DNA from: Oscillospiraceae bacterium
Lineage (GTDB): Bacteria; Bacillota; Clostridia; Oscillospirales; Ruminococcaceae
NCBI GenBank assembly: GCA_017848115.1
Contig: JAGAKZ010000029.1
Span: 17,316 to 81,315 of the forward strand
Direction: 5' to 3'
Length of the DNA: 64,000 bases
Positions 1 to 64,000 of the stretch are shown here, in pieces. Position numbers and translations under genes: made by a program. The first letter of the stretch is position 1, and the number at the start of each line of letters is the position of its first letter. The notes beneath the pieces are model-generated. The model saw only the letters and a list, made by a program, of their open reading frames with translations. It had not been told where the DNA came from and did not search any database.

Positions 1-1
1 T

Positions 2-1360
2 GATTCGGGAAATAGATACTTTTACGATGATAACAATGGTAGTGTTACACTTACAGATAGCCATGATGATATAGATTTTATTTATGATGAAAATTCGGAA
101 GTGGACAATGAATTCAATGTTGATGCAGATGAAATTGACACATACCTTAAATATAACGGTTATAACCAGATGATGTTGGTTGTAACTGAAAAATGTAATC
201 TTAGATGTAAATATTGTATTTACTCAGGAAATTATGATAATCAACGAGAACATGGAATAAATATTATGAGTTTTGAAACGGCTAAGAGAGCTATAGATAT
301 GTTTTATGAAACTCAAAAAATAAAGATTAAAAATAACGCTCTTCATCTTCCTCTTCTCGGTTTTTATGGTGGAGAGCCGTTAATGAATTTTAAACTTGTT
401 AAAGAGTGTGTTGATTATGCAAGAGAACTTTTTGATAATAATATTAATTTTCTTGCTACAACTAATGGAACTATTATGAATGAAGAAATTGCAGATTTTC
501 TTATAAATAATAATTTTGCACTTTCAGTTTCACTTAATGGTAATAAAAAAGAAAATGACAGATTAAGAGTATTCTGTGATGGATCAGGCACTTTTGAAAC
601 AATCATGAAAAATATAAGTTTCCTTCGTGAACGAAATTTTGATTATTTTAAGAAAAATGTTAAATTTATTGGATGTTATGATTGGAAAAGTGATTTAGAT
701 TCAATCAATGATTTTTGTAAGCAAAACGAATACGATATACCAGAAATAGTTAAAATATCAATGGTGAATGATACGTTTACTGATTGGTATAAACAATTTA
801 CAGATCAGGAAAAGAAAGAATTTTTTGCTTATAAAAAAGAAATTCAGAAAAAGATTACTGATAATCTTAAAAACGGAAGGCCACTTGAACCAATTGAAAG
901 ATTACTTTATGCTGACAGCATTATGGAAGTAGTTAATAGAATTGTGAATATTCCGGTAAGTCAGATACGTCCGTCTTTTTCTCCAATAAGCGGAACGTGT
1001 ATTCCAGGAACCAAATTATGTGTAGCCCCTGATGGAAAGATACATAGCTGTGAAAAGATAAATAATACAAGGCCTATTGGTAACGTATATGATGGAGTTG
1101 ACATGCAAGCAATAGCAGATATGCTAACTGCGTATTATAAAAAGCTGGCACCAGTGTGTTCTAAATGTCCTGTTAAGCGTCTTTGTCCTATTTGTTTCAC
1201 ATCTTGTCTTGGTGATGATGGTGAATTTACGCGTAGTCAGATAAAAAATTGTGAACAGGTAAGAAAAAGTATGCGTGAAAAATTTACATTTGTATTTAAT
1301 CTTCTTGAAGCTGGAATCTCAGAAGAGCAATTATTAGATATTAACAAAAGAGGTAAATGA
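2..1360 (+). CDS. Radical SAM/SPASM peptide maturase (5' end outside window)
   Basis: Iron-sulfur enzyme expected to modify a ribosomal peptide through S-adenosylmethionine cleavage. Counting from the GTG at 101, the [4Fe-4S] motif CNLRCKYC has Cys at 32, 36 and 39; a GGEP motif follows near residue 85. The C-terminal third is a cysteine-rich SPASM domain (CIPGTKLC, CEK, CSKCPVKRLCPIC, SC, NC) that would bind two auxiliary clusters. The frame stays open without a stop from 101 back to base 2, and no ribosome site precedes the GTG, so the gene almost certainly starts upstream of the window; the extra N-terminal residues are acidic. The stop overlaps the next gene's ATG (ATGA), indicating translational coupling. 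The family is known for RiPP maturation; the substrate is unknown. Confidence 0.85.
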   Translation, partial: DSGNRYFYDDNNGSVTLTDSHDDIDFIYDENSEVDNEFNVDADEIDTYLKYNGYNQMMLVVTEKCNLRCKYCIYSGNYDNQREHGINIMSFETAKRAIDMFYETQKIKIKNNALHLPLLGFYGGEPLMNFKLVKECVDYARELFDNNINFLATTNGTIMNEEIADFLINNNFALSVSLNGNKKENDRLRVFCDGSGTFETIMKNISFLRERNFDYFKKNVKFIGCYDWKSDLDSINDFCKQNEYDIPEIVKISMVNDTFTDWYKQFTDQEKKEFFAYKKEIQKKITDNLKNGRPLEPIERLLYADSIMEVVNRIVNIPVSQIRPSFSPISGTCIPGTKLCVAPDGKIHSCEKINNTRPIGNVYDGVDMQAIADMLTAYYKKLAPVCSKCPVKRLCPICFTSCLGDDGEFTRSQIKNCEQVRKSMREKFTFVFNLLEAGISEEQLLDINKRGK

Positions 1361-2577
1361 TGAAAAAGTATATGATATTGAATAATAAATATAGTGTTGA
1401 GTACGGAAAATATGATGCAACTTTATTTAATTTTGAGGATTATAATTTCTTTTCAATTAACGGTGAACGTTTTAAACTTTTTAAAGATTGGATAAAAGGA
1501 GAGCCTATTGATACTGATGAGTTCAATGAAACATCAAAAGAATTTTATGAGTTTTTGAAAAACAATGATGTAGCACAATTCAGCGATAAATTTTACATTA
1601 GTGAGCAATTTAATGTAGGCAAAAAATTATCGCTTTATAACGAAAAAATATGTAAATTAAGCAGACTGTTTATATCGCTTGGAGATGATGAAGTTAAAAA
1701 AACCAAGAATATTACATCGCCTTGTTGGGTCTGTCTTAGCGATTCACCGGTGAAAATACAAAATCCTGAATTATACGTTGAATTGATAAAAAAAATAGCA
1801 TCAGATGGTGGAGATCAGATAATTCTTTATGGTGGAAATGTAATAGCTAATCCGGAAATTTCAACATTTATGAAAGTAGCAGATGAATCGTATATTCAGT
1901 TATGTATAAATGTGAATAGTAAGACTTTGATAGATGAAGAAATAAAACTTGCTGAGGAATATAATACGATTTTAGTAGTGACATTTGATTTTAGTGAAAA
2001 ATTTGATATGGATCATTTTAATAATGTTTTTGAACGTATAAAGCAATATGGTGTATTAGCTAAATATTCATTTGTTGTGAGCAATGATACTATAGAAAAA
2101 TATAAGATGATGGAAGACAAAATCAGCGATCTTGGTGCGGAAATTGTCAATTTAAGCATAGTTATGGATGACAATATAACAGAAAATGAACTTTCTGAAG
2201 TATGTATTCCTAAAAATATTGGTTTTGAAGAATATAAAATTTATAAATCCATGAATCCCTGTATGGCTGGAAGTCTTGTTGTTGATACAGATATGAGTAT
2301 TTTGCCTTGTCCTGTAATGAAAAAACATCAACTTGGAAAAGTGGTTTATGCTAATGGTGAGATTAAAATGCAGATGAATCGTGATAAATATAGGTTATCT
2401 GATTTTTGGCTCAGTAGTAAAGAGTATATCAATAACTGTTCGGAATGCTCAAGAAAGCATCTGTGTATGGATTGCAGAGGAGCAGAACTTTCTGTGGGCG
2501 ATATAAACAATAACTTTTTCAAGCGAGAATGTGAATATATGAATAAATGTCGTGATTATTTTGAAATGTCTAAGTGA
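1357..2577 (+). CDS. Pseudo-radical-SAM/SPASM partner protein
   Basis: 406 residues. The N-terminal 80 residues resemble the leader-binding region seen in some SPASM maturases (weak, by pattern only). In the barrel region, where CxxxCxxC would be expected, there is only C123-x-x-C126 (PCWVCLSDS), and the GGE motif is replaced by LYGGNVIANPE, so a SAM-cleaving cluster is unlikely. The C-terminal SPASM cysteines are kept (CMAGS, LPCPV, CSECSRKHLCMDC, C, C). It overlaps the upstream maturase by 4 bases and is followed by an exporter. I infer a catalytically inactive scaffold, or a peptide-recognition partner of the first enzyme. Pseudo-rSAM/SPASM proteins paired with an active rSAM are known in other RiPP systems. 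Confidence 0.75.
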   Translation: MMKKYMILNNKYSVEYGKYDATLFNFEDYNFFSINGERFKLFKDWIKGEPIDTDEFNETSKEFYEFLKNNDVAQFSDKFYISEQFNVGKKLSLYNEKICKLSRLFISLGDDEVKKTKNITSPCWVCLSDSPVKIQNPELYVELIKKIASDGGDQIILYGGNVIANPEISTFMKVADESYIQLCINVNSKTLIDEEIKLAEEYNTILVVTFDFSEKFDMDHFNNVFERIKQYGVLAKYSFVVSNDTIEKYKMMEDKISDLGAEIVNLSIVMDDNITENELSEVCIPKNIGFEEYKIYKSMNPCMAGSLVVDTDMSILPCPVMKKHQLGKVVYANGEIKMQMNRDKYRLSDFWLSSKEYINNCSECSRKHLCMDCRGAELSVGDINNNFFKRECEYMNKCRDYFEMSK

Positions 2578-2600
2578 TTATTATATATGGAGTATAAATA

Positions 2601-4247
2601 ATGAAAAAAGTAAAGAATACTTCTGAAAAAATAGTAACAGGACAAATAAAAAAAATGATACCATTTATTATCGTATTATTTTTAATATGTTCAATAACAT
2701 GTATTATAGAACTTATCATACCATATATCGACAAATCAGTTGTTAATGATGGTCTGCTGAAAGGTGATCAGTCAAAATTTATAAGACTTTTGATTATAAG
2801 TTTTATGGCAACTCTCTTATCTAAATTAATATCGTTTGTTGGAGCAATGATATTCAATAAATTTTCTTGTGTAATGATACAAAACATAAAGAAAGAAGTG
2901 TTTAGACGTTTAACTGCTCTTCCTGAGTATATATTCAGCAGTAATCAGGGAGGGTATATAAAAGCTAGGATGGATGAAACAGATGTGATTTCGGGCTTCT
3001 TTTCGCCAGTCGTCTTCAAGATTATTACATCAACAGTTACGATGATAGGTGCGTTAATTTATATTTTTAAGCTGGATTTTACTATATTCTTAATAACATT
3101 GGCTTCTGCGCCGATAATATATTTTATTTGTACTATGTCTTCAAAAAAAGTATCAAAACTTTCTGAAAATATAAATGAATCAGAAGCAAAACTTTCAGGA
3201 CAAATGCAAGAATATATTCAGGGTGCTGCAGAAATAAAACAACTTAATTTGGAAAATAAAGCGAATACAAGCATAAATTGCCGACTTGAAAATATTACAT
3301 CTAAGTCTATAAAAAGAAGTAACAGAATAGAAGGCGGTACCACACAAACCAGTCTTGTCTGTTCTATAGTACAGCTTATTGTTACACTTGTTGTGGGTAT
3401 CAAAATTATGAATAATGGACTCAGTTTGGGTGACTATGTGTCGGTTTCAAGATACATATCCTATGTTTTTTCACCTATTATTCTTTTTTCTACTTATTAT
3501 CTTTCAATTCAGGAGGCTATAGTTGCATCAAAGCGTATAAATAACTTTTTTTCAGCAGCAGAAGAAAAGAGCGAATATGGTAAGCATCTCAGCGATGTAA
3601 AAAATATTCGATTTGAAAATGTAAGTTTTTCTTATGATAATAAAAATAATATCCTTACAGATGTCAATCTGGAGATTAACAGTCATGATAAAGTAAATAT
3701 TTACGGAAAAAATGGATGTGGTAAAACTACACTTATAAAAATGATTACAGGATTAAAAGTTCCGACAAGTGGAAAAGTGTATGTAAATAATATTCCTATA
3801 GAGGATATTAATTTACCATCTTTAAGAAGTCATATTGGTGTTTTATCACAAGATTCATATTTGTTTTCAGGTTCGGTCATAAGTAATATTATTTCGTCAC
3901 CGGAAGATTTAGATGTATGGAGAAATATTTGTACAAATGAAGTTTTCCGTGATCTTGACTGGGAAAAAGGAGTTATTGTTGAGAATGGTAAAAATATTTC
4001 GAGTGGACAAAAACAAAAGATTGTTTTGGCAAGACTTATGATAAAAAATCCTGATGTTATTGTTATTGATGAAGGGATAACCAATCTTGACATAGAATCA
4101 AAAAGTGTTATAATTAATGCAGTGGATACATTATTTAAGGATAAAATATGTATTTTTGTATCGCATTCTGATGATTTTTCTGATTGTGTAAACAGAAAAT
4201 TACTTATAAAGAATAGGCGTATAACGGATATATACCAAACAGCATAA
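2601..4247 (+). CDS. ABC exporter, fused membrane and ATPase domains
   Basis: 548 residues, a half-transporter of the type I exporter fold. About six membrane helices occupy residues 15-300, followed by an ATPase domain: Walker A GKNGCGKTT near 369, signature SSGQKQK near 467, Walker B VIVIDEG near 484. The residue after Walker B aspartate is Glu, the expected catalytic base. There is no N-terminal C39 peptidase domain, so any leader cleavage would need another protease. It starts 23 bases after the pseudo-rSAM gene with GGAG at 2590. Its place behind two SPASM proteins suggests export of the modified peptide. Confidence 0.85.
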   Translation: MKKVKNTSEKIVTGQIKKMIPFIIVLFLICSITCIIELIIPYIDKSVVNDGLLKGDQSKFIRLLIISFMATLLSKLISFVGAMIFNKFSCVMIQNIKKEVFRRLTALPEYIFSSNQGGYIKARMDETDVISGFFSPVVFKIITSTVTMIGALIYIFKLDFTIFLITLASAPIIYFICTMSSKKVSKLSENINESEAKLSGQMQEYIQGAAEIKQLNLENKANTSINCRLENITSKSIKRSNRIEGGTTQTSLVCSIVQLIVTLVVGIKIMNNGLSLGDYVSVSRYISYVFSPIILFSTYYLSIQEAIVASKRINNFFSAAEEKSEYGKHLSDVKNIRFENVSFSYDNKNNILTDVNLEINSHDKVNIYGKNGCGKTTLIKMITGLKVPTSGKVYVNNIPIEDINLPSLRSHIGVLSQDSYLFSGSVISNIISSPEDLDVWRNICTNEVFRDLDWEKGVIVENGKNISSGQKQKIVLARLMIKNPDVIVIDEGITNLDIESKSVIINAVDTLFKDKICIFVSHSDDFSDCVNRKLLIKNRRITDIYQTA

Positions 4248-4266
4248 TTGAACAAGGAGGATAATT

Positions 4267-4431
4267 ATGGAAACCAAAGATATCGTTTTAGTTGCAGGTG
4301 GTATTTTGTTGATAGCAATATCAGCATTTTCAAAAAGAAATAAGAAGGAAGAACTGAAAAAAATGGTTGGTTTATTTTTTGTAACAGCTCTTGTTTTAGT
4401 TGCAGTGGTAGTTGCAGGATACTTTTTATAA
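4267..4431 (+). CDS. 54-residue two-helix membrane peptide
   Basis: Short gene with a strong ribosome site (AAGGAGG at 4254-4260, 6 bases before ATG), lying between the exporter and the second ABC ATPase. The peptide begins METKDIVLVAGG, has a first hydrophobic helix, a charged turn (SKRNKKEELKK), a second helix (LFFVTALVLVAVVVAGYF) and ends there. It has no Cys, no signal-peptidase site and no double-Gly leader cleavage pattern, which argues against it being a SPASM substrate. A small transporter subunit, immunity peptide or antimicrobial two-helix peptide are all possible. I do not recognise a family. Confidence 0.7.
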   Translation: METKDIVLVAGGILLIAISAFSKRNKKEELKKMVGLFFVTALVLVAVVVAGYFL

Positions 4432-4453
4432 TTGTTAAAGGGAGAGAGTTGAT

Positions 4454-5353
4454 ATGCTGAATATTGAAAATCTGAACTTTTCATATAAAAAAGGAAAACA
4501 GATATTATATGATATATCTCTTAACATAAAACCAGGAGAGATAGTAGGGCTTATTGGTATGAACGGTGCCGGAAAAAGTACACTAATGAGAAACATATCG
4601 GGAATAGTGAATCCCGATAGTGGAAAAATCGTTATAAATGGGACTGATAGAAAAAAATATACTTCTGAGGAACGTAAAAAAATAGCCTATCTCAATGCGG
4701 AAAATAATCTTTACAATGAGATTACTGTAAAAGAAAATATCAATATAATGCAGCATTTTTATAATGTTTCTAAAGTGAGGACAGAAAATGTAATAAAAAT
4801 GCTTAGGTGCGACGAATTTATGGACAAAAAAGTAAGTGAACTTTCGTCAGGAATGCGTCAACGAGCAGCGATTGCAGCTTCAACTCTCAACAATTCTAAC
4901 CTTATACTCCTTGATGAACCTACTAATGCAATTGATATTGAAACTAAAAAGTATATAATGGACTATATAAATTATCTCTCAAACAAAAAAAATGGTATAC
5001 TTATAACTTCTCATAATATCAAAGATATTGAAGAACTTTGCGAAAGAGTATATATAATGAGACATGGCAGAATTGTTAAAGAAGCAACCGTGGAATCAAT
5101 TTTGAAAGAATCGTCTGAAAAGAATCAGAAATGGAGTATATCTGTTCCTAAAAATACAGATATACCGCGCTTAATTGGAAATAATGTAGAGTATTACATT
5201 GAAGAAGGTGATTTGAATTTGAAGGTAGTGGTAAATGAAAAATTCAAACAAAGTACTATAAAGTTGTTTGTAAACTCTGATGTTGAAATAATTTCTGTAG
5301 AAAGCTTTATAAATAATCTTGAAGATGCTGTTCTTGAAATTATAGGTGACTAG
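4454..5353 (+). CDS. ABC transporter ATP-binding protein
   Basis: 299 residues. A standalone ATPase: Walker A GMNGAGKST near residue 36, signature LSSGMRQR near 133, Walker B LILLDEPT near 155, then a C-terminal extension of about 90 residues typical of ATPases that pair with ABC-2 permeases. It starts 22 bases after the 54-residue peptide with GGGAGAG as ribosome site, and is followed 16 bases later by its likely permease. In bacteriocin clusters such pairs often give self-protection (LanFEG-like); that role is inferred from position here. Confidence 0.85.
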   Translation: MLNIENLNFSYKKGKQILYDISLNIKPGEIVGLIGMNGAGKSTLMRNISGIVNPDSGKIVINGTDRKKYTSEERKKIAYLNAENNLYNEITVKENINIMQHFYNVSKVRTENVIKMLRCDEFMDKKVSELSSGMRQRAAIAASTLNNSNLILLDEPTNAIDIETKKYIMDYINYLSNKKNGILITSHNIKDIEELCERVYIMRHGRIVKEATVESILKESSEKNQKWSISVPKNTDIPRLIGNNVEYYIEEGDLNLKVVVNEKFKQSTIKLFVNSDVEIISVESFINNLEDAVLEIIGD

Positions 5354-5369
5354 AGAATAGGAGGATTTT

Positions 5370-5999
5370 ATGCTGTATAGAGAATTAATTTTCCTTAAAA
5401 AAGATGTAAAAAAATACATATTGGCATTTTTTATGTTAGGAGTTGTAATAGGATATTTCATATATAAGGGTATGGATAGTTCTATTCTGCTTTTTTTCAG
5501 TATTTCCATGCCTGGTATAGTTATTGCACTACAGGCGACTCAAAGTTCAGTAATGTATGAAAAGAATAATGGTATGTTTGAAAAACTTCTTACTGTTTAC
5601 AAACTTCCAAATATTTTAATGGCAAAATCATTTGTTTCGTTTATTATAAGTGCAATAGGGCTGATTGTATGCAGTAGTTCTGTTGCTCTTATAATAAATT
5701 TTAGTAAAAATATTGCGATTAGCAGTGATGTTTTTTTATGTCAGTTGTTGATCGCGATTTGTATAAATCTAACTTTGTCATTGTTGCTTGTAATACTATG
5801 CACTTGTGTTAATCAGATAATCGTTGTAAATGGTTGCGTATTATTGATAATGATGATAATGTCTGCGATATGCTATAACATTGTAAAAGCAGAGTCAATA
5901 GTTGTTTATACAACAATATGTTGCTTGGCGATTCTTGCTGTTGGAGTGGTACTTGCAATATGTATGAAATTTATAAAGTATAGTGTAGTTATTAAATAG
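5370..5999 (+). CDS. ABC-2 type permease, small
   Basis: 209 residues, almost entirely hydrophobic with about six membrane helices; no recognisable soluble domain. Preceded by AGGAGG (5359-5364). Directly follows an ABC ATPase and is the last gene before a strong terminator, so it most likely forms the membrane half of that transporter. Sequence similarity to a named family cannot be judged by eye; the assignment rests on topology and context. Confidence 0.7.
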   Translation: MLYRELIFLKKDVKKYILAFFMLGVVIGYFIYKGMDSSILLFFSISMPGIVIALQATQSSVMYEKNNGMFEKLLTVYKLPNILMAKSFVSFIISAIGLIVCSSSVALIINFSKNIAISSDVFLCQLLIAICINLTLSLLLVILCTCVNQIIVVNGCVLLIMMIMSAICYNIVKAESIVVYTTICCLAILAVGVVLAICMKFIKYSVVIK

Positions 6000-6002
6000 T
6001 TA

Positions 6003-6034
6003 AAAGGGAGATGTAAAAAAACATCTCCCTTTTA
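6003..6034. terminator. Bidirectional terminator between permease and cysK
   Basis: Perfect 13-base stem AAAAGGGAGATGT/ACATCTCCCTTTT with an A6 loop. U-runs form on either strand, which suits the two converging genes. Confidence 0.9.
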
Positions 6035-6052
6035 AATTTGTAAAAATCAAAA

Positions 6053-6979
6053 TCAGAATAACCCTGTTGAAAGATATCTGTCGCCTGTATCAGGCAGAAT
6101 AACAACTATATTTTTGCCTTTGTTTTCATCTTTTTTTGCAAGTTCTATTGCTGCATGGAGTGCTGCACCTGAGGATATACCGACAAGTACGCCTTCTTTT
6201 TTTCCGGCAAGTCTGGAGGCTTCAAAAGCATCATTGTCTGATACGGGCATTATTTCGTCATATATACTTGTATCAAGTACCTCCGGTATAAAGCCGGCAC
6301 CGATTCCCTGAAGTCCGTGAGCTCCTGCCGGTTTTCCTGAAAGGACAGCAGAAGTTTCAGGTTCTACAGCGACTATCTTTATATCCTTTATTTTTGAGCG
6401 GAGATATTTTCCCGTACCGGTTATGGTTCCGCCAGTTCCTGCGCCTGCAACAAATATATCGACATTTCCGTCTGTGTCCTCATATATTTCCGGCCCTGTT
6501 GTTTCAAAGTGTGCCTGTGGGTTTGATGGGTTTGTAAACTGTGAGGGGATAAAACTGTGAGGTATTTCACTTGCAAGTTCTTTAGCTTTTTCTATTGCAC
6601 CGCTCATGCCTTTTTTTCCGTCTGAAAGTACAAGCTCTGCGCCATATGCAGTCATAAGCTTTCTCCTTTCGAGAGACATTGTATCAGGCATGACTATTAT
6701 GACTCTGTAATTTCTTGTAGCCGCAACTGCCGCAAGTCCTATTCCTGTATTTCCTGATGTAGGTTCTATTATAACGGAGTCGTTGCAGAGAATTCCTTTT
6801 TCCTCGGCATCGTCGAGCATTTTCTTTGCTACACGGTCTTTTATAGAGCCGGCAGGGTTGAGAAATTCGAGCTTTGCATATATATTTGCTTTCAGATCGA
6901 GCTCTTCCATTATATTTCTGAGTCTGAGCAGTGGAGTTTTTCCGATGATCTGGTCTACAGATTGGTATATATTTGCCAT
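6053..6979 (-). CDS. cysK: Cysteine synthase A (O-acetylserine sulfhydrylase)
   Basis: 308 residues, full length for the family. A PLP enzyme making L-cysteine from O-acetylserine and sulfide in the cytosol. Visible are the PLP-lysine motif NPAGSIKDR (Lys near 47), the substrate loop EPTSGNTG, the phosphate-binding glycine stretch GAGTGGTITG, and the C-terminal ILPDTGDRYLSTGLF ending usual in CysK. The ribosome site GAAAGGAA lies just upstream on the minus strand. A terminator separates it from proS, so it is probably transcribed from its own promoter in the 95-base gap, although no clear promoter is visible there. Confidence 0.95.
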   Translation of the reverse strand: MANIYQSVDQIIGKTPLLRLRNIMEELDLKANIYAKLEFLNPAGSIKDRVAKKMLDDAEEKGILCNDSVIIEPTSGNTGIGLAAVAATRNYRVIIVMPDTMSLERRKLMTAYGAELVLSDGKKGMSGAIEKAKELASEIPHSFIPSQFTNPSNPQAHFETTGPEIYEDTDGNVDIFVAGAGTGGTITGTGKYLRSKIKDIKIVAVEPETSAVLSGKPAGAHGLQGIGAGFIPEVLDTSIYDEIMPVSDNDAFEASRLAGKKEGVLVGISSGAALHAAIELAKKDENKGKNIVVILPDTGDRYLSTGLF

Positions 6980-7011
6980 GATAAAAAATCATTCCTTTCG
7001 TGTTATTGTAA

Positions 7012-7056
7012 AAATAGTCAATCTACGACATAGTATATGCCGATGATTGACTATTT
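7012..7056 (-). terminator. Terminator after proS
   Basis: Perfect 12-base inverted repeat AAATAGTCAATC (7012-7023) and GATTGACTATTT (7045-7056), loop 21 bases. Read on the minus strand it ends in a U5 run and follows the proS stop by about 18 bases. Confidence 0.75.
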
Positions 7057-7074
7057 ATTATTTCTAAAGTTTAA

Positions 7075-8523
7075 TTAATATGCCTTGCCCCAGTAAACAA
7101 GTGTTGATGCAGGTTTGCCACAGCATACGCATACATCAGAGATCTTGTCCTGATTTTCAGGGATACAACGTGAACCAACGCCTGTCTTTTCCTTTACTTC
7201 GTCTTCACAAGCTTCTTCACCGCACCACATAGCCTTTACAAAACCGTCACCTTTCTGTTCAAGAACAGAAACTATTTCGTCCATAGTCTTGCAGGAGTAT
7301 GTTTTGTTTTCTCTGTTTTCGAGAGCTTTTGCATAAAGACCGTCATGTACTTCTTTGAGCTTCTTTGCAACTTCTTCTTCAAGGTTGTCAAGGCTTACTA
7401 CAGTCTTTTCGTTGTTGTGACGTGTTACGAGTACACACTGGTTATTTTCGATATCCTTAGGACCTATTTCAAGTCTTACAGGAACACCCTTCATTTCATA
7501 TTCTGCAAACTTCCAGCCTGCTGAGTTGTCTGTATCATCAAGTTTTACTCTTACGCCGTTTGCCTTGAGTTTGTCTGCAAGTGCATTTGCCTTGTCAAGA
7601 ACGCCTTCTTTGTGCATAGCTACAGGGATAATAACGAGCTGTACAGGAGCTACTGCAGGTGGGAGAACAAGACCGTTGTTATCACCGTGAGTCATGATTA
7701 TAGCGCCTATAAGACGTGTTGTAACGCCCCATGAAGTCTGATGAGGATTTACTTTTTTGTTTTCCTTATCAGTATATTCGATATCGAAAGCTTTTGCAAA
7801 TCCATCGCCAAAGTAGTGTGATGTACCCGCCTGAAGCGCCTTACCGTCATGCATAAGTGCTTCTATAGCGTATGTAGAAACTGCACCGGCAAACTTGTCA
7901 CTTTCAGTCTTCTTACCTTTGATAACAGGCATAGCAAGAGCGTCTTCGCAGAATTTTGCATAAACGTTGAGCATCTTTTCTGTTTCTTCAATAGCTTCCT
8001 GTGCTGTTGCGTGTATAGTATGACCTTCCTGCCATAAAAATTCTCTTGAACGGAGGAAAGGACGTGTTGTCTTTTCCCATCTTACAACACTTACCCACTG
8101 GTTGTAGAGCTTAGGGAGGTCACGGTAAGAGTGGATTATATTTGAATAGTGTTCGCAGAAAAGTGTTTCAGATGTAGGGCGTACACAGAGTCTGTCTTCG
8201 AGTTTTTCACTTCCGCCATGAGTTACCCATGCAACTTCAGGCGCAAATCCTTCAACGTGGTCTTTTTCTTTCTGGAGAAGGCTTTCAGGTATGAACATAG
8301 GCATACATACGTTTTCGTGTCCTGTTTCCTTGAACATTCCGTCAAGTATCTTCTGGATATTTTCCCATATAGCATAACCGTAAGGACGTATTACCATACA
8401 GCCCTTTACGCTTGTATACTCGATAAGTTCAGCTTTCTTAACTATATCAGTGTACCATTTTGCAAAATCTTCTTCCATAGAAGTAATGGCTTCAACCATT
8501 TTTTTGTTATTATTTTTACCCAT
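7075..8523 (-). CDS. proS: Proline--tRNA ligase, short (archaeal/eukaryotic-like) type
   Basis: 482 residues. A class II synthetase charging tRNA-Pro. Motif 2 region ([21 protein letters not shown]) and the motif 3 arginine segment are seen, with the anticodon-binding domain and a C-terminal zinc-type domain ([19 protein letters not shown]). It lacks the inserted editing (INS) domain of the long bacterial ProRS, so it belongs to the short ProS type common in Clostridia and Mollicutes. Starts 10 bases after an upstream small membrane gene, with which it shares a promoter. No T-box leader is visible. Confidence 0.95.
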
Positions 8524-8533
8524 CTGGAAATCC

Positions 8534-8758
8534 TCATTTCTTATTGATATTATCTTGATTTTTTTGATGTTTTTTTAATTCCGGAAAAAAAGTACGTTCC
8601 GGTTTTTCATCGGTATCATGCGGTTCAAATGCACTTCTTACCGAGTACAGACGTTCATCTTCAGGAGATTTTTTGTGTTTTTCTATATGAGCATCTATTT
8701 TCTTGGCTATTTTTGGTGTGAGTTCTGCCAATAAATAAATAAGAAGAAAAATAAACAA
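8534..8758 (-). CDS. Small single-span membrane protein upstream of proS
   Basis: At least 74 residues: a hydrophobic N-terminal helix then a charged, Lys/Glu-rich cytosolic tail ([17 protein letters not shown]). The TTG start at 8758 has no ribosome site. The frame stays open to 8816, and AGGAGG (8825-8830) is ideally placed for an AUA codon at 8815-8813, giving IFNVAAFSVEISFAFLGK in front; no ATG, GTG or TTG exists in that stretch. So either a rare AUA/AUU start is used or the base calls hide one. Function unknown; co-transcribed with proS. Confidence 0.55.
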
Positions 8759-8853
8759 TATTTTTCCTAGAAACGCAAATGAAATCTCTACGCTGAAAGC
8801 AGCTACATTAAATATAGGTCAACACCTCCTGATAAGACATAACATACATATTA

Positions 8854-8890
8854 ATTATAACAATATTGTACAGTAAAATCAAGATTTTAC
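8854..8890 (-). promoter_or_regulatory. Promoter of small membrane gene-proS with overlapping palindrome
   Basis: Minus strand -35 TTGATT (8877-8882), 17-base spacer, -10 TATAAT (8854-8859). A palindrome GTAAAATC-AA-GATTTTAC (8873-8890) covers the -35 box and could be an operator. Confidence 0.75.
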
Positions 8891-8943
8891 GATAAAAAAA
8901 ACCGGACACCGAAGCTTTGAAATGCTCAGCCGTTTTTATTTTG

Positions 8944-8972
8944 TTGCGGAAAAGAAATTTGTGTGGTATAAT
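8944..8972 (+). promoter_or_regulatory. Promoter of first two-component module
   Basis: -35 TTGCGG (8944-8949), 17-base spacer, extended -10 TGGTATAAT (TATAAT at 8967-8972), 30 bases before the response regulator start. Confidence 0.75.
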
Positions 8973-9001
8973 CAGCTTAACAACTGACAGGAGGCTTACG
9001 T

Positions 9002-9691
9002 ATGTCTGAAAAGAATATACTTATCGTTGACGACGACAAGGACTTGTCCTTTATAATATCTGAAATGCTCGAGGGCTACGGTTACTCCGTAACAACCGCC
9101 GCAAGCGGTGAGGAGGCCTTTGATCTGCTTTCACAGCACACCTACCATCTCATACTTCTTGATATAAATCTCCCCGATACCACGGGCCTTGAGCTTTGCA
9201 AAGAGCTTCGCCGTGTGTCACAGATACCCGTTATCTTCGCCAGCGCACGCACCAGCGAAAATGACCGCATCACAGGATTTGACATCGGCGGTGACGATTA
9301 TCTGCCAAAGCCTTACTCCATGAAGGAGCTTCTGTCACGTGTCAACGCCCTGATACGCCGTACCTACGGCTTTTCTGAGCAGGAAAAGGTTGTGACCTTC
9401 GGCAATATCAGCGTAAACATCACCGCACGCTCCGTTACAAAGGACGGTGCACCCGTTTCCCTTTCTCTCCGTGAATTTGACCTGCTTGCGTACCTTTGCG
9501 AGAATATGAACACAGCTATCCCCAAGGATAAGCTTATCGCTGAGGTGTGGGGTGCATTTTCTGAGGTTGAGCCGTCCACCCTGACGGTGCACATACGCTG
9601 GCTACGTGAAAAGCTTGAAGCTGACCCTGCAAATCCGCAGTACATCAAAACCGTATATAAGGTCGGTTATATGTTGGAGGTTAAGGAATGA
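9002..9691 (+). CDS. OmpR-family response regulator
   Basis: 229 residues: receiver domain with acidic pocket DDD near 10-12, phospho-acceptor Asp54 in LLDINLPD, Lys in PKPYSMKE, then a winged-helix DNA-binding domain ending IKTVYKVGYML. AGGAGG at 8989-8994. Its stop overlaps the kinase start by four bases. It probably controls the ABC genes downstream through the direct repeat at 10842-10863. The codon usage of this gene and the next three is visibly richer in G and C in third positions than flanking genes, suggesting recent acquisition. Confidence 0.92.
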   Translation: MSEKNILIVDDDKDLSFIISEMLEGYGYSVTTAASGEEAFDLLSQHTYHLILLDINLPDTTGLELCKELRRVSQIPVIFASARTSENDRITGFDIGGDDYLPKPYSMKELLSRVNALIRRTYGFSEQEKVVTFGNISVNITARSVTKDGAPVSLSLREFDLLAYLCENMNTAIPKDKLIAEVWGAFSEVEPSTLTVHIRWLREKLEADPANPQYIKTVYKVGYMLEVKE

Positions 9692-10827
9692 AGAAATATT
9701 TAATAACCGCCGCAATTGCTTTCATAGCCTTGCTTGCCGTTGCAACAGCTTTGCTTTGCAGCGCATCAGAAAAGCCGCCTGAGGTTGATTTCGGCAGCTA
9801 CACAGTTGCGGCAAATGAAATTGAACAGCTTATCGCAAACGGCGACACGGCAACCGCACAAATCCGTGCCGCTGAACTTAAAACCGAACTGTCGAAATAT
9901 GTCCCCGAAAGCAATAACAGCACAGCTTATCTGTGGATGATTTTCGCTGCTTGTTCGGCACTTATAATCGCCGTATTCCTCTATATATGGTTTACAGTTC
10001 TCCGTCCCTTTGAAAAACTGACGGGCTTTGCTGAACGTATCGCAAACGGTGACTTTGACCTGCCGCTGAACTATGAGCGTACCAACTATTTCGGCAAATT
10101 CACATGGGCGTTCGACTGTATGCGCCGTGAAATTTCCTCGGCACGTGCCTGCGAAAAGGAGGCAATCGAAAACAACAAGACGGTTATTGCTTCCCTTTCT
10201 CACGATATCAAAACCCCTGTTGCGTCAATCCGTGCCTACGCTGAGGGCCTTGAAGCGGGAATGGACGCTACCCCCGAAAAGCGTGCAAAGTATCTGTCGG
10301 TTATAATGCGCAAATGCGACGAGGTTGCGGCACTTACAAACGATATGCTTCTCCACTCAATTTCCGACCTTGACAAGCTGAAAATGAACCCGACAGAGTT
10401 TGAACTTTGCGGCTTCATCAAGGAAGCCGTGTCGGAAATTTCCGCACGGAACAATATCCACCTTAACCTGCCCGCATATTTCATTGACATAAATGCCGAC
10501 AGGAACAGACTTACACAGGTGTTTGAAAACATTGTCAGCAATGCGGCAAAGTATGCAAAAACAGACGTTGAAATTTCCGCCGCAAAGACGGATAAGGGTG
10601 CAGAAATTACTTTCCGTGACTTCGGCAAGGGTATTCCCGATGAGGAAATCCCCTTCATCTTCGACAAGTTCTACCGTGGCAACCGTATCGAAAAGGAAAA
10701 CGGCGCGGGACTTGGTCTGTACATTGTAAAATATGTTGTAACCCAATTGGGCGGCGAGGTCTACGCTGAAAATCTTCCTGACGGTTTTCAGATAAAAATA
10801 ATACTTCCTGAAAAAGCGGACGGATAA
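9688..10827 (+). CDS. Sensor histidine kinase
   Basis: 379 residues. Membrane helix at 5-25, a short extracytoplasmic segment of about 55 residues, second helix at 83-104, a HAMP domain, HisKA with His172 in SLSHDIKTP, then an ATPase domain with N box (FENIVSNAAKYAK), G1 DFGKGIP and G2 GAGLGLYIV. The small external loop is larger than in intramembrane-sensing Bce-type kinases. It pairs with the overlapping response regulator. Ligand unknown; an adjacent MacB-like transporter hints at antimicrobial peptide or envelope stress. Confidence 0.9.
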   Translation: MKKYLITAAIAFIALLAVATALLCSASEKPPEVDFGSYTVAANEIEQLIANGDTATAQIRAAELKTELSKYVPESNNSTAYLWMIFAACSALIIAVFLYIWFTVLRPFEKLTGFAERIANGDFDLPLNYERTNYFGKFTWAFDCMRREISSARACEKEAIENNKTVIASLSHDIKTPVASIRAYAEGLEAGMDATPEKRAKYLSVIMRKCDEVAALTNDMLLHSISDLDKLKMNPTEFELCGFIKEAVSEISARNNIHLNLPAYFIDINADRNRLTQVFENIVSNAAKYAKTDVEISAAKTDKGAEITFRDFGKGIPDEEIPFIFDKFYRGNRIEKENGAGLGLYIVKYVVTQLGGEVYAENLPDGFQIKIILPEKADG

Positions 10828-10841
10828 TATCCGCCCCTACA

Positions 10842-10880
10842 GACTTCTTAAGGACTTCTTAATAACTTTTGCGGTAAAAT
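10842..10880 (+). promoter_or_regulatory. Response-regulator operator and promoter for ABC genes
   Basis: Tandem 11-base direct repeat GACTTCTTAAG (10842-10852) and GACTTCTTAAT (10853-10863), one helical turn apart, placed directly over the -35 region of a -10 box TAAAAT (10875-10880) that lacks a TTGACA-like -35. This is the usual layout of an OmpR-family activator site. Confidence 0.65.
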
Positions 10881-10916
10881 TAAACCAACAAAAGAACAGA
10901 AAGGAAATGGTAACCT

Positions 10917-11678
10917 ATGAAAAATATAATTTTATCCGCAAAGGGACTTTGCAAAAGCTTTGCACACAACGGCGTGCAGAACCATATTTTATCAAACCTT
11001 GATATCGAAATCTACGAGGGCGACTTTACCGTTGTAATGGGTGCGTCAGGTTCAGGCAAGTCCACGCTTCTCTATGCTTTGAGCGGTATGGACAGGGTAA
11101 CAGGCGGCTCGGTTACTTATGACGGAAAGGACATCGTCAAGCTTCCCGAAAAGAAGCTTTCCGAACTTCGTCACGGCGACTTCGGCTTCATTTTCCAGCA
11201 GATGCACCTTGTCAGCAACCTTTCCCTTTTTGAGAATGTTGCTGTTCCCGGGTACTTGAACAAATCCGTCCCCGCTGATGAGGTCAACAAGCGTGCTGAC
11301 GAACTGCTTGAAAAAATGGGCATTTCCGCAATCAAAACACAGCTTCCCTCACAGTGCTCAGGCGGCGAACAGCAGAGATGTGCCATTGCCCGTGCGGTAA
11401 TCAACAACCCTAAGCTTCTTTTTGCCGACGAGCCTACAGGTGCACTGAACAGAAAGAACACGACCGAGGTACTTAACCTGCTCACTGACCTGAACAACAA
11501 CGGTCAGAGCATTCTTATGGTTACCCACGACAGCCGTGCGGCGCTCCGTGCAACAAGAATTATCTACATTGCCGACGGTGCGGTAATCGGTGGCCTCGAC
11601 CTGCCGCCTTACACAGCCGAAGCTGAAAAGAGCCGTGAAGCACAGGTGAACGCTTGGCTTGCTTCGATGGAATGGTGA
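10917..11678 (+). CDS. ABC transporter ATP-binding protein, LolD/MacB type
   Basis: 253 residues. Walker [10 protein letters not shown] near 42, Q-loop FQQ, signature [14 protein letters not shown], Walker [13 protein letters not shown]-loop THD. In the usual LSGGE signature the first residue is Cys. A C-terminal extension of about 25 residues ([22 protein letters not shown]) follows. Downstream permease starts at 11687, so the two form one transporter. Controlled by the promoter at 10842-10880. Confidence 0.92.
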
Positions 11679-11686
11679 GGTGCGGT

Positions 11687-14029
11687 ATGGAAATTTTCAA
11701 GCTTCTCAAAGCCAACATCAGGCACAAGAAAGGCGCTTTCAAGAGCATTGCCGCGCTTATGGCAATTATTGTGTTTTCCTTCAGCGGCACGGTGAGCAAC
11801 AACGACAACCTTGCCCGTTCGATTGACCGTGCACACACTTATGCAGACACTCCCACATTCAACGCAATGGAGCGTGTTACGCTTATGCAGGAAGACCTTG
11901 TGGAAACCGTTTCCGCACACCCTGACGTGGTAAGTGTTACCGCAACTGACTGCGTTCTTGCAGGCGGCACAAAGGCTGACGGAAACGATGTGTTCCAGAA
12001 TTTATTTGTATACGAACAGGGGCACGACATATACCGTGTTATGAATGACACCTTCACAGATTACGCTGAAAATCCCGAGCCTCTCAAAGAGGGCGAGGTT
12101 TACGTCCCTTACGGCATGACAGCTGTTACAAAGCTTGAAATCGGCTCAATGCTGACTATGGGTACAGAGGATTACGTGTACGATTTTACCGTCAAGGGAT
12201 TTATCGAAGAACCGCAGTTCGGCGCTTCACTTATGGGCACAAAGCGTGTACGTGTATTTGTACACGAAAATGACTTCAAGAAAATGTATGACGAAGCAAA
12301 CGACGTGGGCACTCACAAAATACTTGACGTTGGTATTACTCTTGCTGACGGTGCTGACTACACCAAAGTCAAAAAGGAACTTGACAACTCCTGCGGACTT
12401 GCGGCAAGTGCAGGTATTGTTATCTCAAAGGAAGAAGCAATCACCTACACGGAGCTTTACTCCAGAACAGGCTCGGGAATTCTTCTTGCATTTCTCATAC
12501 TTCTTATCGCAATCGTAATCATCTCAATGTGGCACAGCATTTCCACATCAATTGATATGGAATACACAAACCTCGGAATACTCAAATCACAGGGCTTCAC
12601 CTCTTGGCAAATCCGGATTGTGTACGTACTCCAGTATTTCATCGCTGAGGTTATCGGCTCGGTAATCGGACTTATCATTTCCGTGCCTGCACTCAGACTT
12701 CTCGGTATGCTTTTCCAGCCGATGACGGGTCTTCTCACAGCTACCGACATTTCTTTCGTAAAATGCGGCGCAATGGCGCTTGCACTTGCGTTACTCTGCA
12801 TTGTATTCGTGGTAATTGCAACAAGCAAGGTCAGCAGGATTTCTCCTGTCCGTGCAATCTCAGGCGGCAAGGCAGAGGTTTACTTCGACAGCAGACTTAA
12901 CCTTCCAATCAAGGCAAAGCCACTTTCATTCTTTATGGGTCTGCGTCAGTTTACATCACGCTTCAAAAGCTACGGCGGCTCGGTTTTAATTGTTGCGCTT
13001 CTCGTTTATTTTATGATGACGGTAACAATTCTTTCCGACACACTTTCAAGGGAATACTTCGGCGAAACACAGTTCTTCCAGAACATCACCCTGATACTGA
13101 ATGATGATTTTGACCTTGACAAAATGGAAGAATTCGAACAGACAGTTGCGGAAATTGACCCTGATGCGAGAACACTTTTCAACTTTTCCGACTACATAAT
13201 GATTGACGGAATTCAGCTTTACTGCAATTCCTACAACAAGCCTGATATGCTGAACAAAGTTTACGACGGACGTATGCCTGCCTACGACAACGAGGTTGCT
13301 GTGACAGACATTGCTTCTGAACTGCTTGGCAAGGGTATCGGTGACACGGTCGTAATCGGCAGCAACGAGGACGCAAAGGAATTTATCGTTACTGGTATCT
13401 ATCAGAACGTGAACGATGCAGGCAAGAATATCTGTATCACAAGCGACGGCTTGTACCGTATCAACAAGACCATCCCGATGTTCTATGTTGAAATGGCAGA
13501 TTTAAGCCTTACAAACAAGGTTGCTGACGTGCTTGATGAAAAGTACAGCGAGAACATTCTCCGCAAGTATGTTGAGGAGGAAAGAAACACCTCCGCTGAC
13601 GGAATTTTCGAGCTTATTGACACTATCTGCGTGGTTATCGTTGCAGTTGTGTACGGCATTTCCATCATCTTCTCAGCGGTTGTAATCAGTATGATTTGTT
13701 CCAAAGCCTTCATTAAGGAACGTACCGACATTGGTATACTGAAATCTCTCGGCTTCACGGCAAGCGGCCTGCGCACACAGTTTGCATCACGCTTCACAAT
13801 CATCGCTGCAATAGGCTCAATAATGGGCGGAATTGCTTCGCTGTTCCTGACAACACCGCTTCTTGAAGTGATAATGAGAATGGTTGGTCTTACACGAATT
13901 GACGCTGACATTACGCTGTTTACATTCCTGTTCCCTGCCCTTGCAGTGTGCGCAAGCTTCTTCCTTTTCGCATATTTTGTAGCAAGAAAAATCAACACAG
14001 TTGAAGTAAGAGAGCTTATATCCGAATAA
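11687..14029 (+). CDS. FtsX-family ABC permease, two FtsX domains
   Basis: About 780 residues. I place the start at ATG 11687 because GGTGAGG lies 6 bases before it; the frame is open further upstream. An N-terminal helix is followed by an extracytoplasmic domain of about 230 residues, an FtsX domain with three helices, a central segment with a further helix and second external domain, and a C-terminal FtsX domain. This is the layout of Firmicutes permeases that act with a LolD/MacB-type ATPase to move or remove antimicrobial peptides or lipids. G+C-rich codon choice as in the three genes before it. Confidence 0.88.
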   Translation: MEIFKLLKANIRHKKGAFKSIAALMAIIVFSFSGTVSNNDNLARSIDRAHTYADTPTFNAMERVTLMQEDLVETVSAHPDVVSVTATDCVLAGGTKADGNDVFQNLFVYEQGHDIYRVMNDTFTDYAENPEPLKEGEVYVPYGMTAVTKLEIGSMLTMGTEDYVYDFTVKGFIEEPQFGASLMGTKRVRVFVHENDFKKMYDEANDVGTHKILDVGITLADGADYTKVKKELDNSCGLAASAGIVISKEEAITYTELYSRTGSGILLAFLILLIAIVIISMWHSISTSIDMEYTNLGILKSQGFTSWQIRIVYVLQYFIAEVIGSVIGLIISVPALRLLGMLFQPMTGLLTATDISFVKCGAMALALALLCIVFVVIATSKVSRISPVRAISGGKAEVYFDSRLNLPIKAKPLSFFMGLRQFTSRFKSYGGSVLIVALLVYFMMTVTILSDTLSREYFGETQFFQNITLILNDDFDLDKMEEFEQTVAEIDPDARTLFNFSDYIMIDGIQLYCNSYNKPDMLNKVYDGRMPAYDNEVAVTDIASELLGKGIGDTVVIGSNEDAKEFIVTGIYQNVNDAGKNICITSDGLYRINKTIPMFYVEMADLSLTNKVADVLDEKYSENILRKYVEEERNTSADGIFELIDTICVVIVAVVYGISIIFSAVVISMICSKAFIKERTDIGILKSLGFTASGLRTQFASRFTIIAAIGSIMGGIASLFLTTPLLEVIMRMVGLTRIDADITLFTFLFPALAVCASFFLFAYFVARKINTVEVRELISE

Positions 14030-14081
14030 AAAGAAATCCACGAAGGGGTGCCCCCTTTGCCAGTCCGTAATAAACAAATCA

Positions 14082-14110
14082 AGGGTATCGAGTTTGTGAC
14101 TCGGTACTCT
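14082..14110 (+). terminator. Possible terminator after first ABC module
   Basis: 12-pair stem AGGGTATCGAGT/ACTCGGTACTCT (two G-U pairs), five-base loop, followed by only a weak UUAAUU tract. Confidence 0.45.
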
Positions 14111-14135
14111 TAATTACTTCTATACGGTCATTGCG

Positions 14136-14323
14136 CTAAGCTTCGGGGGATTTTTGTGTATTTTAAGTTCCGAAATTGCGGTATACAGCCAATTTGCAGG
14201 GGAGGTCTTCGGTAGTCTGTATTGAAAACAACGACTTATTCTGCAGACTGTATATCCTATCTACATGTTAAAAATCCAGTTTGATTTTTGATGTAAATTG
14301 TGATATAATAAACTGTAATTACA
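14136..14323 (+). repeat. Promoter-bearing repeat block, copy A
   Basis: About 188 bases nearly identical to 19472-19659, from CTAAGCTTCGGGGG to ATTACA. It includes an internal stem AGTCTGTA...TGCAGACT and a complete sigma-A promoter. It occupies most of the gap 14030-14366 between the two ABC modules; no gene was seen there. Confidence 0.9.
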
Positions 14324-14324
14324 G
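14281..14324 (+). promoter_or_regulatory. Promoter and palindrome for second two-component module
   Basis: -35 TTGATT (14281-14286), 17-base spacer, -10 TATAAT (14304-14309). A perfect 12-base palindrome CTGTAATTACAG (14313-14324) covers the likely transcription start and could be an operator. Confidence 0.75.
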
Positions 14325-14366
14325 ATTTGCACAAATAAAACAATATAACAAGGAGTACAATGCAGC

Positions 14367-15044
14367 ATGAAAAGAATACTTATCGTGGAGGACGACAAAA
14401 CCCTTGCATCAGGCTTGTGCCGTGCCTTGAAAAACCAGGAAACGGAAGCAATTGCCGCTGAAAATCTGCATACGGCAAAAGAATGTCTTTCCAGCGAAGA
14501 TGTCGCACTTGTCATCCTTGATGTGAATCTTCCTGACGGAAACGGCTTTGATTTTCTTCCGTATATAAAAAATACATATAATATTCCTGTAATAATGCTG
14601 ACTGCAAATGATCTTGAAACAGATATTGTAGCAGGTCTTGAGGCTGGTGCAGATGACTACATAACAAAGCCGTTCAGTCTTGCCGTGCTTCGTGCAAGGG
14701 TAAATACACAGCTTCGCAGGGCGTCGGACAAAAAGAATAACCAGATCTATGTATCTGATAATTATTTTTTTGATTTTGACAGAATGGAATTCAGAGTTAG
14801 CGGTACTGCAGTTGAACTCAGTAAAACAGAACAGAAGCTGTTGCGTGTTCTGACAGACAATGCCGGGATAACCCTTTCCCGTGACAAGCTTGTAGACAGG
14901 ATATGGACTGACGGATCGGAATATGTTGATGAAAACGCACTGTCTGTAACAGTAAAGCGTCTTCGCGATAAGCTTAACGCTAAGACTTACATAAAAACAG
15001 TTTACGGAATAGGCTACGTATGGGTAAATAAAAATGAAAACTGA
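14367..15044 (+). CDS. OmpR-family response regulator
   Basis: 225 residues. Receiver domain with Asp9/Asp10 and phospho-acceptor Asp52 (LDVNLPDGNG), Lys in TKPFSLAV, and a winged-helix output domain ending YIKTVYGIGYVW. AAGGAG is at 14350-14355. The gene overlaps the kinase start by 11 bases. Its third-position composition is closer to the resident genes than that of the preceding module. Confidence 0.92.
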   Translation: MKRILIVEDDKTLASGLCRALKNQETEAIAAENLHTAKECLSSEDVALVILDVNLPDGNGFDFLPYIKNTYNIPVIMLTANDLETDIVAGLEAGADDYITKPFSLAVLRARVNTQLRRASDKKNNQIYVSDNYFFDFDRMEFRVSGTAVELSKTEQKLLRVLTDNAGITLSRDKLVDRIWTDGSEYVDENALSVTVKRLRDKLNAKTYIKTVYGIGYVWVNKNEN

Positions 15045-15963
15045 TGTTTCTTATATACTGGAATTTAATATACTTCTTCCTGTTCTGATTGTTGTGTCGG
15101 TTCTGGGGGCCGGTTATGGAGTCTACTGCCATATCAGAATGAAACATCAGATAAAAAGGCTTGACAGTATGCTTGACAAGGCGATCGACGGCAGTTTTAC
15201 CGAAAGTTGCTTTGATGAGTCGCAGCTTTCATATATCGAAAACAAAATGTGGAGATATCTTTCCACATCAGAAATATCTGCACGTAAAACCGCTGAAGAA
15301 AAAGCTAAAATAAAAACTATGATTTCTGATATCTCACATCAGACAAAAACACCTGTGTCAAATATAATGCTTTACTCAGAGCTTCTGTCAGAGTGTGAGC
15401 TTTCTGATGACTCAAAGAATTATGCCGGCATGATCTATGCTCAGTCTGAAAAGTTGTCGTTTCTGATCACATCACTTGTAAAGCTTTCCAGGCTTGAAAC
15501 AGGAATTATTTCTCTTTTGCCAAAGCAAAACGATATTCTTCCTATGCTTCGGGATATCGTTTTGCAGGCAAAGGCAAAGGCGGAAGAAAAAGGGCTTAGT
15601 CTTACACTTGAATGCGACGATGAAAAAGCAGTGTTTGATGAAAAATGGACAAACGAGGCAATATGGAACATAGTTGACAACGCTTTAAAGTATACAGACA
15701 ACGGCGGAGTAAAAATAACTGTAAAGGAATACGAGATGTTTGTCTGTGTCCGGATTTCTGATACGGGCTGCGGTATTTCCGAAGCAGAGCAGGCGCAGGT
15801 TTTTTCGCGCTTCTACCGTTCTGAAAATTCTTCTATGAAAGAGGGCGTTGGTATCGGTCTGTATCTTGCAAGGCAGATTATTTCGTCAGAAAAAGGTTAC
15901 ATAAAGCTTGCGTCCGAGGTCGGAAGGGGAACGACCTTTTCTGTGTTTCTTTCAAAACTGTAA
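15034..15963 (+). CDS. Sensor histidine kinase, short-loop type
   Basis: 309 residues. One clear membrane helix at 8-32 and no sizeable external domain. HisKA His102 in DISHQTKTPVSN, N box NIVDNALKYTDN, G1 DTGCGIS, G2 GVGIGLYLAR. The HQTKTP H-box and the lack of a sensor domain are typical of Firmicutes kinases that sense through a partner ABC transporter; here the partner would be the downstream ATPase and permease. That coupling is inferred. Confidence 0.9.
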   Translation: MKTDVSYILEFNILLPVLIVVSVLGAGYGVYCHIRMKHQIKRLDSMLDKAIDGSFTESCFDESQLSYIENKMWRYLSTSEISARKTAEEKAKIKTMISDISHQTKTPVSNIMLYSELLSECELSDDSKNYAGMIYAQSEKLSFLITSLVKLSRLETGIISLLPKQNDILPMLRDIVLQAKAKAEEKGLSLTLECDDEKAVFDEKWTNEAIWNIVDNALKYTDNGGVKITVKEYEMFVCVRISDTGCGISEAEQAQVFSRFYRSENSSMKEGVGIGLYLARQIISSEKGYIKLASEVGRGTTFSVFLSKL

Positions 15964-16009
15964 GAATTTATTTTGCTATGGAAATAATGTAGAAAGAATT
16001 ATATGAGAT

Positions 16010-16043
16010 AATCCGTATTGTAGAGAAATTTACAATACGGATT
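16010..16043 (+). terminator. Hairpin between kinase and ABC genes
   Basis: 13-base perfect stem AATCCGTATTGTA (16010-16022)/TACAATACGGATT (16031-16043) with U5 following, 24 bases before the ABC ATPase start. It may attenuate read-through from the regulator genes. Confidence 0.75.
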
Positions 16044-16067
16044 TTTATATAAAGGAGAAAAAAGTTT

Positions 16068-16738
16068 ATGGTTATACTATCAACTGAAAATCTTAAAAAA
16101 TATACGGCAGAGGCGAAAATGAGGTGCGTGCACTTGACGGAGTAAGTCTTGAGGCTGAGCAAGGCGAATTTGTTTCCGTTGTCGGAACATCAGGAAGCGG
16201 AAAGTCCACGCTTTTGCATATGCTCGGGGGACTTGACCGTCCTGATTCCGGAAAAGTATATGTAGACGGAAAGGATATTTTTTCTTTTAAAGATGAGGCG
16301 CTTACAATTTTCAGAAGGCGAAAAATAGGTTTTGTTTTTCAGAATTATAACCTTGTGCCGTCACTTAACGTATATGAAAATATCGTACTTCCTGTTCAGC
16401 TTGACGGCAGAGCACCTGACAAGAAGTACATTGACTCAATAATCGAAACTCTCGGTCTTAGTGAAAAGCTTGACAATCTTCCGAACAATCTTTCCGGCGG
16501 TCAGCAGCAGAGAGTTGCTATTGCAAGAGCATTGGCTGGAAAGCCGGCAATAATCCTTGCAGATGAGCCTACGGGAAATCTTGACAGCAAAACCTCGCAG
16601 GATGTTATGGGACTGCTTAAAATAACAGGCGAACGTTTTTCTCAGACAATAGTTATGATTACTCATAATGAAGAAATCGCACAGCTGGCGGACAGGATAA
16701 TCAGGATTGAGGACGGAAAGATAGTTTCAGGAAAATAA
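16068..16738 (+). CDS. ABC transporter ATP-binding protein, frame broken in A6 tract
   Basis: The natural start is ATG 16068 behind AAAGGAG, reading MVILSTENLKK; the frame then fails after the A6 run at 16095-16100 and ends at a TAA at 16142-16144. From 16124 the rest continues one frame away as VRALDGVSL. Adding a single A restores LKKIYGRGENEVRALDG, the usual N-terminus of LolD/MacB-type ATPases. The remainder is intact: Walker A GTSGSGKST, signature LSGGQQQRVAIARA, Walker B ILADEPTGNLDS. Either a homopolymer base-call error, a recent mutation, or transcript slippage on A6. A GTG at 16124 lacks a ribosome site. The partner permease follows at 16751. Confidence 0.82.
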
Positions 16739-16750
16739 GAGGTGACATCT

Positions 16751-19354
16751 GTGAAGATCAATAATAAAAAATGTATCAGCCGAATAAGCATAAAAAATCT
16801 GCTTATGACAAGGACAAGGTGTATTATTTCAATAATTGCAATCGCACTTACCACAATTCTTTTTACATCGCTTTTTACAATACTTATGACTATGGCCAAA
16901 AGCGTTGAGGAGTCAAATTTCAGACAGGTAGGTACATATTCTCATGGCGAATTCAAGAGGCTTACAAAAGAGCAGTACGAAAAGCTGTGTGGTGATGAGG
17001 ATATAAAAGAATACGGTCTGCGAAGGGTTGCAGGAATCACGGCAGGTGAAGCCTTTGTCAAAAACTATGCTGAAGTAAGCTATATGGACCGGAACACTGC
17101 AAAGTGGAGCTACTGTACTCCTGACAAGGGTAAGCTTCCGAAGGAAAACACCAACGAAGCAACTGTTGATACAAGAGTGCTTTCCTGCCTTGGTATTGAA
17201 CCCATAATAGGAAAAAGCTTTTCTCTTACAATGGATATTGATGGGATTATCGTTACAGAGGATTTTGTTTTAAGTGGATACTGGGAATATGATGAAGCTG
17301 CGCCTGCAAGTTATGTACTCATTCCGGAAAGCAGACTTGAAGAACTTTTTTCAAAGTATGATGTACAGTTCAATGTTGAGTTCACAGGAAAATACGGGCT
17401 TGATGTCATGCTGAAAAGTGACCATAATATTGAAGAACAGCTTGTTGCCATTCTTGAACGTCACGGTTTTTTAAACGGTCAGGAAGGTGATAATTCAGTG
17501 GCTATTGGTGTGAACTGGGGCTATATGGGAGAAAATATTACCCAAAGCCTTGATTTTGAAAGTTATGCTATAATCGGTGTTATACTTCTTTTCATTATAT
17601 TTACCGGATACCTTATTATCTATAATATTTTCAGAATATCTGTTGCAAACGACATACGTCATTATGGTATGCTGAAAACTATCGGTACAACCCGGAAACA
17701 GATAAAGCGCATGGTTATGATACAGGCACTGATTCTTTCGGCTTTTGGTATTCCGACAGGACTTATTATCGGATGGCTGACCGGAAGTATTCTTTGTCCT
17801 GTAGTGATGTCGGAGCTTAATACATATAACTCATCAGCTTCTGTAAGTCCGTGGATATTTGTGTTTTCGACTGTGTTTGCTCTGATGACTGTTATAATTT
17901 CATGCTTTATTCCTGCTAAAACCGCTGCTAAGGTATCACCTGTCGAGGCACTCAGATATACGGAGCAGGCATCAGGCTTTGGCAGGCGAAACGGGAAAAA
18001 AGGTGTATCATTGCCCGGTATGGCATTGGCAAGGCTTTCAGGAAGCAAGGGTAAGACTTTTCTTGTCATTTCATCGCTTTCGCTTTCAATAATAATTTTT
18101 TCTCTTACTTTTATTCTTGCAGGCAGCTTCAGTATAGAAAAATACCTTTTTGATATTCAGGCAGATTTTCTCGTGGCAGAGTCAAAGTATTTTTCATATG
18201 ACTGGGACGAAGAAAACGCAATCTCTCTTGAGGATAATGAATTTCTCAGATATATGGACGGTGTAACCGACAGCTTCGTGAGCTATGGAATGCCTGATTT
18301 ATACTATCCGATGATATTTTACAGCGAAGAAGCTGTACGAAGATCGCTTGCAGAATCCGGTAACGATGATAATGTTATAGATAATTATATTTCAATGAAC
18401 ATCGAGCCTGACGGCACAGTTGCAGAGTATACACAGATTCTTGGCCTGGATGAGAATGCTTTTTCAAGACTTAAGGTGTGTGAGGGAGATATAGGAAAGC
18501 TTTCGGAAGAAGGCTATATTGCTGTAGAAAAGAATGATTTTTTCAATCCCGGAGATAAGGTTACCATACGTTATAGTGATAACTCTGAGTATATAAATAC
18601 TCAGACCGGTGAAGCTTATGACATTATGTACGCAGAAAGTATACCGGTAGATGAATGGAAGTTTCTTGAATTTAGCGAAGAAACACACGAGGCTGTATAT
18701 GAAATAGCAGCTGTTGTTGAAGTACCGTATACACTCGGTTACAGATTTTCATTAAGCAATCCGTTGTTTGTTACAAGTGCTGATGATCTGTTTGCGCAGT
18801 CTGAACACTGCGCCCCGCTTTACATTGCCTTTGATACAACAGATGAGGCAGAAGCAGATATAGAAAAATTTCTTGCCGACTATACTGAAAAATCAACTCT
18901 CAGCTACACAAGCCGTGCTACAGAAGCTGCTGCGTTTGAGTCTTTACGTAAAATGTTTATTATTCTCGGAACAGCCCTCAGTGGTATTTTAGGACTTATC
19001 GGAGTACTGAACTTTGTTAATACAGTACTCACAAACATCAGTGCACGTCAGAGGGAAATAGCTGCGCTTCAGGCAATGGGTATGACAGGAAAACAACTTT
19101 GTACAATGCTTATCTGGGAAGGTATGATCTACATTCTGGGTACATCAGCAGTTTCACTGGTGCTTAATCTGATAACGATCCCTTTGAGAAGAGTGATAGA
19201 AAACATGTTCTGGTTCTGTGATTACAGCTTCACTCCGCTTCCTCTTATCGCCGCAATAATTGTATTTACCGTTATTGGTGTAATAGTTCCTTTGATTACG
19301 TATAGGATACTTATAAAAAAATCAATTGTAGAAAGACTCAGGGAAAATGAGTAA
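16751..19354 (+). CDS. FtsX-family ABC permease, large external domains
   Basis: 867 residues. I choose GTG 16751 because AGAGGTGA precedes it by 7 bases. One helix near 20-45, an external domain of about 210 residues, three helices of a first FtsX domain (near 270-400), a further helix, a second large external domain of about 250 residues, and a final FtsX domain with three helices ending RLRENE. This resembles permeases that work with a LolD-type ATPase in peptide-sensing detoxification modules of Firmicutes. The last 30 codons and the 3' flank recur at 20606-20845. Confidence 0.9.
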   Translation: MKINNKKCISRISIKNLLMTRTRCIISIIAIALTTILFTSLFTILMTMAKSVEESNFRQVGTYSHGEFKRLTKEQYEKLCGDEDIKEYGLRRVAGITAGEAFVKNYAEVSYMDRNTAKWSYCTPDKGKLPKENTNEATVDTRVLSCLGIEPIIGKSFSLTMDIDGIIVTEDFVLSGYWEYDEAAPASYVLIPESRLEELFSKYDVQFNVEFTGKYGLDVMLKSDHNIEEQLVAILERHGFLNGQEGDNSVAIGVNWGYMGENITQSLDFESYAIIGVILLFIIFTGYLIIYNIFRISVANDIRHYGMLKTIGTTRKQIKRMVMIQALILSAFGIPTGLIIGWLTGSILCPVVMSELNTYNSSASVSPWIFVFSTVFALMTVIISCFIPAKTAAKVSPVEALRYTEQASGFGRRNGKKGVSLPGMALARLSGSKGKTFLVISSLSLSIIIFSLTFILAGSFSIEKYLFDIQADFLVAESKYFSYDWDEENAISLEDNEFLRYMDGVTDSFVSYGMPDLYYPMIFYSEEAVRRSLAESGNDDNVIDNYISMNIEPDGTVAEYTQILGLDENAFSRLKVCEGDIGKLSEEGYIAVEKNDFFNPGDKVTIRYSDNSEYINTQTGEAYDIMYAESIPVDEWKFLEFSEETHEAVYEIAAVVEVPYTLGYRFSLSNPLFVTSADDLFAQSEHCAPLYIAFDTTDEAEADIEKFLADYTEKSTLSYTSRATEAAAFESLRKMFIILGTALSGILGLIGVLNFVNTVLTNISARQREIAALQAMGMTGKQLCTMLIWEGMIYILGTSAVSLVLNLITIPLRRVIENMFWFCDYSFTPLPLIAAIIVFTVIGVIVPLITYRILIKKSIVERLRENE

Positions 19355-19476
19355 CAATACAAAGAAAAAGCAGATACCTCTCTTATGAAGTATCTGCCTT
19401 TTCTGTTTCATAGCCTGCTGTATAGGTCTTTACATAATAGTTGTTTTGAAAACTTCTATATGAGTACCGACCTAAG
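19322..19476 (+). repeat. Permease-end repeat, copy 1
   Basis: From the last codons of the permease (ATCAATTGTAGAAAGACTC) through a terminator to GAGTACCGACCTAAGC. Nearly identical to 20691-20845, differing mainly around 19430-19450. Confidence 0.88.
19366..19402 (+). terminator. Terminator after second permease
   Basis: Stem GCAGATAC (19370-19377)/GTATCTGC (19390-19397) flanked by AAAA and TTTT, 15 bases after the permease stop. Confidence 0.8.
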
Positions 19477-19659
19477 CTTCGGGGGATTTTTGTGTATTTT
19501 AAGTTCCGAAATTGCAGTATATAGCCAATTTGCAGGGGAGGTCTTCGGTAGTCTGTATTGAAAACAACGACTTGTTCTACAGACTGTATGTGCTATCTAC
19601 ATGTTAAAAATCCAGTTTGATTTTTGGCGTAAATTGTGATATAATAAACTACAATTACA
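19472..19659 (+). repeat. Promoter-bearing repeat block, copy B
   Basis: Second copy of the block at 14136-14323 with scattered substitutions. Both copies keep an 8-pair stem (AGTCTGTA with TACAGACT here, TGCAGACT in copy A). It fills most of the gap before the amidase-like gene. Confidence 0.9.
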
Positions 19660-19666
19660 TTTGTAG
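19617..19666 (+). promoter_or_regulatory. Promoter in repeat copy B, probably for the amidase-like gene
   Basis: -35 TTGATT (19617-19622), 17-base spacer, -10 TATAAT (19640-19645), then an inverted repeat CTACAA (19649-19654)-N6-TTGTAG (19661-19666). The operator-like repeat differs in sequence and spacing from that in copy A. A leader of about 140 bases precedes the next gene. Confidence 0.7.
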
Positions 19667-19791
19667 CAATTCAAGTATAACTCATTTTCGAGTCATTGTC
19701 TTTATTTTTTATTTTGCTCATTTATAGTCATTGAAAAAATGAAGATATGATAAAATACAAGTGTAAATTTATTTCTTTAGAGAGGTTTTTT

Positions 19792-20556
19792 ATGAAAAAG
19801 AGAAGAATTATCATTAGCCTTATAATTGTGATTTTGTTTTCAGCAGCAGGCTTTTTTATTACTGCTGTAATTCCGGCAAAATTTGAAAAAAACGATATTC
19901 GAAGTGAATTCCCCTTAAAGAATGAAACGGAATATGACCGTGAAAATGTCAGAAGATATGCAGAATATGCTTCCGAATATCTTCAGAATGATACTTTCAG
20001 ATTTCTTTCATCTGAGAATGGAGACAGTGCAACAGACTGCGCAAATTTTGTTTCGCAGTGTCTGTACGCCGGAGGCTTCAAAATGACTGATGAATGGTAT
20101 ATGAAAAAATACAGTGAAACAGTTCCTGAGATAAAACGAACAACAGATAAAATCGCTTTAACACTCAGACGATTTATTAGTTTGTCATTTGATTTATATG
20201 AGGGAAATGACTATACTGACACAAATTATATGTGGACGTATACCTGGTCCTGTGCAGGTGAACAGATTGATTTTTTTGAAGACAATTTTGCGGAGAAAAC
20301 CTTTGAAGTTAATGATTTCGATGAGTTTTCCGATATTGTAAAAAATGAAAATATTAAAACAGGAGATATTATTTATCAGAGCGTCGGAAATATACATCAT
20401 GTTGTTATTGTTTCAAAAGTTTCTGATGACGGAACAGTTTACATATCATCTCACAACCCACCGCTGTTTGACTGTGAAATCAATAAAGACTCCTGGACTA
20501 AGAGAGGTTTTTCGGGAGGGGCTGTTATTCTTAAAATTAAAGATAAATTACCCTGA
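19792..20556 (+). CDS. Secreted amidase-domain (Amidase_6-like, NlpC/P60 fold) protein
   Basis: 254 residues from ATG 19792, chosen because AGAGAGG sits 6 bases before and a signal-anchor helix starts at once (MKKRRIIISLIIVILF). The frame is open further upstream. The external domain starts YDRENVRRYAEYASEY and carries the catalytic Cys in DCANFVSQCLYAGG, the central GDIIYQ segment, and the His in HHVVIVSKV, as in the putative amidase domain of Firmicutes secreted proteins. It probably cuts peptide bonds in the cell wall. It replaces what looks like the body of a third ABC module. Confidence 0.75.
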   Translation: MKKRRIIISLIIVILFSAAGFFITAVIPAKFEKNDIRSEFPLKNETEYDRENVRRYAEYASEYLQNDTFRFLSSENGDSATDCANFVSQCLYAGGFKMTDEWYMKKYSETVPEIKRTTDKIALTLRRFISLSFDLYEGNDYTDTNYMWTYTWSCAGEQIDFFEDNFAEKTFEVNDFDEFSDIVKNENIKTGDIIYQSVGNIHHVVIVSKVSDDGTVYISSHNPPLFDCEINKDSWTKRGFSGGAVILKIKDKLP

Positions 20557-20605
20557 GTTTTAAAGAAAATTCAGGTTAAGGATGGATATTAACTTTGTTT
20601 TAAAA

Positions 20606-20724
20606 TTCTCCCTCTGGTTACAGCCATTCCTGTATTTGCAGTAATTGGAACAATGATTCCTGCAATTATATATAAAAACCTTATAAAAAAGTCAATTGTA
20701 GAAAGACTCAGGGAAAATGAGTAA
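20606..20724 (+). pseudogene. C-terminal remnant of a third FtsX permease
   Basis: In frame to the TAA at 20722-20724 it reads LCFKILPLVTAIPVFAVIG, TMIPAIIYKN and LIKKSIVERLRENE, aligning with the last 45 residues of the permease ending at 19354 (LPLIAAIIVFTVIG, VIVPLITYRI, LIKKSIVERLRENE). A TAA in the same frame at 20590-20592 and the lack of any start show that only the tail is left. Confidence 0.85.
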
Positions 20725-20845
20725 CAATACAAAGAAAAAGCAGATACCACTCTTATGAAGTATCTGCCTTTTCTGTTTCATAGCCTGCTGTATAGGTCTT
20801 TCATATTAGTTCTTTGGAAACTTTTATATGAGTACCGACCTAAGC
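20691..20845 (+). repeat. Permease-end repeat, copy 2, with terminator
   Basis: Duplicate of 19322-19476. Its terminator stem GCAGATAC (20740-20747)/GTATCTGC (20760-20767) is conserved. The repeat stops at TAAGC, 25 bases before the end of the cold-shock gene. Confidence 0.88.
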
Positions 20846-20869
20846 ATCCGGAAATTTTTTCGGTTTTTA

Positions 20870-21082
20870 TTAAACCGGGCAAACGTTTACAGCTCTCTGC
20901 TTGTCGCTGTTCTTAGGGTCAGCTTCTACATCAAATGTAACTTTCTGACCTTCTGCAAGAGTCTTGAACCCCTCTGAAACAATAGCTGAGAAATGTACAA
21001 ATATGTCATCTCCGCCGTTGTCGTTAGCGATAAATCCATATCCCTTTTCTGCGTTAAACCATTTTACTGTACCGTTATTCAT
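20870..21082 (-). CDS. Cold-shock domain protein
   Basis: 70 residues, the standard single-domain size. An OB-fold RNA and single-strand DNA chaperone. RNP1 KGYGFI at 13-18 and RNP2 DIFVHF at 26-31 are both present, with the starting [15 protein letters not shown] lies at about 8 bases before ATG. The 120-base leader carries a perfect hairpin with a U-run (21130-21185), so expression may depend on read-through. Confidence 0.95.
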
Positions 21083-21129
21083 ACTGCGGTCTCCTTAAAC
21101 AAATATATTTTCATGACCATAATAAAAAA

Positions 21130-21185
21130 ACTCACATACTTTTGTAAATCATTAAAAAGACAATGACTTACAAAAGTATGTGAGT
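21130..21185 (-). terminator. Terminator-like hairpin inside the csp leader
   Basis: Perfect 18-base inverted repeat ACTCACATACTTTTGTAA (21130-21147) and its complement (21168-21185), 20-base loop. On the minus strand the stem is followed by U7. It lies between the csp promoter and the start codon, so it can act as an attenuator. Confidence 0.8.
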
Positions 21186-21209
21186 GCAAAGCGATCATGA
21201 ATTGTTTAA

Positions 21210-21238
21210 ATTATATCATAGTTTCAAAAATATGTCAA
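21210..21238 (-). promoter_or_regulatory. csp promoter
   Basis: Minus strand consensus -35 TTGACA (21233-21238), 17-base spacer, -10 TATAAT (21210-21215). Start of transcription expected near 21203. Confidence 0.88.
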
Positions 21239-21281
21239 GAGAAAGTGAAAAAGTTTTTATCATATCGTTTCTGAAAAAGTC

Positions 21282-21311
21282 GAAGAGCCGATACATATGT
21301 ACCGGCTCTTC
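21282..21311 (-). terminator. Terminator downstream of SGNH hydrolase
   Basis: GAAGAGCCG (21282-21290)/CGGCTCTTC (21303-21311) with an inner TACAT/ATGTA, followed on the minus strand by CGACUUUUUC. It lies 225 bases after the hydrolase stop. Confidence 0.65.
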
Positions 21312-21382
21312 TGGTTAGGATTGTATGTGTAAAGTTAAATGAAAATATCATGTATAAAGTCAAAAATAACAGTGTTTATTTA

Positions 21383-21411
21383 TTGACATTGTCGTTATCA
21401 TTTGTTAAAAT
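21383..21411 (+). promoter_or_regulatory. Orphan sigma-A promoter
   Basis: TTGACA (21383-21388), 17-base spacer, TAAAAT (21406-21411). No plus-strand gene follows before 22561; a GGCAAT...ATTGCC inverted repeat lies just downstream. Nothing else is recognisable in 21312-21535. Confidence 0.45.
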
Positions 21412-21535
21412 TAAATAGGCAATAAAACAACATTAACGCAATTCATTGCCTGTCCCTATCTTTTATAGTAGCACAGATGATTTACTTAGTCAAATAGTTT
21501 TATTTGAATACCAGTTATAGTTTTTGCGTTATATA

Positions 21536-22522
21536 TCAGCAATAGCAAAAACCATCCAGTTTAAAAATTTTGTTTTTTTCATTCTGATGCATTCTTATCG
21601 TAAATGTGTGCTGCTGAGGAGTGGCAGAACTGAATACAAAGTCTGATTCCCGGTTTCCCCATCCTGTAAGGCTGTAACTGTCTATATTTTTCAGATGTTT
21701 ACCGTCCATTAGTATTTCGGCACATCCGTATTTCAGGTCGGAATAGGTGTAGAAAAATATTATAAGACGGCAGCAGGTAATAGTTTTTTCTACAACATCA
21801 TTTCTGGAAAGGTTGGTTTCACATGGTTCGGATGTAGTGTTTTCGTAGACTGATGTTGTAAAAGGGGAAGGAATTATGTAATCAGGATCACATGGTGCAG
21901 AATTTATCTGTTCAAAATAATGTGCTATACATTGTGCTATTAATTCATGACCTTTGTTTGTAGGGTGGGCGTAATCCGCTGAATAATCACTCCACGTCCA
22001 TTCACCGCTGTCTGTTTTTTTGCGTAAAAGATCTCTTATGCTAAGTACAGGCAGACTATAGTGAATATCGTATGGGATCTTCTGAGCCTGACTGTTGTTG
22101 AAACTTTGCATTGACATATACAGCGGAATAACGGCACAACCATGGTTCAAAAGTATTCGTATCATACCTTCGTAACACTCAAGTAGCTGTGGTGTTGCAA
22201 AGTCGCTTATTCCAAAATCTACAAACACTATATCGGGGTCATGTATGAGTACCTCATTTTTTGTGCGATAAAGACCGATGATTGTATTTGAACCGCATAT
22301 TCCGGCATTTATATATTTACTTTTACCAAACTTACGATTGAATATTTCAATAAACAGCGTGGTGAAACTTGTGGTTGAAAGAGTTTCTTCAAAAGGTTCA
22401 GCTGTCACAGATGCACCAAGAAATACTATCATGATTTCTTCACCTGTTTTTGCTCTTTTGAGTGTATTTTTTAATCGGTAGTTATTTCCGTATGATATTA
22501 TCAGACCATCAAAGCAATTCAA
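21536..22522 (-). CDS. SGNH/GDSL-type hydrolase
   Basis: 328 residues from a TTG at 22522, chosen because GAGGTGA precedes it by 6 bases; the frame runs on upstream into the divergent LysR gene. SGNH signatures: block I FLGASVT with nucleophile Ser38, block III DFGISD in place of GxND, and block V DYAHPTNKGH with the Asp-His pair. The C-terminal 100 residues form a beta-rich domain. Family members remove acyl or acetyl groups from carbohydrates; no signal peptide is seen, so action in the cytosol is likely. Divergent LysR gene could be its regulator. Confidence 0.78.
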   Translation of the reverse strand: MNCFDGLIISYGNNYRLKNTLKRAKTGEEIMIVFLGASVTAEPFEETLSTTSFTTLFIEIFNRKFGKSKYINAGICGSNTIIGLYRTKNEVLIHDPDIVFVDFGISDFATPQLLECYEGMIRILLNHGCAVIPLYMSMQSFNNSQAQKIPYDIHYSLPVLSIRDLLRKKTDSGEWTWSDYSADYAHPTNKGHELIAQCIAHYFEQINSAPCDPDYIIPSPFTTSVYENTTSEPCETNLSRNDVVEKTITCCRLIIFFYTYSDLKYGCAEILMDGKHLKNIDSYSLTGWGNRESDFVFSSATPQQHTFTIRMHQNEKNKIFKLDGFCYC

Positions 22523-22560
22523 ACAGATCACCTCACTAATTTTTAAGGAGAAATTTAAAA

Positions 22561-23523
22561 ATGACAACGCAACAAATAGAGTATGTGATGATGCTTGCCG
22601 AAGAGAAAAGTTTTTCGGCTGCTGCAAAAAAATTATTTATAACACAGCCATCACTTAGTCAGTTTATCATGAATCTTGAAAATCAACTGGGAGTACAGCT
22701 TTTTGACAGAAATACATATCCGATAAAGCTTACTCCGGCAGGAGAAATATATATAAAAAATGCACGTCGTATAATGGATATAGAACGTGAAATGAATGCA
22801 GAACTTACAGATCTTATGAACATGAAAACAGGTTCTCTTATAGTCGGTGCTGATTCGTTCAGAGCATCCTGCCTTTTAAATCAGAGTGTTTCGGCGTTTC
22901 ATGATAAATACAGCAATATCAAAGTCGATGTTACCGAGGCTGATTGCAGCGAACTCGATAATATGGTGATACGTGGTGATATTGACTTTTACATAGGTGC
23001 AAGTGAACCTGATCCGAAAAATTTTCATAAAGAATTTCTTGCAAACGAAAGAATTTATCTTGCTGTTCCGCAAGGGTATTCCATAAACACCATACTTCGT
23101 GAGTATGCACTTACTGATGAAGATATATCCGGAAACAGCGGACGTATATCAGCTGTGGAACCGGTTGATATAACAAAATTTGCAGATGAACCTTTTATAA
23201 TGTTTGGTGTTGAGAACAGTCTTAACGATGTAGTAAATCGTATATGCTCCGCAAGTAATTTCAGTCCTTCGCAATATACGACAGTAAAGCATCTGCAAAC
23301 AGCTTTTTCGTTTATAAATTCAAAAATAGGAGTGGGATTTGTTCCCGACTCGTTTATAAAGTACGGGAACATCAAAAATCACCCTGTTTATTATGCTCTT
23401 GACCCTGCAACATCTATATATGAGATAATACTGGTATCAAGAAAGAATAAATATCTTACAAAGGCAGCAGTTGAGTATGTACGTATATTAAAACAACTTA
23501 TAGGTTTTGGTACATGGATCTGA
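22561..23523 (+). CDS. LysR-family transcriptional regulator
   Basis: 320 residues. N-terminal winged helix-turn-helix (MTTQQIEYVMMLAEEKSFSA, then AAKKLFITQPSLSQFI) and linker helix, then a two-lobed ligand-binding domain starting at GSLIVGADSF. AAGGAG at 22545-22550. It is divergent from the SGNH hydrolase gene with only 38 bases between start codons, so the two promoters must overlap coding sequence or each other. Effector not predictable. It ends 4 bases before the converging luxS stop. Confidence 0.9.
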   Translation: MTTQQIEYVMMLAEEKSFSAAAKKLFITQPSLSQFIMNLENQLGVQLFDRNTYPIKLTPAGEIYIKNARRIMDIEREMNAELTDLMNMKTGSLIVGADSFRASCLLNQSVSAFHDKYSNIKVDVTEADCSELDNMVIRGDIDFYIGASEPDPKNFHKEFLANERIYLAVPQGYSINTILREYALTDEDISGNSGRISAVEPVDITKFADEPFIMFGVENSLNDVVNRICSASNFSPSQYTTVKHLQTAFSFINSKIGVGFVPDSFIKYGNIKNHPVYYALDPATSIYEIILVSRKNKYLTKAAVEYVRILKQLIGFGTWI

Positions 23524-23527
23524 ACTG

Positions 23528-23989
23528 TTAGTCTTTGTAGTTCATATCGTTTTCAGAGACGTTTCTGAGTGCTTCATTGTACTCAGCAGCGTCTTTTTTT
23601 GCGGCCTCCAGATCATGTTCGAGATAATTTCCGCATTCGGCTTTGCTTGAACCGGGAATTTCACCTGTAAAGTCTGCTATGAAAATAAATGATTTTTTAA
23701 TGAGTTCAAGTACCTCTGCCTTTGAAACACTGTCACGTACTATAAGATAAAATCCGCTTCTGCAACCCATAGGACCTGCATATATAATGTTGTCGGAATA
23801 TTCAGAATTTCTTACATATGTTGCAAGCAGATGTTCTATGGTGTGGAGAGATTTAGGTGAGATAAAGTCGTTGTTGTTCGGTTTTTTCATTCGAATATCA
23901 TATGTTACGGCATCTCCGTCTATTCTTGATATGTATACACCTTTTTCAAGTGTATCGTGATTTACTGTAAAGCTTGCTATCTTTTTCAT
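23528..23989 (-). CDS. luxS: S-ribosylhomocysteine lyase (LuxS)
   Basis: 153 residues, full length. Cleaves S-ribosylhomocysteine to homocysteine and the AI-2 precursor DPD in the activated methyl cycle. Metal ligands His49 and His53 (HTIEH) and Cys119 (ECGNY), and catalytic Cys76 in GPMGCRSGF, are all present. AGGAGG sits 7 bases before ATG. It is monocistronic by layout: own promoter upstream, converging LysR gene downstream. Confidence 0.97.
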   Translation of the reverse strand: MKKIASFTVNHDTLEKGVYISRIDGDAVTYDIRMKKPNNNDFISPKSLHTIEHLLATYVRNSEYSDNIIYAGPMGCRSGFYLIVRDSVSKAEVLELIKKSFIFIADFTGEIPGSSKAECGNYLEHDLEAAKKDAAEYNEALRNVSENDMNYKD

Positions 23990-24022
23990 GATAGTACCTC
24001 CTGTTTTTGATTTGTATATTAA

Positions 24023-24051
24023 ACTTTACCACATATTGCGACATATGTCAA
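24023..24051 (-). promoter_or_regulatory. luxS promoter
   Basis: Minus strand -35 TTGACA (24046-24051), 17-base spacer, -10 TAAAGT (24023-24028). A palindrome GACATATGTC (24040-24049) overlaps the -35 box. Confidence 0.75.
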
Positions 24052-24060
24052 CACGGACAA

Positions 24061-24097
24061 AACCGGTTTTTTCTGTTTGATTCAGGAAAAACCGGTT
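24061..24097. terminator. Hairpin between EAL gene and luxS promoter
   Basis: 15-pair stem AACCGGTTTTTTCTG (24061-24075) with CAGGAAAAACCGGTT (24083-24097), one wobble, 7-base loop. Likely ends transcription of the EAL gene on the minus strand. Confidence 0.75.
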
Positions 24098-24170
24098 CTG
24101 AGTATTGTGGAAGCACTGATAAGTGTTATCTCTTTAGTGCTTCTTATGAGGGTTAATTGTAGATTTCAGA

Positions 24171-25376
24171 TTATTCGAGAGGCCTGGAGAGAGTTATTGC
24201 AAGTATATCTGTTGATGAAGGATTTTTTACATAGTAGTTTGTCGTTTCAACACGTCTGTAAATGCCATCATCACCTATTTGCCGTGTAATAACGCTTCTG
24301 TGTCTGGTACCATGATTGTATGCGTTTATCTGGTCGATACGATCGAAGGTAGTTTTGAAAAGTTCCTGGTCATCAGGATGCATTGTTGATGCACCATGTT
24401 CTATAAGTTCGGTAAACACACCTGTTGACTTGCAGGACTGAGTAGTAAAGTTTTCATAGGCCATCATATAGAAACTGTTTCTTGAAAGGTTGCACATTAT
24501 GATAAGCGGATAACACATAAATACTGCATCAAGCAGGAGTTGAGTAGCGCTCGCAGCGGGCTGTGTTTCGATAATATCTCCGGTTTCATTTTTTTCTTGG
24601 GGGATATTTAGCAACTGTTCATATTCATTTTGCGGTATAGGACGTGAAAAATAGTAACCCTGAATAAGCTCACAACCGCAGGTGCGGAGAAATTCCAGTT
24701 GTTCTTTGGTTTCTACACCTTCTGCAACAGTTGAAAGTTTCAGTCGCTGTGCGAAGTTAAAAATGCTTTCAAGCACTATTCGTTCCTTTTCATTTTCACA
24801 GTTTCCGCTTAAAAGTGATTTGTCTATTTTGAGTACTGATGCCGGCACATCTTTTACAAAGTTGAGAGAAGAAAGTCCGCTTCCGAAGTCGTCTATTGCG
24901 ACTGTAAATCCGGCATTTCGTATTTTGTTTATAAACTCTATGATATATGTTTTTCCTTTGGCAAGAGCGGATTCTGTTATTTCAACTTCTATAAGATCGT
25001 GTGGGATGTTGTGACTATCTACGATTTTACAAAGTCTTTCGGTGAAGTCTGACTCGTAGGTATGTGCACGTGAAAAGTTTACAGATACAGTAACAGGTTT
25101 AAGACCGTTTCTGATTTGTTTTTCCATAAGATCACATACAATTTTTAATATATGCCAGTCGAGTTTTGTTATAAGACAACTTTTTTCAAGTATCGGAACA
25201 AAACTGTCAGGTGGTATCAGTGTGTTTTCATCGCTTATCCATCTTGCAAGTGCTTCTGCTCCGGATATTATTCCTGTGAGAGCATCGTATTTTGGTTGGT
25301 AGTATGCAACTATTTTATTGTTCTTTATGGCAATGTCAAGCATTTCCTCAATATTTCCTTCTGTAAACTGGATCAT
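24171..25376 (-). CDS. EAL-domain c-di-GMP phosphodiesterase with C-terminal PAS-like region
   Basis: 401 residues. The EAL domain fills residues 1-260: signature EALAR near 41, NFSRAH, metal-ligand EVEITES, DDFGSGLSSL, KIDKSLL, EGVETKEQ and QGYYFSRPIP, so an active enzyme cleaving c-di-GMP to pGpG is expected. The last 125 residues contain MHPDDQELF and a beta-rich pattern like a PAS fold; the order EAL then PAS-like is reversed from the common one. No GGDEF partner domain and no membrane helix. AGGAGG before ATG. Runs from the promoter at 25473-25501. Confidence 0.9.
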   Translation of the reverse strand: MIQFTEGNIEEMLDIAIKNNKIVAYYQPKYDALTGIISGAEALARWISDENTLIPPDSFVPILEKSCLITKLDWHILKIVCDLMEKQIRNGLKPVTVSVNFSRAHTYESDFTERLCKIVDSHNIPHDLIEVEITESALAKGKTYIIEFINKIRNAGFTVAIDDFGSGLSSLNFVKDVPASVLKIDKSLLSGNCENEKERIVLESIFNFAQRLKLSTVAEGVETKEQLEFLRTCGCELIQGYYFSRPIPQNEYEQLLNIPQEKNETGDIIETQPAASATQLLLDAVFMCYPLIIMCNLSRNSFYMMAYENFTTQSCKSTGVFTELIEHGASTMHPDDQELFKTTFDRIDQINAYNHGTRHRSVITRQIGDDGIYRRVETTNYYVKNPSSTDILAITLSRPLE

Positions 25377-25472
25377 ATATTAAACCTCCTCATGATTGCT
25401 ATTTATAGATATAATGTATAAAAACATACAATATTTATTGCGATAACAGTTGTTTTGCACAGCTATATTATT

Positions 25473-25501
25473 ATTGTAACACTTGGAATAGGGAGTGTCA
25501 A
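25473..25501 (-). promoter_or_regulatory. Promoter of EAL-domain gene
   Basis: Minus strand -35 TTGACA (25496-25501), 17-base spacer, -10 TACAAT (25473-25478); leader about 90 bases. Confidence 0.78.
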
Positions 25502-25785
25502 GTTAACGTTTTAAATCTCTATGTAAAAAAATAGCGTCTGACTGTTAGCTATAATGCTGTATAAGGCAGATACATTTTTATAAAAAACAAATCGCTATCG
25601 CTTGTTTTTGTGGTTTATCCTGAACGGACAGCCTTTTACTCGATTTTTTTAAAATATCTGTCACACTGCAGTTGTTTTTTACGATTGTATATGGTGAGAG
25701 AAGAAATTTAAGGAAAACAGGAGGTGAAAATTTTACATCTGAAGTATTGATTTTCTTTTAAAGTGTAGAAAGGATGTGTAAAAAT
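25502..25785. other. Intergenic stretch before lipoprotein
   Basis: No gene seen. Contains a weak hairpin AAAACAAATCG/CGCTTGTTTT near 25585-25608, and an AGGAGGTGA (25721-25729) followed by no useful frame. No convincing promoter for the lipoprotein could be fixed. Confidence 0.4.
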
Positions 25786-28700
25786 ATGATACGAAAATTT
25801 GTAAGTATGGTTACTGCATTAGTTCTTGTTATGGGAACATTTGCAGGCTGTAAAAAAGAAGATAAGGAAAAAAGCAAGGGAACGACCGAAAATGTCAGGG
25901 TGCTTAATTATTTCAGGGAAAGTGACGGGTTTGCCCAGCCGGAGAATATGTATTATGATAACATATACAGCGTAGACGGAAACCTTGTTTATGCAGGATA
26001 TATGTATTCTTCGGGAGCAGGTGAAAACAAAGCCGGAATATATGATACTCTTACAGACGAGATAAGAGAAATAGATGTATCATCTCTTGAAATAAATTTT
26101 GTGTCACGTTGCTGTATAGGAGAGAAATATTATTACATATGCTATGAAGGTAAGGACGGAAAACTCTTTACGGCAAGATTTGATAAGAAAACAGGTGAGC
26201 TTGTTGATAATACCCCGACTGACTCAGAAGATTCCGCATATATCATAGAGTGCGGTGAAGATGATGAGGGCAGGTTCTTTGCATATATGCTGAATTCGTC
26301 AGACGGTGGTAATACAACAGATTCTGTTGTACGCTGTGTTTATGATGATTCTATGGAACTCGTTAAGAGTACGGATATATTTAAAAAAGAATCTGTTGGC
26401 AGTGATTCTTTTTTTTCTACCATGACAATATCGGCTGATGAAAGTGTATATATTTTTATCGAAAACAGTGACGGTACTACAGATATGGCAAAGTTTTCTC
26501 CCGATATGGAAGAAATGTATACAGTAAAAGACGTTCTTTCTGATATGAACGGCTGGTTTTCACAGTGTATGGTACTTGAAAACGGAAATCCGATTATTGC
26601 GACATATGATACGGAAAATATGAATGGTGAAGGTAATGGCAGAACAAATTTTAATGAGATCGACGCACTAAGCGGTGAAGTTGTGGGAAGGTATGACAGT
26701 GATGAATTTTACGGATATATTCCGATAATTCCGAGTGAAGGGTTTACTCTTCCGGAAGGAGCGGATATATTGTATCTGGGTGGAACAGATATATACAGTT
26801 ATAGTTTTAAGTACGATGAATTTACAAAAGTAGCTGATTTTGAAAATCAACCGGTAAGCTACGGAAATATATCATGCGGACTTGGTAAAGGCAGTGAGAT
26901 ATTTTTTGCGTCATATGTTGAGGAAGACAGTCAGAACGGCTGTGGGATTTATGTAGTAGACAAGGAAGGAAATACTGTTACCAGACAGATACTTTCGGAA
27001 AATATGCAGATATTTGGTCACGATAAAGACACGGACGGAAATATTTGTTTTGTTTGTCGCAGTTACAACGATGATGCAAAAGAAGGTGAGCCTGAATACA
27101 CTCTGACTGTTGAAAAATTTGATAAGTCATGGAAGAAAGTCGGTTCTGTTGAGCTTAAATCCGAACCGGAAGACTGGTACGAATGCAGTCTTCTTATCAA
27201 AGATAACGGAAATATCGTTGTTTCAAACTTTAACAGTGTTGCATCATTTGACAGTAACGGAAAACAGATCTCAAGTATAAGCGTGGGTGATGACAGCAGA
27301 ATTTTCGGAGTGTTCACAAGTAAAGGCGAAGACTATGTGATCAGCGAAAATTATGTTTCTACTCTTACATCACTTCAAAGAGCAGACTATGACAAAAAAT
27401 CTTTTGAACACGTAGCGGACCTTGATTTTGCGATAGCAGGACTTGACAAGGGCGATGACAGCTGTGATGCATTTTTGAGTACATCTGACGGTATATACGC
27501 TTATACGGTCGCCGACAACAGTTGTACCGAAGTTATAAACTGGCTCAACTCCGATATTGACACAAATGTAAACGGAACAGCATTATGTATTGACAGGGAC
27601 AATATCATAATTCCTTATTATGATAACGCAAGCTATGAATCTCTTGTGAAATATATAAAGAAGGTAGACGAGCAGACTCTTGAAAAGATAAACAACAAGA
27701 AGAATATAGTACTCGCCTGTGATTCTCTCCCCGATTTGCTGAAAGAAAAAATAGTGGAGTTTAATCAGGAAAATGATAATTACAGAATACTTGTAAATGA
27801 TTATTACAAATACCACAACTATGCTGACGGCATATACAGCAGTGGTCTGAATAAGCTGAACGCCGAGCTTATAGAGGGAAAGATACCCGACATTATTATA
27901 GGTAACAAATCCCTTGACACAAACCGTTATGCACAACTCGGCATATTTGCAGACCTGACACCATATGCTCAAAAGGCAGGGCTTATAAATGACGAGGAGT
28001 ATTTTACAAATATAATAAAAGCATTTTCTCATAACGGAAAACAGTACCAGTTACCGCTTAACTTTTCACTTTTGACACTTGCAGGCAAAGAATCGGTTAC
28101 AGGAAATGATGACAGTTTTACATTTGACGACTTTTTTGCGCTCAGAGAAGAGATAGAACCTTTCTATATGCCTTCAAGACAATGGACGATGAGCTATCTG
28201 ATAAGTGACAATCTCAGTGCATTTGTCGACTTTGAAAATAAAAAGTGTGATTTTGAAAACGACACTTTTGTAAAACTCATAGAATACATAAAAGAAGAAA
28301 CCATTCCCGATGACGAAATATCCGATGTGTGGTCAAGTGAGGAATATCAGCAAAAAATAGTTGAAAACCACTGTGCTTTTGAACAGCTTGGTATTTATTC
28401 TTTTGAATCGGTTGCAAGCTTCAATCAGCTTGATGTAAAAGGCAATAAGAAATCACCCGATGAAAAGCTTTCACTTTTAGGTATTCCTTCATATGATGAC
28501 AGCAGTCCGCTCATATCTTCCGATACCCTTGTAAGCATATGCGAAAAATCACAACACAAAGATGCATCATGGGAATTTATAAGTTTCCTTTTCTCTGACG
28601 CTTCACAAAGTTCACTTTGCAAGCTAAATCACGGTTACCAGTACAATTTTCCGATAAAAAAATCTGTTTATGACAAACTTGCCGAATCAGAGAGAACCAA

Positions 28701-28950
28701 AACCGATAACGTCCATACAAATGACCGCTACGGCAATGATGTAAGACTCCGAAATATTGACAAAGATACTGCCGGGTTGCTCAGAGAATTCATATTGTCT
28801 GCAGACAGAGCAGTTGTAAGTGATTATAATATAAACTCAATAATAAATGAACAATGTGAGATTTTCTTCTCAGACGGACAGTCCGCCGAAGATACTGCAA
28901 AGGCTGTACAGAGCAGAGTATCGCTTTATTTGCAGGAGATAAAGAAATAG
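25786..28950 (+). CDS. Large lipoprotein: propeller-like N-terminal region plus solute-binding domain
   Basis: 1054 residues from ATG 25786; the ATG at 25774 abuts the GAAAGG ribosome site, so the second is preferred. Signal peptide with lipobox TFAGC, Cys22. Residues 40-620 are repeated beta-rich segments (periodic DxDGN, SADESVYIF, DKDTDGNICFVC) suggesting a propeller. From about 640 (NKKNIVLACDSL) to the end it resembles a family 1 extracellular solute-binding protein (PDIIIGNKS, YAQLGIFADLTPYA, QYQLPLNF, WEFISFLFS). No ABC permease or ATPase is adjacent, so it may serve as a sensor or surface binder, or pair with a distant sugar transporter. Confidence 0.75.
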   Translation: MIRKFVSMVTALVLVMGTFAGCKKEDKEKSKGTTENVRVLNYFRESDGFAQPENMYYDNIYSVDGNLVYAGYMYSSGAGENKAGIYDTLTDEIREIDVSSLEINFVSRCCIGEKYYYICYEGKDGKLFTARFDKKTGELVDNTPTDSEDSAYIIECGEDDEGRFFAYMLNSSDGGNTTDSVVRCVYDDSMELVKSTDIFKKESVGSDSFFSTMTISADESVYIFIENSDGTTDMAKFSPDMEEMYTVKDVLSDMNGWFSQCMVLENGNPIIATYDTENMNGEGNGRTNFNEIDALSGEVVGRYDSDEFYGYIPIIPSEGFTLPEGADILYLGGTDIYSYSFKYDEFTKVADFENQPVSYGNISCGLGKGSEIFFASYVEEDSQNGCGIYVVDKEGNTVTRQILSENMQIFGHDKDTDGNICFVCRSYNDDAKEGEPEYTLTVEKFDKSWKKVGSVELKSEPEDWYECSLLIKDNGNIVVSNFNSVASFDSNGKQISSISVGDDSRIFGVFTSKGEDYVISENYVSTLTSLQRADYDKKSFEHVADLDFAIAGLDKGDDSCDAFLSTSDGIYAYTVADNSCTEVINWLNSDIDTNVNGTALCIDRDNIIIPYYDNASYESLVKYIKKVDEQTLEKINNKKNIVLACDSLPDLLKEKIVEFNQENDNYRILVNDYYKYHNYADGIYSSGLNKLNAELIEGKIPDIIIGNKSLDTNRYAQLGIFADLTPYAQKAGLINDEEYFTNIIKAFSHNGKQYQLPLNFSLLTLAGKESVTGNDDSFTFDDFFALREEIEPFYMPSRQWTMSYLISDNLSAFVDFENKKCDFENDTFVKLIEYIKEETIPDDEISDVWSSEEYQQKIVENHCAFEQLGIYSFESVASFNQLDVKGNKKSPDEKLSLLGIPSYDDSSPLISSDTLVSICEKSQHKDASWEFISFLFSDASQSSLCKLNHGYQYNFPIKKSVYDKLAESERTKTDNVHTNDRYGNDVRLRNIDKDTAGLLREFILSADRAVVSDYNINSIINEQCEIFFSDGQSAEDTAKAVQSRVSLYLQEIKK

Positions 28951-28963
28951 ATATAAGATATAC

Positions 28964-29001
28964 AAAAAATATCCCACACCAAAACGGTATGGGATATTTT
29001 T
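28964..29001. terminator. Bidirectional terminator, lipoprotein and phosphorylase
   Basis: Long stem AAAAATATCCCACACC/GGTATGGGATATTTTT with a loop AAAAC, one mismatch. Lies between converging genes. Confidence 0.88.
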
Positions 29002-29013
29002 GTATATATTCGA

Positions 29014-31410
29014 TTATCCGAGAACAACTGTAATTTCGTTTGTATCTTTAAGTATATCAGCCTTGATGTAGTCACCTTTGATAACTTCGCCGTTTACGTT
29101 GATTTCCTTTACACCGCTCTGAACGTGTGCAGAGTTGTCAACTTTGATGTTGAGCCATTTTCCTCTGAAGAATTTCTTTATAGAGAAACCGTCCCATGCA
29201 GAAGGGATAGAAGGAGAGATCTTAAGGCCGTAAGCGTCAGGACGCATACCGCAGATACCTTCTACACAGCCTACCATTACAGTTGAAGCTGTACCTGTAA
29301 GCCAGTGAACGTGTGAACGTCCTTCAAATTCAGATCTTGTGGATTCTGTGAACTGGCCGTGTGCATATGGTTCGATAACACGTCTGTCAGCGTCGTTGTT
29401 CATTGCTGCAGGTGAGCTTTCCATGAAGTACTGGAATGCTCTGTCACCGTGACCGATAAGGCTTTCTGCGAGTATTGCCCAGCCCTGTGGCTGTGAGAAG
29501 ATACCGCCGTTTTCCTTTGTATCAGGGTTGAAGATGTGCATGAGCGCACCGTCAAAGTGGTGGTCTACGTATGGTGGTTCAAGAAGCTTTATACCGTAAG
29601 GTGTGTTGAGGATATCGTAAACAGACTGCATTGACTTTTCTGCACGTTCTTCTGAGGAGAAACCGGAGATAACGCCCCAGCTCTGTGGGTTGAGCCACAT
29701 ATTTGCTTCAGGGTCTTTCTTTGCACCAACGATTACGCCGTTTTCACGAATACCTCTGATATAACGGTCTTCGTCCCAGCATTTGTCGAGGGAAGCTGAG
29801 AGATCAGCCTTGATTTCGTCAAGATATTTTATATAGTCTGTATCGTTCTTGCCTTCGGCATATTTTCTGAGAACGTTTATAGCATAATAGAGCTGGAATG
29901 CAACGAATGTACTTTCACCCTTTGCGCCGAGTCTGAGACAGTCGTTCCAGTCAGCATGGAGTCCGGCAGGCATCTTGTTTGCACCAAGACGTTCCATGGA
30001 GAATTTTATAGCTCTCTTGAGGTGATCGTAAACTGTATCTTCGCCACCGTTTGCATATACGATAACTTCATCGAGGAATCCTATGTTTCCGCTTTCACCT
30101 ATATATTTCTCGATAGTCGGGAAGAGCCAGAGAGCGTCATCGGCTCTGTATGAAGGGTGACCTGTAGCCTTTACGTATGACGGCTGGTCAGGTGTATCTT
30201 CGTGACCTGCATTATGGTCAAACTTAACGAGTGGAAGTCCTCCGCCGTTGTCAACCTGTGCTGAGATCATAAAACGTATCTTTTCAGCGGCAAGTTCCGG
30301 ATCAAGATGGATTATACCCTGTATATCCTGAACGGTATCTCTGTATCCGTAGCCGTTTCTGAGACCGCAGTATATGAGAGAAGCGGCTCTTGACCAGATA
30401 AATGTGATGAAGCACTGATATGAGTTCCATACGTTTATCATGTTGTTGAATTCTTCACTTGGTGTATCAACCTGGAAGTTGCTGAGTTTACTGTGCCAGT
30501 ATTCTTTGAGCTCAGATACTTCCTTGTCAGCTGTTGTGCTGTCTTTGTAGGAGTTGAGAATTTCGTCAGCTTCAACTGCGTTTTTCTGACCGAGTATATA
30601 TGTGAGTGTAACAGATTCGCCGGGAGCGAGTGTGATGTCGGACTGGAGTGCACCGCAAGAGTTTGAGTTGTAGTTCATAGAGTTGTCGCACTTGCCGTTT
30701 TCAACAGCTATCGGATTTGAGTAAGTTCTGTAAGAACCGATAAATTTGTCAAGGTTTCCGCAACCTGCTGTAACGTCAGCGCCTACCATACCGAAGAAAC
30801 GTTCCTTATGGTTTGAACCTGTTTCGTCTTTCTTTTCATTTTCATTGATGTGCTGGATTATCTTATTGCCCATAAGTTCTGTACGGGAAATAAAGAGTGT
30901 GTACTGGAGGTTTACCTGATCCTGTTCATAGTTGTCTTCGTTTGTAAATTCAATAAAACCGAAAACAGAAAGGTTCTTTGGCTTAGTGTCGTTGTTTGTT
31001 ATCTTTGTGTTCCATACTTCGTATGTTTTGCCAAGCGGTACATAGTATGTTACTTCTGAAGCAGTCTTTTCATATTCGGACTTGATAACAGTATATGCTG
31101 TACCGTGGATACAGGTAGTCTTGAACTTGTCGAGCGGTTTGCCTACAGGCTGCCATGAAGCTGACCAGTAGTCGTTTAAGTCGTTGTCTCTTATATAAAC
31201 AAATCTTCCAGGAAGGGCCATGTTTGAGTTGAATCTGAATCTTGAGATTCGTCCGTTTGCACCTGATTTAACAAAGCTGTAACCGGCCGCATTGTTGGAA
31301 ATAATTGCGCCGTATTCAGGTGAGCCGAGGTAGTTTACCCATGGTGCAGGTGTTGCCGGGTTAGTGATGACGTATTCTTTGTTTTTTAAGTCAAAATATC
31401 CGTAATTCAT
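29014..31410 (-). CDS. Cellobiose phosphorylase-type GH94 enzyme
   Basis: 798 residues, typical length. Cytosolic phosphorolysis of cellobiose to glucose 1-phosphate and glucose, which saves ATP for cellulose degraders. The start MNYGYFDLKNKEYVITNPATP, AGYSF, and DYWSASWQPVGKP segments match the cellobiose phosphorylase branch, and the catalytic Asp lies in HADWNDCLRLG near residue 490; the phosphate-binding loop WLTGTAST is present near the end. No signal peptide. AAGGAG precedes ATG. Other GH94 specificities (cellodextrin phosphorylase) are less likely because those proteins are longer. Confidence 0.92.
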   Translation of the reverse strand: MNYGYFDLKNKEYVITNPATPAPWVNYLGSPEYGAIISNNAAGYSFVKSGANGRISRFRFNSNMALPGRFVYIRDNDLNDYWSASWQPVGKPLDKFKTTCIHGTAYTVIKSEYEKTASEVTYYVPLGKTYEVWNTKITNNDTKPKNLSVFGFIEFTNEDNYEQDQVNLQYTLFISRTELMGNKIIQHINENEKKDETGSNHKERFFGMVGADVTAGCGNLDKFIGSYRTYSNPIAVENGKCDNSMNYNSNSCGALQSDITLAPGESVTLTYILGQKNAVEADEILNSYKDSTTADKEVSELKEYWHSKLSNFQVDTPSEEFNNMINVWNSYQCFITFIWSRAASLIYCGLRNGYGYRDTVQDIQGIIHLDPELAAEKIRFMISAQVDNGGGLPLVKFDHNAGHEDTPDQPSYVKATGHPSYRADDALWLFPTIEKYIGESGNIGFLDEVIVYANGGEDTVYDHLKRAIKFSMERLGANKMPAGLHADWNDCLRLGAKGESTFVAFQLYYAINVLRKYAEGKNDTDYIKYLDEIKADLSASLDKCWDEDRYIRGIRENGVIVGAKKDPEANMWLNPQSWGVISGFSSEERAEKSMQSVYDILNTPYGIKLLEPPYVDHHFDGALMHIFNPDTKENGGIFSQPQGWAILAESLIGHGDRAFQYFMESSPAAMNNDADRRVIEPYAHGQFTESTRSEFEGRSHVHWLTGTASTVMVGCVEGICGMRPDAYGLKISPSIPSAWDGFSIKKFFRGKWLNIKVDNSAHVQSGVKEINVNGEVIKGDYIKADILKDTNEITVVLG

Positions 31411-31477
31411 ATCTTAATTCTCCTTAAAATAAAATTTGAAAAGTATGGTTCTGTTATTTTTGAAAACGTGTACCTTT

Positions 31478-31506
31478 ATAATAACATTTCTGCTCCTTAT
31501 TTGCAA
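31478..31506 (-). promoter_or_regulatory. Promoter of GH94 gene
   Basis: Minus strand -35 TTGCAA (31501-31506), 17-base spacer, -10 TATTAT (31478-31483). Confidence 0.65.
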
Positions 31507-31744
31507 TACTTAAAGAAAAAATCATGCATTATCAATAATTAGTAATGTGATTTTGTAGTGAAAATATAATTAAAATAATATTTTTTAATTATATTTTTAA
31601 GTAAAAGTTTTTTGAGTAAGTGAGAGGATTTTGAAAGCGTTTTGAAAAATATCAATATACTTTTTTAAAACTTTAAGTTTTACATCAAAAAATAATTTAT
31701 TTTTGTTGATAAGTGTATATAATTAATAAATTATTGTATTATTA
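31507..31744. other. AT-rich spacer between GH94 and LRR genes
   Basis: About 240 bases dominated by A and T runs; no frame, stable hairpin or repeat stands out. It separates two divergent promoters. Confidence 0.4.
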
Positions 31745-31773
31745 TTGACTTGATAAAATGCCGGTGATATAAT
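31745..31773 (+). promoter_or_regulatory. Promoter of LRR-transglutaminase gene
   Basis: -35 TTGACT (31745-31750), 17-base spacer, -10 TATAAT (31768-31773). Confidence 0.8.
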
Positions 31774-31845
31774 TGATTATAGTGGGTATTTTTTTAAATT
31801 ATATTTAGGTTAAATGAAGAAAATGTGAAATTGGGAGTGGTTTTT

Positions 31846-33660
31846 GTGCAGGTTATCCGAAAAATTATCGCCGGCGTTTTTTCCCTCACAATAGTCTTTG
31901 CTATGATGGGAAGCAAAGATGAAAAAGATGTTGTCTGGGCAGATGAAACAGGCGAGATTTCCGTGTCGGAATCAGGAACCGAAACGGAAATAAAACAAAG
32001 AAGAAATTGGAAATACAGCGTTGCTGAGGATGGCACCGCGGTACTCAGAGGCTATCTGGGAAAAGAAAAGGTCACAGCTACGCCTCAGACTATTGATGGT
32101 TATGAAGTACGGTATATAGCTAATGAGGCATTCAGTACCGGAAATATGTCCGAATTGCGTATTTCAGAGGGAGTTCGTGAAATAGGGGAACGGGCGTTCT
32201 GGAACAATCACAACATAAAAACAGTTGTGTTGCCTGAGAGCTTGGAGGTTATAGGAAAAGAAGCGTTTTCAACCTCATCTCTTGAAAAGATAAATATTCC
32301 CTCAAGGGTAAAAACAATAGCCGAAAAGGCGTTTTCAGGGAGTACGCTCAAAAATATAAATATTGCAGAAGGAGTTTGCTCTATCGGAAAAGGGGCTTTT
32401 TCCGGTTGCGATAACCTTGGAATTTTGTGTATTCCTGCAACGGTTACCGAAATCTCATCTGAGGCTTTCAGCGGTTCGACTATGAAAGAGGTAATTATAA
32501 AAGGAAATGTTGATACTATAAATGAAAAGGTTTTTGCAAGAACACGAATCGGTTGTGTGACGATTTATAAAGGTACAAAAATTATTGAGAAAAACGCTTT
32601 TTATATGGCGAAAATTGACAGATTGAATCTTCCGTCAACGATTGAAGTGATAAAAGAGTTGGCCTTTAAAAATATGGAGATAGATGAAGTTTCTGTTCCG
32701 TCAGGTGTTGTGGAAAAGGATGCTTTTATCGGATGTACCATTACAAAGGTTACTATTGATAATGAAAATGCAGATATTATGTGCGGAGCATTTTCCGGTT
32801 GCGCCAATCTTGAAAATCTCTGTCTGAACACTGATGTATCTGTAAATGGTTCCGGCTTTAACGGATGTATGTCACTCAGATGCATTAACGGAGAGGAAGT
32901 GCTGGTTTCAGATGATTCAGGCTTGTTTTCCTTTAACGAAGAACTTAGTGGTTACGTGTATGAAAACTTTAATACAACAACAGACGTAGGATTTATCAAC
33001 AGATTTGTTGCTGATGAAGTAAAGAGAATAGTAGGCAGTACAGTTACGGAAGATATGAGTGATATAGAAAAAGTCTATGCACTTCATGACTGGATATGCA
33101 ATAAAGTATCGTTTGATATCGAAGGTAAGTTTGAAATGCGCAATCACGTTGATTCAGCTGTGTTTATGAGCGAATATGCTGTGTGCGGAAGCTATGCACG
33201 TGCATTTGCACTTCTTATGCAGGAAGCAGGGCTTGAAGCGTATTATGTTGCAAATGAAACTCATGCATGGAATATAGTAAAACTTGAAGATCACTATTTT
33301 CATGTGGATGTAAGTTATGCAGATTACTTTGATCCGACAAGCTATGAGAGATTTCTGGCAAGTGACAGTCAGTGTGCGGAGTATTATGGTCAGTGGAAAG
33401 TTTACAAACCGTCGCTGCTGTATAATTATGATGATGGTATAGAAGCTCCTGAGTGTCCTTATTTTCTTGGAGATATTGATATGGACGGTAAAAAAACCAG
33501 TTCTGATATGCAGCTTATATGTGATTATATAAGAGGTGATGTTCAGTTGGAAGACGGAGCTGAATCGATTGTTGACGTTGATGGTGACGGTTGTCTTGAT
33601 CTTGCCGATGTGACAGGATTCAGTACGGATTTTGTTGAGGTGCAGTCAGATGCGGAGTAG
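31846..33660 (+). CDS. Secreted BspA-type LRR protein with transglutaminase-like and dockerin domains
   Basis: 604 residues from GTG 31846, chosen because GGGAG lies 9 bases before it and a signal peptide (MQVIRKIIAGVFSLTIVFAM) begins there. Residues 60-330 are about ten BspA/LRR_5 repeats of 22-24 residues (IGERAFWNN, IGKEAFSTSSL, IAEKAFSGSTL). Then a transglutaminase-like domain with Cys in AVCGSYARAF (near 447), His in THAWN (near 474) and Asp in HVDVSY (near 488). The last 60 residues hold two dockerin-type Ca repeats (DIDMDGKKTSSDMQLICDYI and DVDGDGCLDLADVTGF), expected to dock on a cohesin. Probably a cellulosome-linked surface protein with a possible cross-linking or protease-like activity. 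Confidence 0.88.
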   Translation: MQVIRKIIAGVFSLTIVFAMMGSKDEKDVVWADETGEISVSESGTETEIKQRRNWKYSVAEDGTAVLRGYLGKEKVTATPQTIDGYEVRYIANEAFSTGNMSELRISEGVREIGERAFWNNHNIKTVVLPESLEVIGKEAFSTSSLEKINIPSRVKTIAEKAFSGSTLKNINIAEGVCSIGKGAFSGCDNLGILCIPATVTEISSEAFSGSTMKEVIIKGNVDTINEKVFARTRIGCVTIYKGTKIIEKNAFYMAKIDRLNLPSTIEVIKELAFKNMEIDEVSVPSGVVEKDAFIGCTITKVTIDNENADIMCGAFSGCANLENLCLNTDVSVNGSGFNGCMSLRCINGEEVLVSDDSGLFSFNEELSGYVYENFNTTTDVGFINRFVADEVKRIVGSTVTEDMSDIEKVYALHDWICNKVSFDIEGKFEMRNHVDSAVFMSEYAVCGSYARAFALLMQEAGLEAYYVANETHAWNIVKLEDHYFHVDVSYADYFDPTSYERFLASDSQCAEYYGQWKVYKPSLLYNYDDGIEAPECPYFLGDIDMDGKKTSSDMQLICDYIRGDVQLEDGAESIVDVDGDGCLDLADVTGFSTDFVEVQSDAE

Positions 33661-33717
33661 TTTTGAAAAACTATAGATAATCAAAAAATGCAATATAAAA
33701 GCCAAAACTTTTTTAGA

Positions 33718-33748
33718 AAGAATTCCCCCACCTCTAAGGTGGGGGAAT
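33718..33748. repeat. 29-base hairpin element, copy 1
   Basis: AAGAATTCCCCCACCTCTAA continuing to GGTGGGGGA; 12-base stem ATTCCCCCACCT/AGGTGGGGGAAT with loop CTA. Identical over 29 bases to 63876-63904. U-runs on both sides let it end both converging genes. Such C-rich hairpins recall IS200/IS605 ends, but no transposase is here. Confidence 0.8.
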
Positions 33749-33770
33749 ATGTTTTTTACCTATATTTTTC

Positions 33771-34901
33771 TTATTTCCAATTACTATCTTCAATACAGTT
33801 TATAAATTCCTGCAAAACTTCTTTGTTTGGAATCCATGCTTCACCTGTTTTTTTGCTGTAAGTCAGATATCCCAGATGAATTAGAAGTGTAATGACATCA
33901 TCTGCAGATTTGAAAGTAACCATGTCATTTTCAAACTTTTCTGTATTTACTTTGATTTTCTCGCCGGCAATCATTTTAATAACTGATTGCTGTAAACCAT
34001 CCATATCAAGCTGAATAAATACTTTCAGGGCTTCAAAGCTTTCGGTTTTTGTCCAGTAATTACTGAAAATTTTCCTGCTACAGGTAAGAACAACTGACTG
34101 TGGATTGTAAATCGAAATATCATCAATCAAATATCCGTTGTACCATTCTTTCATTTCATCAAAAGAAAGATTATATTTATCACAAAGTAAGTAAGTTTCA
34201 TTTTCTGTAAATCCCATATATTCGGAATATGGAGCTGAATCGTTGATTGAAAATTCATGATACATATTTAAAGCAGAATGTTCTCCGTACTTTTTTACAG
34301 GAAAAATGCCTGTTGCATAGTCTAAGGCAACGTATTCTTTTTCCTTAAGTAAATCACGAAGGAAATCAAGATAGTACTTCTGACCTTCGAAATCATTTTT
34401 GAAAACCCTGAAAACACAATCCCATTCATCTATGATAAATACAAACGGTACTCTATGTTCAGCATATATTTCCCCGAGCATTTCTTCAAGAGAAAAATCT
34501 TCAGAAAAATTCATATTTCCGTATACCTTCAGAAGATCACGCTTCAGTGATTTTATAAGTTTTTCAGTCATTTCCTTTCCGCCGGAAACTTTGGATGCAA
34601 AACCTCTGACATCAAATTTTAATACATTATATTTATTGAGGTGTTTTTCAAAATCCTTTGTTTGAGAAATTGCCAGATTTTTAAACAGCTCTGTTGAATT
34701 GCAACCTTTGCTGTAATATGCAGTCAACATATTAGCAGCCATCGATTTGCCGAATCTTCTTGGTCTGCTTATACATATATGACGATTATCGGTTCTCAGA
34801 GCGGAATTTGTCATATTAATAAGCATGGATTTATCCACGTATATCTTAGAATTGACTGACATTTCAAATAAATCGTTTCCGGGATTAAGGTAAATACCCA
34901 T
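33771..34901 (-). CDS. AAA-ATPase-like protein lacking the C-terminal nuclease domain
   Basis: 376 residues. Matches the AAA-ATPase-like family found with PD-(D/E)XK nuclease domains: NPGNDLFEMSVNSKIYVDKS start, Walker A-type SRPRRFGKSMAAN, Walker B FVFIIDEWD, and WYNGYLIDDISIYNPQSV. It stops at EDSNWK, close to where the nuclease part would begin; compare the paralogue at 47555-49243, which keeps it. The 29-base hairpin element lies 23 bases after the stop. It may be a 3'-truncated gene. ATPases of this family are abundant and of unclear function in gut bacteria. Confidence 0.8.
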   Translation of the reverse strand: MGIYLNPGNDLFEMSVNSKIYVDKSMLINMTNSALRTDNRHICISRPRRFGKSMAANMLTAYYSKGCNSTELFKNLAISQTKDFEKHLNKYNVLKFDVRGFASKVSGGKEMTEKLIKSLKRDLLKVYGNMNFSEDFSLEEMLGEIYAEHRVPFVFIIDEWDCVFRVFKNDFEGQKYYLDFLRDLLKEKEYVALDYATGIFPVKKYGEHSALNMYHEFSINDSAPYSEYMGFTENETYLLCDKYNLSFDEMKEWYNGYLIDDISIYNPQSVVLTCSRKIFSNYWTKTESFEALKVFIQLDMDGLQQSVIKMIAGEKIKVNTEKFENDMVTFKSADDVITLLIHLGYLTYSKKTGEAWIPNKEVLQEFINCIEDSNWK

Positions 34902-34926
34902 GTCTTACACCACCATAAAAATTGTT

Positions 34927-34962
34927 ACACCATAAATTACACCATAAATTATACCATAAATA
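34927..34962. repeat. Three tandem 12-base repeats in ATPase leader
   Basis: ACACCATAAATT (34927-34938), ACACCATAAATT (34939-34950), ATACCATAAATA (34951-34962). They sit between the promoter and start of the AAA-ATPase gene and include its -10 box. Confidence 0.85.
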
Positions 34963-34976
34963 CATGATAAATTCAA
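34948..34976 (-). promoter_or_regulatory. Promoter of AAA-ATPase gene
   Basis: Minus strand -35 TTGAAT (34971-34976), 17-base spacer, extended -10 TGGTATAAT (TATAAT at 34948-34953), created by the tandem repeat. Confidence 0.72.
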
Positions 34977-35124
34977 TTTAAGATAATTGCCAAAAGTAGA
35001 ACTACATTTATTGTACACCATTTCAATAAATGAATCAATAAAGCTCGTATTTTCGATATTTATATTTTTATAATCTTTGTAGTTCTACTTTTTATGTTCC
35101 TCTTAGGTTAAACTGTTAAGCTGA

Positions 35125-35153
35125 TTGACATCTATTTCTTTGTTTGGTATACT
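35125..35153 (+). promoter_or_regulatory. Promoter of small ORF before rimP
   Basis: TTGACA (35125-35130), 17-base spacer, extended -10 TGGTATACT (TATACT at 35148-35153). The stretch 34977-35124 shows nothing else. Confidence 0.75.
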
Positions 35154-35192
35154 AATATAAGCGTTTGGAAAAATTGTTGGGAGTGAATAAAT

Positions 35193-35327
35193 TTGTTTAA
35201 AGATATTGATTTCGGAACAGGTGTCAGCAGAAAGTATATTGATAAAAAAACACCTGAGAAAAAACTAATTAAATTAAGCAAAAAAACTATTGATTTCTTG
35301 ATATTCGTGTGGTATAATATTTTATAG
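35193..35327 (+). CDS. 44-residue ORF upstream of rimP
   Basis: TTG start with TGGGAG 9 bases before and a consensus promoter 40 bases upstream. The peptide is basic (LFKDIDFGTGVSRKYIDKKT at the start, 11 Lys overall) and ends in hydrophobic IDFLIFVWYNIL, but this tail is encoded by the rimP promoter region, so the gene may be the 5' stub of a lost longer gene. Not recognised. Confidence 0.4.
   Translation: MFKDIDFGTGVSRKYIDKKTPEKKLIKLSKKTIDFLIFVWYNIL
35289..35317 (+). promoter_or_regulatory. Promoter of rimP-nusA-infB operon
   Basis: -35 TTGATT (35289-35294), 17-base spacer, extended -10 TGGTATAAT (TATAAT at 35312-35317). Confidence 0.82.
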
Positions 35328-35340
35328 TATGATAAGCTGG

Positions 35341-35368
35341 AAAGGTCGGATAATTCCGACCTTTAATT
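35341..35368 (+). terminator. Attenuator-like hairpin in rimP leader
   Basis: Perfect 10-base stem AAAGGTCGGA/TCCGACCTTT, loop TAAT, then AATTTTG, 20 bases before the rimP start. It may let NusA or a cold-shock protein tune entry into the operon. Confidence 0.65.
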
Positions 35369-35387
35369 TTGTATGGAGGTTTTCCGC

Positions 35388-35867
35388 TTGAAAATTAAGA
35401 AAAATGGTGCTACGGAACTTAAAGTTTATCAGATAGCTCAGCCTATAGCAGACGAACTTGGTTTTTCTATATGGGACGTTTCTTTCGTAAAGGAAGGCGC
35501 AGAGTGGTATCTGAGAGTTTTTATCGACAAGGAAGACGGTATAAATCTTGATGATTGTGAAGCAATGTCAAGACCGCTCAGTGACAAGCTTGATGAGCTT
35601 GATCCGATTTCCGAGAGTTATTTTCTTGAAGTTGGTTCAGCAGGACTCGAAAGGGAACTTCTGAGAGAGTCACATTTTGATGCTTCGATCGGTAAGGATA
35701 TACGTATACATCGTATAATAGCGGCTGATGGTGTAAAGGATTATGTCGGAACGCTTCTTGGCTACGACAAGACAAGTGTAAAGATTTCTGTTGACGGTGA
35801 AGAAAAAGAAGTATTGTTATCCGATGTGGCATATATTAAGATATACGAAGAATTTGATTTTGAATAA
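35388..35867 (+). CDS. rimP: Ribosome maturation factor RimP
   Basis: 159 residues. Needed for 30S subunit assembly. I use TTG 35388 since GGAGGT is 8 bases before it; the ATG at 35373 overlaps that ribosome site. Typical segments: LGFSIWDVSFVKEG, LRVFIDKEDGINLDDC, YFLEVGSAGLERELL, and a C-terminal SH3-like part. First gene of the classic rimP-nusA-infB operon. Confidence 0.93.
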   Translation: MKIKKNGATELKVYQIAQPIADELGFSIWDVSFVKEGAEWYLRVFIDKEDGINLDDCEAMSRPLSDKLDELDPISESYFLEVGSAGLERELLRESHFDASIGKDIRIHRIIAADGVKDYVGTLLGYDKTSVKISVDGEEKEVLLSDVAYIKIYEEFDFE

Positions 35868-35893
35868 AATAATTTTGGAGGTCGTTTATTAAA

Positions 35894-37090
35894 ATGAACA
35901 AGGGTTTTTTCGACGCATTGACAATGCTTGGAGATGAAAACAGTGTATCAGTTGAAACATTGGTGGAAAAAATAAAATCCGCACTTATGAAAGCGGTAAA
36001 GAAATCATATCCGGATTGTGAAAATATAAATATCAACATAGATCCGGAAACACGTACATTTGAAATAAGCATTATCAAGCTCGTAGTAGAAGACGAACCG
36101 CTTGACGATAACGAAATCAATATCAGCGAAGCGAGAACTATTGACCCACGCGCATACATCGGTGGAATGGTAGCCGTAAAAATCGATACTGCACAGTTTG
36201 GCAGAGCTGCGGCACAGTCAGCAAAGCAGTCAATCAAGACAGATCTCAGAGAGATCAACAGAGAAAATCTTCTCAATCAGTTCCAGAACAAGGAAAATGA
36301 ATGCATAAGTGCAAAAGTAAATCAGATTGAGCCTAGTCGCGGAACTGCAACACTCATATATGACAAGACTGAACTTTATCTTTTCAAGAATGATCAGATA
36401 CCGGGCGAAGTACTTAAAGAAGGCCAGATGGTAAAGGTATACATCACAGGTATCGTAAGCAAGGAAAAGAAACCGATAGTAAAGATATCAAGAACACACA
36501 AAGATCTTGTAAAAAGACTTTTTGAACTTGAAGTTCCTGAAATATATGACGGCACAGTTGAGATAAAGTCTATCTCACGTGAAGCAGGTTCAAGAACAAA
36601 AATAGCTGTATGTTCAAAAAATCCCGATGTTGATGCTATAGGTTCATGTATCGGTCCTAAGAGATCAAGAATAACAAATATCGTAAATGAGTTAAACGGC
36701 GAAAAGATCGATATAGTTGTTTACAGCGAAGATGCATCCGAATTTATTGCAAAATCACTTGCACCTTCAGAAGTAGTAAAGGTAATGCTTGATGAAGAAT
36801 CAAAATCATGTACTGTAATAGTACCTGATTCACAGCTTTCACTTGCAATCGGAAACAAGGGACAGAATGCAAAGCTTGCAGCCAAGCTTACAGGTTACAA
36901 GATAGACATAAAGCCTCTTTCCGAAGTAGCAATGCAGCTTGAAGAAGAAGTAAATGCAGAAGAAACAGCAGCAGAAACTGCAGAAGTTGAAAATACAGAG
37001 GAAACAGCAGTTGAAACTGCAGAAGATGTTATGACAGAAGAAATAACTGAAGAAGTATTAGAAGAAGTTTCAGAGGAAACTGAGGAATAA
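35894..37090 (+). CDS. nusA: Transcription termination/antitermination factor NusA
   Basis: 398 residues. N-terminal RNA-polymerase-binding domain (MNKGFFDALTMLG), S1 domain (near 135-200), KH1 and KH2 domains (GSCIGPKRSRI and LAIGNKGQNAKLAAKLTGYKI). The protein ends with an acidic tail of about 50 residues rich in Glu, Thr and Val that is not part of the conserved core. GGAGG before the start. Binds RNA polymerase to modulate pausing, and could act on the leader hairpin of its own operon. Confidence 0.96.
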   Translation: MNKGFFDALTMLGDENSVSVETLVEKIKSALMKAVKKSYPDCENININIDPETRTFEISIIKLVVEDEPLDDNEINISEARTIDPRAYIGGMVAVKIDTAQFGRAAAQSAKQSIKTDLREINRENLLNQFQNKENECISAKVNQIEPSRGTATLIYDKTELYLFKNDQIPGEVLKEGQMVKVYITGIVSKEKKPIVKISRTHKDLVKRLFELEVPEIYDGTVEIKSISREAGSRTKIAVCSKNPDVDAIGSCIGPKRSRITNIVNELNGEKIDIVVYSEDASEFIAKSLAPSEVVKVMLDEESKSCTVIVPDSQLSLAIGNKGQNAKLAAKLTGYKIDIKPLSEVAMQLEEEVNAEETAAETAEVENTEETAVETAEDVMTEEITEEVLEEVSEETEE

Positions 37091-37093
37091 GTC

Positions 37094-37351
37094 ATGGCTG
37101 TAAAAAAAATCCCGATGCGTATGTGTTGCGGATGTGGTGAGATGAAGCCCAAAAAGGAACTCATAAGAGTTGTAAGAACTTCTGAAAATGAAGTAAAGCT
37201 TGATTTCACAGGACGTCTTAACGGCAGAGGCGCATATATATGTCCTGATAAAAGCTGTCTTGCAAAAGCAAGAAAAAGCAAGCGCATAGAGAGAGCTTTT
37301 GAATGCAGGATAAGTGATGAATTGTATGAGGCGTTTGAAAATGAATTATGA
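37094..37351 (+). CDS. ylxR: YlxR/RnpM family RNA-binding protein
   Basis: 85 residues, full length. Conserved start IPMRMCCGCGEMKPKKEL, the RVV core, GRLNGRGAYICPD and the LAKARKSKRIERAF segment. Known to bind RNase P RNA in Bacillus subtilis. Starts 3 bases after nusA and overlaps the next gene. Confidence 0.93.
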   Translation: MAVKKIPMRMCCGCGEMKPKKELIRVVRTSENEVKLDFTGRLNGRGAYICPDKSCLAKARKSKRIERAFECRISDELYEAFENEL

Positions 37352-37670
37352 TATAAAGTTTTTCAATCTTCTTACGATGTGTATAAAAGCAGGAAAACTG
37401 CTAAGAGGTTTTGATGTCTCAAAAGAGGCGGTTCTCGGCGGGGAAGCAGTATGTATAATGACTGCGGCCGGTATTTCACCCAAAACTCTCAAAGAAGTAA
37501 ATTTTATATGCGAGAAGAAAAAAGGTGTAAAGGTGATCGAACTTCCTTTTGACATGGAAACTATAGAAATAAATATAGGGAAAAAGGTGGGGGTAATGGC
37601 TGTCTGCGACAAAGGCTTTGCAAAAAAGTTTTCCGAATACGTAGATGCAATGAGTGAAGCTCCGGTCTGA
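37341..37670 (+). CDS. ylxQ: L7Ae-like ribosomal protein YlxQ
   Basis: 109 residues from ATG 37341, chosen because GAGG lies 9 bases before and the family usually begins here; it overlaps ylxR by 11 bases. L7Ae/L30e fold: FFNLLTMCIKAGKLLRG, VCIMTAAGISPKTLKE, LPFDMETIEINIGKK. Kink-turn RNA binding is expected. Fixed member of this operon in Firmicutes. Confidence 0.88.
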   Translation: MNYDIKFFNLLTMCIKAGKLLRGFDVSKEAVLGGEAVCIMTAAGISPKTLKEVNFICEKKKGVKVIELPFDMETIEINIGKKVGVMAVCDKGFAKKFSEYVDAMSEAPV

Positions 37671-37709
37671 AAGACAGCGTGAAAATAGTAAAATCAGGAG
37701 GTATCGTAT

Positions 37710-40424
37710 ATGGTTACGGCAAAAAAGACTAAGATAAGTGATCTGGCTAAAGACTTGAACGTTAAGGCAAATGACATAGCAGAACTTCTTGAGGGAGTTT
37801 CCGATTCAAAAAAGAAACCGTCATCGGTTCTTGCAGATGAAGAAATAAACATGGTTCTTGAACATTACACTCAGCTAAATCAGGTAGCCAATTTTGATGC
37901 CTACTTTGATCAGCGAAATAAAAAGTCACAGGCAAATTCAAAACAGGAGACTGTAGAGGAAAAACCGAAAACAGACAATGTTGATAAAAAAGTTGATAAA
38001 GCTGACAAGGAAAAAGTTCAAGCCGGAAAACCAAAATCCGAAAAACCTGAACCTAAAAAAGCTGTAAAGAAACCCGAAAAACAGGAAAATAAAACTACTG
38101 TTACCGAGGAAAAGAAACAGCAGGATAAACACGAAGTCGAACCGGAAGCAAAAGTTGTCGAAAAGACAGAAGCTCCCGTACAAATCACAAATGAAGAAAA
38201 TCATGAATCAGATGATAAGAGGGAAACGATAGAAAATATGAATCAAAAAAATAATAACTCACAAACAAACAAATCACAGGAAACTGCAAAGTCAGAACAG
38301 AAAATGCAGTCATCAAGAAAACAAAAAGATTTTACAAGACCACAGCAGCAGAGCAAGCCAAAGCCGGTTAAAAAACAGGCAACGGATAAGAGCACAAGCA
38401 CAAATCGTGGCGAAAAGACAAATTTCAGTGCAAATATGGCATCTTCCACTCCTGAAAGATCAGTTCGTACTGTTGATACAAGAGGCAGTTATGTTGAACT
38501 TGACAAGTACAACGAAAGATATGAACAGATAGCACCAAGCAGTCATACAAAGGACAACTACACAAAGAAGCAGAAGATCAATCAGAAGTCTGCTCAGAAA
38601 AACAAGCATCTTTCAAAGAAGGAAACAGAAACAGAAAAGCTCCGCAGACTTGAACTTGAACGTGCAAGAAAACAGCAGCTTAAAGTTCTCATTCCGGATA
38701 TAATAGTTGTAAGTGAACTTGCATCAAGACTTAAAGTTACAGCTACAGAAGTTATAAAGAAACTTATGGGTCTTGGCGTAATGGCTACTATAAATCAGGA
38801 GATCGACTTTGATACAGCGGCTCTTGTAGCTGATGAACTCGGCGCAAAGGTTGAAAAAGAAGTGATCATCACTATAGAAGAAAGACTTATAGACGATACT
38901 GATTCTGAAGAAGATATGGTAGAGAGAAGTCCTGTAGTAGTTGTTATGGGTCACGTTGACCATGGTAAGACATCACTTCTTGACAATATCAGAAAAGCAA
39001 ACGTAACAGCATCTGAAGCAGGCGGTATTACACAGCATATCGGTGCTTACAAGGTAAGAGTAAATGATAAGACTATCACATTCCTTGATACACCGGGACA
39101 CGAAGCGTTTACTTCTATGAGAGCAAGAGGTGCTTCTATAACAGATATCGCTATCCTTGTTGTTGCTGCCGATGACGGTATCATGCCACAGACAGTTGAA
39201 GCCATAAACCATGCAAAAGCAGCAGGTGTTTCAATAATAGTAGCTATAAACAAGATGGATAAGGAAGCTGCAAATCCTGATAAGGTAAAGCAGGAACTTA
39301 CAGAACATGGTCTTGTTATAGAAGAATGGGGCGGAGATATCATATGTGTTCCTGTATCTGCAAAGACAGGTGAAGGTATAAACGAACTTCTTGAAAACGT
39401 ACTTCTCGTTGCAGAGTTCAGAGAACTCAAGGCAAATCCGAACCGTCTTGCAAAGGGTGCAGTAATCGAAGCAAGACTTGACAAGGGAAGAGGTCCTATA
39501 GCTACACTTCTCGTTCAGAACGGTACGCTCCATCAGGGTGATATAATCATTGCAGGTACATCTGTCGGCAGAGTAAGAGTAATGACAAATGACAAGGGTA
39601 AGGAAGTAAAGAGTGCAGGTCCGTCTGTTCCTGTAGAAATAACAGGTCTTGCAGAAGTTCCGAGCGCCGGTGATACTTTCAACGCTGTAGAAGACGAGAG
39701 ACTTGCAAGAGAACTCGTTGAGCAGAGAAAGCACGAAGCTAAGGAAGAACAGTTCAAGGCATATCAGAAGGTAACTCTTGATAACCTCTTCAACCAGATC
39801 GCAGAAGGCGATATCAAGGAACTTCCTCTCATAGTAAAGGCTGACGTTCAGGGTTCTGTTGAAGCAGTTAAGCAGTCGCTTGAAAAACTTTCAAATGAAG
39901 AAGTAAGAGTAAGAGTTATTCACGGCGGTGTAGGTACTATCTCCGAAGGTGACGTAATGCTTGCAAATGCTTCAAACGCTATTATCATAGGATTTAACGT
40001 AAGACCTGATCCTGTTGTAGCAGAAAACGCAAAGAAAGACGGCGTAGATATCAGACTTTACAGAATTATCTATGACGCAATAGAAGAAATCGAAACAGCT
40101 ATGAAGGGTATGCTTGCTCCTAAGTACAGAGAGAACGTACTCGGACGTATAGAAGTAAGACAGGTATATAAGATCTCAAACGTTGGTACTGTCGCAGGTT
40201 CATATGTGCTTGACGGTAAGGTAACAAGAGCTTGTGAGATAAGAGTTGTAAGAGACGGTATAGTTGTTTCCGAAGACAAGATAGACAGTCTCAAGCGTTT
40301 CAAGGACGACGCCAAGGAAGTTACAGCAGGTTATGAATGCGGTATCGGTCTTGAACACTTCAATGATATCAAGGAAGGCGATATTTTTGAAGCATTTATC
40401 ATGGAAGAGTACCGTGAAGACTGA
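37710..40424 (+). CDS. infB: Translation initiation factor IF-2
   Basis: 904 residues. GTPase placing initiator tRNA on the 30S subunit. A short N-terminal IF2-N domain, then a long Lys/Glu/Gln-rich linker (residues 60-310) typical of clostridial IF-2, a second IF2-N element, and the G domain: G1 GHVDHGKTS near 414, G3 DTPGHEAF, G4 NKMDK; domains II-IV end [18 protein letters not shown] 10 bases before ATG. Codon use is biased to strongly expressed forms. Confidence 0.97.
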
Positions 40425-40455
40425 TAAAAGATAAAGTTGAGGGAGGCATAAATCA

Positions 40456-40800
40456 ATGGCTAGTTTTAAAGCAGGCAGACTCGGAGAGGATATAAAAAGA
40501 GAACTTACAGCTATCTTAAGAGAACTTAAAGATCCGAGAATAGCAGAATTTCTTACTATAGTAAGAGTTGATCTTTCAAATGATCTTTCACACTGCAAAG
40601 TGTATGTTTCCAGTTTTGATGGTATTGAATCGGCACAGCAGTCGGTAAAAGGACTTACAAGTGCATCAGGATATATAAAGAGAGAGCTTTTTGCCCGTCT
40701 TAAAATGAGAAAAAGCCCCGAACTCAAATTTATAGCTGACAATTCCATCGAAAGAAGTACCGAGATCAATAAGATCATCGATAATTTTGAACACGAATAA
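40456..40800 (+). CDS. rbfA: Ribosome-binding factor A
   Basis: 114 residues, full size. KH-fold protein for 16S rRNA 5' maturation and cold adaptation. Conserved RLGEDIKRELTAILRELKDPRI start and the ELKFIADNSIERSTEINKII end. GAGGGAGG precedes it, 31 bases after infB. Confidence 0.95.
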   Translation: MASFKAGRLGEDIKRELTAILRELKDPRIAEFLTIVRVDLSNDLSHCKVYVSSFDGIESAQQSVKGLTSASGYIKRELFARLKMRKSPELKFIADNSIERSTEINKIIDNFEHE

Positions 40801-40841
40801 ATGTTTTGTTTTCACCCATAACTGAAAGGAAAGAGTATTTT

Positions 40842-41795
40842 ATGCAGATAGATTACAAACAGGCAGCCGAAATAATCAGATCCTGCGACAATGTTCACAT
40901 CCTGACTCATCAGAGTCCGGACGGTGATACGCTCGGATCGGGTTTCGCCCTTTACTTCGCACTCAGAGCAATGAATAAAAGAGCCGCTGTTATATGTCCT
41001 GACGGTATTATACAACGGTACAGGTTTATATGTCAGGGATACGAAGAAGAGGAAACATTTGAACCTGAATGTGTTATAGCAGTAGATATTGCTGATCCTG
41101 GACTTATGGGTGAAGTACAGCAGAAGTATGAAAATATAGTTGATCTGTGTATAGATCATCATATATCAAATACTATGTATGCAAAGAAAACACTGGTAAA
41201 TCCGAATGCATCGGCAGCCTGCGAAGTTATGTATCACCTGTTTTCAGAACTCGGTACAAAGATAGATGACAATATCGCACGCTGTCTTTACACCGGAATC
41301 GCAACTGATACAGGTTGTTTCAAGTATTCAAACACAACTCCTTCAGCTCATATAATAGCAGCTGAAATGATCGGATACAATATAGACTTTGCGACTATCA
41401 ACCGTGAAATGTTTGATATAAAGAGCAAGGAACGACTTTACCTTGAACAGCATATCGTAGACCATATGGAAACATATCATAACGAAAAATGTGCAGTCCT
41501 CTGTATAACAGAGGATCTCTGTACACGGCTTGGAGTAGATATGGAGGAACTTGACGGTGTTGCAGGTCTTCCGCTTCAGATACAGGGTATGGAAGTGGCT
41601 GTTACGATGAAGGAGAAAAAGCCGGGCGTTTATAAAATATCCATGCGTTCTGCCGGTAAGATAAATGTTTCGCGCATATGTCAGCAACTCGGTGGCGGAG
41701 GTCATGTAAATGCCGCAGGCTGTCTTGTGACAGGCGGACTTGATGACGCAAAAGCACAGATAGTTGAAGTTGTCGGAAAGGCGCTGGGTGAATAA
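40842..41795 (+). CDS. nrnA: DHH-family phosphoesterase NrnA
   Basis: 317 residues from ATG 40842, chosen because GAAAGGAAAG lies just upstream. DHH domain with the metal-binding motifs HQSPDGDTLGS, AVDIADPG, the signature DHHISN, and C-terminal DHHA1 with GGGGHVNAAGC. NrnA breaks down short RNA oligonucleotides and hydrolyses pAp. Usual position between rbfA and truB. Confidence 0.93.
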   Translation: MQIDYKQAAEIIRSCDNVHILTHQSPDGDTLGSGFALYFALRAMNKRAAVICPDGIIQRYRFICQGYEEEETFEPECVIAVDIADPGLMGEVQQKYENIVDLCIDHHISNTMYAKKTLVNPNASAACEVMYHLFSELGTKIDDNIARCLYTGIATDTGCFKYSNTTPSAHIIAAEMIGYNIDFATINREMFDIKSKERLYLEQHIVDHMETYHNEKCAVLCITEDLCTRLGVDMEELDGVAGLPLQIQGMEVAVTMKEKKPGVYKISMRSAGKINVSRICQQLGGGGHVNAAGCLVTGGLDDAKAQIVEVVGKALGE

Positions 41796-42695
41796 GTGAA
41801 CGGCATATTATGTATAAATAAACCGGAAGGATTTACTTCGTTTGATGTTGTCGCAAAGCTTCGGGGAATACTTAAAACCCGTAAGATAGGTCATGCAGGA
41901 ACGCTTGATCCTATGGCTACAGGAGTGCTTCCCGTATTTGTCGGAGGCGCTACAAAAGCCTGCGACATAATGCCTGACAACACCAAATCATACAGAGCAG
42001 GATTTAAGCTTGGTATACAGACCGATACACAGGATATAACGGGTACTGTACTTGGTGAAGCTCATGATGTATCGGATATTTCAGAAGAAAAAATAAAAAA
42101 AGAGCTTGTAAACTTTACAGGTGACATAATGCAGATACCGCCGATGTATTCGGCTGTTTCTGTAAATGGTAAGCGACTCTACGAACTGGCAAGACAGGGC
42201 ATAGAGGTGGAACGCAAGCCAAGGGGCATATCGGTAAAAAGGCTTGTACTTGAAGAGTATGACGAGAGCAAAGGTGAAGGTGTTCTCTTTATAGAGTGTT
42301 CAAAAGGAACATATATAAGAACTATAATCCACGATATCGGTGTTTCTCTCGGTTGTGGCGGAGTTATGACTTCACTTGTACGCACATCATCAAACGGTTT
42401 TGAACTTTCCGAATCCGTTACACTCGATACAGTACAAAAATACGCCGACGAAGGCAGAGCAGAGGAACTTTTTACACCTGTTGAAAGAGTTTTTGAAGAA
42501 CTTCCCCTGATATGTCTTGATAAAAGAAATACGCAGTTGTACAAAAATGGTGTAAAGCTTTATATTGACAAGTTGGGTATTGAAAACAGCACTGAAGATG
42601 TCAGATACAGAGTTGTGTCATATGAAAGAAAATTTATGGGACTTGCTTTTGTAAAGGACGGCTGTCTGCGTGTTTATAAAAATTTTGCACAATGA
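41796..42695 (+). CDS. truB: tRNA pseudouridine synthase B
   Basis: 299 residues. Makes pseudouridine 55 in the T-arm of tRNAs. GTG start directly after the nrnA stop, with GGGTGA upstream. Motifs: INKPEGFTS, KIGHAGTLDPMATGVL with the catalytic Asp, PPMYSAVSVNGKRLYELAR, and CSKGTYIRTIIHDIG. C-terminal PUA-like part is short. Confidence 0.95.
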   Translation: MNGILCINKPEGFTSFDVVAKLRGILKTRKIGHAGTLDPMATGVLPVFVGGATKACDIMPDNTKSYRAGFKLGIQTDTQDITGTVLGEAHDVSDISEEKIKKELVNFTGDIMQIPPMYSAVSVNGKRLYELARQGIEVERKPRGISVKRLVLEEYDESKGEGVLFIECSKGTYIRTIIHDIGVSLGCGGVMTSLVRTSSNGFELSESVTLDTVQKYADEGRAEELFTPVERVFEELPLICLDKRNTQLYKNGVKLYIDKLGIENSTEDVRYRVVSYERKFMGLAFVKDGCLRVYKNFAQ

Positions 42696-42724
42696 TCGTC
42701 CTGAAAATTTAAGTGCGTAAATAT

Positions 42725-42740
42725 GTTTAGTTGACTAAAC
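42725..42740. promoter_or_regulatory. Palindrome between truB and ribF
   Basis: Perfect 16-base palindrome GTTTAGTTGACTAAAC followed by TGTTTTTT. It may be an operator (MarR-like appearance) or a weak terminator; the loop would be too small for a good hairpin. No flavin riboswitch in this 86-base gap. Confidence 0.45.
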
Positions 42741-42781
42741 TGTTTTTTAAAAAAATAAGCTACTGACAATGAGGTGTTCTT

Positions 42782-43699
42782 TTGAAAAATATAACAGCAA
42801 CAGATACTGTAGCGGAACGTCCGACTGCGGTAGCACTTGGAATATTTGACGGTGTTCACCTTGGTCACAGGGCGATATTTGATAAAGTAAAAGAGTATGA
42901 AAAACAGGGGCTTTCTCCGGCTGTATTTACATTTAAAACAGAAAGTATTTCTGTAAAACACGGAAAAAAGTACAGCTATATTTATACCAGCAATACAAAA
43001 ATGAAGATTTTTGAGAGTATGGGTATAGAATATGTATATGCGCCTGATTTTTCACAGCTTAAAGGTTTGTCGTGCGAGGAATTTGTCAGAGATATACTTG
43101 TAAAAAAGATGAATGCCTCAGCAGTTGTCTGCGGACCTAAGTTCAGATTTGGAAAAGGTGCGGCAGGCGGTGTGGACGAGCTTTTTGCAATGGGTAAAAA
43201 ATACGGTTTTGACGTGGGATATGTTGAACCGGTTTATATAGATAATTCAGTAGTGTCATCATCAGCTGTAAAAGAGTTTCTCTCAAGGTCGGATATAGCA
43301 GGTGCGGAGCGCTTTCTCGGACACGGATACACGATAGAAGGCAGAGTGTGCGAGGGAAATCGTATAGGAAGGACGATAGACTTTCCTACGATAAATCAGT
43401 ACTTCGATAAAAATCAGCTGATACCGCAATACGGTGTGTATTCTTCTGTAACATATATCGATGGCAGAGAGTACCTGTCTGTTACAAATATAGGCGTAAA
43501 ACCTACAGTTGACAGCAGTGGTATCCCGCTTGCGGAAACTCACATTTTAGGTTACAGCGGAAATCTTTATGATAAAGAAATGACAGTAAGACTTACAGAA
43601 TATATACGTGGTGAATGCCGTTTTTCATCTGTAGATGAGCTGAAAAAGCAGATAAAAGCAGACGTTCAGAAGGTAAAGACCACAGGAGGTATAAAATAA
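42782..43699 (+). CDS. ribF: Bifunctional riboflavin kinase/FAD synthetase
   Basis: 305 residues, TTG start with GAGGTG 9 bases before. N-terminal nucleotidyl-transferase part (ALGIFDGVHLGHRAIF, then VVCGPKFRFGKGAAGG) and C-terminal kinase part (GRTIDFPTIN, YGVYSSVTYI, ETHILGYSGNLY). Makes FMN then FAD. Normally follows truB in Firmicutes. Confidence 0.95.
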   Translation: MKNITATDTVAERPTAVALGIFDGVHLGHRAIFDKVKEYEKQGLSPAVFTFKTESISVKHGKKYSYIYTSNTKMKIFESMGIEYVYAPDFSQLKGLSCEEFVRDILVKKMNASAVVCGPKFRFGKGAAGGVDELFAMGKKYGFDVGYVEPVYIDNSVVSSSAVKEFLSRSDIAGAERFLGHGYTIEGRVCEGNRIGRTIDFPTINQYFDKNQLIPQYGVYSSVTYIDGREYLSVTNIGVKPTVDSSGIPLAETHILGYSGNLYDKEMTVRLTEYIRGECRFSSVDELKKQIKADVQKVKTTGGIK

Positions 43700-45355
43700 A
43701 TGGATTTTGAAAAATTAGCAGAACTTCTGTTTCCGGATATAAAAAACACACCGGATTATTATGAAAATCTCTATCCGGCAAGAGAACTTCCCGACAAGGC
43801 AGAAGTAACACGTATAGGACCAAGCCCTACAGGATTTATCCATCTCGGAAATCTTTACAGTGCAATGGCAGGCGAACGTCTTGCACACAGAAGCGGTGGT
43901 GTGTTCTATCTCCGTATCGAAGACACAGATAACAAGCGTAAAGTTGAAGGTGCAGTAGAATCTGTAATTTCTTCGCTTGATTATTTTAATATAAAGTTTG
44001 ACGAAGGTGCAGAAGTTGACCGTCAGGCAGGCAAGACATCATACGGTCCTTTCTATCAGCGTCAGAGAGCGGAAATATATCAGACATTTGTAAAGGATCT
44101 TGTAAAAAAAGGTCTGGCTTATCCTTGTTTCTGCAGTGAAGATGATATAAATGCCATAAGAGAAGTTCAGACAGAGCAGAAGCTTGATATCGGCTACTAT
44201 GGCAAATGGGCAAAATGCCGTGATCTTACTTTTGAAGAGATCGAAAGCAGAATCAAAAACGGCGATCCGTACAGTATGCGTCTGAGATCAGCAGGACAGC
44301 CGGGAAATACAATAAAATTCAAAGATGAAATAATGGGTGAGATAACTCTTCCTGAAAATATTATGGACGTTGTTATCCTCAAATCCGATGGTATACCGAC
44401 ATATCATTTTGCACACGCTGTAGACGATCATCTTATGAGAACTACTACAGTAATAAGAGGTTGTGAATGGCTTCCGTCTGTTCCGACACACGTTGAACTC
44501 TTTAACGTTCTCGGTTTCAGAAGACCGAAGTATGCTCATACAGCACAGCTTATGAAGATAGAGGACGGAAAGAAGAGAAAGCTTTCCAAGAGAAAAGACC
44601 CTGAGCTTTCACTCGGATATTATCGTGAACTCGGATATCACCCTGAAGCAGTAAGAGTATATCTTCTCACTATACTTAACTCAAACTTTGAAGAATGGTA
44701 TCAGAAAAATCAGGGCGTACCGATAGAAGAATTTAAGTTCTCTCTCAATAAAATGGGCGTTTCAGGTATACTTTTCGATTTGCTTAAACTTGATGATATA
44801 AGCGGAACACTCATTTCAAATATGGAAAGAGAAGAAGTTTACGATTATTTCTACAAATGGATGAACGAATACAAGCCTGAGTCTGTACCTGTTTATTTTG
44901 CAGACCCTGAAAAAATGGGTAAGATCATGGATCTTTGCATGGGTATCGGACAGAAGAGAAGACGTAAGGACTTTATAAACTGCATTCAGATGTATGATTT
45001 CCTCTCATATTTCTTTGATGAAATATTTGCGCCTGTTTATGAGTTTGAAAAATATGAAGATATGACTGCTATTATCGAAGAGTTCAAAAACACTTATGAT
45101 TATAACGATGATGCAAGCACATGGTTCTCAAAACTTAAACTTATCGCTGACAAATTTGGCTATGCGTCAGATATGAAGGCGTATAAGCAGGATCCTGAAG
45201 GTTACAAGGGAAATGTAAGTCATGTAGCTGAGATAATAAGAGTAGCTCTTACAGGTAAGAAAAATACACCTGATCTCTGGACTATCATGCAGATACTCGG
45301 TAATGACAGCTGTATGACACGTCTTGACAAGGCTCTTTCATACCTTGGCAAATAA
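43700..45355 (+). CDS. gltX: Glutamate--tRNA ligase
   Basis: 551 residues, class I synthetase. HIGH-type motif GPSPTGFIHLGN near residue 41, ATP loop KRKLSKRKD (KMSKS equivalent) near 294, and an alpha-helical anticodon-binding C-terminus. AGGAGG-like AGGAGGT before the ATG, starting one base after ribF ends. Somewhat longer than the usual 480-500 residues, mostly in the C-terminal half. Confidence 0.93.
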   Translation: MDFEKLAELLFPDIKNTPDYYENLYPARELPDKAEVTRIGPSPTGFIHLGNLYSAMAGERLAHRSGGVFYLRIEDTDNKRKVEGAVESVISSLDYFNIKFDEGAEVDRQAGKTSYGPFYQRQRAEIYQTFVKDLVKKGLAYPCFCSEDDINAIREVQTEQKLDIGYYGKWAKCRDLTFEEIESRIKNGDPYSMRLRSAGQPGNTIKFKDEIMGEITLPENIMDVVILKSDGIPTYHFAHAVDDHLMRTTTVIRGCEWLPSVPTHVELFNVLGFRRPKYAHTAQLMKIEDGKKRKLSKRKDPELSLGYYRELGYHPEAVRVYLLTILNSNFEEWYQKNQGVPIEEFKFSLNKMGVSGILFDLLKLDDISGTLISNMEREEVYDYFYKWMNEYKPESVPVYFADPEKMGKIMDLCMGIGQKRRRKDFINCIQMYDFLSYFFDEIFAPVYEFEKYEDMTAIIEEFKNTYDYNDDASTWFSKLKLIADKFGYASDMKAYKQDPEGYKGNVSHVAEIIRVALTGKKNTPDLWTIMQILGNDSCMTRLDKALSYLGK

Positions 45356-45373
45356 CAATTTCGGAGGACATAT

Positions 45374-47389
45374 ATGGAAAACGATTATAAAAACAAAAAA
45401 TATCAGGAAAGACCCGAATTTCCGAAAAGAGCTGTTATCACAGGTGGTATGCCTTATGGAAATAAGTCACTTCATTTTGGCCATATAGGCGGAGTTTTCG
45501 TTTTTGCAGACGTATTTGCAAGATTTCTCCGTGACAGAATTGGCAAGGAAAATGTAATCTTTGTTTCAGGTACAGACTGTTATGGTTCACCGATAGCAGA
45601 AAGCTACAGAAAGCTTTGCGAGAGCGGTGAATTTGAAGGAACTATAGAAGATTTTGTTGAGAGAAATCATCTCAGACAGAAAAAGACTCTTGAAGACTAC
45701 GATATAAGCACAGATCTTTTCGGTGCTTCAGGTATAGGCCGTGCTTCTGAAATACACAAGGAAGTTTCTTCAAAGGTAATAAACAAACTTTATGAAAACG
45801 GTCATCTTTCAAAGATAACAACTTCTCAGTTCTTTGATGAAAAAGCAGGCGTCTTTTTAAACGGCCGTCAGGTTGTAGGTAAATGTCCTGTTCAGGGTTG
45901 CTGTTCTGAAAAAGGATATGCAGACGAATGTGATCTCGGACATCAGTATATGCCTGAAAACCTTATAGATCCGAAGAGTACGCTTACAGGCGAAACACCT
46001 GTTATGAAAGACGTTGTAAACTGGTACTTCAATCTTACAGAGTACACCGAAATTCTTCAGGAATATATCGACAGGATCAAAAAACAGAAAAATATCAGAC
46101 CGCTTGTTACAAAGACAGTAGAGGAATTTTTGAAACCTCCTGTTATATATATTAAAAATGACTATCTCGAACAGTACGAGAGCATCAAGGGCGATATGCC
46201 TGCTCATGAAATAGAGCTTGAACCGAAAAAGACTTCATTTACTATCATTTTCAAGAAACTTCATGAATGCGACGAAGCTTGTCGTGTTCTTACAGACAAC
46301 GGAATAAACTACAGAACAGGAAAGACTCTTGTTCCTTTCAGACTTACAGGAAATATAGAATGGGGTGTTCCCGCACCTGTTCTCGAAGGTGAAAAGGACC
46401 TCACAATATGGGTATGGCCCGAATCACTCTGGGCACCTATTTCCTTTACTCAGGCTTGTCTTGAACAGCAGGGAAAAGATAAGGCTGACTGGCGTAAGTT
46501 CTGGTGTTCAAAAGATTCACAGGTTTATCAGTTTATCGGTCAGGACAATATCTATTTCTACGGTATAGCAGAAATGGCTATGATACTTGCTTCACAGGGT
46601 AAGGATAATTTAAATTCCGATCCTGCTGACGGACAGATGCAGATGCCGATACTTATGGCAAATAACCATATTCTTTTCCTTGACAAAAAAGCAAGCAGCA
46701 GCGGTAATGTAAAGCCTCCTATGGCAGATGATCTTCTTGACTACTACACAGCAGAACAGCTCAGAATGCATTATCTCGGACTCGGACTCGGACAGAGAAG
46801 TGTAAGCTTCCAGCCAAAGCCTTTTAATCCTGCCGCAAATCCCGATGATGCCGATCCGGTACTCAAAGACGGTTTCCTTCTTTCAAACGTATTCAACAGA
46901 ATAATCCGTACATGTTTCTACACAGTTCAGAAACACTATGACGGCGTTATGCCTCAGGGCGATGTTGACGCCGACATACTCGAAGCTGCAAAGAAAGCTG
47001 TACTTGATTATGAAAGATTTATGTACAGATTTGAGTTCCATCAGGCGACTTATGTACTTGACACTTATATCAGAAAAGCAAGCAAGTACATGGTAAAAAA
47101 TCTCGGTGATGCAGACAAGACTGAAAATGATGAGCTCAGAAGAAAGACACTTGTAAACGTGTTCCATATCATCAGAACAGCCGCAGTTCTTCTTCACCCG
47201 ATGGCACCAAACGGCACAGAAATGATTCTCGAATATCTCGGACTTGACGAAAGTTTCTGGAGCTGGGACAGAATATTTGATACCATCGCAGATTTCACAG
47301 GCGGAAAAGAACACAAACTCAAGTTCCTTGAACCAAGAGTAGACTTCTTTAAACGTCACCCAAGTCAGTTTGCACAGGGCGATGAATAA
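45374..47389 (+). CDS. MetRS-like class I aminoacyl-tRNA synthetase with degenerate KMSKS
   Basis: 671 residues. MetRS fold: ITGGMPYGNKSLHFGHIGG with HIGH as HFGH near 34, a zinc-knob region (CPVQGCC, DECDLGH), the helical anticodon-binding domain, and GQDNIYFYG. The KMSKS loop reads LDKKASSSG near 438, so the second catalytic Lys is replaced. An insertion of about 70 residues (near 260-330) precedes GNIEWGVPAP. No C-terminal tRNA-binding domain is seen. It follows gltX by 18 bases and ends the operon. It may be the cell's MetRS of an odd type, or a paralogue with a changed role. Confidence 0.8.
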   Translation: MENDYKNKKYQERPEFPKRAVITGGMPYGNKSLHFGHIGGVFVFADVFARFLRDRIGKENVIFVSGTDCYGSPIAESYRKLCESGEFEGTIEDFVERNHLRQKKTLEDYDISTDLFGASGIGRASEIHKEVSSKVINKLYENGHLSKITTSQFFDEKAGVFLNGRQVVGKCPVQGCCSEKGYADECDLGHQYMPENLIDPKSTLTGETPVMKDVVNWYFNLTEYTEILQEYIDRIKKQKNIRPLVTKTVEEFLKPPVIYIKNDYLEQYESIKGDMPAHEIELEPKKTSFTIIFKKLHECDEACRVLTDNGINYRTGKTLVPFRLTGNIEWGVPAPVLEGEKDLTIWVWPESLWAPISFTQACLEQQGKDKADWRKFWCSKDSQVYQFIGQDNIYFYGIAEMAMILASQGKDNLNSDPADGQMQMPILMANNHILFLDKKASSSGNVKPPMADDLLDYYTAEQLRMHYLGLGLGQRSVSFQPKPFNPAANPDDADPVLKDGFLLSNVFNRIIRTCFYTVQKHYDGVMPQGDVDADILEAAKKAVLDYERFMYRFEFHQATYVLDTYIRKASKYMVKNLGDADKTENDELRRKTLVNVFHIIRTAAVLLHPMAPNGTEMILEYLGLDESFWSWDRIFDTIADFTGGKEHKLKFLEPRVDFFKRHPSQFAQGDE

Positions 47390-47413
47390 GAGTTTTTAAA
47401 ATATAATAAAAAT

Positions 47414-47455
47414 AAGCCTTTGCCTTGTTATGTAAAAGTGATAAGGCGAGGGCTT
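47414..47455 (+). terminator. Terminator ending the rimP-metRS operon (element R1)
   Basis: AAGCCTTTGCCTT (47414-47426) with AAGGCGAGGGCTT (47443-47455), few mismatches, then TGTTTATA. Related to 49952-49995. Confidence 0.8.
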
Positions 47456-47478
47456 TGTTTATATGTTTTGGCATACAG

Positions 47479-47507
47479 TTGCAAATTAAAGTAAAATCTG
47501 ATAAAAT
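47479..47507 (+). promoter_or_regulatory. Promoter of second AAA-ATPase gene (element R1)
   Basis: -35 TTGCAA (47479-47484), 17-base spacer, -10 TAAAAT (47502-47507). Its spacer and -10 share AAAATCTGATAAAATAAAA with the promoter at 50020-50048. Confidence 0.75.
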
Positions 47508-47554
47508 AAAAATGATTGTTATGTAGTTTTAGTATTGAAGGGAGAGTGAATTTT

Positions 47555-49243
47555 GTGTTAAAAAAACCTGTACCAATCGGATATGAAGATTTTAAGGAGT
47601 TGCTTGACAGAGGTTGCTATTATGTTGACAAGACAGGTCTTATAAAGGAAATGATCGATACACAGGCCAAAGTTTTATTATTTACAAGGCCAAGGCGTTT
47701 CGGAAAGACGTTAAACCAGTCTATGATAAAATATTTTTTTGAAAAAACCAAAGAAGATAATGCGGTACTTTTCAATGATCTTGAGATATCCGGATATGAC
47801 GGAAAATATATGTCTTATCAGGGCAAATATCCTGTTATTTCTATATCATTGAAGTCGTTGAAACATTCTTCTCTTAAAGATGTGTATAAGGCTTTTGAGG
47901 TTATCGTTTCTGATGAATTTAAAAGACATATATCTTTGCTCGACAGCCCTCTGTTACTTGACAATGATAAAAAAACGATAAAGAAAATTATAGATATGAA
48001 TGCTGATAGTGTCGATGTAAAATTTTCTTTGGGATTTTTGTCCGAGTGCCTTTATAAAGCTTATGAAAAAAAAGTAATTGTTCTGATCAATGAATATGAT
48101 GTGCCTCTGGAAAATGCACATTTTAATAATTTTTATCCGCAGGTTGTTGATCTGATACGTGGTTGTTTTGAAAAAGTACTCAAAACAAATACAAGTCTTC
48201 ATATGGCAGTTCTGACCGGTTGTCTGAGAGTATCAAAGGAAAGTATATTTACAGGGCTTAACAATCTTGATATATATGATGTAACAGATGAGCCTTTTTC
48301 AAAGTATTTCGGTTTTACTAATGATGAGGTAGAAAGTATGCTTTGTTATTATGATAAAAAAGATATACATGATGTGATAAGACAGTGGTACAACGGATAT
48401 TTATTTGGAGTTACAGAAATGTACAATCCTTACAGCGTTACTAAAGCGGTAAATAATGCGGTTCGTTCCTCCAGGTTTATTCCGGAAGCTTACTGGACAA
48501 ATACAAGCAGTAACAGTATAGTCAGGGATTTTATTCTGCATTGCAATGATGATATCAGACATGAACTTGAACAACTTGTAAACGGCGGTATTGTATACAA
48601 GAAAATATATAAGGATCTGACCTATGATGATCTTGGAACTTCCGATGATCCGGACTCGATGAATTCGGAACAGATATGGAGTCATTTGCTTTATACGGGA
48701 TATTTAAAACAGAGATATAATTTTGAAAAAAGTCTGTACGAATTGCAGTTGCCAGATTGTGAAGTAAAAGAAGCGTATACAAAGATTATTAATGAAGTGT
48801 TCGAGTATAAGCTGAAAACAACTTCAAGAGATGAGCTTTTTCGTGCGGTACTCGAAGGCGATGCAGAGCAGATTGAGTTGATTTTCAAGAGGTGGATTTA
48901 TAAATCAATAAGTTACCATGATAATAAGGAAGATTTTTATGATGGTGTAATGCTTGGTTTGCTTTCGGGATTTGACGGATATAAGGTAAAGTCTAATCGT
49001 GAATCCGGAGACGGAAGATTTGATATCGTAATGTATGATGCAATGATGCAGAGTGTCGGAATAATATTTGAGTTCAAATTTACAGATGATATGAAAAAGC
49101 TTCCGGATAAATGCAGAGAAGCTTTGGAACAGATCGAGAAAAATAAGTATGAAACAGAACTTGAAGATCTTGGCGTAAAAAAAGTTATCAGATATGGTAT
49201 TGCTTTTTGCAAAAAGGTGTGCAAAGTAAGTGTTGCAAAATAA
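47555..49243 (+). CDS. AAA-ATPase-like protein with PD-(D/E)XK nuclease domain
   Basis: 562 residues from GTG 47555, chosen because GGGAGA lies 9 bases before it. N-terminal part IGYEDFKELLDRGCYYVDKTG, P-loop RPRRFGKTLNQ, Walker B VIVLINEYD in which Asp is changed to Asn, WYNGYLFGVTEMYNPYSV. C-terminal nuclease-like domain: GRFDIVMYD, then IIFEFKFTDD (E-x-K motif) near 510-520. The family is abundant in gut Firmicutes and Bacteroidetes; function unsettled, defence or mobile-element roles are suggested. Paralogue of 33771-34901. Lies with the next gene between two related promoter-terminator elements. Confidence 0.85.
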   Translation: MLKKPVPIGYEDFKELLDRGCYYVDKTGLIKEMIDTQAKVLLFTRPRRFGKTLNQSMIKYFFEKTKEDNAVLFNDLEISGYDGKYMSYQGKYPVISISLKSLKHSSLKDVYKAFEVIVSDEFKRHISLLDSPLLLDNDKKTIKKIIDMNADSVDVKFSLGFLSECLYKAYEKKVIVLINEYDVPLENAHFNNFYPQVVDLIRGCFEKVLKTNTSLHMAVLTGCLRVSKESIFTGLNNLDIYDVTDEPFSKYFGFTNDEVESMLCYYDKKDIHDVIRQWYNGYLFGVTEMYNPYSVTKAVNNAVRSSRFIPEAYWTNTSSNSIVRDFILHCNDDIRHELEQLVNGGIVYKKIYKDLTYDDLGTSDDPDSMNSEQIWSHLLYTGYLKQRYNFEKSLYELQLPDCEVKEAYTKIINEVFEYKLKTTSRDELFRAVLEGDAEQIELIFKRWIYKSISYHDNKEDFYDGVMLGLLSGFDGYKVKSNRESGDGRFDIVMYDAMMQSVGIIFEFKFTDDMKKLPDKCREALEQIEKNKYETELEDLGVKKVIRYGIAFCKKVCKVSVAK

Positions 49244-49287
49244 GGTGAAATGATTGAATAGATTATTGGTACAGAGATGGTGAATGT

Positions 49288-49293
49288 TATAAT
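49288..49293 (+). promoter_or_regulatory. Possible promoter of zinc-ribbon gene
   Basis: -10 TATAAT (49288-49293) with TTGGTA 16 bases upstream (49266-49271). The start codon is only about 20 bases beyond, so the leader would be very short. Confidence 0.5.
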
Positions 49294-49313
49294 TATTCAT
49301 TTGCGGGATAAAG

Positions 49314-49943
49314 ATGATGAGAAATAATATAATCAAAAGATGTCCGTGGTGTGGCTCAGAAGTTGAAAAGCTTGGACTAAGAACTCAAACTATAAAGAAA
49401 TGCCCTGAATGCGGAAAAAAATATACATACGGAGGTAGTGGATTCGGAGATAGTAATGCAGAAAAATACATAAAAATTGCATTACTTGTATTCAGTGTAT
49501 TCTGCTTGTATTTAAGTGTATATTGCAAAATATTTTTGGTGGTTATGATTTTATCATTAATAGCGGTGTTTACGCTCAATTTAAATGAAATCAATTATCA
49601 AAGATATGATGATCCGGATATGTATAAGTATAAAAAGTATATATCTACAATTCGATTTGCCCAGGATTATACGGAAAAAGAAATTAAAATACTGCTGAGC
49701 AATTGTAGTATTTTCCCGATTTGTTTTATTGATGATAATCGACAAGCAATTTCAAACGACATTTGTATTTTCGTAGAAGAAGCGAATAAACTGCCTGATA
49801 ATTCATATGAATGTATATTTTCTTTTTTGCCGTTATCTGAAACTAAATATAACATTAATGAATTTAATTTCAAATTTATTTGTTATGATAATAGAAAAAT
49901 AATAGGGGAAGGAATTGTATTAAAAGAGAGCACAAAATTTTAA
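49314..49943 (+). CDS. Zinc-ribbon membrane protein of unknown function
   Basis: 209 residues. N-terminal zinc ribbon with two CxxC pairs (RCPWCGSEV, KCPECGKKY), then two membrane helices near 53-85, and a cytosolic C-terminal domain of about 115 residues with a beta-rich pattern (FICYDNRKIIGEGIVL). ATG 49314 or 49317 could both start; no good ribosome site is seen. I do not recognise a family for the C-terminal part. Base composition is more AT-rich than in the neighbouring operon, which with its flanks suggests a mobile or accessory origin. Confidence 0.6.
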   Translation: MMRNNIIKRCPWCGSEVEKLGLRTQTIKKCPECGKKYTYGGSGFGDSNAEKYIKIALLVFSVFCLYLSVYCKIFLVVMILSLIAVFTLNLNEINYQRYDDPDMYKYKKYISTIRFAQDYTEKEIKILLSNCSIFPICFIDDNRQAISNDICIFVEEANKLPDNSYECIFSFLPLSETKYNINEFNFKFICYDNRKIIGEGIVLKESTKF

Positions 49944-49951
49944 AAAATCAT

Positions 49952-49995
49952 CCCTTGCCTTGTCACGAAAAAAGTGATAACGCAAGGGTTTTTTT
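49952..49995 (+). terminator. Terminator after zinc-ribbon gene (element R2)
   Basis: CCCTTGC (49952-49958)/GCAAGGG (49982-49988) with inner TGTCAC/GTGATA pairing and U7 after. Sequence related to the terminator at 47414-47455. Confidence 0.88.
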
Positions 49996-50019
49996 ATACA
50001 TACCTTGAATAAAGTCTTG

Positions 50020-50048
50020 TTGTAAATTAACACAAAATCTGATAAAAT
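50020..50048 (+). promoter_or_regulatory. Promoter of third two-component system (element R2)
   Basis: -35 TTGTAA (50020-50025), 17-base spacer, -10 TAAAAT (50043-50048). Leader of about 80 bases. Confidence 0.75.
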
Positions 50049-50136
50049 AAAAGAAATAACGAAAAAACTCAGTGAGGATACAGAAACGATACATCTATAT
50101 GGTATCATGATTACATAAAGGGAATGAGGTTTAAAA

Positions 50137-50814
50137 ATGGCTTACAGAATACTTTTGGTTGAGGACGACACTTCGATATGTGAAGTAATATCTGATTATT
50201 TCAACAGCATGAGCGGAGGTTCTATGGAACTTATCATATCAAATGACGGCAGTGACGGTCTAGAGAAGATAAATAATGATAAATTTGACCTTATTCTGCT
50301 TGATGTGATGTTGCCGGGAATAGACGGATTTTCGGTTTGTCGTGAACTCAGAAGGAAAAGTAACACACCGCTTATATTTATTACAGCAAGGACAAGAGAG
50401 GAGGATATTTTATACGGTTATGAACTGGGGTGTGATGACTATATCACAAAACCTTTCAGACTTTCCGAGTTTTATGCCAAAGTAAATGCCATGTTAAGAC
50501 GCACTACAGGTATAGATACAGTGAGCAGACTTATTTGCGGAAAAATAAGCCTTGATCCTCATGCTCTTACTGTTTTTTCAGATAAAACCGAAGTAGAGCT
50601 TCCGCCGAAGGAATTTGCTCTGTTAAGATATCTTCTGGAAAATAAAAACAGAGTAGTAGACAGAGATACACTACTTAATAAGATATGGGGCTATGACTAT
50701 TTTGGAAATGACAGAGTTGTGGACAATCATATAAAAAAGTTACGCAAAGCTCTCGGTGAATGCGGAAGACAGATAAAAACAGTCATTAAAAGAGGTTATA
50801 AGCTCACCGAATAG
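50137..50814 (+). CDS. OmpR-family response regulator
   Basis: 225 residues. Receiver domain with Glu9-Asp10-Asp11, phospho-acceptor Asp56 (LLDVMLPG), Lys in TKPFRLSE, winged-helix domain ending IKTVIKRGYKL. Ribosome site GGGAATGAGG region 10-20 bases before ATG. Kinase follows 13 bases later. No ABC transporter gene is adjacent, unlike the two earlier systems. Confidence 0.92.
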   Translation: MAYRILLVEDDTSICEVISDYFNSMSGGSMELIISNDGSDGLEKINNDKFDLILLDVMLPGIDGFSVCRELRRKSNTPLIFITARTREEDILYGYELGCDDYITKPFRLSEFYAKVNAMLRRTTGIDTVSRLICGKISLDPHALTVFSDKTEVELPPKEFALLRYLLENKNRVVDRDTLLNKIWGYDYFGNDRVVDNHIKKLRKALGECGRQIKTVIKRGYKLTE

Positions 50815-50827
50815 GAGGAGATATATA

Positions 50828-52375
50828 GTGGCAAAAACAAAATTTTCAAAGTTTTTTATAAAAAAATTTATCCGTGTATTTTTATTTGTTATGATAATAT
50901 ATGCAATAATTACAGGTGCAGTTATTATAATGTTTAAGCTGATGAATGAAAGTTTTGTTACAAATGAGAGTCTGAACATATCAAGTGCGATAAGAGACGC
51001 TGAAAATAAAAATGAATATTTGAGAAATAATGCATATGAATTTTTTTCGTGTACGTGTAGTGATGATTTTGCAAATAGTCAGGTTGGAAAAGAACAATAT
51101 GTGGCAGTTACTGTTGACGACAGAGTTATTACTTTCGGAGAATTTTCATGTCTTGTTTTATTTAGGGAGAATGAAGATGAGAAAAAGACTGCTTTTTATA
51201 AGATAACCAATGAAGAGATAGTAGCACAGATAAAGGATTATTATGTTAAAGGCTATGATATTGAGATATCGGGGCTTTACTATAATAAAAATGATGGCAG
51301 TTGCATACCACAGACTCTGAATTTTTTTGAAGTTGACAGGAAAACTTATAAAAGAAGTGATTTTTGTTATAAAACAGTTGATTATGCTCCCGAAAATGCT
51401 GAAAACTATATCTATACAAATAATAATGCAAAAATTATTTCGAATGGTGCTACAGAAAACAATGAAACTTTTAAAGCATTAAAACAATGGGTAAATACTG
51501 CAACTGATTCTCCCGATATTTCAAAAATAAAAGGTGATGTCTATACAGATATGAGAACTTTTGAAACTGATAATGGTTTGCTGAAAGTTTATTTTTTATC
51601 TTCGTATGATGTTATATCTCAAATAGGCAGAGCGATAATTTATTATCTGATAGTCTGCATAATTATTTCAGTCGTTATTGCATTTGTGTGGTCAAAGATT
51701 TTATATACCGGATATTCGGCTAAGTATGATTTTGACAGCTATCGTGTAAATCTGACAAATGCACTCGCACACGACCTTAAAACTCCGCTTACAGCAGTTT
51801 TAGGATATGCAGAGAATATATCATCAAAAACAAATCCCGAGAAAAACGACTATTATGTGACTTCTATCATAAACAGTGCCACATATATGAATGATATAAT
51901 AGAAAGCACACTGGAGTTTTCAAAAGCAGAAAGTATAAAAAGCGTTGTTTGTGAAAGTGTGGATATAAGAGAGTGCTTTAAGGAACAGTCAGATATTTTA
52001 TGGGCTGATTTTTTGAAAAATAACATAGAACTTAAAGTTAGCGGAGATGGAAAAATTTCTGCCGATAAGAGAATGCTTAGCAGAGCAGTGTACAATATTT
52101 TGCTGAATTGTCTGAAATTTTCCGACAAGGAAAGTGAAGTTGAGATAAAAATATCTGATAAGGAATTTTCGGTTAGCAATAAGTACTCGTATGACATAAA
52201 AAAATCAGCATCTGAACTCTGTATGCCGTATGTAAAGGGCGATGACAGCCGAACAGGCAGTAAGGGCAGTGGACTGGGACTTTCCATAGTAAAAAGTATA
52301 TGTGATGTTCATGGATTTAAACTGGATATAACTTTAAAAGATAGCGTTTTTTCTGTAACGGTGCAGGAAAAATAG
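50828..52375 (+). CDS. Sensor histidine kinase with external sensor domain
   Basis: 515 residues. Membrane helix at 13-37, an external domain of about 220 residues, second helix near 263-287, then HisKA with His in NALAHDLKTPLTAV near 314 and an ATPase domain with N box (YNILLNCLKFSD) and G2 GSGLGLSIVKSIC. The G1 box is poorly conserved. GGAGGAG before the GTG start. Partner of the regulator just upstream; signal unknown. Confidence 0.9.
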   Translation: MAKTKFSKFFIKKFIRVFLFVMIIYAIITGAVIIMFKLMNESFVTNESLNISSAIRDAENKNEYLRNNAYEFFSCTCSDDFANSQVGKEQYVAVTVDDRVITFGEFSCLVLFRENEDEKKTAFYKITNEEIVAQIKDYYVKGYDIEISGLYYNKNDGSCIPQTLNFFEVDRKTYKRSDFCYKTVDYAPENAENYIYTNNNAKIISNGATENNETFKALKQWVNTATDSPDISKIKGDVYTDMRTFETDNGLLKVYFLSSYDVISQIGRAIIYYLIVCIIISVVIAFVWSKILYTGYSAKYDFDSYRVNLTNALAHDLKTPLTAVLGYAENISSKTNPEKNDYYVTSIINSATYMNDIIESTLEFSKAESIKSVVCESVDIRECFKEQSDILWADFLKNNIELKVSGDGKISADKRMLSRAVYNILLNCLKFSDKESEVEIKISDKEFSVSNKYSYDIKKSASELCMPYVKGDDSRTGSKGSGLGLSIVKSICDVHGFKLDITLKDSVFSVTVQEK

Positions 52376-52429
52376 GTAGTAGAATAAAGATAATAAATAG
52401 ATACGAATACATAAAGAGGAATGAGAAAA

Positions 52430-53554
52430 ATGACAGGATTATCACCGAACTTTGAAAACAAGACTGCGCTTGAAAATTATGTATATTATCATATGATTCT
52501 GAAAAAAGCAAAATATCAGCAAGGAATATTTATACTGTTTGAATTATTGTTTATGTATTCAACCTTTTGGTCTTACTGGATTGGAGCGCGTAAGATAATA
52601 ATGCCTGCAATGATATTTCTTGTGATAAAAGAAATATATATAGTTTCAACTCATGCTAAAAGAAAAGCATTGATATCTTTTGTGGGAAATTTTATTACAG
52701 CGTGTATAATGTTTGTAGAGGAAGTATTAATAAGTTATGTGAGTCATATAACTTTATTTCAGGCTTTAGGCTTCTTTGCCTTTAAAACATTTCTTCTGCC
52801 TACAGTATTTACCCACATTTCAATGTTTCGTTATGAGTGTACAAAAGAGTCACTTTCAGAACTTAAGGACTATCCGTACTTTTTTACACACCAGTACGAA
52901 CCGGGAACAGAGGTGGAATTTACGGAGTTTGATGACAGCAGAAACGATAAATATCTGAAAATAGCACTGCGTGATATCGATTTAAGAAACAGAGTATCTA
53001 AGAAATTGAATATTGCCTGTATCATTGGCATGACAGTCGGAGTAACTCTTATGCTTACTACTATCTCTAAAAATTTTTCCTTGAAAAACGCAGAAGAGTA
53101 TTCTCATGAAAAATATTATGGTGCGTCTGAGTCGTATGTAAGTATAAAATTGGACTTTTCCAGTGCTATTGAAAGTTCTGCCGGAGGTAATAAAAATTCT
53201 TACTGGATAAGGTTGTGTGATGATGAGAAATATGTATATGTAGATGTTAAGAAAAAATATTTTGATGAATTATCAGACAGTCGCTATCCTGTAGCAGTTA
53301 AGGGGAAAGTTTACAGAACATATAATGATGAGCATATAAATATAACCAGACTTGTAACCGGATTACGTGAAAAAACACTTTCAGAACTCACTTTCAAAGA
53401 CATCGAACAAATAGAAGAAATCGCCCGTACCGATATATACATAGATGTTGTAGATGAAAAAAGCATAGATAATATCCTTACATTATCACTCTTACTTACG
53501 CTGATTCCATTTGCCGTATATACGTTTTCGGTCACATTTATAAGAAGAGAATAA
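52430..53554 (+). CDS. Multi-span membrane protein of unknown function
   Basis: 374 residues from ATG 52430, chosen because AGAGGA lies 10 bases before it; an ATG at 52421 is the other option. Four hydrophobic helices within the first 125 residues, a helix near 195-215, an external or cytosolic domain of about 110 residues with many charged residues, and a last helix near 345-370. Not recognised. It follows the kinase by 54 bases and may be a target or accessory of that two-component system. Confidence 0.65.
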   Translation: MTGLSPNFENKTALENYVYYHMILKKAKYQQGIFILFELLFMYSTFWSYWIGARKIIMPAMIFLVIKEIYIVSTHAKRKALISFVGNFITACIMFVEEVLISYVSHITLFQALGFFAFKTFLLPTVFTHISMFRYECTKESLSELKDYPYFFTHQYEPGTEVEFTEFDDSRNDKYLKIALRDIDLRNRVSKKLNIACIIGMTVGVTLMLTTISKNFSLKNAEEYSHEKYYGASESYVSIKLDFSSAIESSAGGNKNSYWIRLCDDEKYVYVDVKKKYFDELSDSRYPVAVKGKVYRTYNDEHINITRLVTGLREKTLSELTFKDIEQIEEIARTDIYIDVVDEKSIDNILTLSLLLTLIPFAVYTFSVTFIRRE

Positions 53555-53694
53555 TTTTTGTAAATAAAAACCGACATCTCAATATTGGATAAAGATACAA
53601 AAAAGAGTGGAAATGGTTATATGACGATAATGGTTATGTAGCCATTTCTATATTAAGATGATACACAAGGTGATAATAAAGAGAGTGCATAAAA

Positions 53695-53720
53695 AACTGC
53701 CAGCTTTTCAGATGGCAGTT
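53695..53720 (-). terminator. Terminator of fic gene
   Basis: AACTGCCA (53695-53702)/TGGCAGTT (53713-53720); on the minus strand followed by U6. A second imperfect hairpin GGAAATGG...GCCATTTCT lies at 53610-53649. Confidence 0.8.
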
Positions 53721-53727
53721 ACATACC

Positions 53728-54870
53728 TTAAAGTGTATCTTTTTTAAGAATATTCAAATAATCAGAATAAGCAAATACTTTATTTCGTGCTGAATTAGTT
53801 GTTTCATTTAGTATTCTGAGTTCTTGTAATTTGCGTATAGCGCTTGAAATTGTATTATAACTTACATTGAGTTGTTTGGAAGTATGTTTAATGTCGATAA
53901 TTGGGTATTTTTCGATATAGTTAAACAAAATGCGGATATTATCAGCTTTTCGATTTGTTTTAGGTAAAAGAGCGACGTTTTTTTCGTGAAGTGCAGATAA
54001 TTGTTCAATTGTTTCGAATGAATCCTTTGCAGCTGCAGAAACTGCTTCAAGAAAGAATATAACCCATTGTTCATAATTACCTGTACGACGAACTTCAGAT
54101 ATTCTGTCATAATATTCAATTTGATTCTTTTTCAAAAAATATGAAATATAAATTACAGGTGAAGAAAGTAGTTTTTGTTCAAGCAGATAAAGAAGTATCA
54201 TAAGTCTTCCAACTCTTCCGTTTCCATCAAGGAAAGGATGAATGGTTTCAAATTGATAATGAATTAAAGCTATTCTTATTAAAGCATCATAGTCTTCATT
54301 TTCACACATGAATTTTTCCAGATCGGACATTGCAACAAGCATATCTTCTTTATTTGGCGGAATATATCTTGCATCTTTTAATGAACAGTTTGGTGCACCA
54401 ATCCAGTTTTGAGATGTTCTGAATTCACCCGGATTTTTATCCTGTCCCCTTACACCCTGCATTAATTCACTATGAATCTCACGAATCAAACGATTGCATA
54501 AAGGAAATGTTTTAAGACGTTCAATTGCATAATTTGTTGCCTGAACGTAGTTTACAACATCAGCAACATCAAGATTGCTATTTGTATCAAGTTCAGGATC
54601 AAGTACATCATCAAGTGTACATTGTGTACCTTCAATCTGAGAAGAAATAAGGGCTTCTTTTCTAACATACATCGAAATAAAAAGATTTGTGTTTGGAATT
54701 AACTTTGAAGCTGTATCAAGCTTTACAAGTTCACGATTTGCTTCAACAAGTTTTGAAACCATATTACTGTCTATATTCAGTGCAGGTTCAGGCGGTAAAG
54801 GATTTGGTTTAAAACTTTTATAACTTAATTCTCCACTAAGATTAGACACATTTTCGCCGGCTCTGTTCAT
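53728..54870 (-). CDS. Fic-domain protein with winged-helix C-terminus
   Basis: 380 residues. Fic proteins transfer AMP or other phosphates to proteins. Catalytic motif HPFLDGNGRVGR starts at His211. The N-terminal helix carries SSQIEG (Ser76-Glu80-Gly81), the autoinhibitory S/T-x3-E-G/N motif of class II Fic proteins, so it regulates itself. The C-terminal 60 residues form a winged helix (HTSKQLNVSYNTISSAIRKL) that probably binds DNA. AGGAGA precedes ATG by 8 bases. The control region has six phased half sites (54894-55034), which I infer to be its own operator. No antitoxin gene is adjacent. Confidence 0.92.
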   Translation of the reverse strand: MNRAGENVSNLSGELSYKSFKPNPLPPEPALNIDSNMVSKLVEANRELVKLDTASKLIPNTNLFISMYVRKEALISSQIEGTQCTLDDVLDPELDTNSNLDVADVVNYVQATNYAIERLKTFPLCNRLIREIHSELMQGVRGQDKNPGEFRTSQNWIGAPNCSLKDARYIPPNKEDMLVAMSDLEKFMCENEDYDALIRIALIHYQFETIHPFLDGNGRVGRLMILLYLLEQKLLSSPVIYISYFLKKNQIEYYDRISEVRRTGNYEQWVIFFLEAVSAAAKDSFETIEQLSALHEKNVALLPKTNRKADNIRILFNYIEKYPIIDIKHTSKQLNVSYNTISSAIRKLQELRILNETTNSARNKVFAYSDYLNILKKDTL

Positions 54871-54893
54871 AACAATATCTCCTTACTTGCTTT

Positions 54894-55034
54894 TTGAAAT
54901 ATCTATATGTATTATATATCTTTTATTTCAGAAAGTCAACAAGAAATTGAAATAAAAACAAATTTTTCAGATATTAATTTCAATAAATCATGATAACTTG
55001 AAATAAAATGTCTTCTGAATTTTTTATATTTCAA
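54894..55034. promoter_or_regulatory. Array of six alternating TTGAAAT/ATTTCAA half sites
   Basis: TTGAAAT 54894, ATTTCAG 54925, TTGAAAT 54947, ATTTCAA 54977, TTGAAAT 54998, ATTTCAA 55028. Orientation alternates and steps are 31, 22, 30, 21 and 30 bases, close to whole helical turns. The fic promoter lies inside the array. Confidence 0.75.
54911..54939 (-). promoter_or_regulatory. fic promoter
   Basis: Minus strand -35 TTGACT (54934-54939), 17-base spacer, -10 TATAAT (54911-54916). Confidence 0.8.
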
Positions 55035-55066
55035 AAACTATGAGCAAATAAAAATCTTTCAAGAAA

Positions 55067-55096
55067 TATCTCCCGATATCAATCTGTCGGGAGATA
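55067..55096 (+). terminator. Hairpin upstream of Gld-like ABC operon
   Basis: Perfect 10-base stem TATCTCCCGA/TCGGGAGATA, 10-base loop, then AATTTTTATAT. With no plus-strand gene just upstream it may be a leader attenuator or a relic. No clear promoter was found in 55097-55255. Confidence 0.6.
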
Positions 55097-55255
55097 AATT
55101 TTTATATTCTCTTAAAATTATCATTCCATTATCACATACCATTGCTAAAATTTAAAATACAATAATTATCATGATTGCTCCAGGAGGATTTTTACATATT
55201 TCTGAATGGGGCAATATATATGTTATACAGTATCATAAAGGAGGAAAATTTACCG

Positions 55256-56338
55256 GTGATTGAAGTAAAAAATCTTTCAAAGTATTATGGTGATTACAAA
55301 GCTGTAAATGACATTTCCTTTGAAGCAAAGAGTGGAGAAATTCTTGGTTTTCTCGGACCTAACGGTGCAGGAAAGTCCACTACTATGAATATGCTTACAG
55401 GATATATTTCATCTACATCGGGAAAAGCGATCATCAATGGCGTGGACATAATGGAAAATCCTAAAAAAGCGAAGTCTTTTATAGGCTATCTTCCCGAAAT
55501 ACCGCCTCTCTATCTTGATATGACAGTGAGCGGATATCTCAACTTTGTCTATGACCTCAAAAAATGCAAGCTTTCAAGAAACAAGCATCTTCAGGAAGTT
55601 TATGACCTGGTTAAAATTTCTGAAGTAAAGGACAGAATAATAAAGCATCTGTCAAAAGGATACAAGCAGAGAGTCGGACTGGCTCAGGCACTTATCGGAA
55701 ATCCGCCTGTTCTTATACTTGATGAACCTACAGTAGGCCTTGACCCTAAGCAGATAATCGAAATAAGAAGCCTTATAAAGCGACTGGGTAAAAATCATAC
55801 TGTTATACTTTCTTCTCACATACTTTCTGAAATTCAGGCAGTCTGTGACAGAATAATCATTATAAACAAGGGAACTCTTGTTGCAGACGGAACAGCCGAA
55901 AATCTTTCTCAGAGCATGACAAATGACCACAAGATAATAGCAAGAATAGAAGGTCCGCGTGAAGAAGTTTACAAGGCAGTGCGTGGCATAAAGGACGTAG
56001 TTTCCGTAATTGCCGATATGCAACGTGGTGAAAATATATACGATTATGAGATAGAGGCAAAACCGGGAGTAGATATACGAAAACCTCTCAACAAGCTTGT
56101 ACATGAAAAAGACTGGTGCATACTTATGCTACAGCCAAACGATCTTACACTTGAAGACGTATTTATCAAGATAGTTGCAGGAGATGCAACATATCTTCCT
56201 GATGGAGTACAGGAAACTTCTGAAGAGTTGCAGGAAACTGAAAGTACTGACGACTCAGTAAATGAAGAAAAAAAGAAAGAGAAGAAAAAGAAGGAAAAAG
56301 ACAAAGAAAACGAAGATGAGAAAGGAGAGGAAAAATAA
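55256..56338 (+). CDS. Gld-like ABC transporter ATP-binding protein
   Basis: 360 residues from GTG 55256, chosen because AAGGAGG lies 11 bases before and the family starts VIEVKNLSKYYGDYKAV. Walker A GPNGAGKST, signature LSKGYKQRVGLAQA, Walker B LILDEPTVGLD, H-loop SSH. After the domain a C-terminal part of 100 residues ends in a tail of about 35 residues made almost only of Lys, Glu and Asp. First of four overlapping or tightly spaced genes of a Gld-type ABC module. Confidence 0.9.
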   Translation: MIEVKNLSKYYGDYKAVNDISFEAKSGEILGFLGPNGAGKSTTMNMLTGYISSTSGKAIINGVDIMENPKKAKSFIGYLPEIPPLYLDMTVSGYLNFVYDLKKCKLSRNKHLQEVYDLVKISEVKDRIIKHLSKGYKQRVGLAQALIGNPPVLILDEPTVGLDPKQIIEIRSLIKRLGKNHTVILSSHILSEIQAVCDRIIIINKGTLVADGTAENLSQSMTNDHKIIARIEGPREEVYKAVRGIKDVVSVIADMQRGENIYDYEIEAKPGVDIRKPLNKLVHEKDWCILMLQPNDLTLEDVFIKIVAGDATYLPDGVQETSEELQETESTDDSVNEEKKKEKKKKEKDKENEDEKGEEK

Positions 56339-57042
56339 TGGGTGCGATATTCAGACGTGAAATGGGTGCATTTTTTACATCGCCTATAGCATATATTTTT
56401 CTTGGTGTTTTCTATATTATGTCGGGATTCTTTTTTGCAAATTCATCTATAGCGTATCAGACAGCCGATATGTCAGGTACATTTGGTTCGGTATTTACGA
56501 TACTGCTTTTCCTTATTCCGCTTATGACGATGAAACTTTTCTCCGAAGAAAAAAGACAGAAAACAGAACAGGGACTGCTTACTGCTCCTGTCGGACTTCT
56601 TGAAATAGTTTTAGGAAAATATTTTGCGGCACTTGTGCTTTATACTATAGGCATAAGCATCTTTCTTTTGTTTGCCCTTATACTTGAATTTTTCGGAAGT
56701 GTGGCATGGGCATCTGTTCTTTCAAACTTTCTTGCACTATGGTTTCTCGGAGCAGCATTTATAGCAGTGACACTTTTTGTGTCATCTCTTACAGAAAATC
56801 AGATAGTTTCGGCTATAGTTGGTTTCATAGCGCTTATGATACTCTTTATGATCGATTCAATAGCGAGTATGGTTCCGGTTAAATTTATCGCTGACGTTCT
56901 TACAAGTCTTTCTTTTTATTCAAGATACAATGAATTTGTAAACGGCCTTTTCAATCTTTCAAGCGTAATGTTTTATATAAGCGTAGCTGTACTTTTTAAC
57001 TTCTTTACAGTACGTGTCTTTGAAAAACGTCGCTGGAGCTAG
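56338..57042 (+). CDS. ABC-2 permease, GldF-like
   Basis: 234 residues, six membrane helices, beginning MGAIFRREMGAFFTSPIAYI, typical of GldF-like permeases; KLFSEEKRQKTEQGLLTAPV is the conserved cytosolic loop. Its ATG shares one base with the previous stop (TAATG), so translation is coupled. Confidence 0.88.
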   Translation: MGAIFRREMGAFFTSPIAYIFLGVFYIMSGFFFANSSIAYQTADMSGTFGSVFTILLFLIPLMTMKLFSEEKRQKTEQGLLTAPVGLLEIVLGKYFAALVLYTIGISIFLLFALILEFFGSVAWASVLSNFLALWFLGAAFIAVTLFVSSLTENQIVSAIVGFIALMILFMIDSIASMVPVKFIADVLTSLSFYSRYNEFVNGLFNLSSVMFYISVAVLFNFFTVRVFEKRRWS

Positions 57043-57056
57043 GAGGATAGAAAACA

Positions 57057-58547
57057 ATGAGTAAAGTAAAAAAAGAAAAGAAATCTTTTGACAAGAGAAA
57101 ATTCAGATATGGTACGCTTGCGACCACTGTTACAGTCGTATTTGTCGTGGCACTGGTACTTCTGAATATACTTGCATCAGAGCTTACAAAAAGATTTGAC
57201 CTGAAAGTAGATACTACAGCAGAGCAGATATTTGCTATATCCGATCAGACAAAAGAATATCTTGCTACCATAGATAAAGATGTTGAAATATCTGTTATGA
57301 TAGCCGAAGAAGATATGGAAAACGGCACCATGTACACAAAGCTCATAAAAGAAATAGCCGAAAAATACGATGCCTGTTCAGATAAAATATCAATAAACTT
57401 TTATGACACAGAAAAAAATCCTGAGGTAGTAAACAAATACAGCGAATACTATTCTGACTCTATAAATTATGGTGATATAGTAGTTTTCTCCGAGGGCAGA
57501 ATAAAGGTTCTGGCTATGACGGATCTTTTTGAAGTGTCTGTTGACTATTACACATATACTCAGCAGATAGAAGCAGTAAAGGCAGATGAAGCACTTACTT
57601 CTGCAGTAATGTTTGTCGCAGACCCAAATCCACCGAAAATGGCTATACTTGAATGTCAGCAGTCTGACTCAGTTGCTATGTCACTTGCACAGCTTTCCGA
57701 AATGTTTGCGTCAAACGGTTATGTTGTTGAAACCATAGATCCTCTTAAACAGGATATAAGCACAGACTATGATATGGTTATCCTCGCTGCACCATACAGT
57801 GACCTTACTGAAACAGTCATTGACAAGATAGACGCTTATCTCTACAACGACGGAGATCTCGGCAAAAATCTTTTCTATATGGCAAACTACGACCAGCGTG
57901 AAACGCCAAACGTTGATGCATTCTTAAAGGAATGGGGCATAGAAATAGGTGACGGATATATAATGAACAGTGATGCATCTTCTACAATTGCGGCACCTAT
58001 TCAGGGGCTTCAGTCATATTTTGAATCACCAATGGTAGAAGTGGCAGATGACTACAAAGAGTTTATAAATTCTGAAAAGATCCCTATGATAATGCCGGCT
58101 TCACGCCCTATAAATTTATTGTTTACCGAAGATGATGACAGAGAAACATCTGTTATGCTTACTACACCGGCTACATGTGCAGTTGTTGATATGGAGGGAA
58201 ATGCAGGAGAACTGACTTCTCATAATGTATTTGTAAGAGGAAGCAAAAATATTTTTGTGGGTCCTGAAAAAATTTCAAGTAATGTTATAGTTTCGGGTTC
58301 TGCATATTTCCTTGACAGTCTTATCGAATCAAATTCACTTAACAATAAAGAATTTGCCATAAAGCTTGTAAACAGATATACCGGAAAAGATCATGGTATA
58401 ACTATTTTACCAAAGAGTCTTCTTACAGATGTGCTTAATATTTCTGAAAGTGAAGCAAGAGGTATAAATATTGCTGTTATAGTGGTTATTCCTCTTATAG
58501 TTGTAGTTATAGGAATGGGAGTATTTTTAAGGAGAAAATACAGATGA
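57057..58547 (+). CDS. GldG-like ABC auxiliary protein
   Basis: 496 residues. Short basic cytosolic start, membrane helix near 20-42, a large external domain with thioredoxin-like and Rossmann-like segments (DKDVEISVMIAEEDM, KISINFYDTEKNPEVV, PPKMAILECQQSD), and a C-terminal helix near 470-492. In Bacteroidetes GldG works with GldF and GldA in gliding; in Firmicutes the role is unknown. AGGAGG before ATG. Overlaps the next gene by 4 bases. Confidence 0.88.
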   Translation: MSKVKKEKKSFDKRKFRYGTLATTVTVVFVVALVLLNILASELTKRFDLKVDTTAEQIFAISDQTKEYLATIDKDVEISVMIAEEDMENGTMYTKLIKEIAEKYDACSDKISINFYDTEKNPEVVNKYSEYYSDSINYGDIVVFSEGRIKVLAMTDLFEVSVDYYTYTQQIEAVKADEALTSAVMFVADPNPPKMAILECQQSDSVAMSLAQLSEMFASNGYVVETIDPLKQDISTDYDMVILAAPYSDLTETVIDKIDAYLYNDGDLGKNLFYMANYDQRETPNVDAFLKEWGIEIGDGYIMNSDASSTIAAPIQGLQSYFESPMVEVADDYKEFINSEKIPMIMPASRPINLLFTEDDDRETSVMLTTPATCAVVDMEGNAGELTSHNVFVRGSKNIFVGPEKISSNVIVSGSAYFLDSLIESNSLNNKEFAIKLVNRYTGKDHGITILPKSLLTDVLNISESEARGINIAVIVVIPLIVVVIGMGVFLRRKYR

Positions 58548-60007
58548 GCGGTACGGTAAAAGGATTGATAGCAGGAATAGCAGCGATAGTGGTTCTCGGT
58601 GGCGGTATCGCTGCCCTGAAGCTTACTGAGCCAAAGCCGGACACAGGTGTTCCGGATCCATCAGTCAGTTATAGCAATAATCTTACTATATATAATGGAA
58701 ACGCCAATGATATAAAATCAATTTCTGTAAAAAATACAAACGGTGGTTATAAATTGATAAGAACTGCCGAGGTTACAGAAACAAAAATGCCTGAATATAA
58801 AATAGATGGTCTTGAAAATGTCAAGCTTAATGATACGATTGTAGGTAGTCTTCCGGCAAATGTTGCGACACTTGAAGCTTTAAAAGTCATAGAAGAAGAC
58901 GCAGCCGACATGAGCAAGTACGGACTTGATAAATCAGATATAGAGGCAACAATAGAGTTTGATGGTGAAAATGCCAAGACAGTTACTCTTGTGGTGGGAA
59001 ATGATACTGCCGAAGGAAATGTATACGTTGCTCTCAAAGGCGAAAAAACAGTATACACTGTATCAAGCAGTTCGGTTTCCTCATATGTATATGAAAAAGA
59101 ATATTTTGTTTCACTTGTATGTGTTGAAGAACCACCTGAAGATGATTATCCTATAGTTCAGAGTGTAACAGTTGATCAGAAGGCACTTGAATATGATATA
59201 GTGTTTGAGTACGATCCGGAATCAGACAGCGATGACGAGCTTGGCGGAACAACCGCTTCTCATGTAATGACTTCACCGGTAGATGCATATCTGAATATTT
59301 CTGATTCTGTAAACTACACGCATGGTATATTTGGGCTTAGAGCTTCAACAGTACTCAGTATTTCTCCAACAGAAGAAGAGCTTAAAGTAGCAGGAATCGA
59401 CAATCCTGTATGTACAGTTACTACAACACTTGATGATGGAAGTTCATATGTTTTAAAAATAGGTATCGAATACGGCGAGGAAGGAAATACAGGATATATC
59501 GGATATCTTGAAGGTACGGATATTCTATGGCTTTTTGATAAAGGAAGCTTACCATGGGTTGGTATGGTACCGGAAGATGCGATGGCGTCACTTATATTTG
59601 GTACGTATATTTATGATCTTTCATCACTTACATTGATAACTGATGCAGGAACAAGGTCATTTGTCTTTGATGGAAATTCTGCTGATGATTATCTTGTACT
59701 TCTTGATGGTCGGGAATATGATCTTGAAAGATACAGAAACTTCTATCAGGCGCTTATCAGTGCGCCAGCAGAGCAGATTTATCTTGATGATTTGGGTGCT
59801 ACAAAGAAAATAGCAACTGTTATTCTTGAAAAAAATGATGGAAGTGAAAGCGAAACTGTTGAGTTTTTTGATGCAGGCAACAGGGAAGTTATAATAAGTA
59901 AAAACGGAAAAGTAAGTTTCAAGTCAAGGGCAGCTTATATAGAAAAAGCGTTTTTACCTAACATAGAGAGACTTGATACAGATGAAGAATTTGTAACTAA
60001 CTGGTGA
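58544..60007 (+). CDS. DUF4340-like membrane-anchored protein
   Basis: 487 residues. N-terminal helix (GLIAGIAAIVVLGGGIAALK) and a long external beta-rich domain with repeated VxLxVGNDT-type strands, as in DUF4340 proteins that follow GldG-like genes. Overlaps GldG-like gene by ATGA. Probably part of the external section of the ABC complex. Substrate unknown. Confidence 0.82.
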   Translation: MSGTVKGLIAGIAAIVVLGGGIAALKLTEPKPDTGVPDPSVSYSNNLTIYNGNANDIKSISVKNTNGGYKLIRTAEVTETKMPEYKIDGLENVKLNDTIVGSLPANVATLEALKVIEEDAADMSKYGLDKSDIEATIEFDGENAKTVTLVVGNDTAEGNVYVALKGEKTVYTVSSSSVSSYVYEKEYFVSLVCVEEPPEDDYPIVQSVTVDQKALEYDIVFEYDPESDSDDELGGTTASHVMTSPVDAYLNISDSVNYTHGIFGLRASTVLSISPTEEELKVAGIDNPVCTVTTTLDDGSSYVLKIGIEYGEEGNTGYIGYLEGTDILWLFDKGSLPWVGMVPEDAMASLIFGTYIYDLSSLTLITDAGTRSFVFDGNSADDYLVLLDGREYDLERYRNFYQALISAPAEQIYLDDLGATKKIATVILEKNDGSESETVEFFDAGNREVIISKNGKVSFKSRAAYIEKAFLPNIERLDTDEEFVTNW

Positions 60008-60092
60008 GTTCGGGATATAAGTCTTGAAAAATAGTTAAATGTCGAATATTTTTCCTAATATATATCGTTTTGAAAAAATATATTTGTGCGAC

Positions 60093-60121
60093 TTGCCAAG
60101 TTAATGATTTTATGCTATAAT
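60093..60121 (+). promoter_or_regulatory. Promoter of 101-residue protein gene
   Basis: -35 TTGCCA (60093-60098), 17-base spacer, -10 TATAAT (60116-60121). Confidence 0.8.
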
Positions 60122-60166
60122 TATATGTAGATATGGATTTTTTAGAAACCGAAAGGAGAAGATGTT

Positions 60167-60472
60167 ATGAATGAGACAACACAGGAAAAGGTTAAGTTTT
60201 TTACGTACAAGGACATTCCACTTGTAAGGAATGGTGATGTACTGTATTACGGTGATATGTCAGACGAATATGTTACAATGATACAGATACTTTCAAAGCA
60301 GAAAGTCGGAAATCTTGATGTTGCAGATAAAGTAAAAGTTTATCTTATGTCAACTGATGAAAAACTGAACCCTACTGATGCGATAAAGAAAACCAGTGAG
60401 AAAAACGGTTTATATGACGCTCTTGATCTTGCGGGTGCGTGGCTTGAAAGGGCAAAGCGAGACGGAGTCTGA
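60167..60472 (+). CDS. Small cytosolic protein of unknown function
   Basis: 101 residues with its own promoter, ribosome site (AAAGGAGA 7 bases before ATG) and terminator, so clearly a real monocistronic gene. Soluble, no Cys, no signal. It reads KFFTYKDIPLVRNGDVLYYG, then MIQILSKQKVGNLDVADKV and ends in a helix (DALDLAGAWLERAKRDGV). Not recognised; seems restricted in pattern to nothing I can name. Confidence 0.78.
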   Translation: MNETTQEKVKFFTYKDIPLVRNGDVLYYGDMSDEYVTMIQILSKQKVGNLDVADKVKVYLMSTDEKLNPTDAIKKTSEKNGLYDALDLAGAWLERAKRDGV

Positions 60473-60478
60473 GTTAAT

Positions 60479-60525
60479 AAAAAAGCTCCATCATTCTGTT
60501 TGTAATAGAATGATGGAGCTTTTTT
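60479..60525 (+). terminator. Terminator of small protein gene
   Basis: Stem of 19 pairs AAAAAAGCTCCATCATTCT (60479-60497)/AGAATGATGGAGCTTTTTT (60507-60525), 9-base loop. Confidence 0.95.
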
Positions 60526-60540
60526 CACTATGGAGCAGGA

Positions 60541-60575
60541 AAACACCTTCCCGAACAATAAAAGGGAAGGTGTTT
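60541..60575 (-). terminator. Terminator of repetitive LRR gene
   Basis: 12-pair stem AAACACCTTCCC/GGGAAGGTGTTT, 11-base loop, just after the LRR gene on the minus strand. Confidence 0.82.
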
Positions 60576-60582
60576 TTAAAAT

Positions 60583-63207
60583 TTATCCTAAAAGCAAGTA
60601 TTTCTTTATTTTTAATAAGTCCATAACGTTTATTTTGCCATCACCATTGAGGTCATAGTCAGGTTCTTTTGTTCCCGGTTCATCGGGATCTTCCGGTGGT
60701 TCCGGATTAACGGTTGTGTCTACCGGTAAAAATGTGTATTTATTTTCAAGTGCATAATTTTCAGCCAGTGTATCAGGATAGCCCTTTACCACGTTGAGTG
60801 AATCACTGAAAACTTTTTTGCCGATGATATAAACGGATGGATGTATGGTTACAACCTGAAGTTTTGTTCCTGCAAAGGCAGAATCACTGATTATCTTTGT
60901 TGTTTCGAGGATTTCATATTCGAGCAAAGATGAAGCCTGAGGACATCTTACAAGTGTAGCTTCTTCCTGGTTGTAAAGTACACCATGATCACTTAGATAT
61001 TTTGGGTTTTCAGTGTCAACGTTGATTTCCATGATAGTTTTGTTGTTGTATATTGTAGGATCAACGTATTTAGCAGAAGCCGGAACTACAATGTTTGTAA
61101 GTACCGGAGCATATTTGTCGAGATATCCTCCAAATGCATAGTTACCGATAACACGGAGGTCATCAGGGATAGTAAGCTTTGTAAAATTGAACTTTGATGC
61201 ATCGTTGCTGCCGTAGAAGACTTTATCACCAAGTACAAGTACATTTTTACCCATATTGAGTTCTGTGATAGTATTGGCATCATAGAAAGCCATGTCGCTG
61301 ATTTCTGTAACAGAATCAGGTACGATGTAAGAAGTCATAGCAGTATTGGCAGGACATCTTACAAGTTTAGTCTTGTCAGCGTTGAAGAGTACACCGTGTT
61401 CATCGTTGCTGTATGCAGTACAGCCTTCTTCAACAGTAAATTTGCTGATATAAGGGTTGTTGTAAATTGTGGAATCTACAGACTTTGCAGAAGCCGGAAC
61501 TATTACATGCTCAATAGAAATAGCATATTTGTCCAGATATCCGCCAAATGCATTTTTTCCGATTGTGGTGGCTGCATCAGGGACTGTGAATTCTGTAAAT
61601 TTGTGTTTTGATGAATCGTCACTTCCGTAGAAGACTTTTTCACCGATAGTAATTACGTTTTTGCCTAAATTAAGACTTGTAATAGTGTTAGAATCGTAAA
61701 AAGCCATGTCGCTGATTTCTGTAACAGAATCAGGTACAACGTAAGAAGTCATAGCAGTATTGGCAGGGCATCTTATAAGTTTAGTCTTGTCAGCGTTGAA
61801 GAGTACACCGTGTTCATCGTTGCTGTATGCAGCGCATCCTTCCTCAACAGTAAATTTGCTTATAGAAGAGTTGTTGTAAAATACAGGGTCAACGTATTTT
61901 GCAGAAGCCGGGACAATAAGATTATTGATAGAAATAGCGTATTTGTCCAGATATCCGCCAAATGCATTTTGACCGATAGTCTTAATATTGTCAGGAACAG
62001 TAAAACTTTCAAATACGTGTTTCGATGAATCATCTCGACCATAAAACGCTTTTTCGCCAATTATAGTTACATTTTTGCCTAAATCAAGACTAGAAATAGT
62101 ATTTGCATCGTAAAAAGCCGAATTACAGATCTCTGTAACAGAGTCAGGCACAACGTAAGAAGTCATGGCAGTATTAGCAGGACATCTTACGAGTTTAGTT
62201 TTATCAGCATTGAAAAGAACACCGTATTTATCGTTGCTGTATGCAGTATTACCTTCTCCTACGGAAAATTTAACTACAGAGGAGTTGTTGTAAAGGATAG
62301 CGTCAACATATGTTGCAGAAGCCGGAATCGTAAGATTTTCAATTGATGGACAATATTTGTCCAGATATCCGCCAAATGCGTTATCTCCAAAATTTTTGAG
62401 ATTATTGGAAACTATAAATTCTTTGAAAATATGCTTTGTTGCTTCATCTTTTCCATAAAAAGCTTTTTCACCGACAGTAGTCACGTTTTTACCCAGATTA
62501 AGACTGGTAATAGAATTAGCATCATAGAAAGCGGACGCACCTATTTCTGTAACAGAATCAGGAACAACATATGACGTCATTTCAGTAGCGCCGGGGCATC
62601 TGATGAGTGTAGTCTTGTCAGCGTTAAAGAGAACACCGTGTTCATCGCTTGAATAATTTTTGTTTCCGTCCGCTACACTAAATGAACTCAGGACTGTACT
62701 CTGATAAAAATAAGGATTGACATACGTAGTAGATGCAGGGATCACAAGTGATTGTATTCTCGCTATACGAGAAGAATACGAAGATCCGAAGGCAGTTGTG
62801 TCAATCGATTCGAGGTTGTCCGGTATAACAAGTTCAGAGATCTCAAAGTTTGCATTTGATTTTGATGAAAAAAACGCTTTGGCACCGATTGTGCGTAAGT
62901 TTTTACCCAGTGTAAGCTTTTTTATTGCAAAACAGTTTGTAAATGCACTGTTTCCGATTGCAGTTACCGGTGTCCCGTCGATTTCATCAGGGATAACGAG
63001 GTTTTCAAGATCAAGTTCCTCTGTGTAACCTGTGATAGTAATTCCATCCTCAGTTTTTGTGTACTTGAATCCCTGGTAGATAACATCGTCAGCAGAGATC
63101 GTCATAGACGGTGCCAATGCGATCTTGTGAAGATTTGCACCTATGCCCATACCTGCTACCAGTACAAGTGATGATGTCAAAATTGCTAGTTTTTTGTTTG
63201 ATTTCAT
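60583..63207 (-). CDS. Secreted repetitive BspA-type LRR protein with half dockerin
   Basis: 874 residues. Signal peptide MKSNKKLAILTSSLVLVAGM. After a first LRR_5 block the body is about five copies of a unit near 125 residues, each with a DEHGVLFNADKT segment, RCPANTAMTSYVVPDSVTEI, AFYDANTITSLNLGKNV, FYG-D, and AFGGYLDKYA. The C-terminus has a Pro/Glu/Asp linker (NPEPPEDPDEPGTKEPD) then a single dockerin Ca repeat, LNGDGKINVMDLLKIKKYLL, instead of two. It is expected to be outside the cell and perhaps weakly cohesin-bound. AAGGAG in the leader before ATG. Confidence 0.9.
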   Translation of the reverse strand: MKSNKKLAILTSSLVLVAGMGIGANLHKIALAPSMTISADDVIYQGFKYTKTEDGITITGYTEELDLENLVIPDEIDGTPVTAIGNSAFTNCFAIKKLTLGKNLRTIGAKAFFSSKSNANFEISELVIPDNLESIDTTAFGSSYSSRIARIQSLVIPASTTYVNPYFYQSTVLSSFSVADGNKNYSSDEHGVLFNADKTTLIRCPGATEMTSYVVPDSVTEIGASAFYDANSITSLNLGKNVTTVGEKAFYGKDEATKHIFKEFIVSNNLKNFGDNAFGGYLDKYCPSIENLTIPASATYVDAILYNNSSVVKFSVGEGNTAYSNDKYGVLFNADKTKLVRCPANTAMTSYVVPDSVTEICNSAFYDANTISSLDLGKNVTIIGEKAFYGRDDSSKHVFESFTVPDNIKTIGQNAFGGYLDKYAISINNLIVPASAKYVDPVFYNNSSISKFTVEEGCAAYSNDEHGVLFNADKTKLIRCPANTAMTSYVVPDSVTEISDMAFYDSNTITSLNLGKNVITIGEKVFYGSDDSSKHKFTEFTVPDAATTIGKNAFGGYLDKYAISIEHVIVPASAKSVDSTIYNNPYISKFTVEEGCTAYSNDEHGVLFNADKTKLVRCPANTAMTSYIVPDSVTEISDMAFYDANTITELNMGKNVLVLGDKVFYGSNDASKFNFTKLTIPDDLRVIGNYAFGGYLDKYAPVLTNIVVPASAKYVDPTIYNNKTIMEINVDTENPKYLSDHGVLYNQEEATLVRCPQASSLLEYEILETTKIISDSAFAGTKLQVVTIHPSVYIIGKKVFSDSLNVVKGYPDTLAENYALENKYTFLPVDTTVNPEPPEDPDEPGTKEPDYDLNGDGKINVMDLLKIKKYLLLG

Positions 63208-63243
63208 TTTTGTTTACTCCTTTATGTAAAGATTATAGCATAT

Positions 63244-63273
63244 ATTGTACCACTTATAACTTGTGAATGTCAA
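63244..63273 (-). promoter_or_regulatory. Promoter of repetitive LRR gene
   Basis: Minus strand -35 TTGACA (63268-63273), 18-base spacer, extended -10 TGGTACAAT (TACAAT at 63244-63249). A further TATAAT lies at 63228-63233. Confidence 0.6.
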
Positions 63274-63424
63274 TATAATAAAAGCTGAAAAAGCAAAAAA
63301 GTTAAAAATATATTAAAATAGTCGGAGATGCGATGGAAATAACACTTTGGATTGTTAAGATTGACTATGGTGATTTTGAAATATTGTGTTGAAATATAAC
63401 GAAATAGCAGAGATAAATAATAAA

Positions 63425-63458
63425 AAAATAGAACCACACATATGTGTGGTTCTATTTT
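63425..63458 (-). terminator. Terminator of tRNA-Thr
   Basis: Perfect 16-base stem AAAATAGAACCACACA/TGTGTGGTTCTATTTT, followed on the minus strand by further U residues, 11 bases past the tRNA. Confidence 0.9.
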
Positions 63459-63468
63459 CAATGATCAA

Positions 63469-63541
63469 AGCTGTTTAGCGGGCTCGAACCGCCGACCTCT
63501 TCCTTACCAAGGAAGTGCTCTGCCTACTGAGCTAAAACAGC
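63469..63541 (-). tRNA. tRNA-Thr (anticodon GGT)
   Basis: 73 bases. Acceptor stem GCTGTTT/AAACAGC, D arm TAGCTCAGTAGGCAGAGCA, anticodon stem CTTCC/GGAAG with loop TTGGTAA giving GGT, T arm GGCGGTTCGAGCCCGC. The discriminator is U and CCA is not encoded. Confidence 0.96.
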
Positions 63542-63559
63542 AAATCAATCAACTAGTTA

Positions 63560-63588
63560 ATTATACTATATAACAGCGAATTTGTCAA
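63560..63588 (-). promoter_or_regulatory. tRNA-Thr promoter
   Basis: Minus strand consensus -35 TTGACA (63583-63588), 17-base spacer, -10 TATAAT (63560-63565). Confidence 0.88.
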
Positions 63589-63627
63589 TATATTTTTTAT
63601 GAATAATAATGCTATGGTGAGTTGATT

Positions 63628-63864
63628 TTATTGTGATTCTATTTCAGCTTTTGCAACACAAATAAATTCTTCAGGTGTGTAAATTGTAATATCAGCGTTT
63701 GCATAATCTTTTATATTTCTTGTTACGATGCAGTCAGCTTTTGAACGTTTTGCGGTTTCGACCATAACTGCATCTTCAAAATCAGAAATTTTTGATAGCA
63801 GTGCCTGCCTGCAGTCTTCGCCGGAGGTATCCATGAGGCCGAATATAATAAGAAGTTTGTTTAA
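63628..63864 (-). pseudogene. PIN-domain (VapC-like) toxin, 5'-truncated
   Basis: The C-terminal half of a PIN nuclease: ISDFEDAVMVETAKRSKADC, IVTRNIKDY and ITIYTPEEFI, with the conserved Asp pair (DFEDA) and the TRN/D segment. The frame is open up to the TAG at 63865-63867, reading NKLLIIFGLMDTSGED, but the first 50 or so residues with the first catalytic Asp are missing. The break lies 10 bases from the 29-base hairpin element. The ATG at 63834 has GGAGG nowhere near. No antitoxin is visible. Confidence 0.78.
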
Positions 63865-63875
63865 CTATTTTCAGC

Positions 63876-63904
63876 AAGAATTCCCCCACCTCTAAGGTGG
63901 GGGA
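63876..63904. repeat. 29-base hairpin element, copy 2
   Basis: Identical over 29 bases to 33718-33746. Stem TCCCCCACCT/AGGTGGGGGA with loop CTA. Abuts the broken end of the PIN gene. Confidence 0.85.
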
Positions 63905-63926
63905 TGAATTGCGCCATTTTCATCAC

Positions 63927-63955
63927 TTGACAATAGTAACATAATATGATAAACT
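63927..63955 (+). promoter_or_regulatory. Promoter of a gene beyond the window
   Basis: -35 TTGACA (63927-63932), 17-base spacer, -10 TAAACT (63950-63955). AAGGAG at 63993-63998 ends the window, so a plus-strand gene should start just after 64000. Confidence 0.75.
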
Positions 63956-64000
63956 GAAATTAATTAAATATTATTGTACATTAAAACATATAAGGAGCAA

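Follow-up and report, generated by a model that had tools for sequence, protein, structure and literature searches.

A predicted sactipeptide operon of huazacin type in which the partner of the radical SAM/SPASM enzyme lacks the radical-cluster motif

Two overlapping genes for SPASM-type proteins stand at the start of the window, the stretch of 64,000 nucleotides analysed here, and the CxxxCxxC motif of the radical cluster was found only in the first of them, rSAM1. This raises the question of what the operon produces and what role is left to the second protein, here termed the partner. The operon (Table 1) is a predicted sactipeptide cluster of TrnC/TrnD type, which should yield a small peptide antibiotic with cross-links like those of huazacin (thuricin Z). 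As a whole, the locus is probably best explained as a horizontally acquired sactipeptide operon of huazacin/thuricin Z type, the partner being a non-radical subunit.

Table 1. Coordinates of the operon features and of the island (window coordinate = L002 position - 17315).
Feature	Coordinates	Strand	Evidence or remark
Island, window part	1..5992		full extent -1014 to 5992 relative to same-genus genome G010
Huazacin-family precursor gene 1, 43 aa	L002:16677-16808 = window -638 to -507		outside window, upstream; NF037972
Huazacin-family precursor gene 2, 43 aa	L002:16861-16992 = window -454 to -323		outside window, upstream; NF037972
Huazacin-family precursor gene 3, 43 aa	L002:17045-17176 = window -270 to -139		outside window, upstream; NF037972
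rSAM1, TrnC-like radical SAM/SPASM enzyme, 463 aa	2-1360, open at window edge	+	Radical_SAM Pfam 60.3 bits
TrnD-like partner, 406 aa	1357..2577	+	CxxxCxxC absent; extra CxxC and seven SPASM Cys kept
C123-W-V-C126 codons, extra CxxC of partner family	1723..1734	+	14-partner alignment
ABC exporter, fused membrane and ATPase domains	2601..4247	+	Pfam ABC_membrane and ABC_tran over gathering score
54-aa hydrophobic peptide	4267..4431	+	two membrane segments and charged loop, by reading
ABC transporter ATPase	4454..5353	+	ABC_tran 125.7 bits
ABC-2 type permease	5370..5999	+	ABC2_membrane 25.2 bits, just under gathering score of 26.9

The earlier note on this DNA expected a short Cys- or Gly-rich precursor gene upstream of base 1, and such a gene was found there in three copies, Cys-rich and arranged as 184-bp tandem repeats, with AAGGAGG sites noted at the genes; the second and third copies encode an identical protein. 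Scores against the huazacin model NF037972 were 55.1, 54.3 and 54.3 bits, all above its cut-off of 35, for queries that carried one extra N-terminal residue. The precursor contains four Cys, and no C39-type Gly-Gly leader is seen on reading its sequence. The predicted acceptors D30, T34 and Y38 are located at offsets +10, +18 and +26, in the register of thuricin Z, while the outermost acceptor position, at +34, is occupied by A42 instead of the His of thuricin Z. In shuffled tails, D, T and Y fell on all three offsets in 74 of 200,000 cases. Among ten candidate precursors from relatives, one exceeded the NF037972 cut-off, one scored 34.4 and one 9.5, and seven gave no match; no precursor was found in the DNA stretches examined around the relatives L020, L137 and L142.

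The enzyme rSAM1 has its true ATG at -31 (L002:17284), upstream of the window; it contains the CNLRCKYC motif previously read from it, as well as GGEPL and seven SPASM Cys. The comparison of both proteins with NCBIfam radical SAM models, proposed in the earlier note, placed rSAM1 near known families, namely CcpM TIGR04068 (256 bits, cut-off 500), RumMC (188, cut-off 720), lachnocin (167, cut-off 550) and PapB (138, cut-off 340), but under the cut-off in every case; the partner had no match to TIGR04193 (cut-off 175 bits) at E 0.01.

The genes of rSAM1 and the partner overlap by ATGA. The partner keeps its SPASM cysteines, as had been noted, with seven SPASM-type Cys at C302, C318, C361, C364, C370, C373 and C392, and contains PCWVC at residues 122-126 and GGN at 159-161. 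No CxxxCxxC was found in its own frame or in either alternative frame of the region where the motif is lost, which rules out a frameshift hiding the radical motif. PCWVC had been taken for a stand-in or relic of the SAM-cluster motif, and MAFFT alignments of 2, 3 and 8 sequences did place it there; the 14-row alignments differ and assign it to a separate conserved CxxC of the partner family, so that reading was dropped. Nor is GGN a signature of the loss, because it also occurs in partners with an intact CxxxCxxC: the 11 partners keeping this motif have GGN (5), GGD (4), GGE (1) or none of these (1).

In the partner family, both Cys of the extra CxxC and all seven of SPASM type are present in each of the 14 members, the second motif being spaced CxxC in 13 and CxC in Aeribacillus, while the three columns of the radical cluster are filled with Cys in 12, 11 and 12 of the 14. 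CxxxCxxC is lost in two partners, those of the window and of a member of Coriobacteriales, and broken in a third, L142 (C-x6-C), which could hold the cluster in another way; if L142 is set aside, two clear losses remain. All 14 paired rSAM1-type enzymes keep CxxxCxxC, nine of them having been found otherwise than by rSAM1 motif patterns; on counts alone, losses in 3/14 partners against 0/14 enzymes are weak evidence. A single clade of the three losers was rejected on both trees (p-AU 1.25e-5 and 4.0e-5), and a pair of the window partner and L142 was not rejected by the partner tree (p-AU 0.052). Plasmid pRUMAL03 of R. albus 7 contains two huazacin precursors, an rSAM gene and a partner gene in the same order, the partner there having CxxxCxxC. 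Four sequences were left out of the counts: L141 (a partner-like protein that keeps CxxxCxxC, its stretch showing no TrnC-like neighbour), L041 (a 114-aa fragment whose genome match has in-frame stops), L067 (a SPASM protein that lacks CxxxCxxC and lies 5 kb from an rSAM of another type) and L052 (26 bits, CxxxCxxC kept).

From these motifs, rSAM1 is predicted to be the only member of the pair able to make a deoxyadenosyl radical, and the partner is predicted to be a non-radical accessory subunit. In the proposed mechanism, the three precursor genes would yield a hairpin peptide with four Cys, and rSAM1 would install all four nested thioethers, predicted as C20-D30, C16-T34, C12-Y38 and C8-A42. 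The partner would pair with rSAM1, bind the leader via its N-terminal domain and hold two SPASM clusters and the CxxC, with a structural or an electron-supplying role. The product would then be exported by the fused ABC transporter, the short leader trimmed by a protease outside the operon, and self-protection provided by the 54-aa peptide and the ABC-2 pair. A RiPP recognition element (RRE) is a winged helix-turn-helix with a three-strand sheet; matches of the partner N-terminus in this direction were non-significant, with E 0.18 for TfuB1, an RRE protein, and E 0.15 for PqqD in one of the 14 family members.

It is unlikely that the partner has remained a radical enzyme whose cluster is bound by different residues, such as C123, C126 and a further Cys. 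This protein does keep both cysteines and the GGN loop, and the barrel region of an eight-partner profile still aligns with rSAM1. However, in 11 relatives the second motif (CxxC in 10, CxC in Aeribacillus) is present beside CxxxCxxC and is therefore not a relocated radical motif, and the Coriobacteriales loser has IGD in place of GGD. Slightly less probable is decay towards a pseudogene after rSAM1 became sufficient. The end branch of the window partner, at 2.18, is the longest in its tree, while its rSAM1 counterpart measures 1.11 (the ratio is the highest of the 14), and the rank sum of the losers gives a one-sided p of 7/364, a rough value as the two trees differ; against decay, the 406-codon frame is intact, the ATGA coupling and nine family-invariant Cys are kept, and the frames of the Coriobacteriales partner and L142, whose motifs are lost or broken, are intact as well. 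Equally improbable are ranthipeptide cross-links to beta or gamma carbons rather than alpha carbons: PapB and CcpM models match rSAM1 below their cut-offs, and PapB is said in PMC9413430 to join Cys to Asp or Glu, the predicted acceptor D30 being Asp, but a ranthipeptide or CcpM system, partner included, is disfavoured by the model cut-offs and by a precursor family and register that agree with thuricin Z, itself a sactipeptide with Asp as the first of its acceptors.

The preferred reading, a non-radical partner, follows the picture obtained for thuricin CD. Its TrnC/TrnD pair, characterised by a stable heteromeric complex required for modification, likewise comprises two rSAM/SPASM-type proteins, one catalytic and the other with a dispensable radical cluster; mutation in the 2025 work showed that one of the two radical enzymes dispenses with its radical, and TrnD mutants suggest a cluster-bearing helper role (PMC12093266). 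TrnD, however, keeps CxxxCxxC and has a truncated SPASM with three Cys (PMC12093266), neither of which was found in the window partner with its seven SPASM Cys, and thuricin CD has two different precursors instead of one repeated precursor. The window and Coriobacteriales operons resemble evolution repeating the thuricin CD mutation, which would make the helper role testable in natural proteins; the residues that matter would be the nine conserved Cys and not the three of the radical cluster. For genome mining the partner is a warning, since a Pfam search at E 0.01 finds no domain in it.

The closest product is thuricin Z of Bacillus thuringiensis serovar huazhongensis. Its thz cluster, compared by description, shares with the operon a precursor of huazacin type, repetition of the precursor gene, a pair of rSAM-type genes, ABC transporter genes with a permease, and Asp/Thr/Tyr acceptors at equal offsets. 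According to the review PMC8172795, ThzC and ThzD each form the sactionine alone, ThzD being reported active in vitro, in contrast to the motif-less partner here; the helper model is thus drawn from thuricin CD and not from the closest product. Motif-less TrnD-type proteins in thuricin CD-like clusters are not new: PMC3132745 reported in 2011, as an alignment observation, TrnD homologues without CX3CX2C, Bthur0011_60830 and CD0163 of C. difficile 630. The same source also names three TrnC homologues without the motif and says that CD0162, the TrnC-type neighbour, lacks it. The strain of Bthur0011_60830 is the one whose ThzD was later reported active.

GwsS (TIGR04193) of grasp-with-spasm systems is the model common to 12 of the 14 partners with E of 0.01 or lower. 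L149, the single GwsS protein that was read, is shorter (359 aa), has SPASM Cys and lacks both CxxxCxxC and the extra CxxC. GwsS is named for an ATP-grasp partner gene, and no ATP-grasp match was found by Pfam among the six window genes. It is conceivable, if doubtful, that TrnD-like partners repeatedly turned from radical enzymes into non-radical, cluster-bearing adaptors, in which the invariant would be the second CxxC with the SPASM clusters, a possible metal or redox site supplying electrons to the catalytic enzyme or organising the peptide for it, and GwsS would be a further endpoint.

Downstream, the fused ABC exporter without a C39 protease described earlier was confirmed by Pfam, with no C39 peptidase match and three further weak matches under the gathering score. 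The gene order and the missing protease had been called unusual, which holds weakly at best: the Bacillales relative L137 has the same order (rSAM, partner, exporter and ATPase, then an ORF of 530 aa with no Pfam match), the exporters of L137 and L015 lack C39, and no protease is among the thz genes given in PMC8172795. Open frames are present for all six genes named earlier, including the 54-residue peptide and the ATPase/permease pair after the exporter. The peptide, a candidate immunity peptide, matches LPXTG_anchor with 16.9 bits (cut-off 15.9), yet contains no LPXTG, and DUF5345 and DUF2304 are below cut-off. The best NCBIfam model of the ATPase, a candidate for self-protection, is of DrrA type and also below cut-off.

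The operon lies in a 7.0-kb insertion, the site of which is empty in one same-genus genome, G010: the spoVAE side (86.5% identity) and the cysK side (99.0%) are 21 bp apart in L147. A search for spoVAE in five same-genus genomes gave a near match in two, G010 and G002; in G002 a cysK match was absent from the 2.5 kb after spoVAE. Only the own match was obtained with the partner protein in 149 related genomes and with the huazacin model in 396 genomes from this family. In its own genome, the partner profile had four matches, and among the matches listed the partner scored 408.5 bits and others 36.6 and 29.3; a second partner may exist elsewhere, as the genome is 81% complete. No precursor was found in plasmids, and no partner in phages or viral contigs. 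The rSAM1 search of viral contigs gave the loci L016-L019, without a partner-profile match at E 0.01; among 77 later viral loci, 15 matched the partner profile at E 1e-10 with at most 55.8 bits, and all 15 contain CxxxCxxC.

All six genes placed by the earlier note at positions 2-5999 of the window were present as open frames, and the precursor that it had expected upstream of base 1 was found there as three tandem genes, each encoding a 43-residue peptide. The source genome comprises 3.34 Mb and is 81% complete; base 1 of the window is base 17316 of contig C39. The upstream DNA in L002, the contig stretch used here, places the start of rSAM1, the first, TrnC-like radical SAM/SPASM enzyme, at window position -31, with a length of 463 aa. 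The G+C content of the operon genes is 29-31% vs 38% in the remaining window, and a strong hairpin, folded on the minus strand, lies at window 6000-6035. A tRNA (window 63469-63541, minus strand) is the sole Rfam match at gathering score in the window and L002.

Precursor genes upstream of the enzyme pair; negative window coordinates denote upstream DNA
Feature	L002	Window	NF037972 score (bits)
Precursor gene 1	16677-16808	-638 to -507	55.1
Precursor gene 2	16861-16992	-454 to -323	54.3
Precursor gene 3	17045-17176	-270 to -139	54.3

The precursor genes are 184-bp repeats, the second and third being 93% and 85% identical to the first, and each has an AAGGAGG site. All three products exceed the cut-off (35 bits) of the NCBIfam huazacin-family model NF037972. 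The cross-links of thuricin Z (huazacin) are Cys16-Asp26, Cys12-Thr30, Cys8-Tyr34 and Cys4-His38, as given in the review PMC8172795. With these offsets, the pairs C20-D30, C16-T34, C12-Y38 and C8-A42 are predicted in the window precursor; when the tail was shuffled 200,000 times, D, T and Y all fell at their three offsets in 74 draws.

In rSAM1, the motifs CNLRCKYC and GGEPL and seven SPASM cysteines were found. The partner, a TrnD-like SPASM protein of 406 aa, lacks CxxxCxxC, as the earlier note had claimed, but PCWVC, which it had assigned to the place of the SAM cluster, aligns with the second CxxC of the partner family. Among 14 partners, each adjoining a TrnC-like gene, the three radical-cluster columns contain Cys in 12, 11 and 12 sequences, and the two cysteines of the second CxxC (spaced as CxC in Aeribacillus) and the seven SPASM cysteines are kept in all 14. 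The radical motif is gone from the window partner and that of Coriobacteriales OH1046 (L094), and its spacing is broken (C-x6-C) in locus L142. The profile that retrieved six of the partners (L136-L140, L142) itself contains the radical motif, so this search was biased against losses. CxxxCxxC is present in rSAM1 of all 14 clusters, a count that is biased for L020, L021, L022, L025 and L094, since these five, and not the other nine, were found by rSAM1 patterns with CxxxCxxC or FYGGEPL. The L140 partner (7446-8669) keeps CxxxCxxC and has lost the GG loop (KIPDI), which is another kind of SAM-site damage.

Trees of the partner and rSAM1 were built without the motif columns. The window partner is sister to that of L137, which keeps the motif and belongs to the order of the Aeribacillus genome (support 100/99), and rSAM1 is likewise sister to that of L137 (100/100); end branches are long, and the tree program warns that the position of long rows is unsure. 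The loss label requires three changes on each tree; the starred branches alone force two changes on the partner tree and three on the rSAM1 tree. A single clade of the three partners without the intact motif was rejected (p-AU 1.25e-5 for the partner tree, 4.0e-5 for the rSAM1 tree). In pairwise tests on the partner tree, p was 0.0006 for the window with Coriobacteriales, 0.014 for Coriobacteriales with L142 and 0.052 for the window with L142, the last pair being compatible with the data. The window end branch is 2.18 for the partner vs 1.11 for rSAM1, the highest ratio of the 14; this is consistent with selection that was relaxed or redirected, or with decay.

In the thuricin CD enzymes, mutants showed the radical cluster of TrnD to be dispensable (PMC12093266), and the same TrnC/TrnD asymmetry is reported in an excerpt of the commentary PMC12406949. 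Such asymmetry would permit the natural motif loss seen in the window, and on the two together the partner is read as a putative non-radical subunit of the enzyme pair. Its N-terminus would bind the leader; the best matches of this part are weak (TfuB1, E 0.18; PqqD, E 0.15 in 1 of 14). Window rSAM1 has 75 residues before its motif, the counterparts from R. albus and L140 have 77 and 85, and nine others have 91-135; these lengths are rough, the first Met in frame being taken as the start, and L137 and L142, with unclear starts, are uncounted. Window rSAM1 might itself carry a reduced RRE.

In PMC3132745 (2011), a screen of TrnD homologues found CX3CX2C in eight of ten and not in the other two, and three TrnC homologues without it are also named; motif loss as such is thus not new. 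NCBIfam already names the pseudo-SAM/SPASM family TIGR04347 and GwsS (TIGR04193); SPASM proteins that lack a radical function are thus already known. No functional study of a natural inactive or pseudo rSAM partner in RiPP clusters was found among the listed results of full-text searches of open-licence papers. The present analysis adds the link to precursors in this genome, the conservation of the second CxxC, several losses on the tree and the island.

Plasmid tblastn with the partner gave one record, R. albus 7 pRUMAL03, which contains two huazacin precursors, an rSAM gene and a partner with CDNNCFFC, GGN being present too. On this small plasmid, a CPBP protease and regulators of the LytTR and GHKL types are annotated with the huazacin-family cluster. 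The huazacin model matched two of 398 phylum genomes, the own genome and, below the cut-off, G327; among 396 genomes of the family it matched the own genome only. In G327 (L015 6954-7599), two differing Cys-rich precursor candidates lie upstream of the enzyme pair, one near the cut-off (34.4 bits) and the other far below, possibly representing a two-peptide sactibiotic. In most relatives, precursors were judged from the Cys pattern only.

The rSAM1 scan of genome contigs gave at least 408 relatives, the best 80 of which were used. At E 0.001, the partner-alignment profile matched all seven genomes or records already known from the loci; at E 1e-25, it matched 2/299, 1/197 and 6/200 genomes, the centre genome counted each time. 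Within the order to which the window belongs, 253 of 345 genomes gave at least one match at E 0.001; the own partner scored 408.5 bits and the next best among the matches listed 59.5 bits, and accordingly the order-wide matches look like ordinary rSAM proteins. A TrnC/TrnD-like pair lies on a contig binned as Methanothrix (L021), which might be due to misbinning or to acquisition by an archaeon. Two such pairs (L020, L136) occur in a single genome of candidate division TA06, and in three Bacteroidales loci (L042, L050, L051) rSAM genes are closely followed by a second rSAM gene with the unusual motifs CDVQCPLC, CSLHCCHC and CSLRCRHC.

Five same-genus genomes were searched, of which G010 was the sole informative one. 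There, 21 bp separate the spoVAE gene (86.5% identity) from the cysK region (99.0%) downstream of it; this adjacency marks about 7.0 kb, window -1014 to 5992, as an insertion, which contains this operon alone. The flanks of the empty-site stretch (L147) are unequal, the downstream one (window 5993 onward) being 99.0% and the upstream one only 86.5% identical, which suggests, from sequence comparison, recombination around the insertion. At the position that the island occupies in the window genome, the empty site of G010 has a palindrome (L147, G010:C41, 1635-1655) resembling a ParB/parS site.
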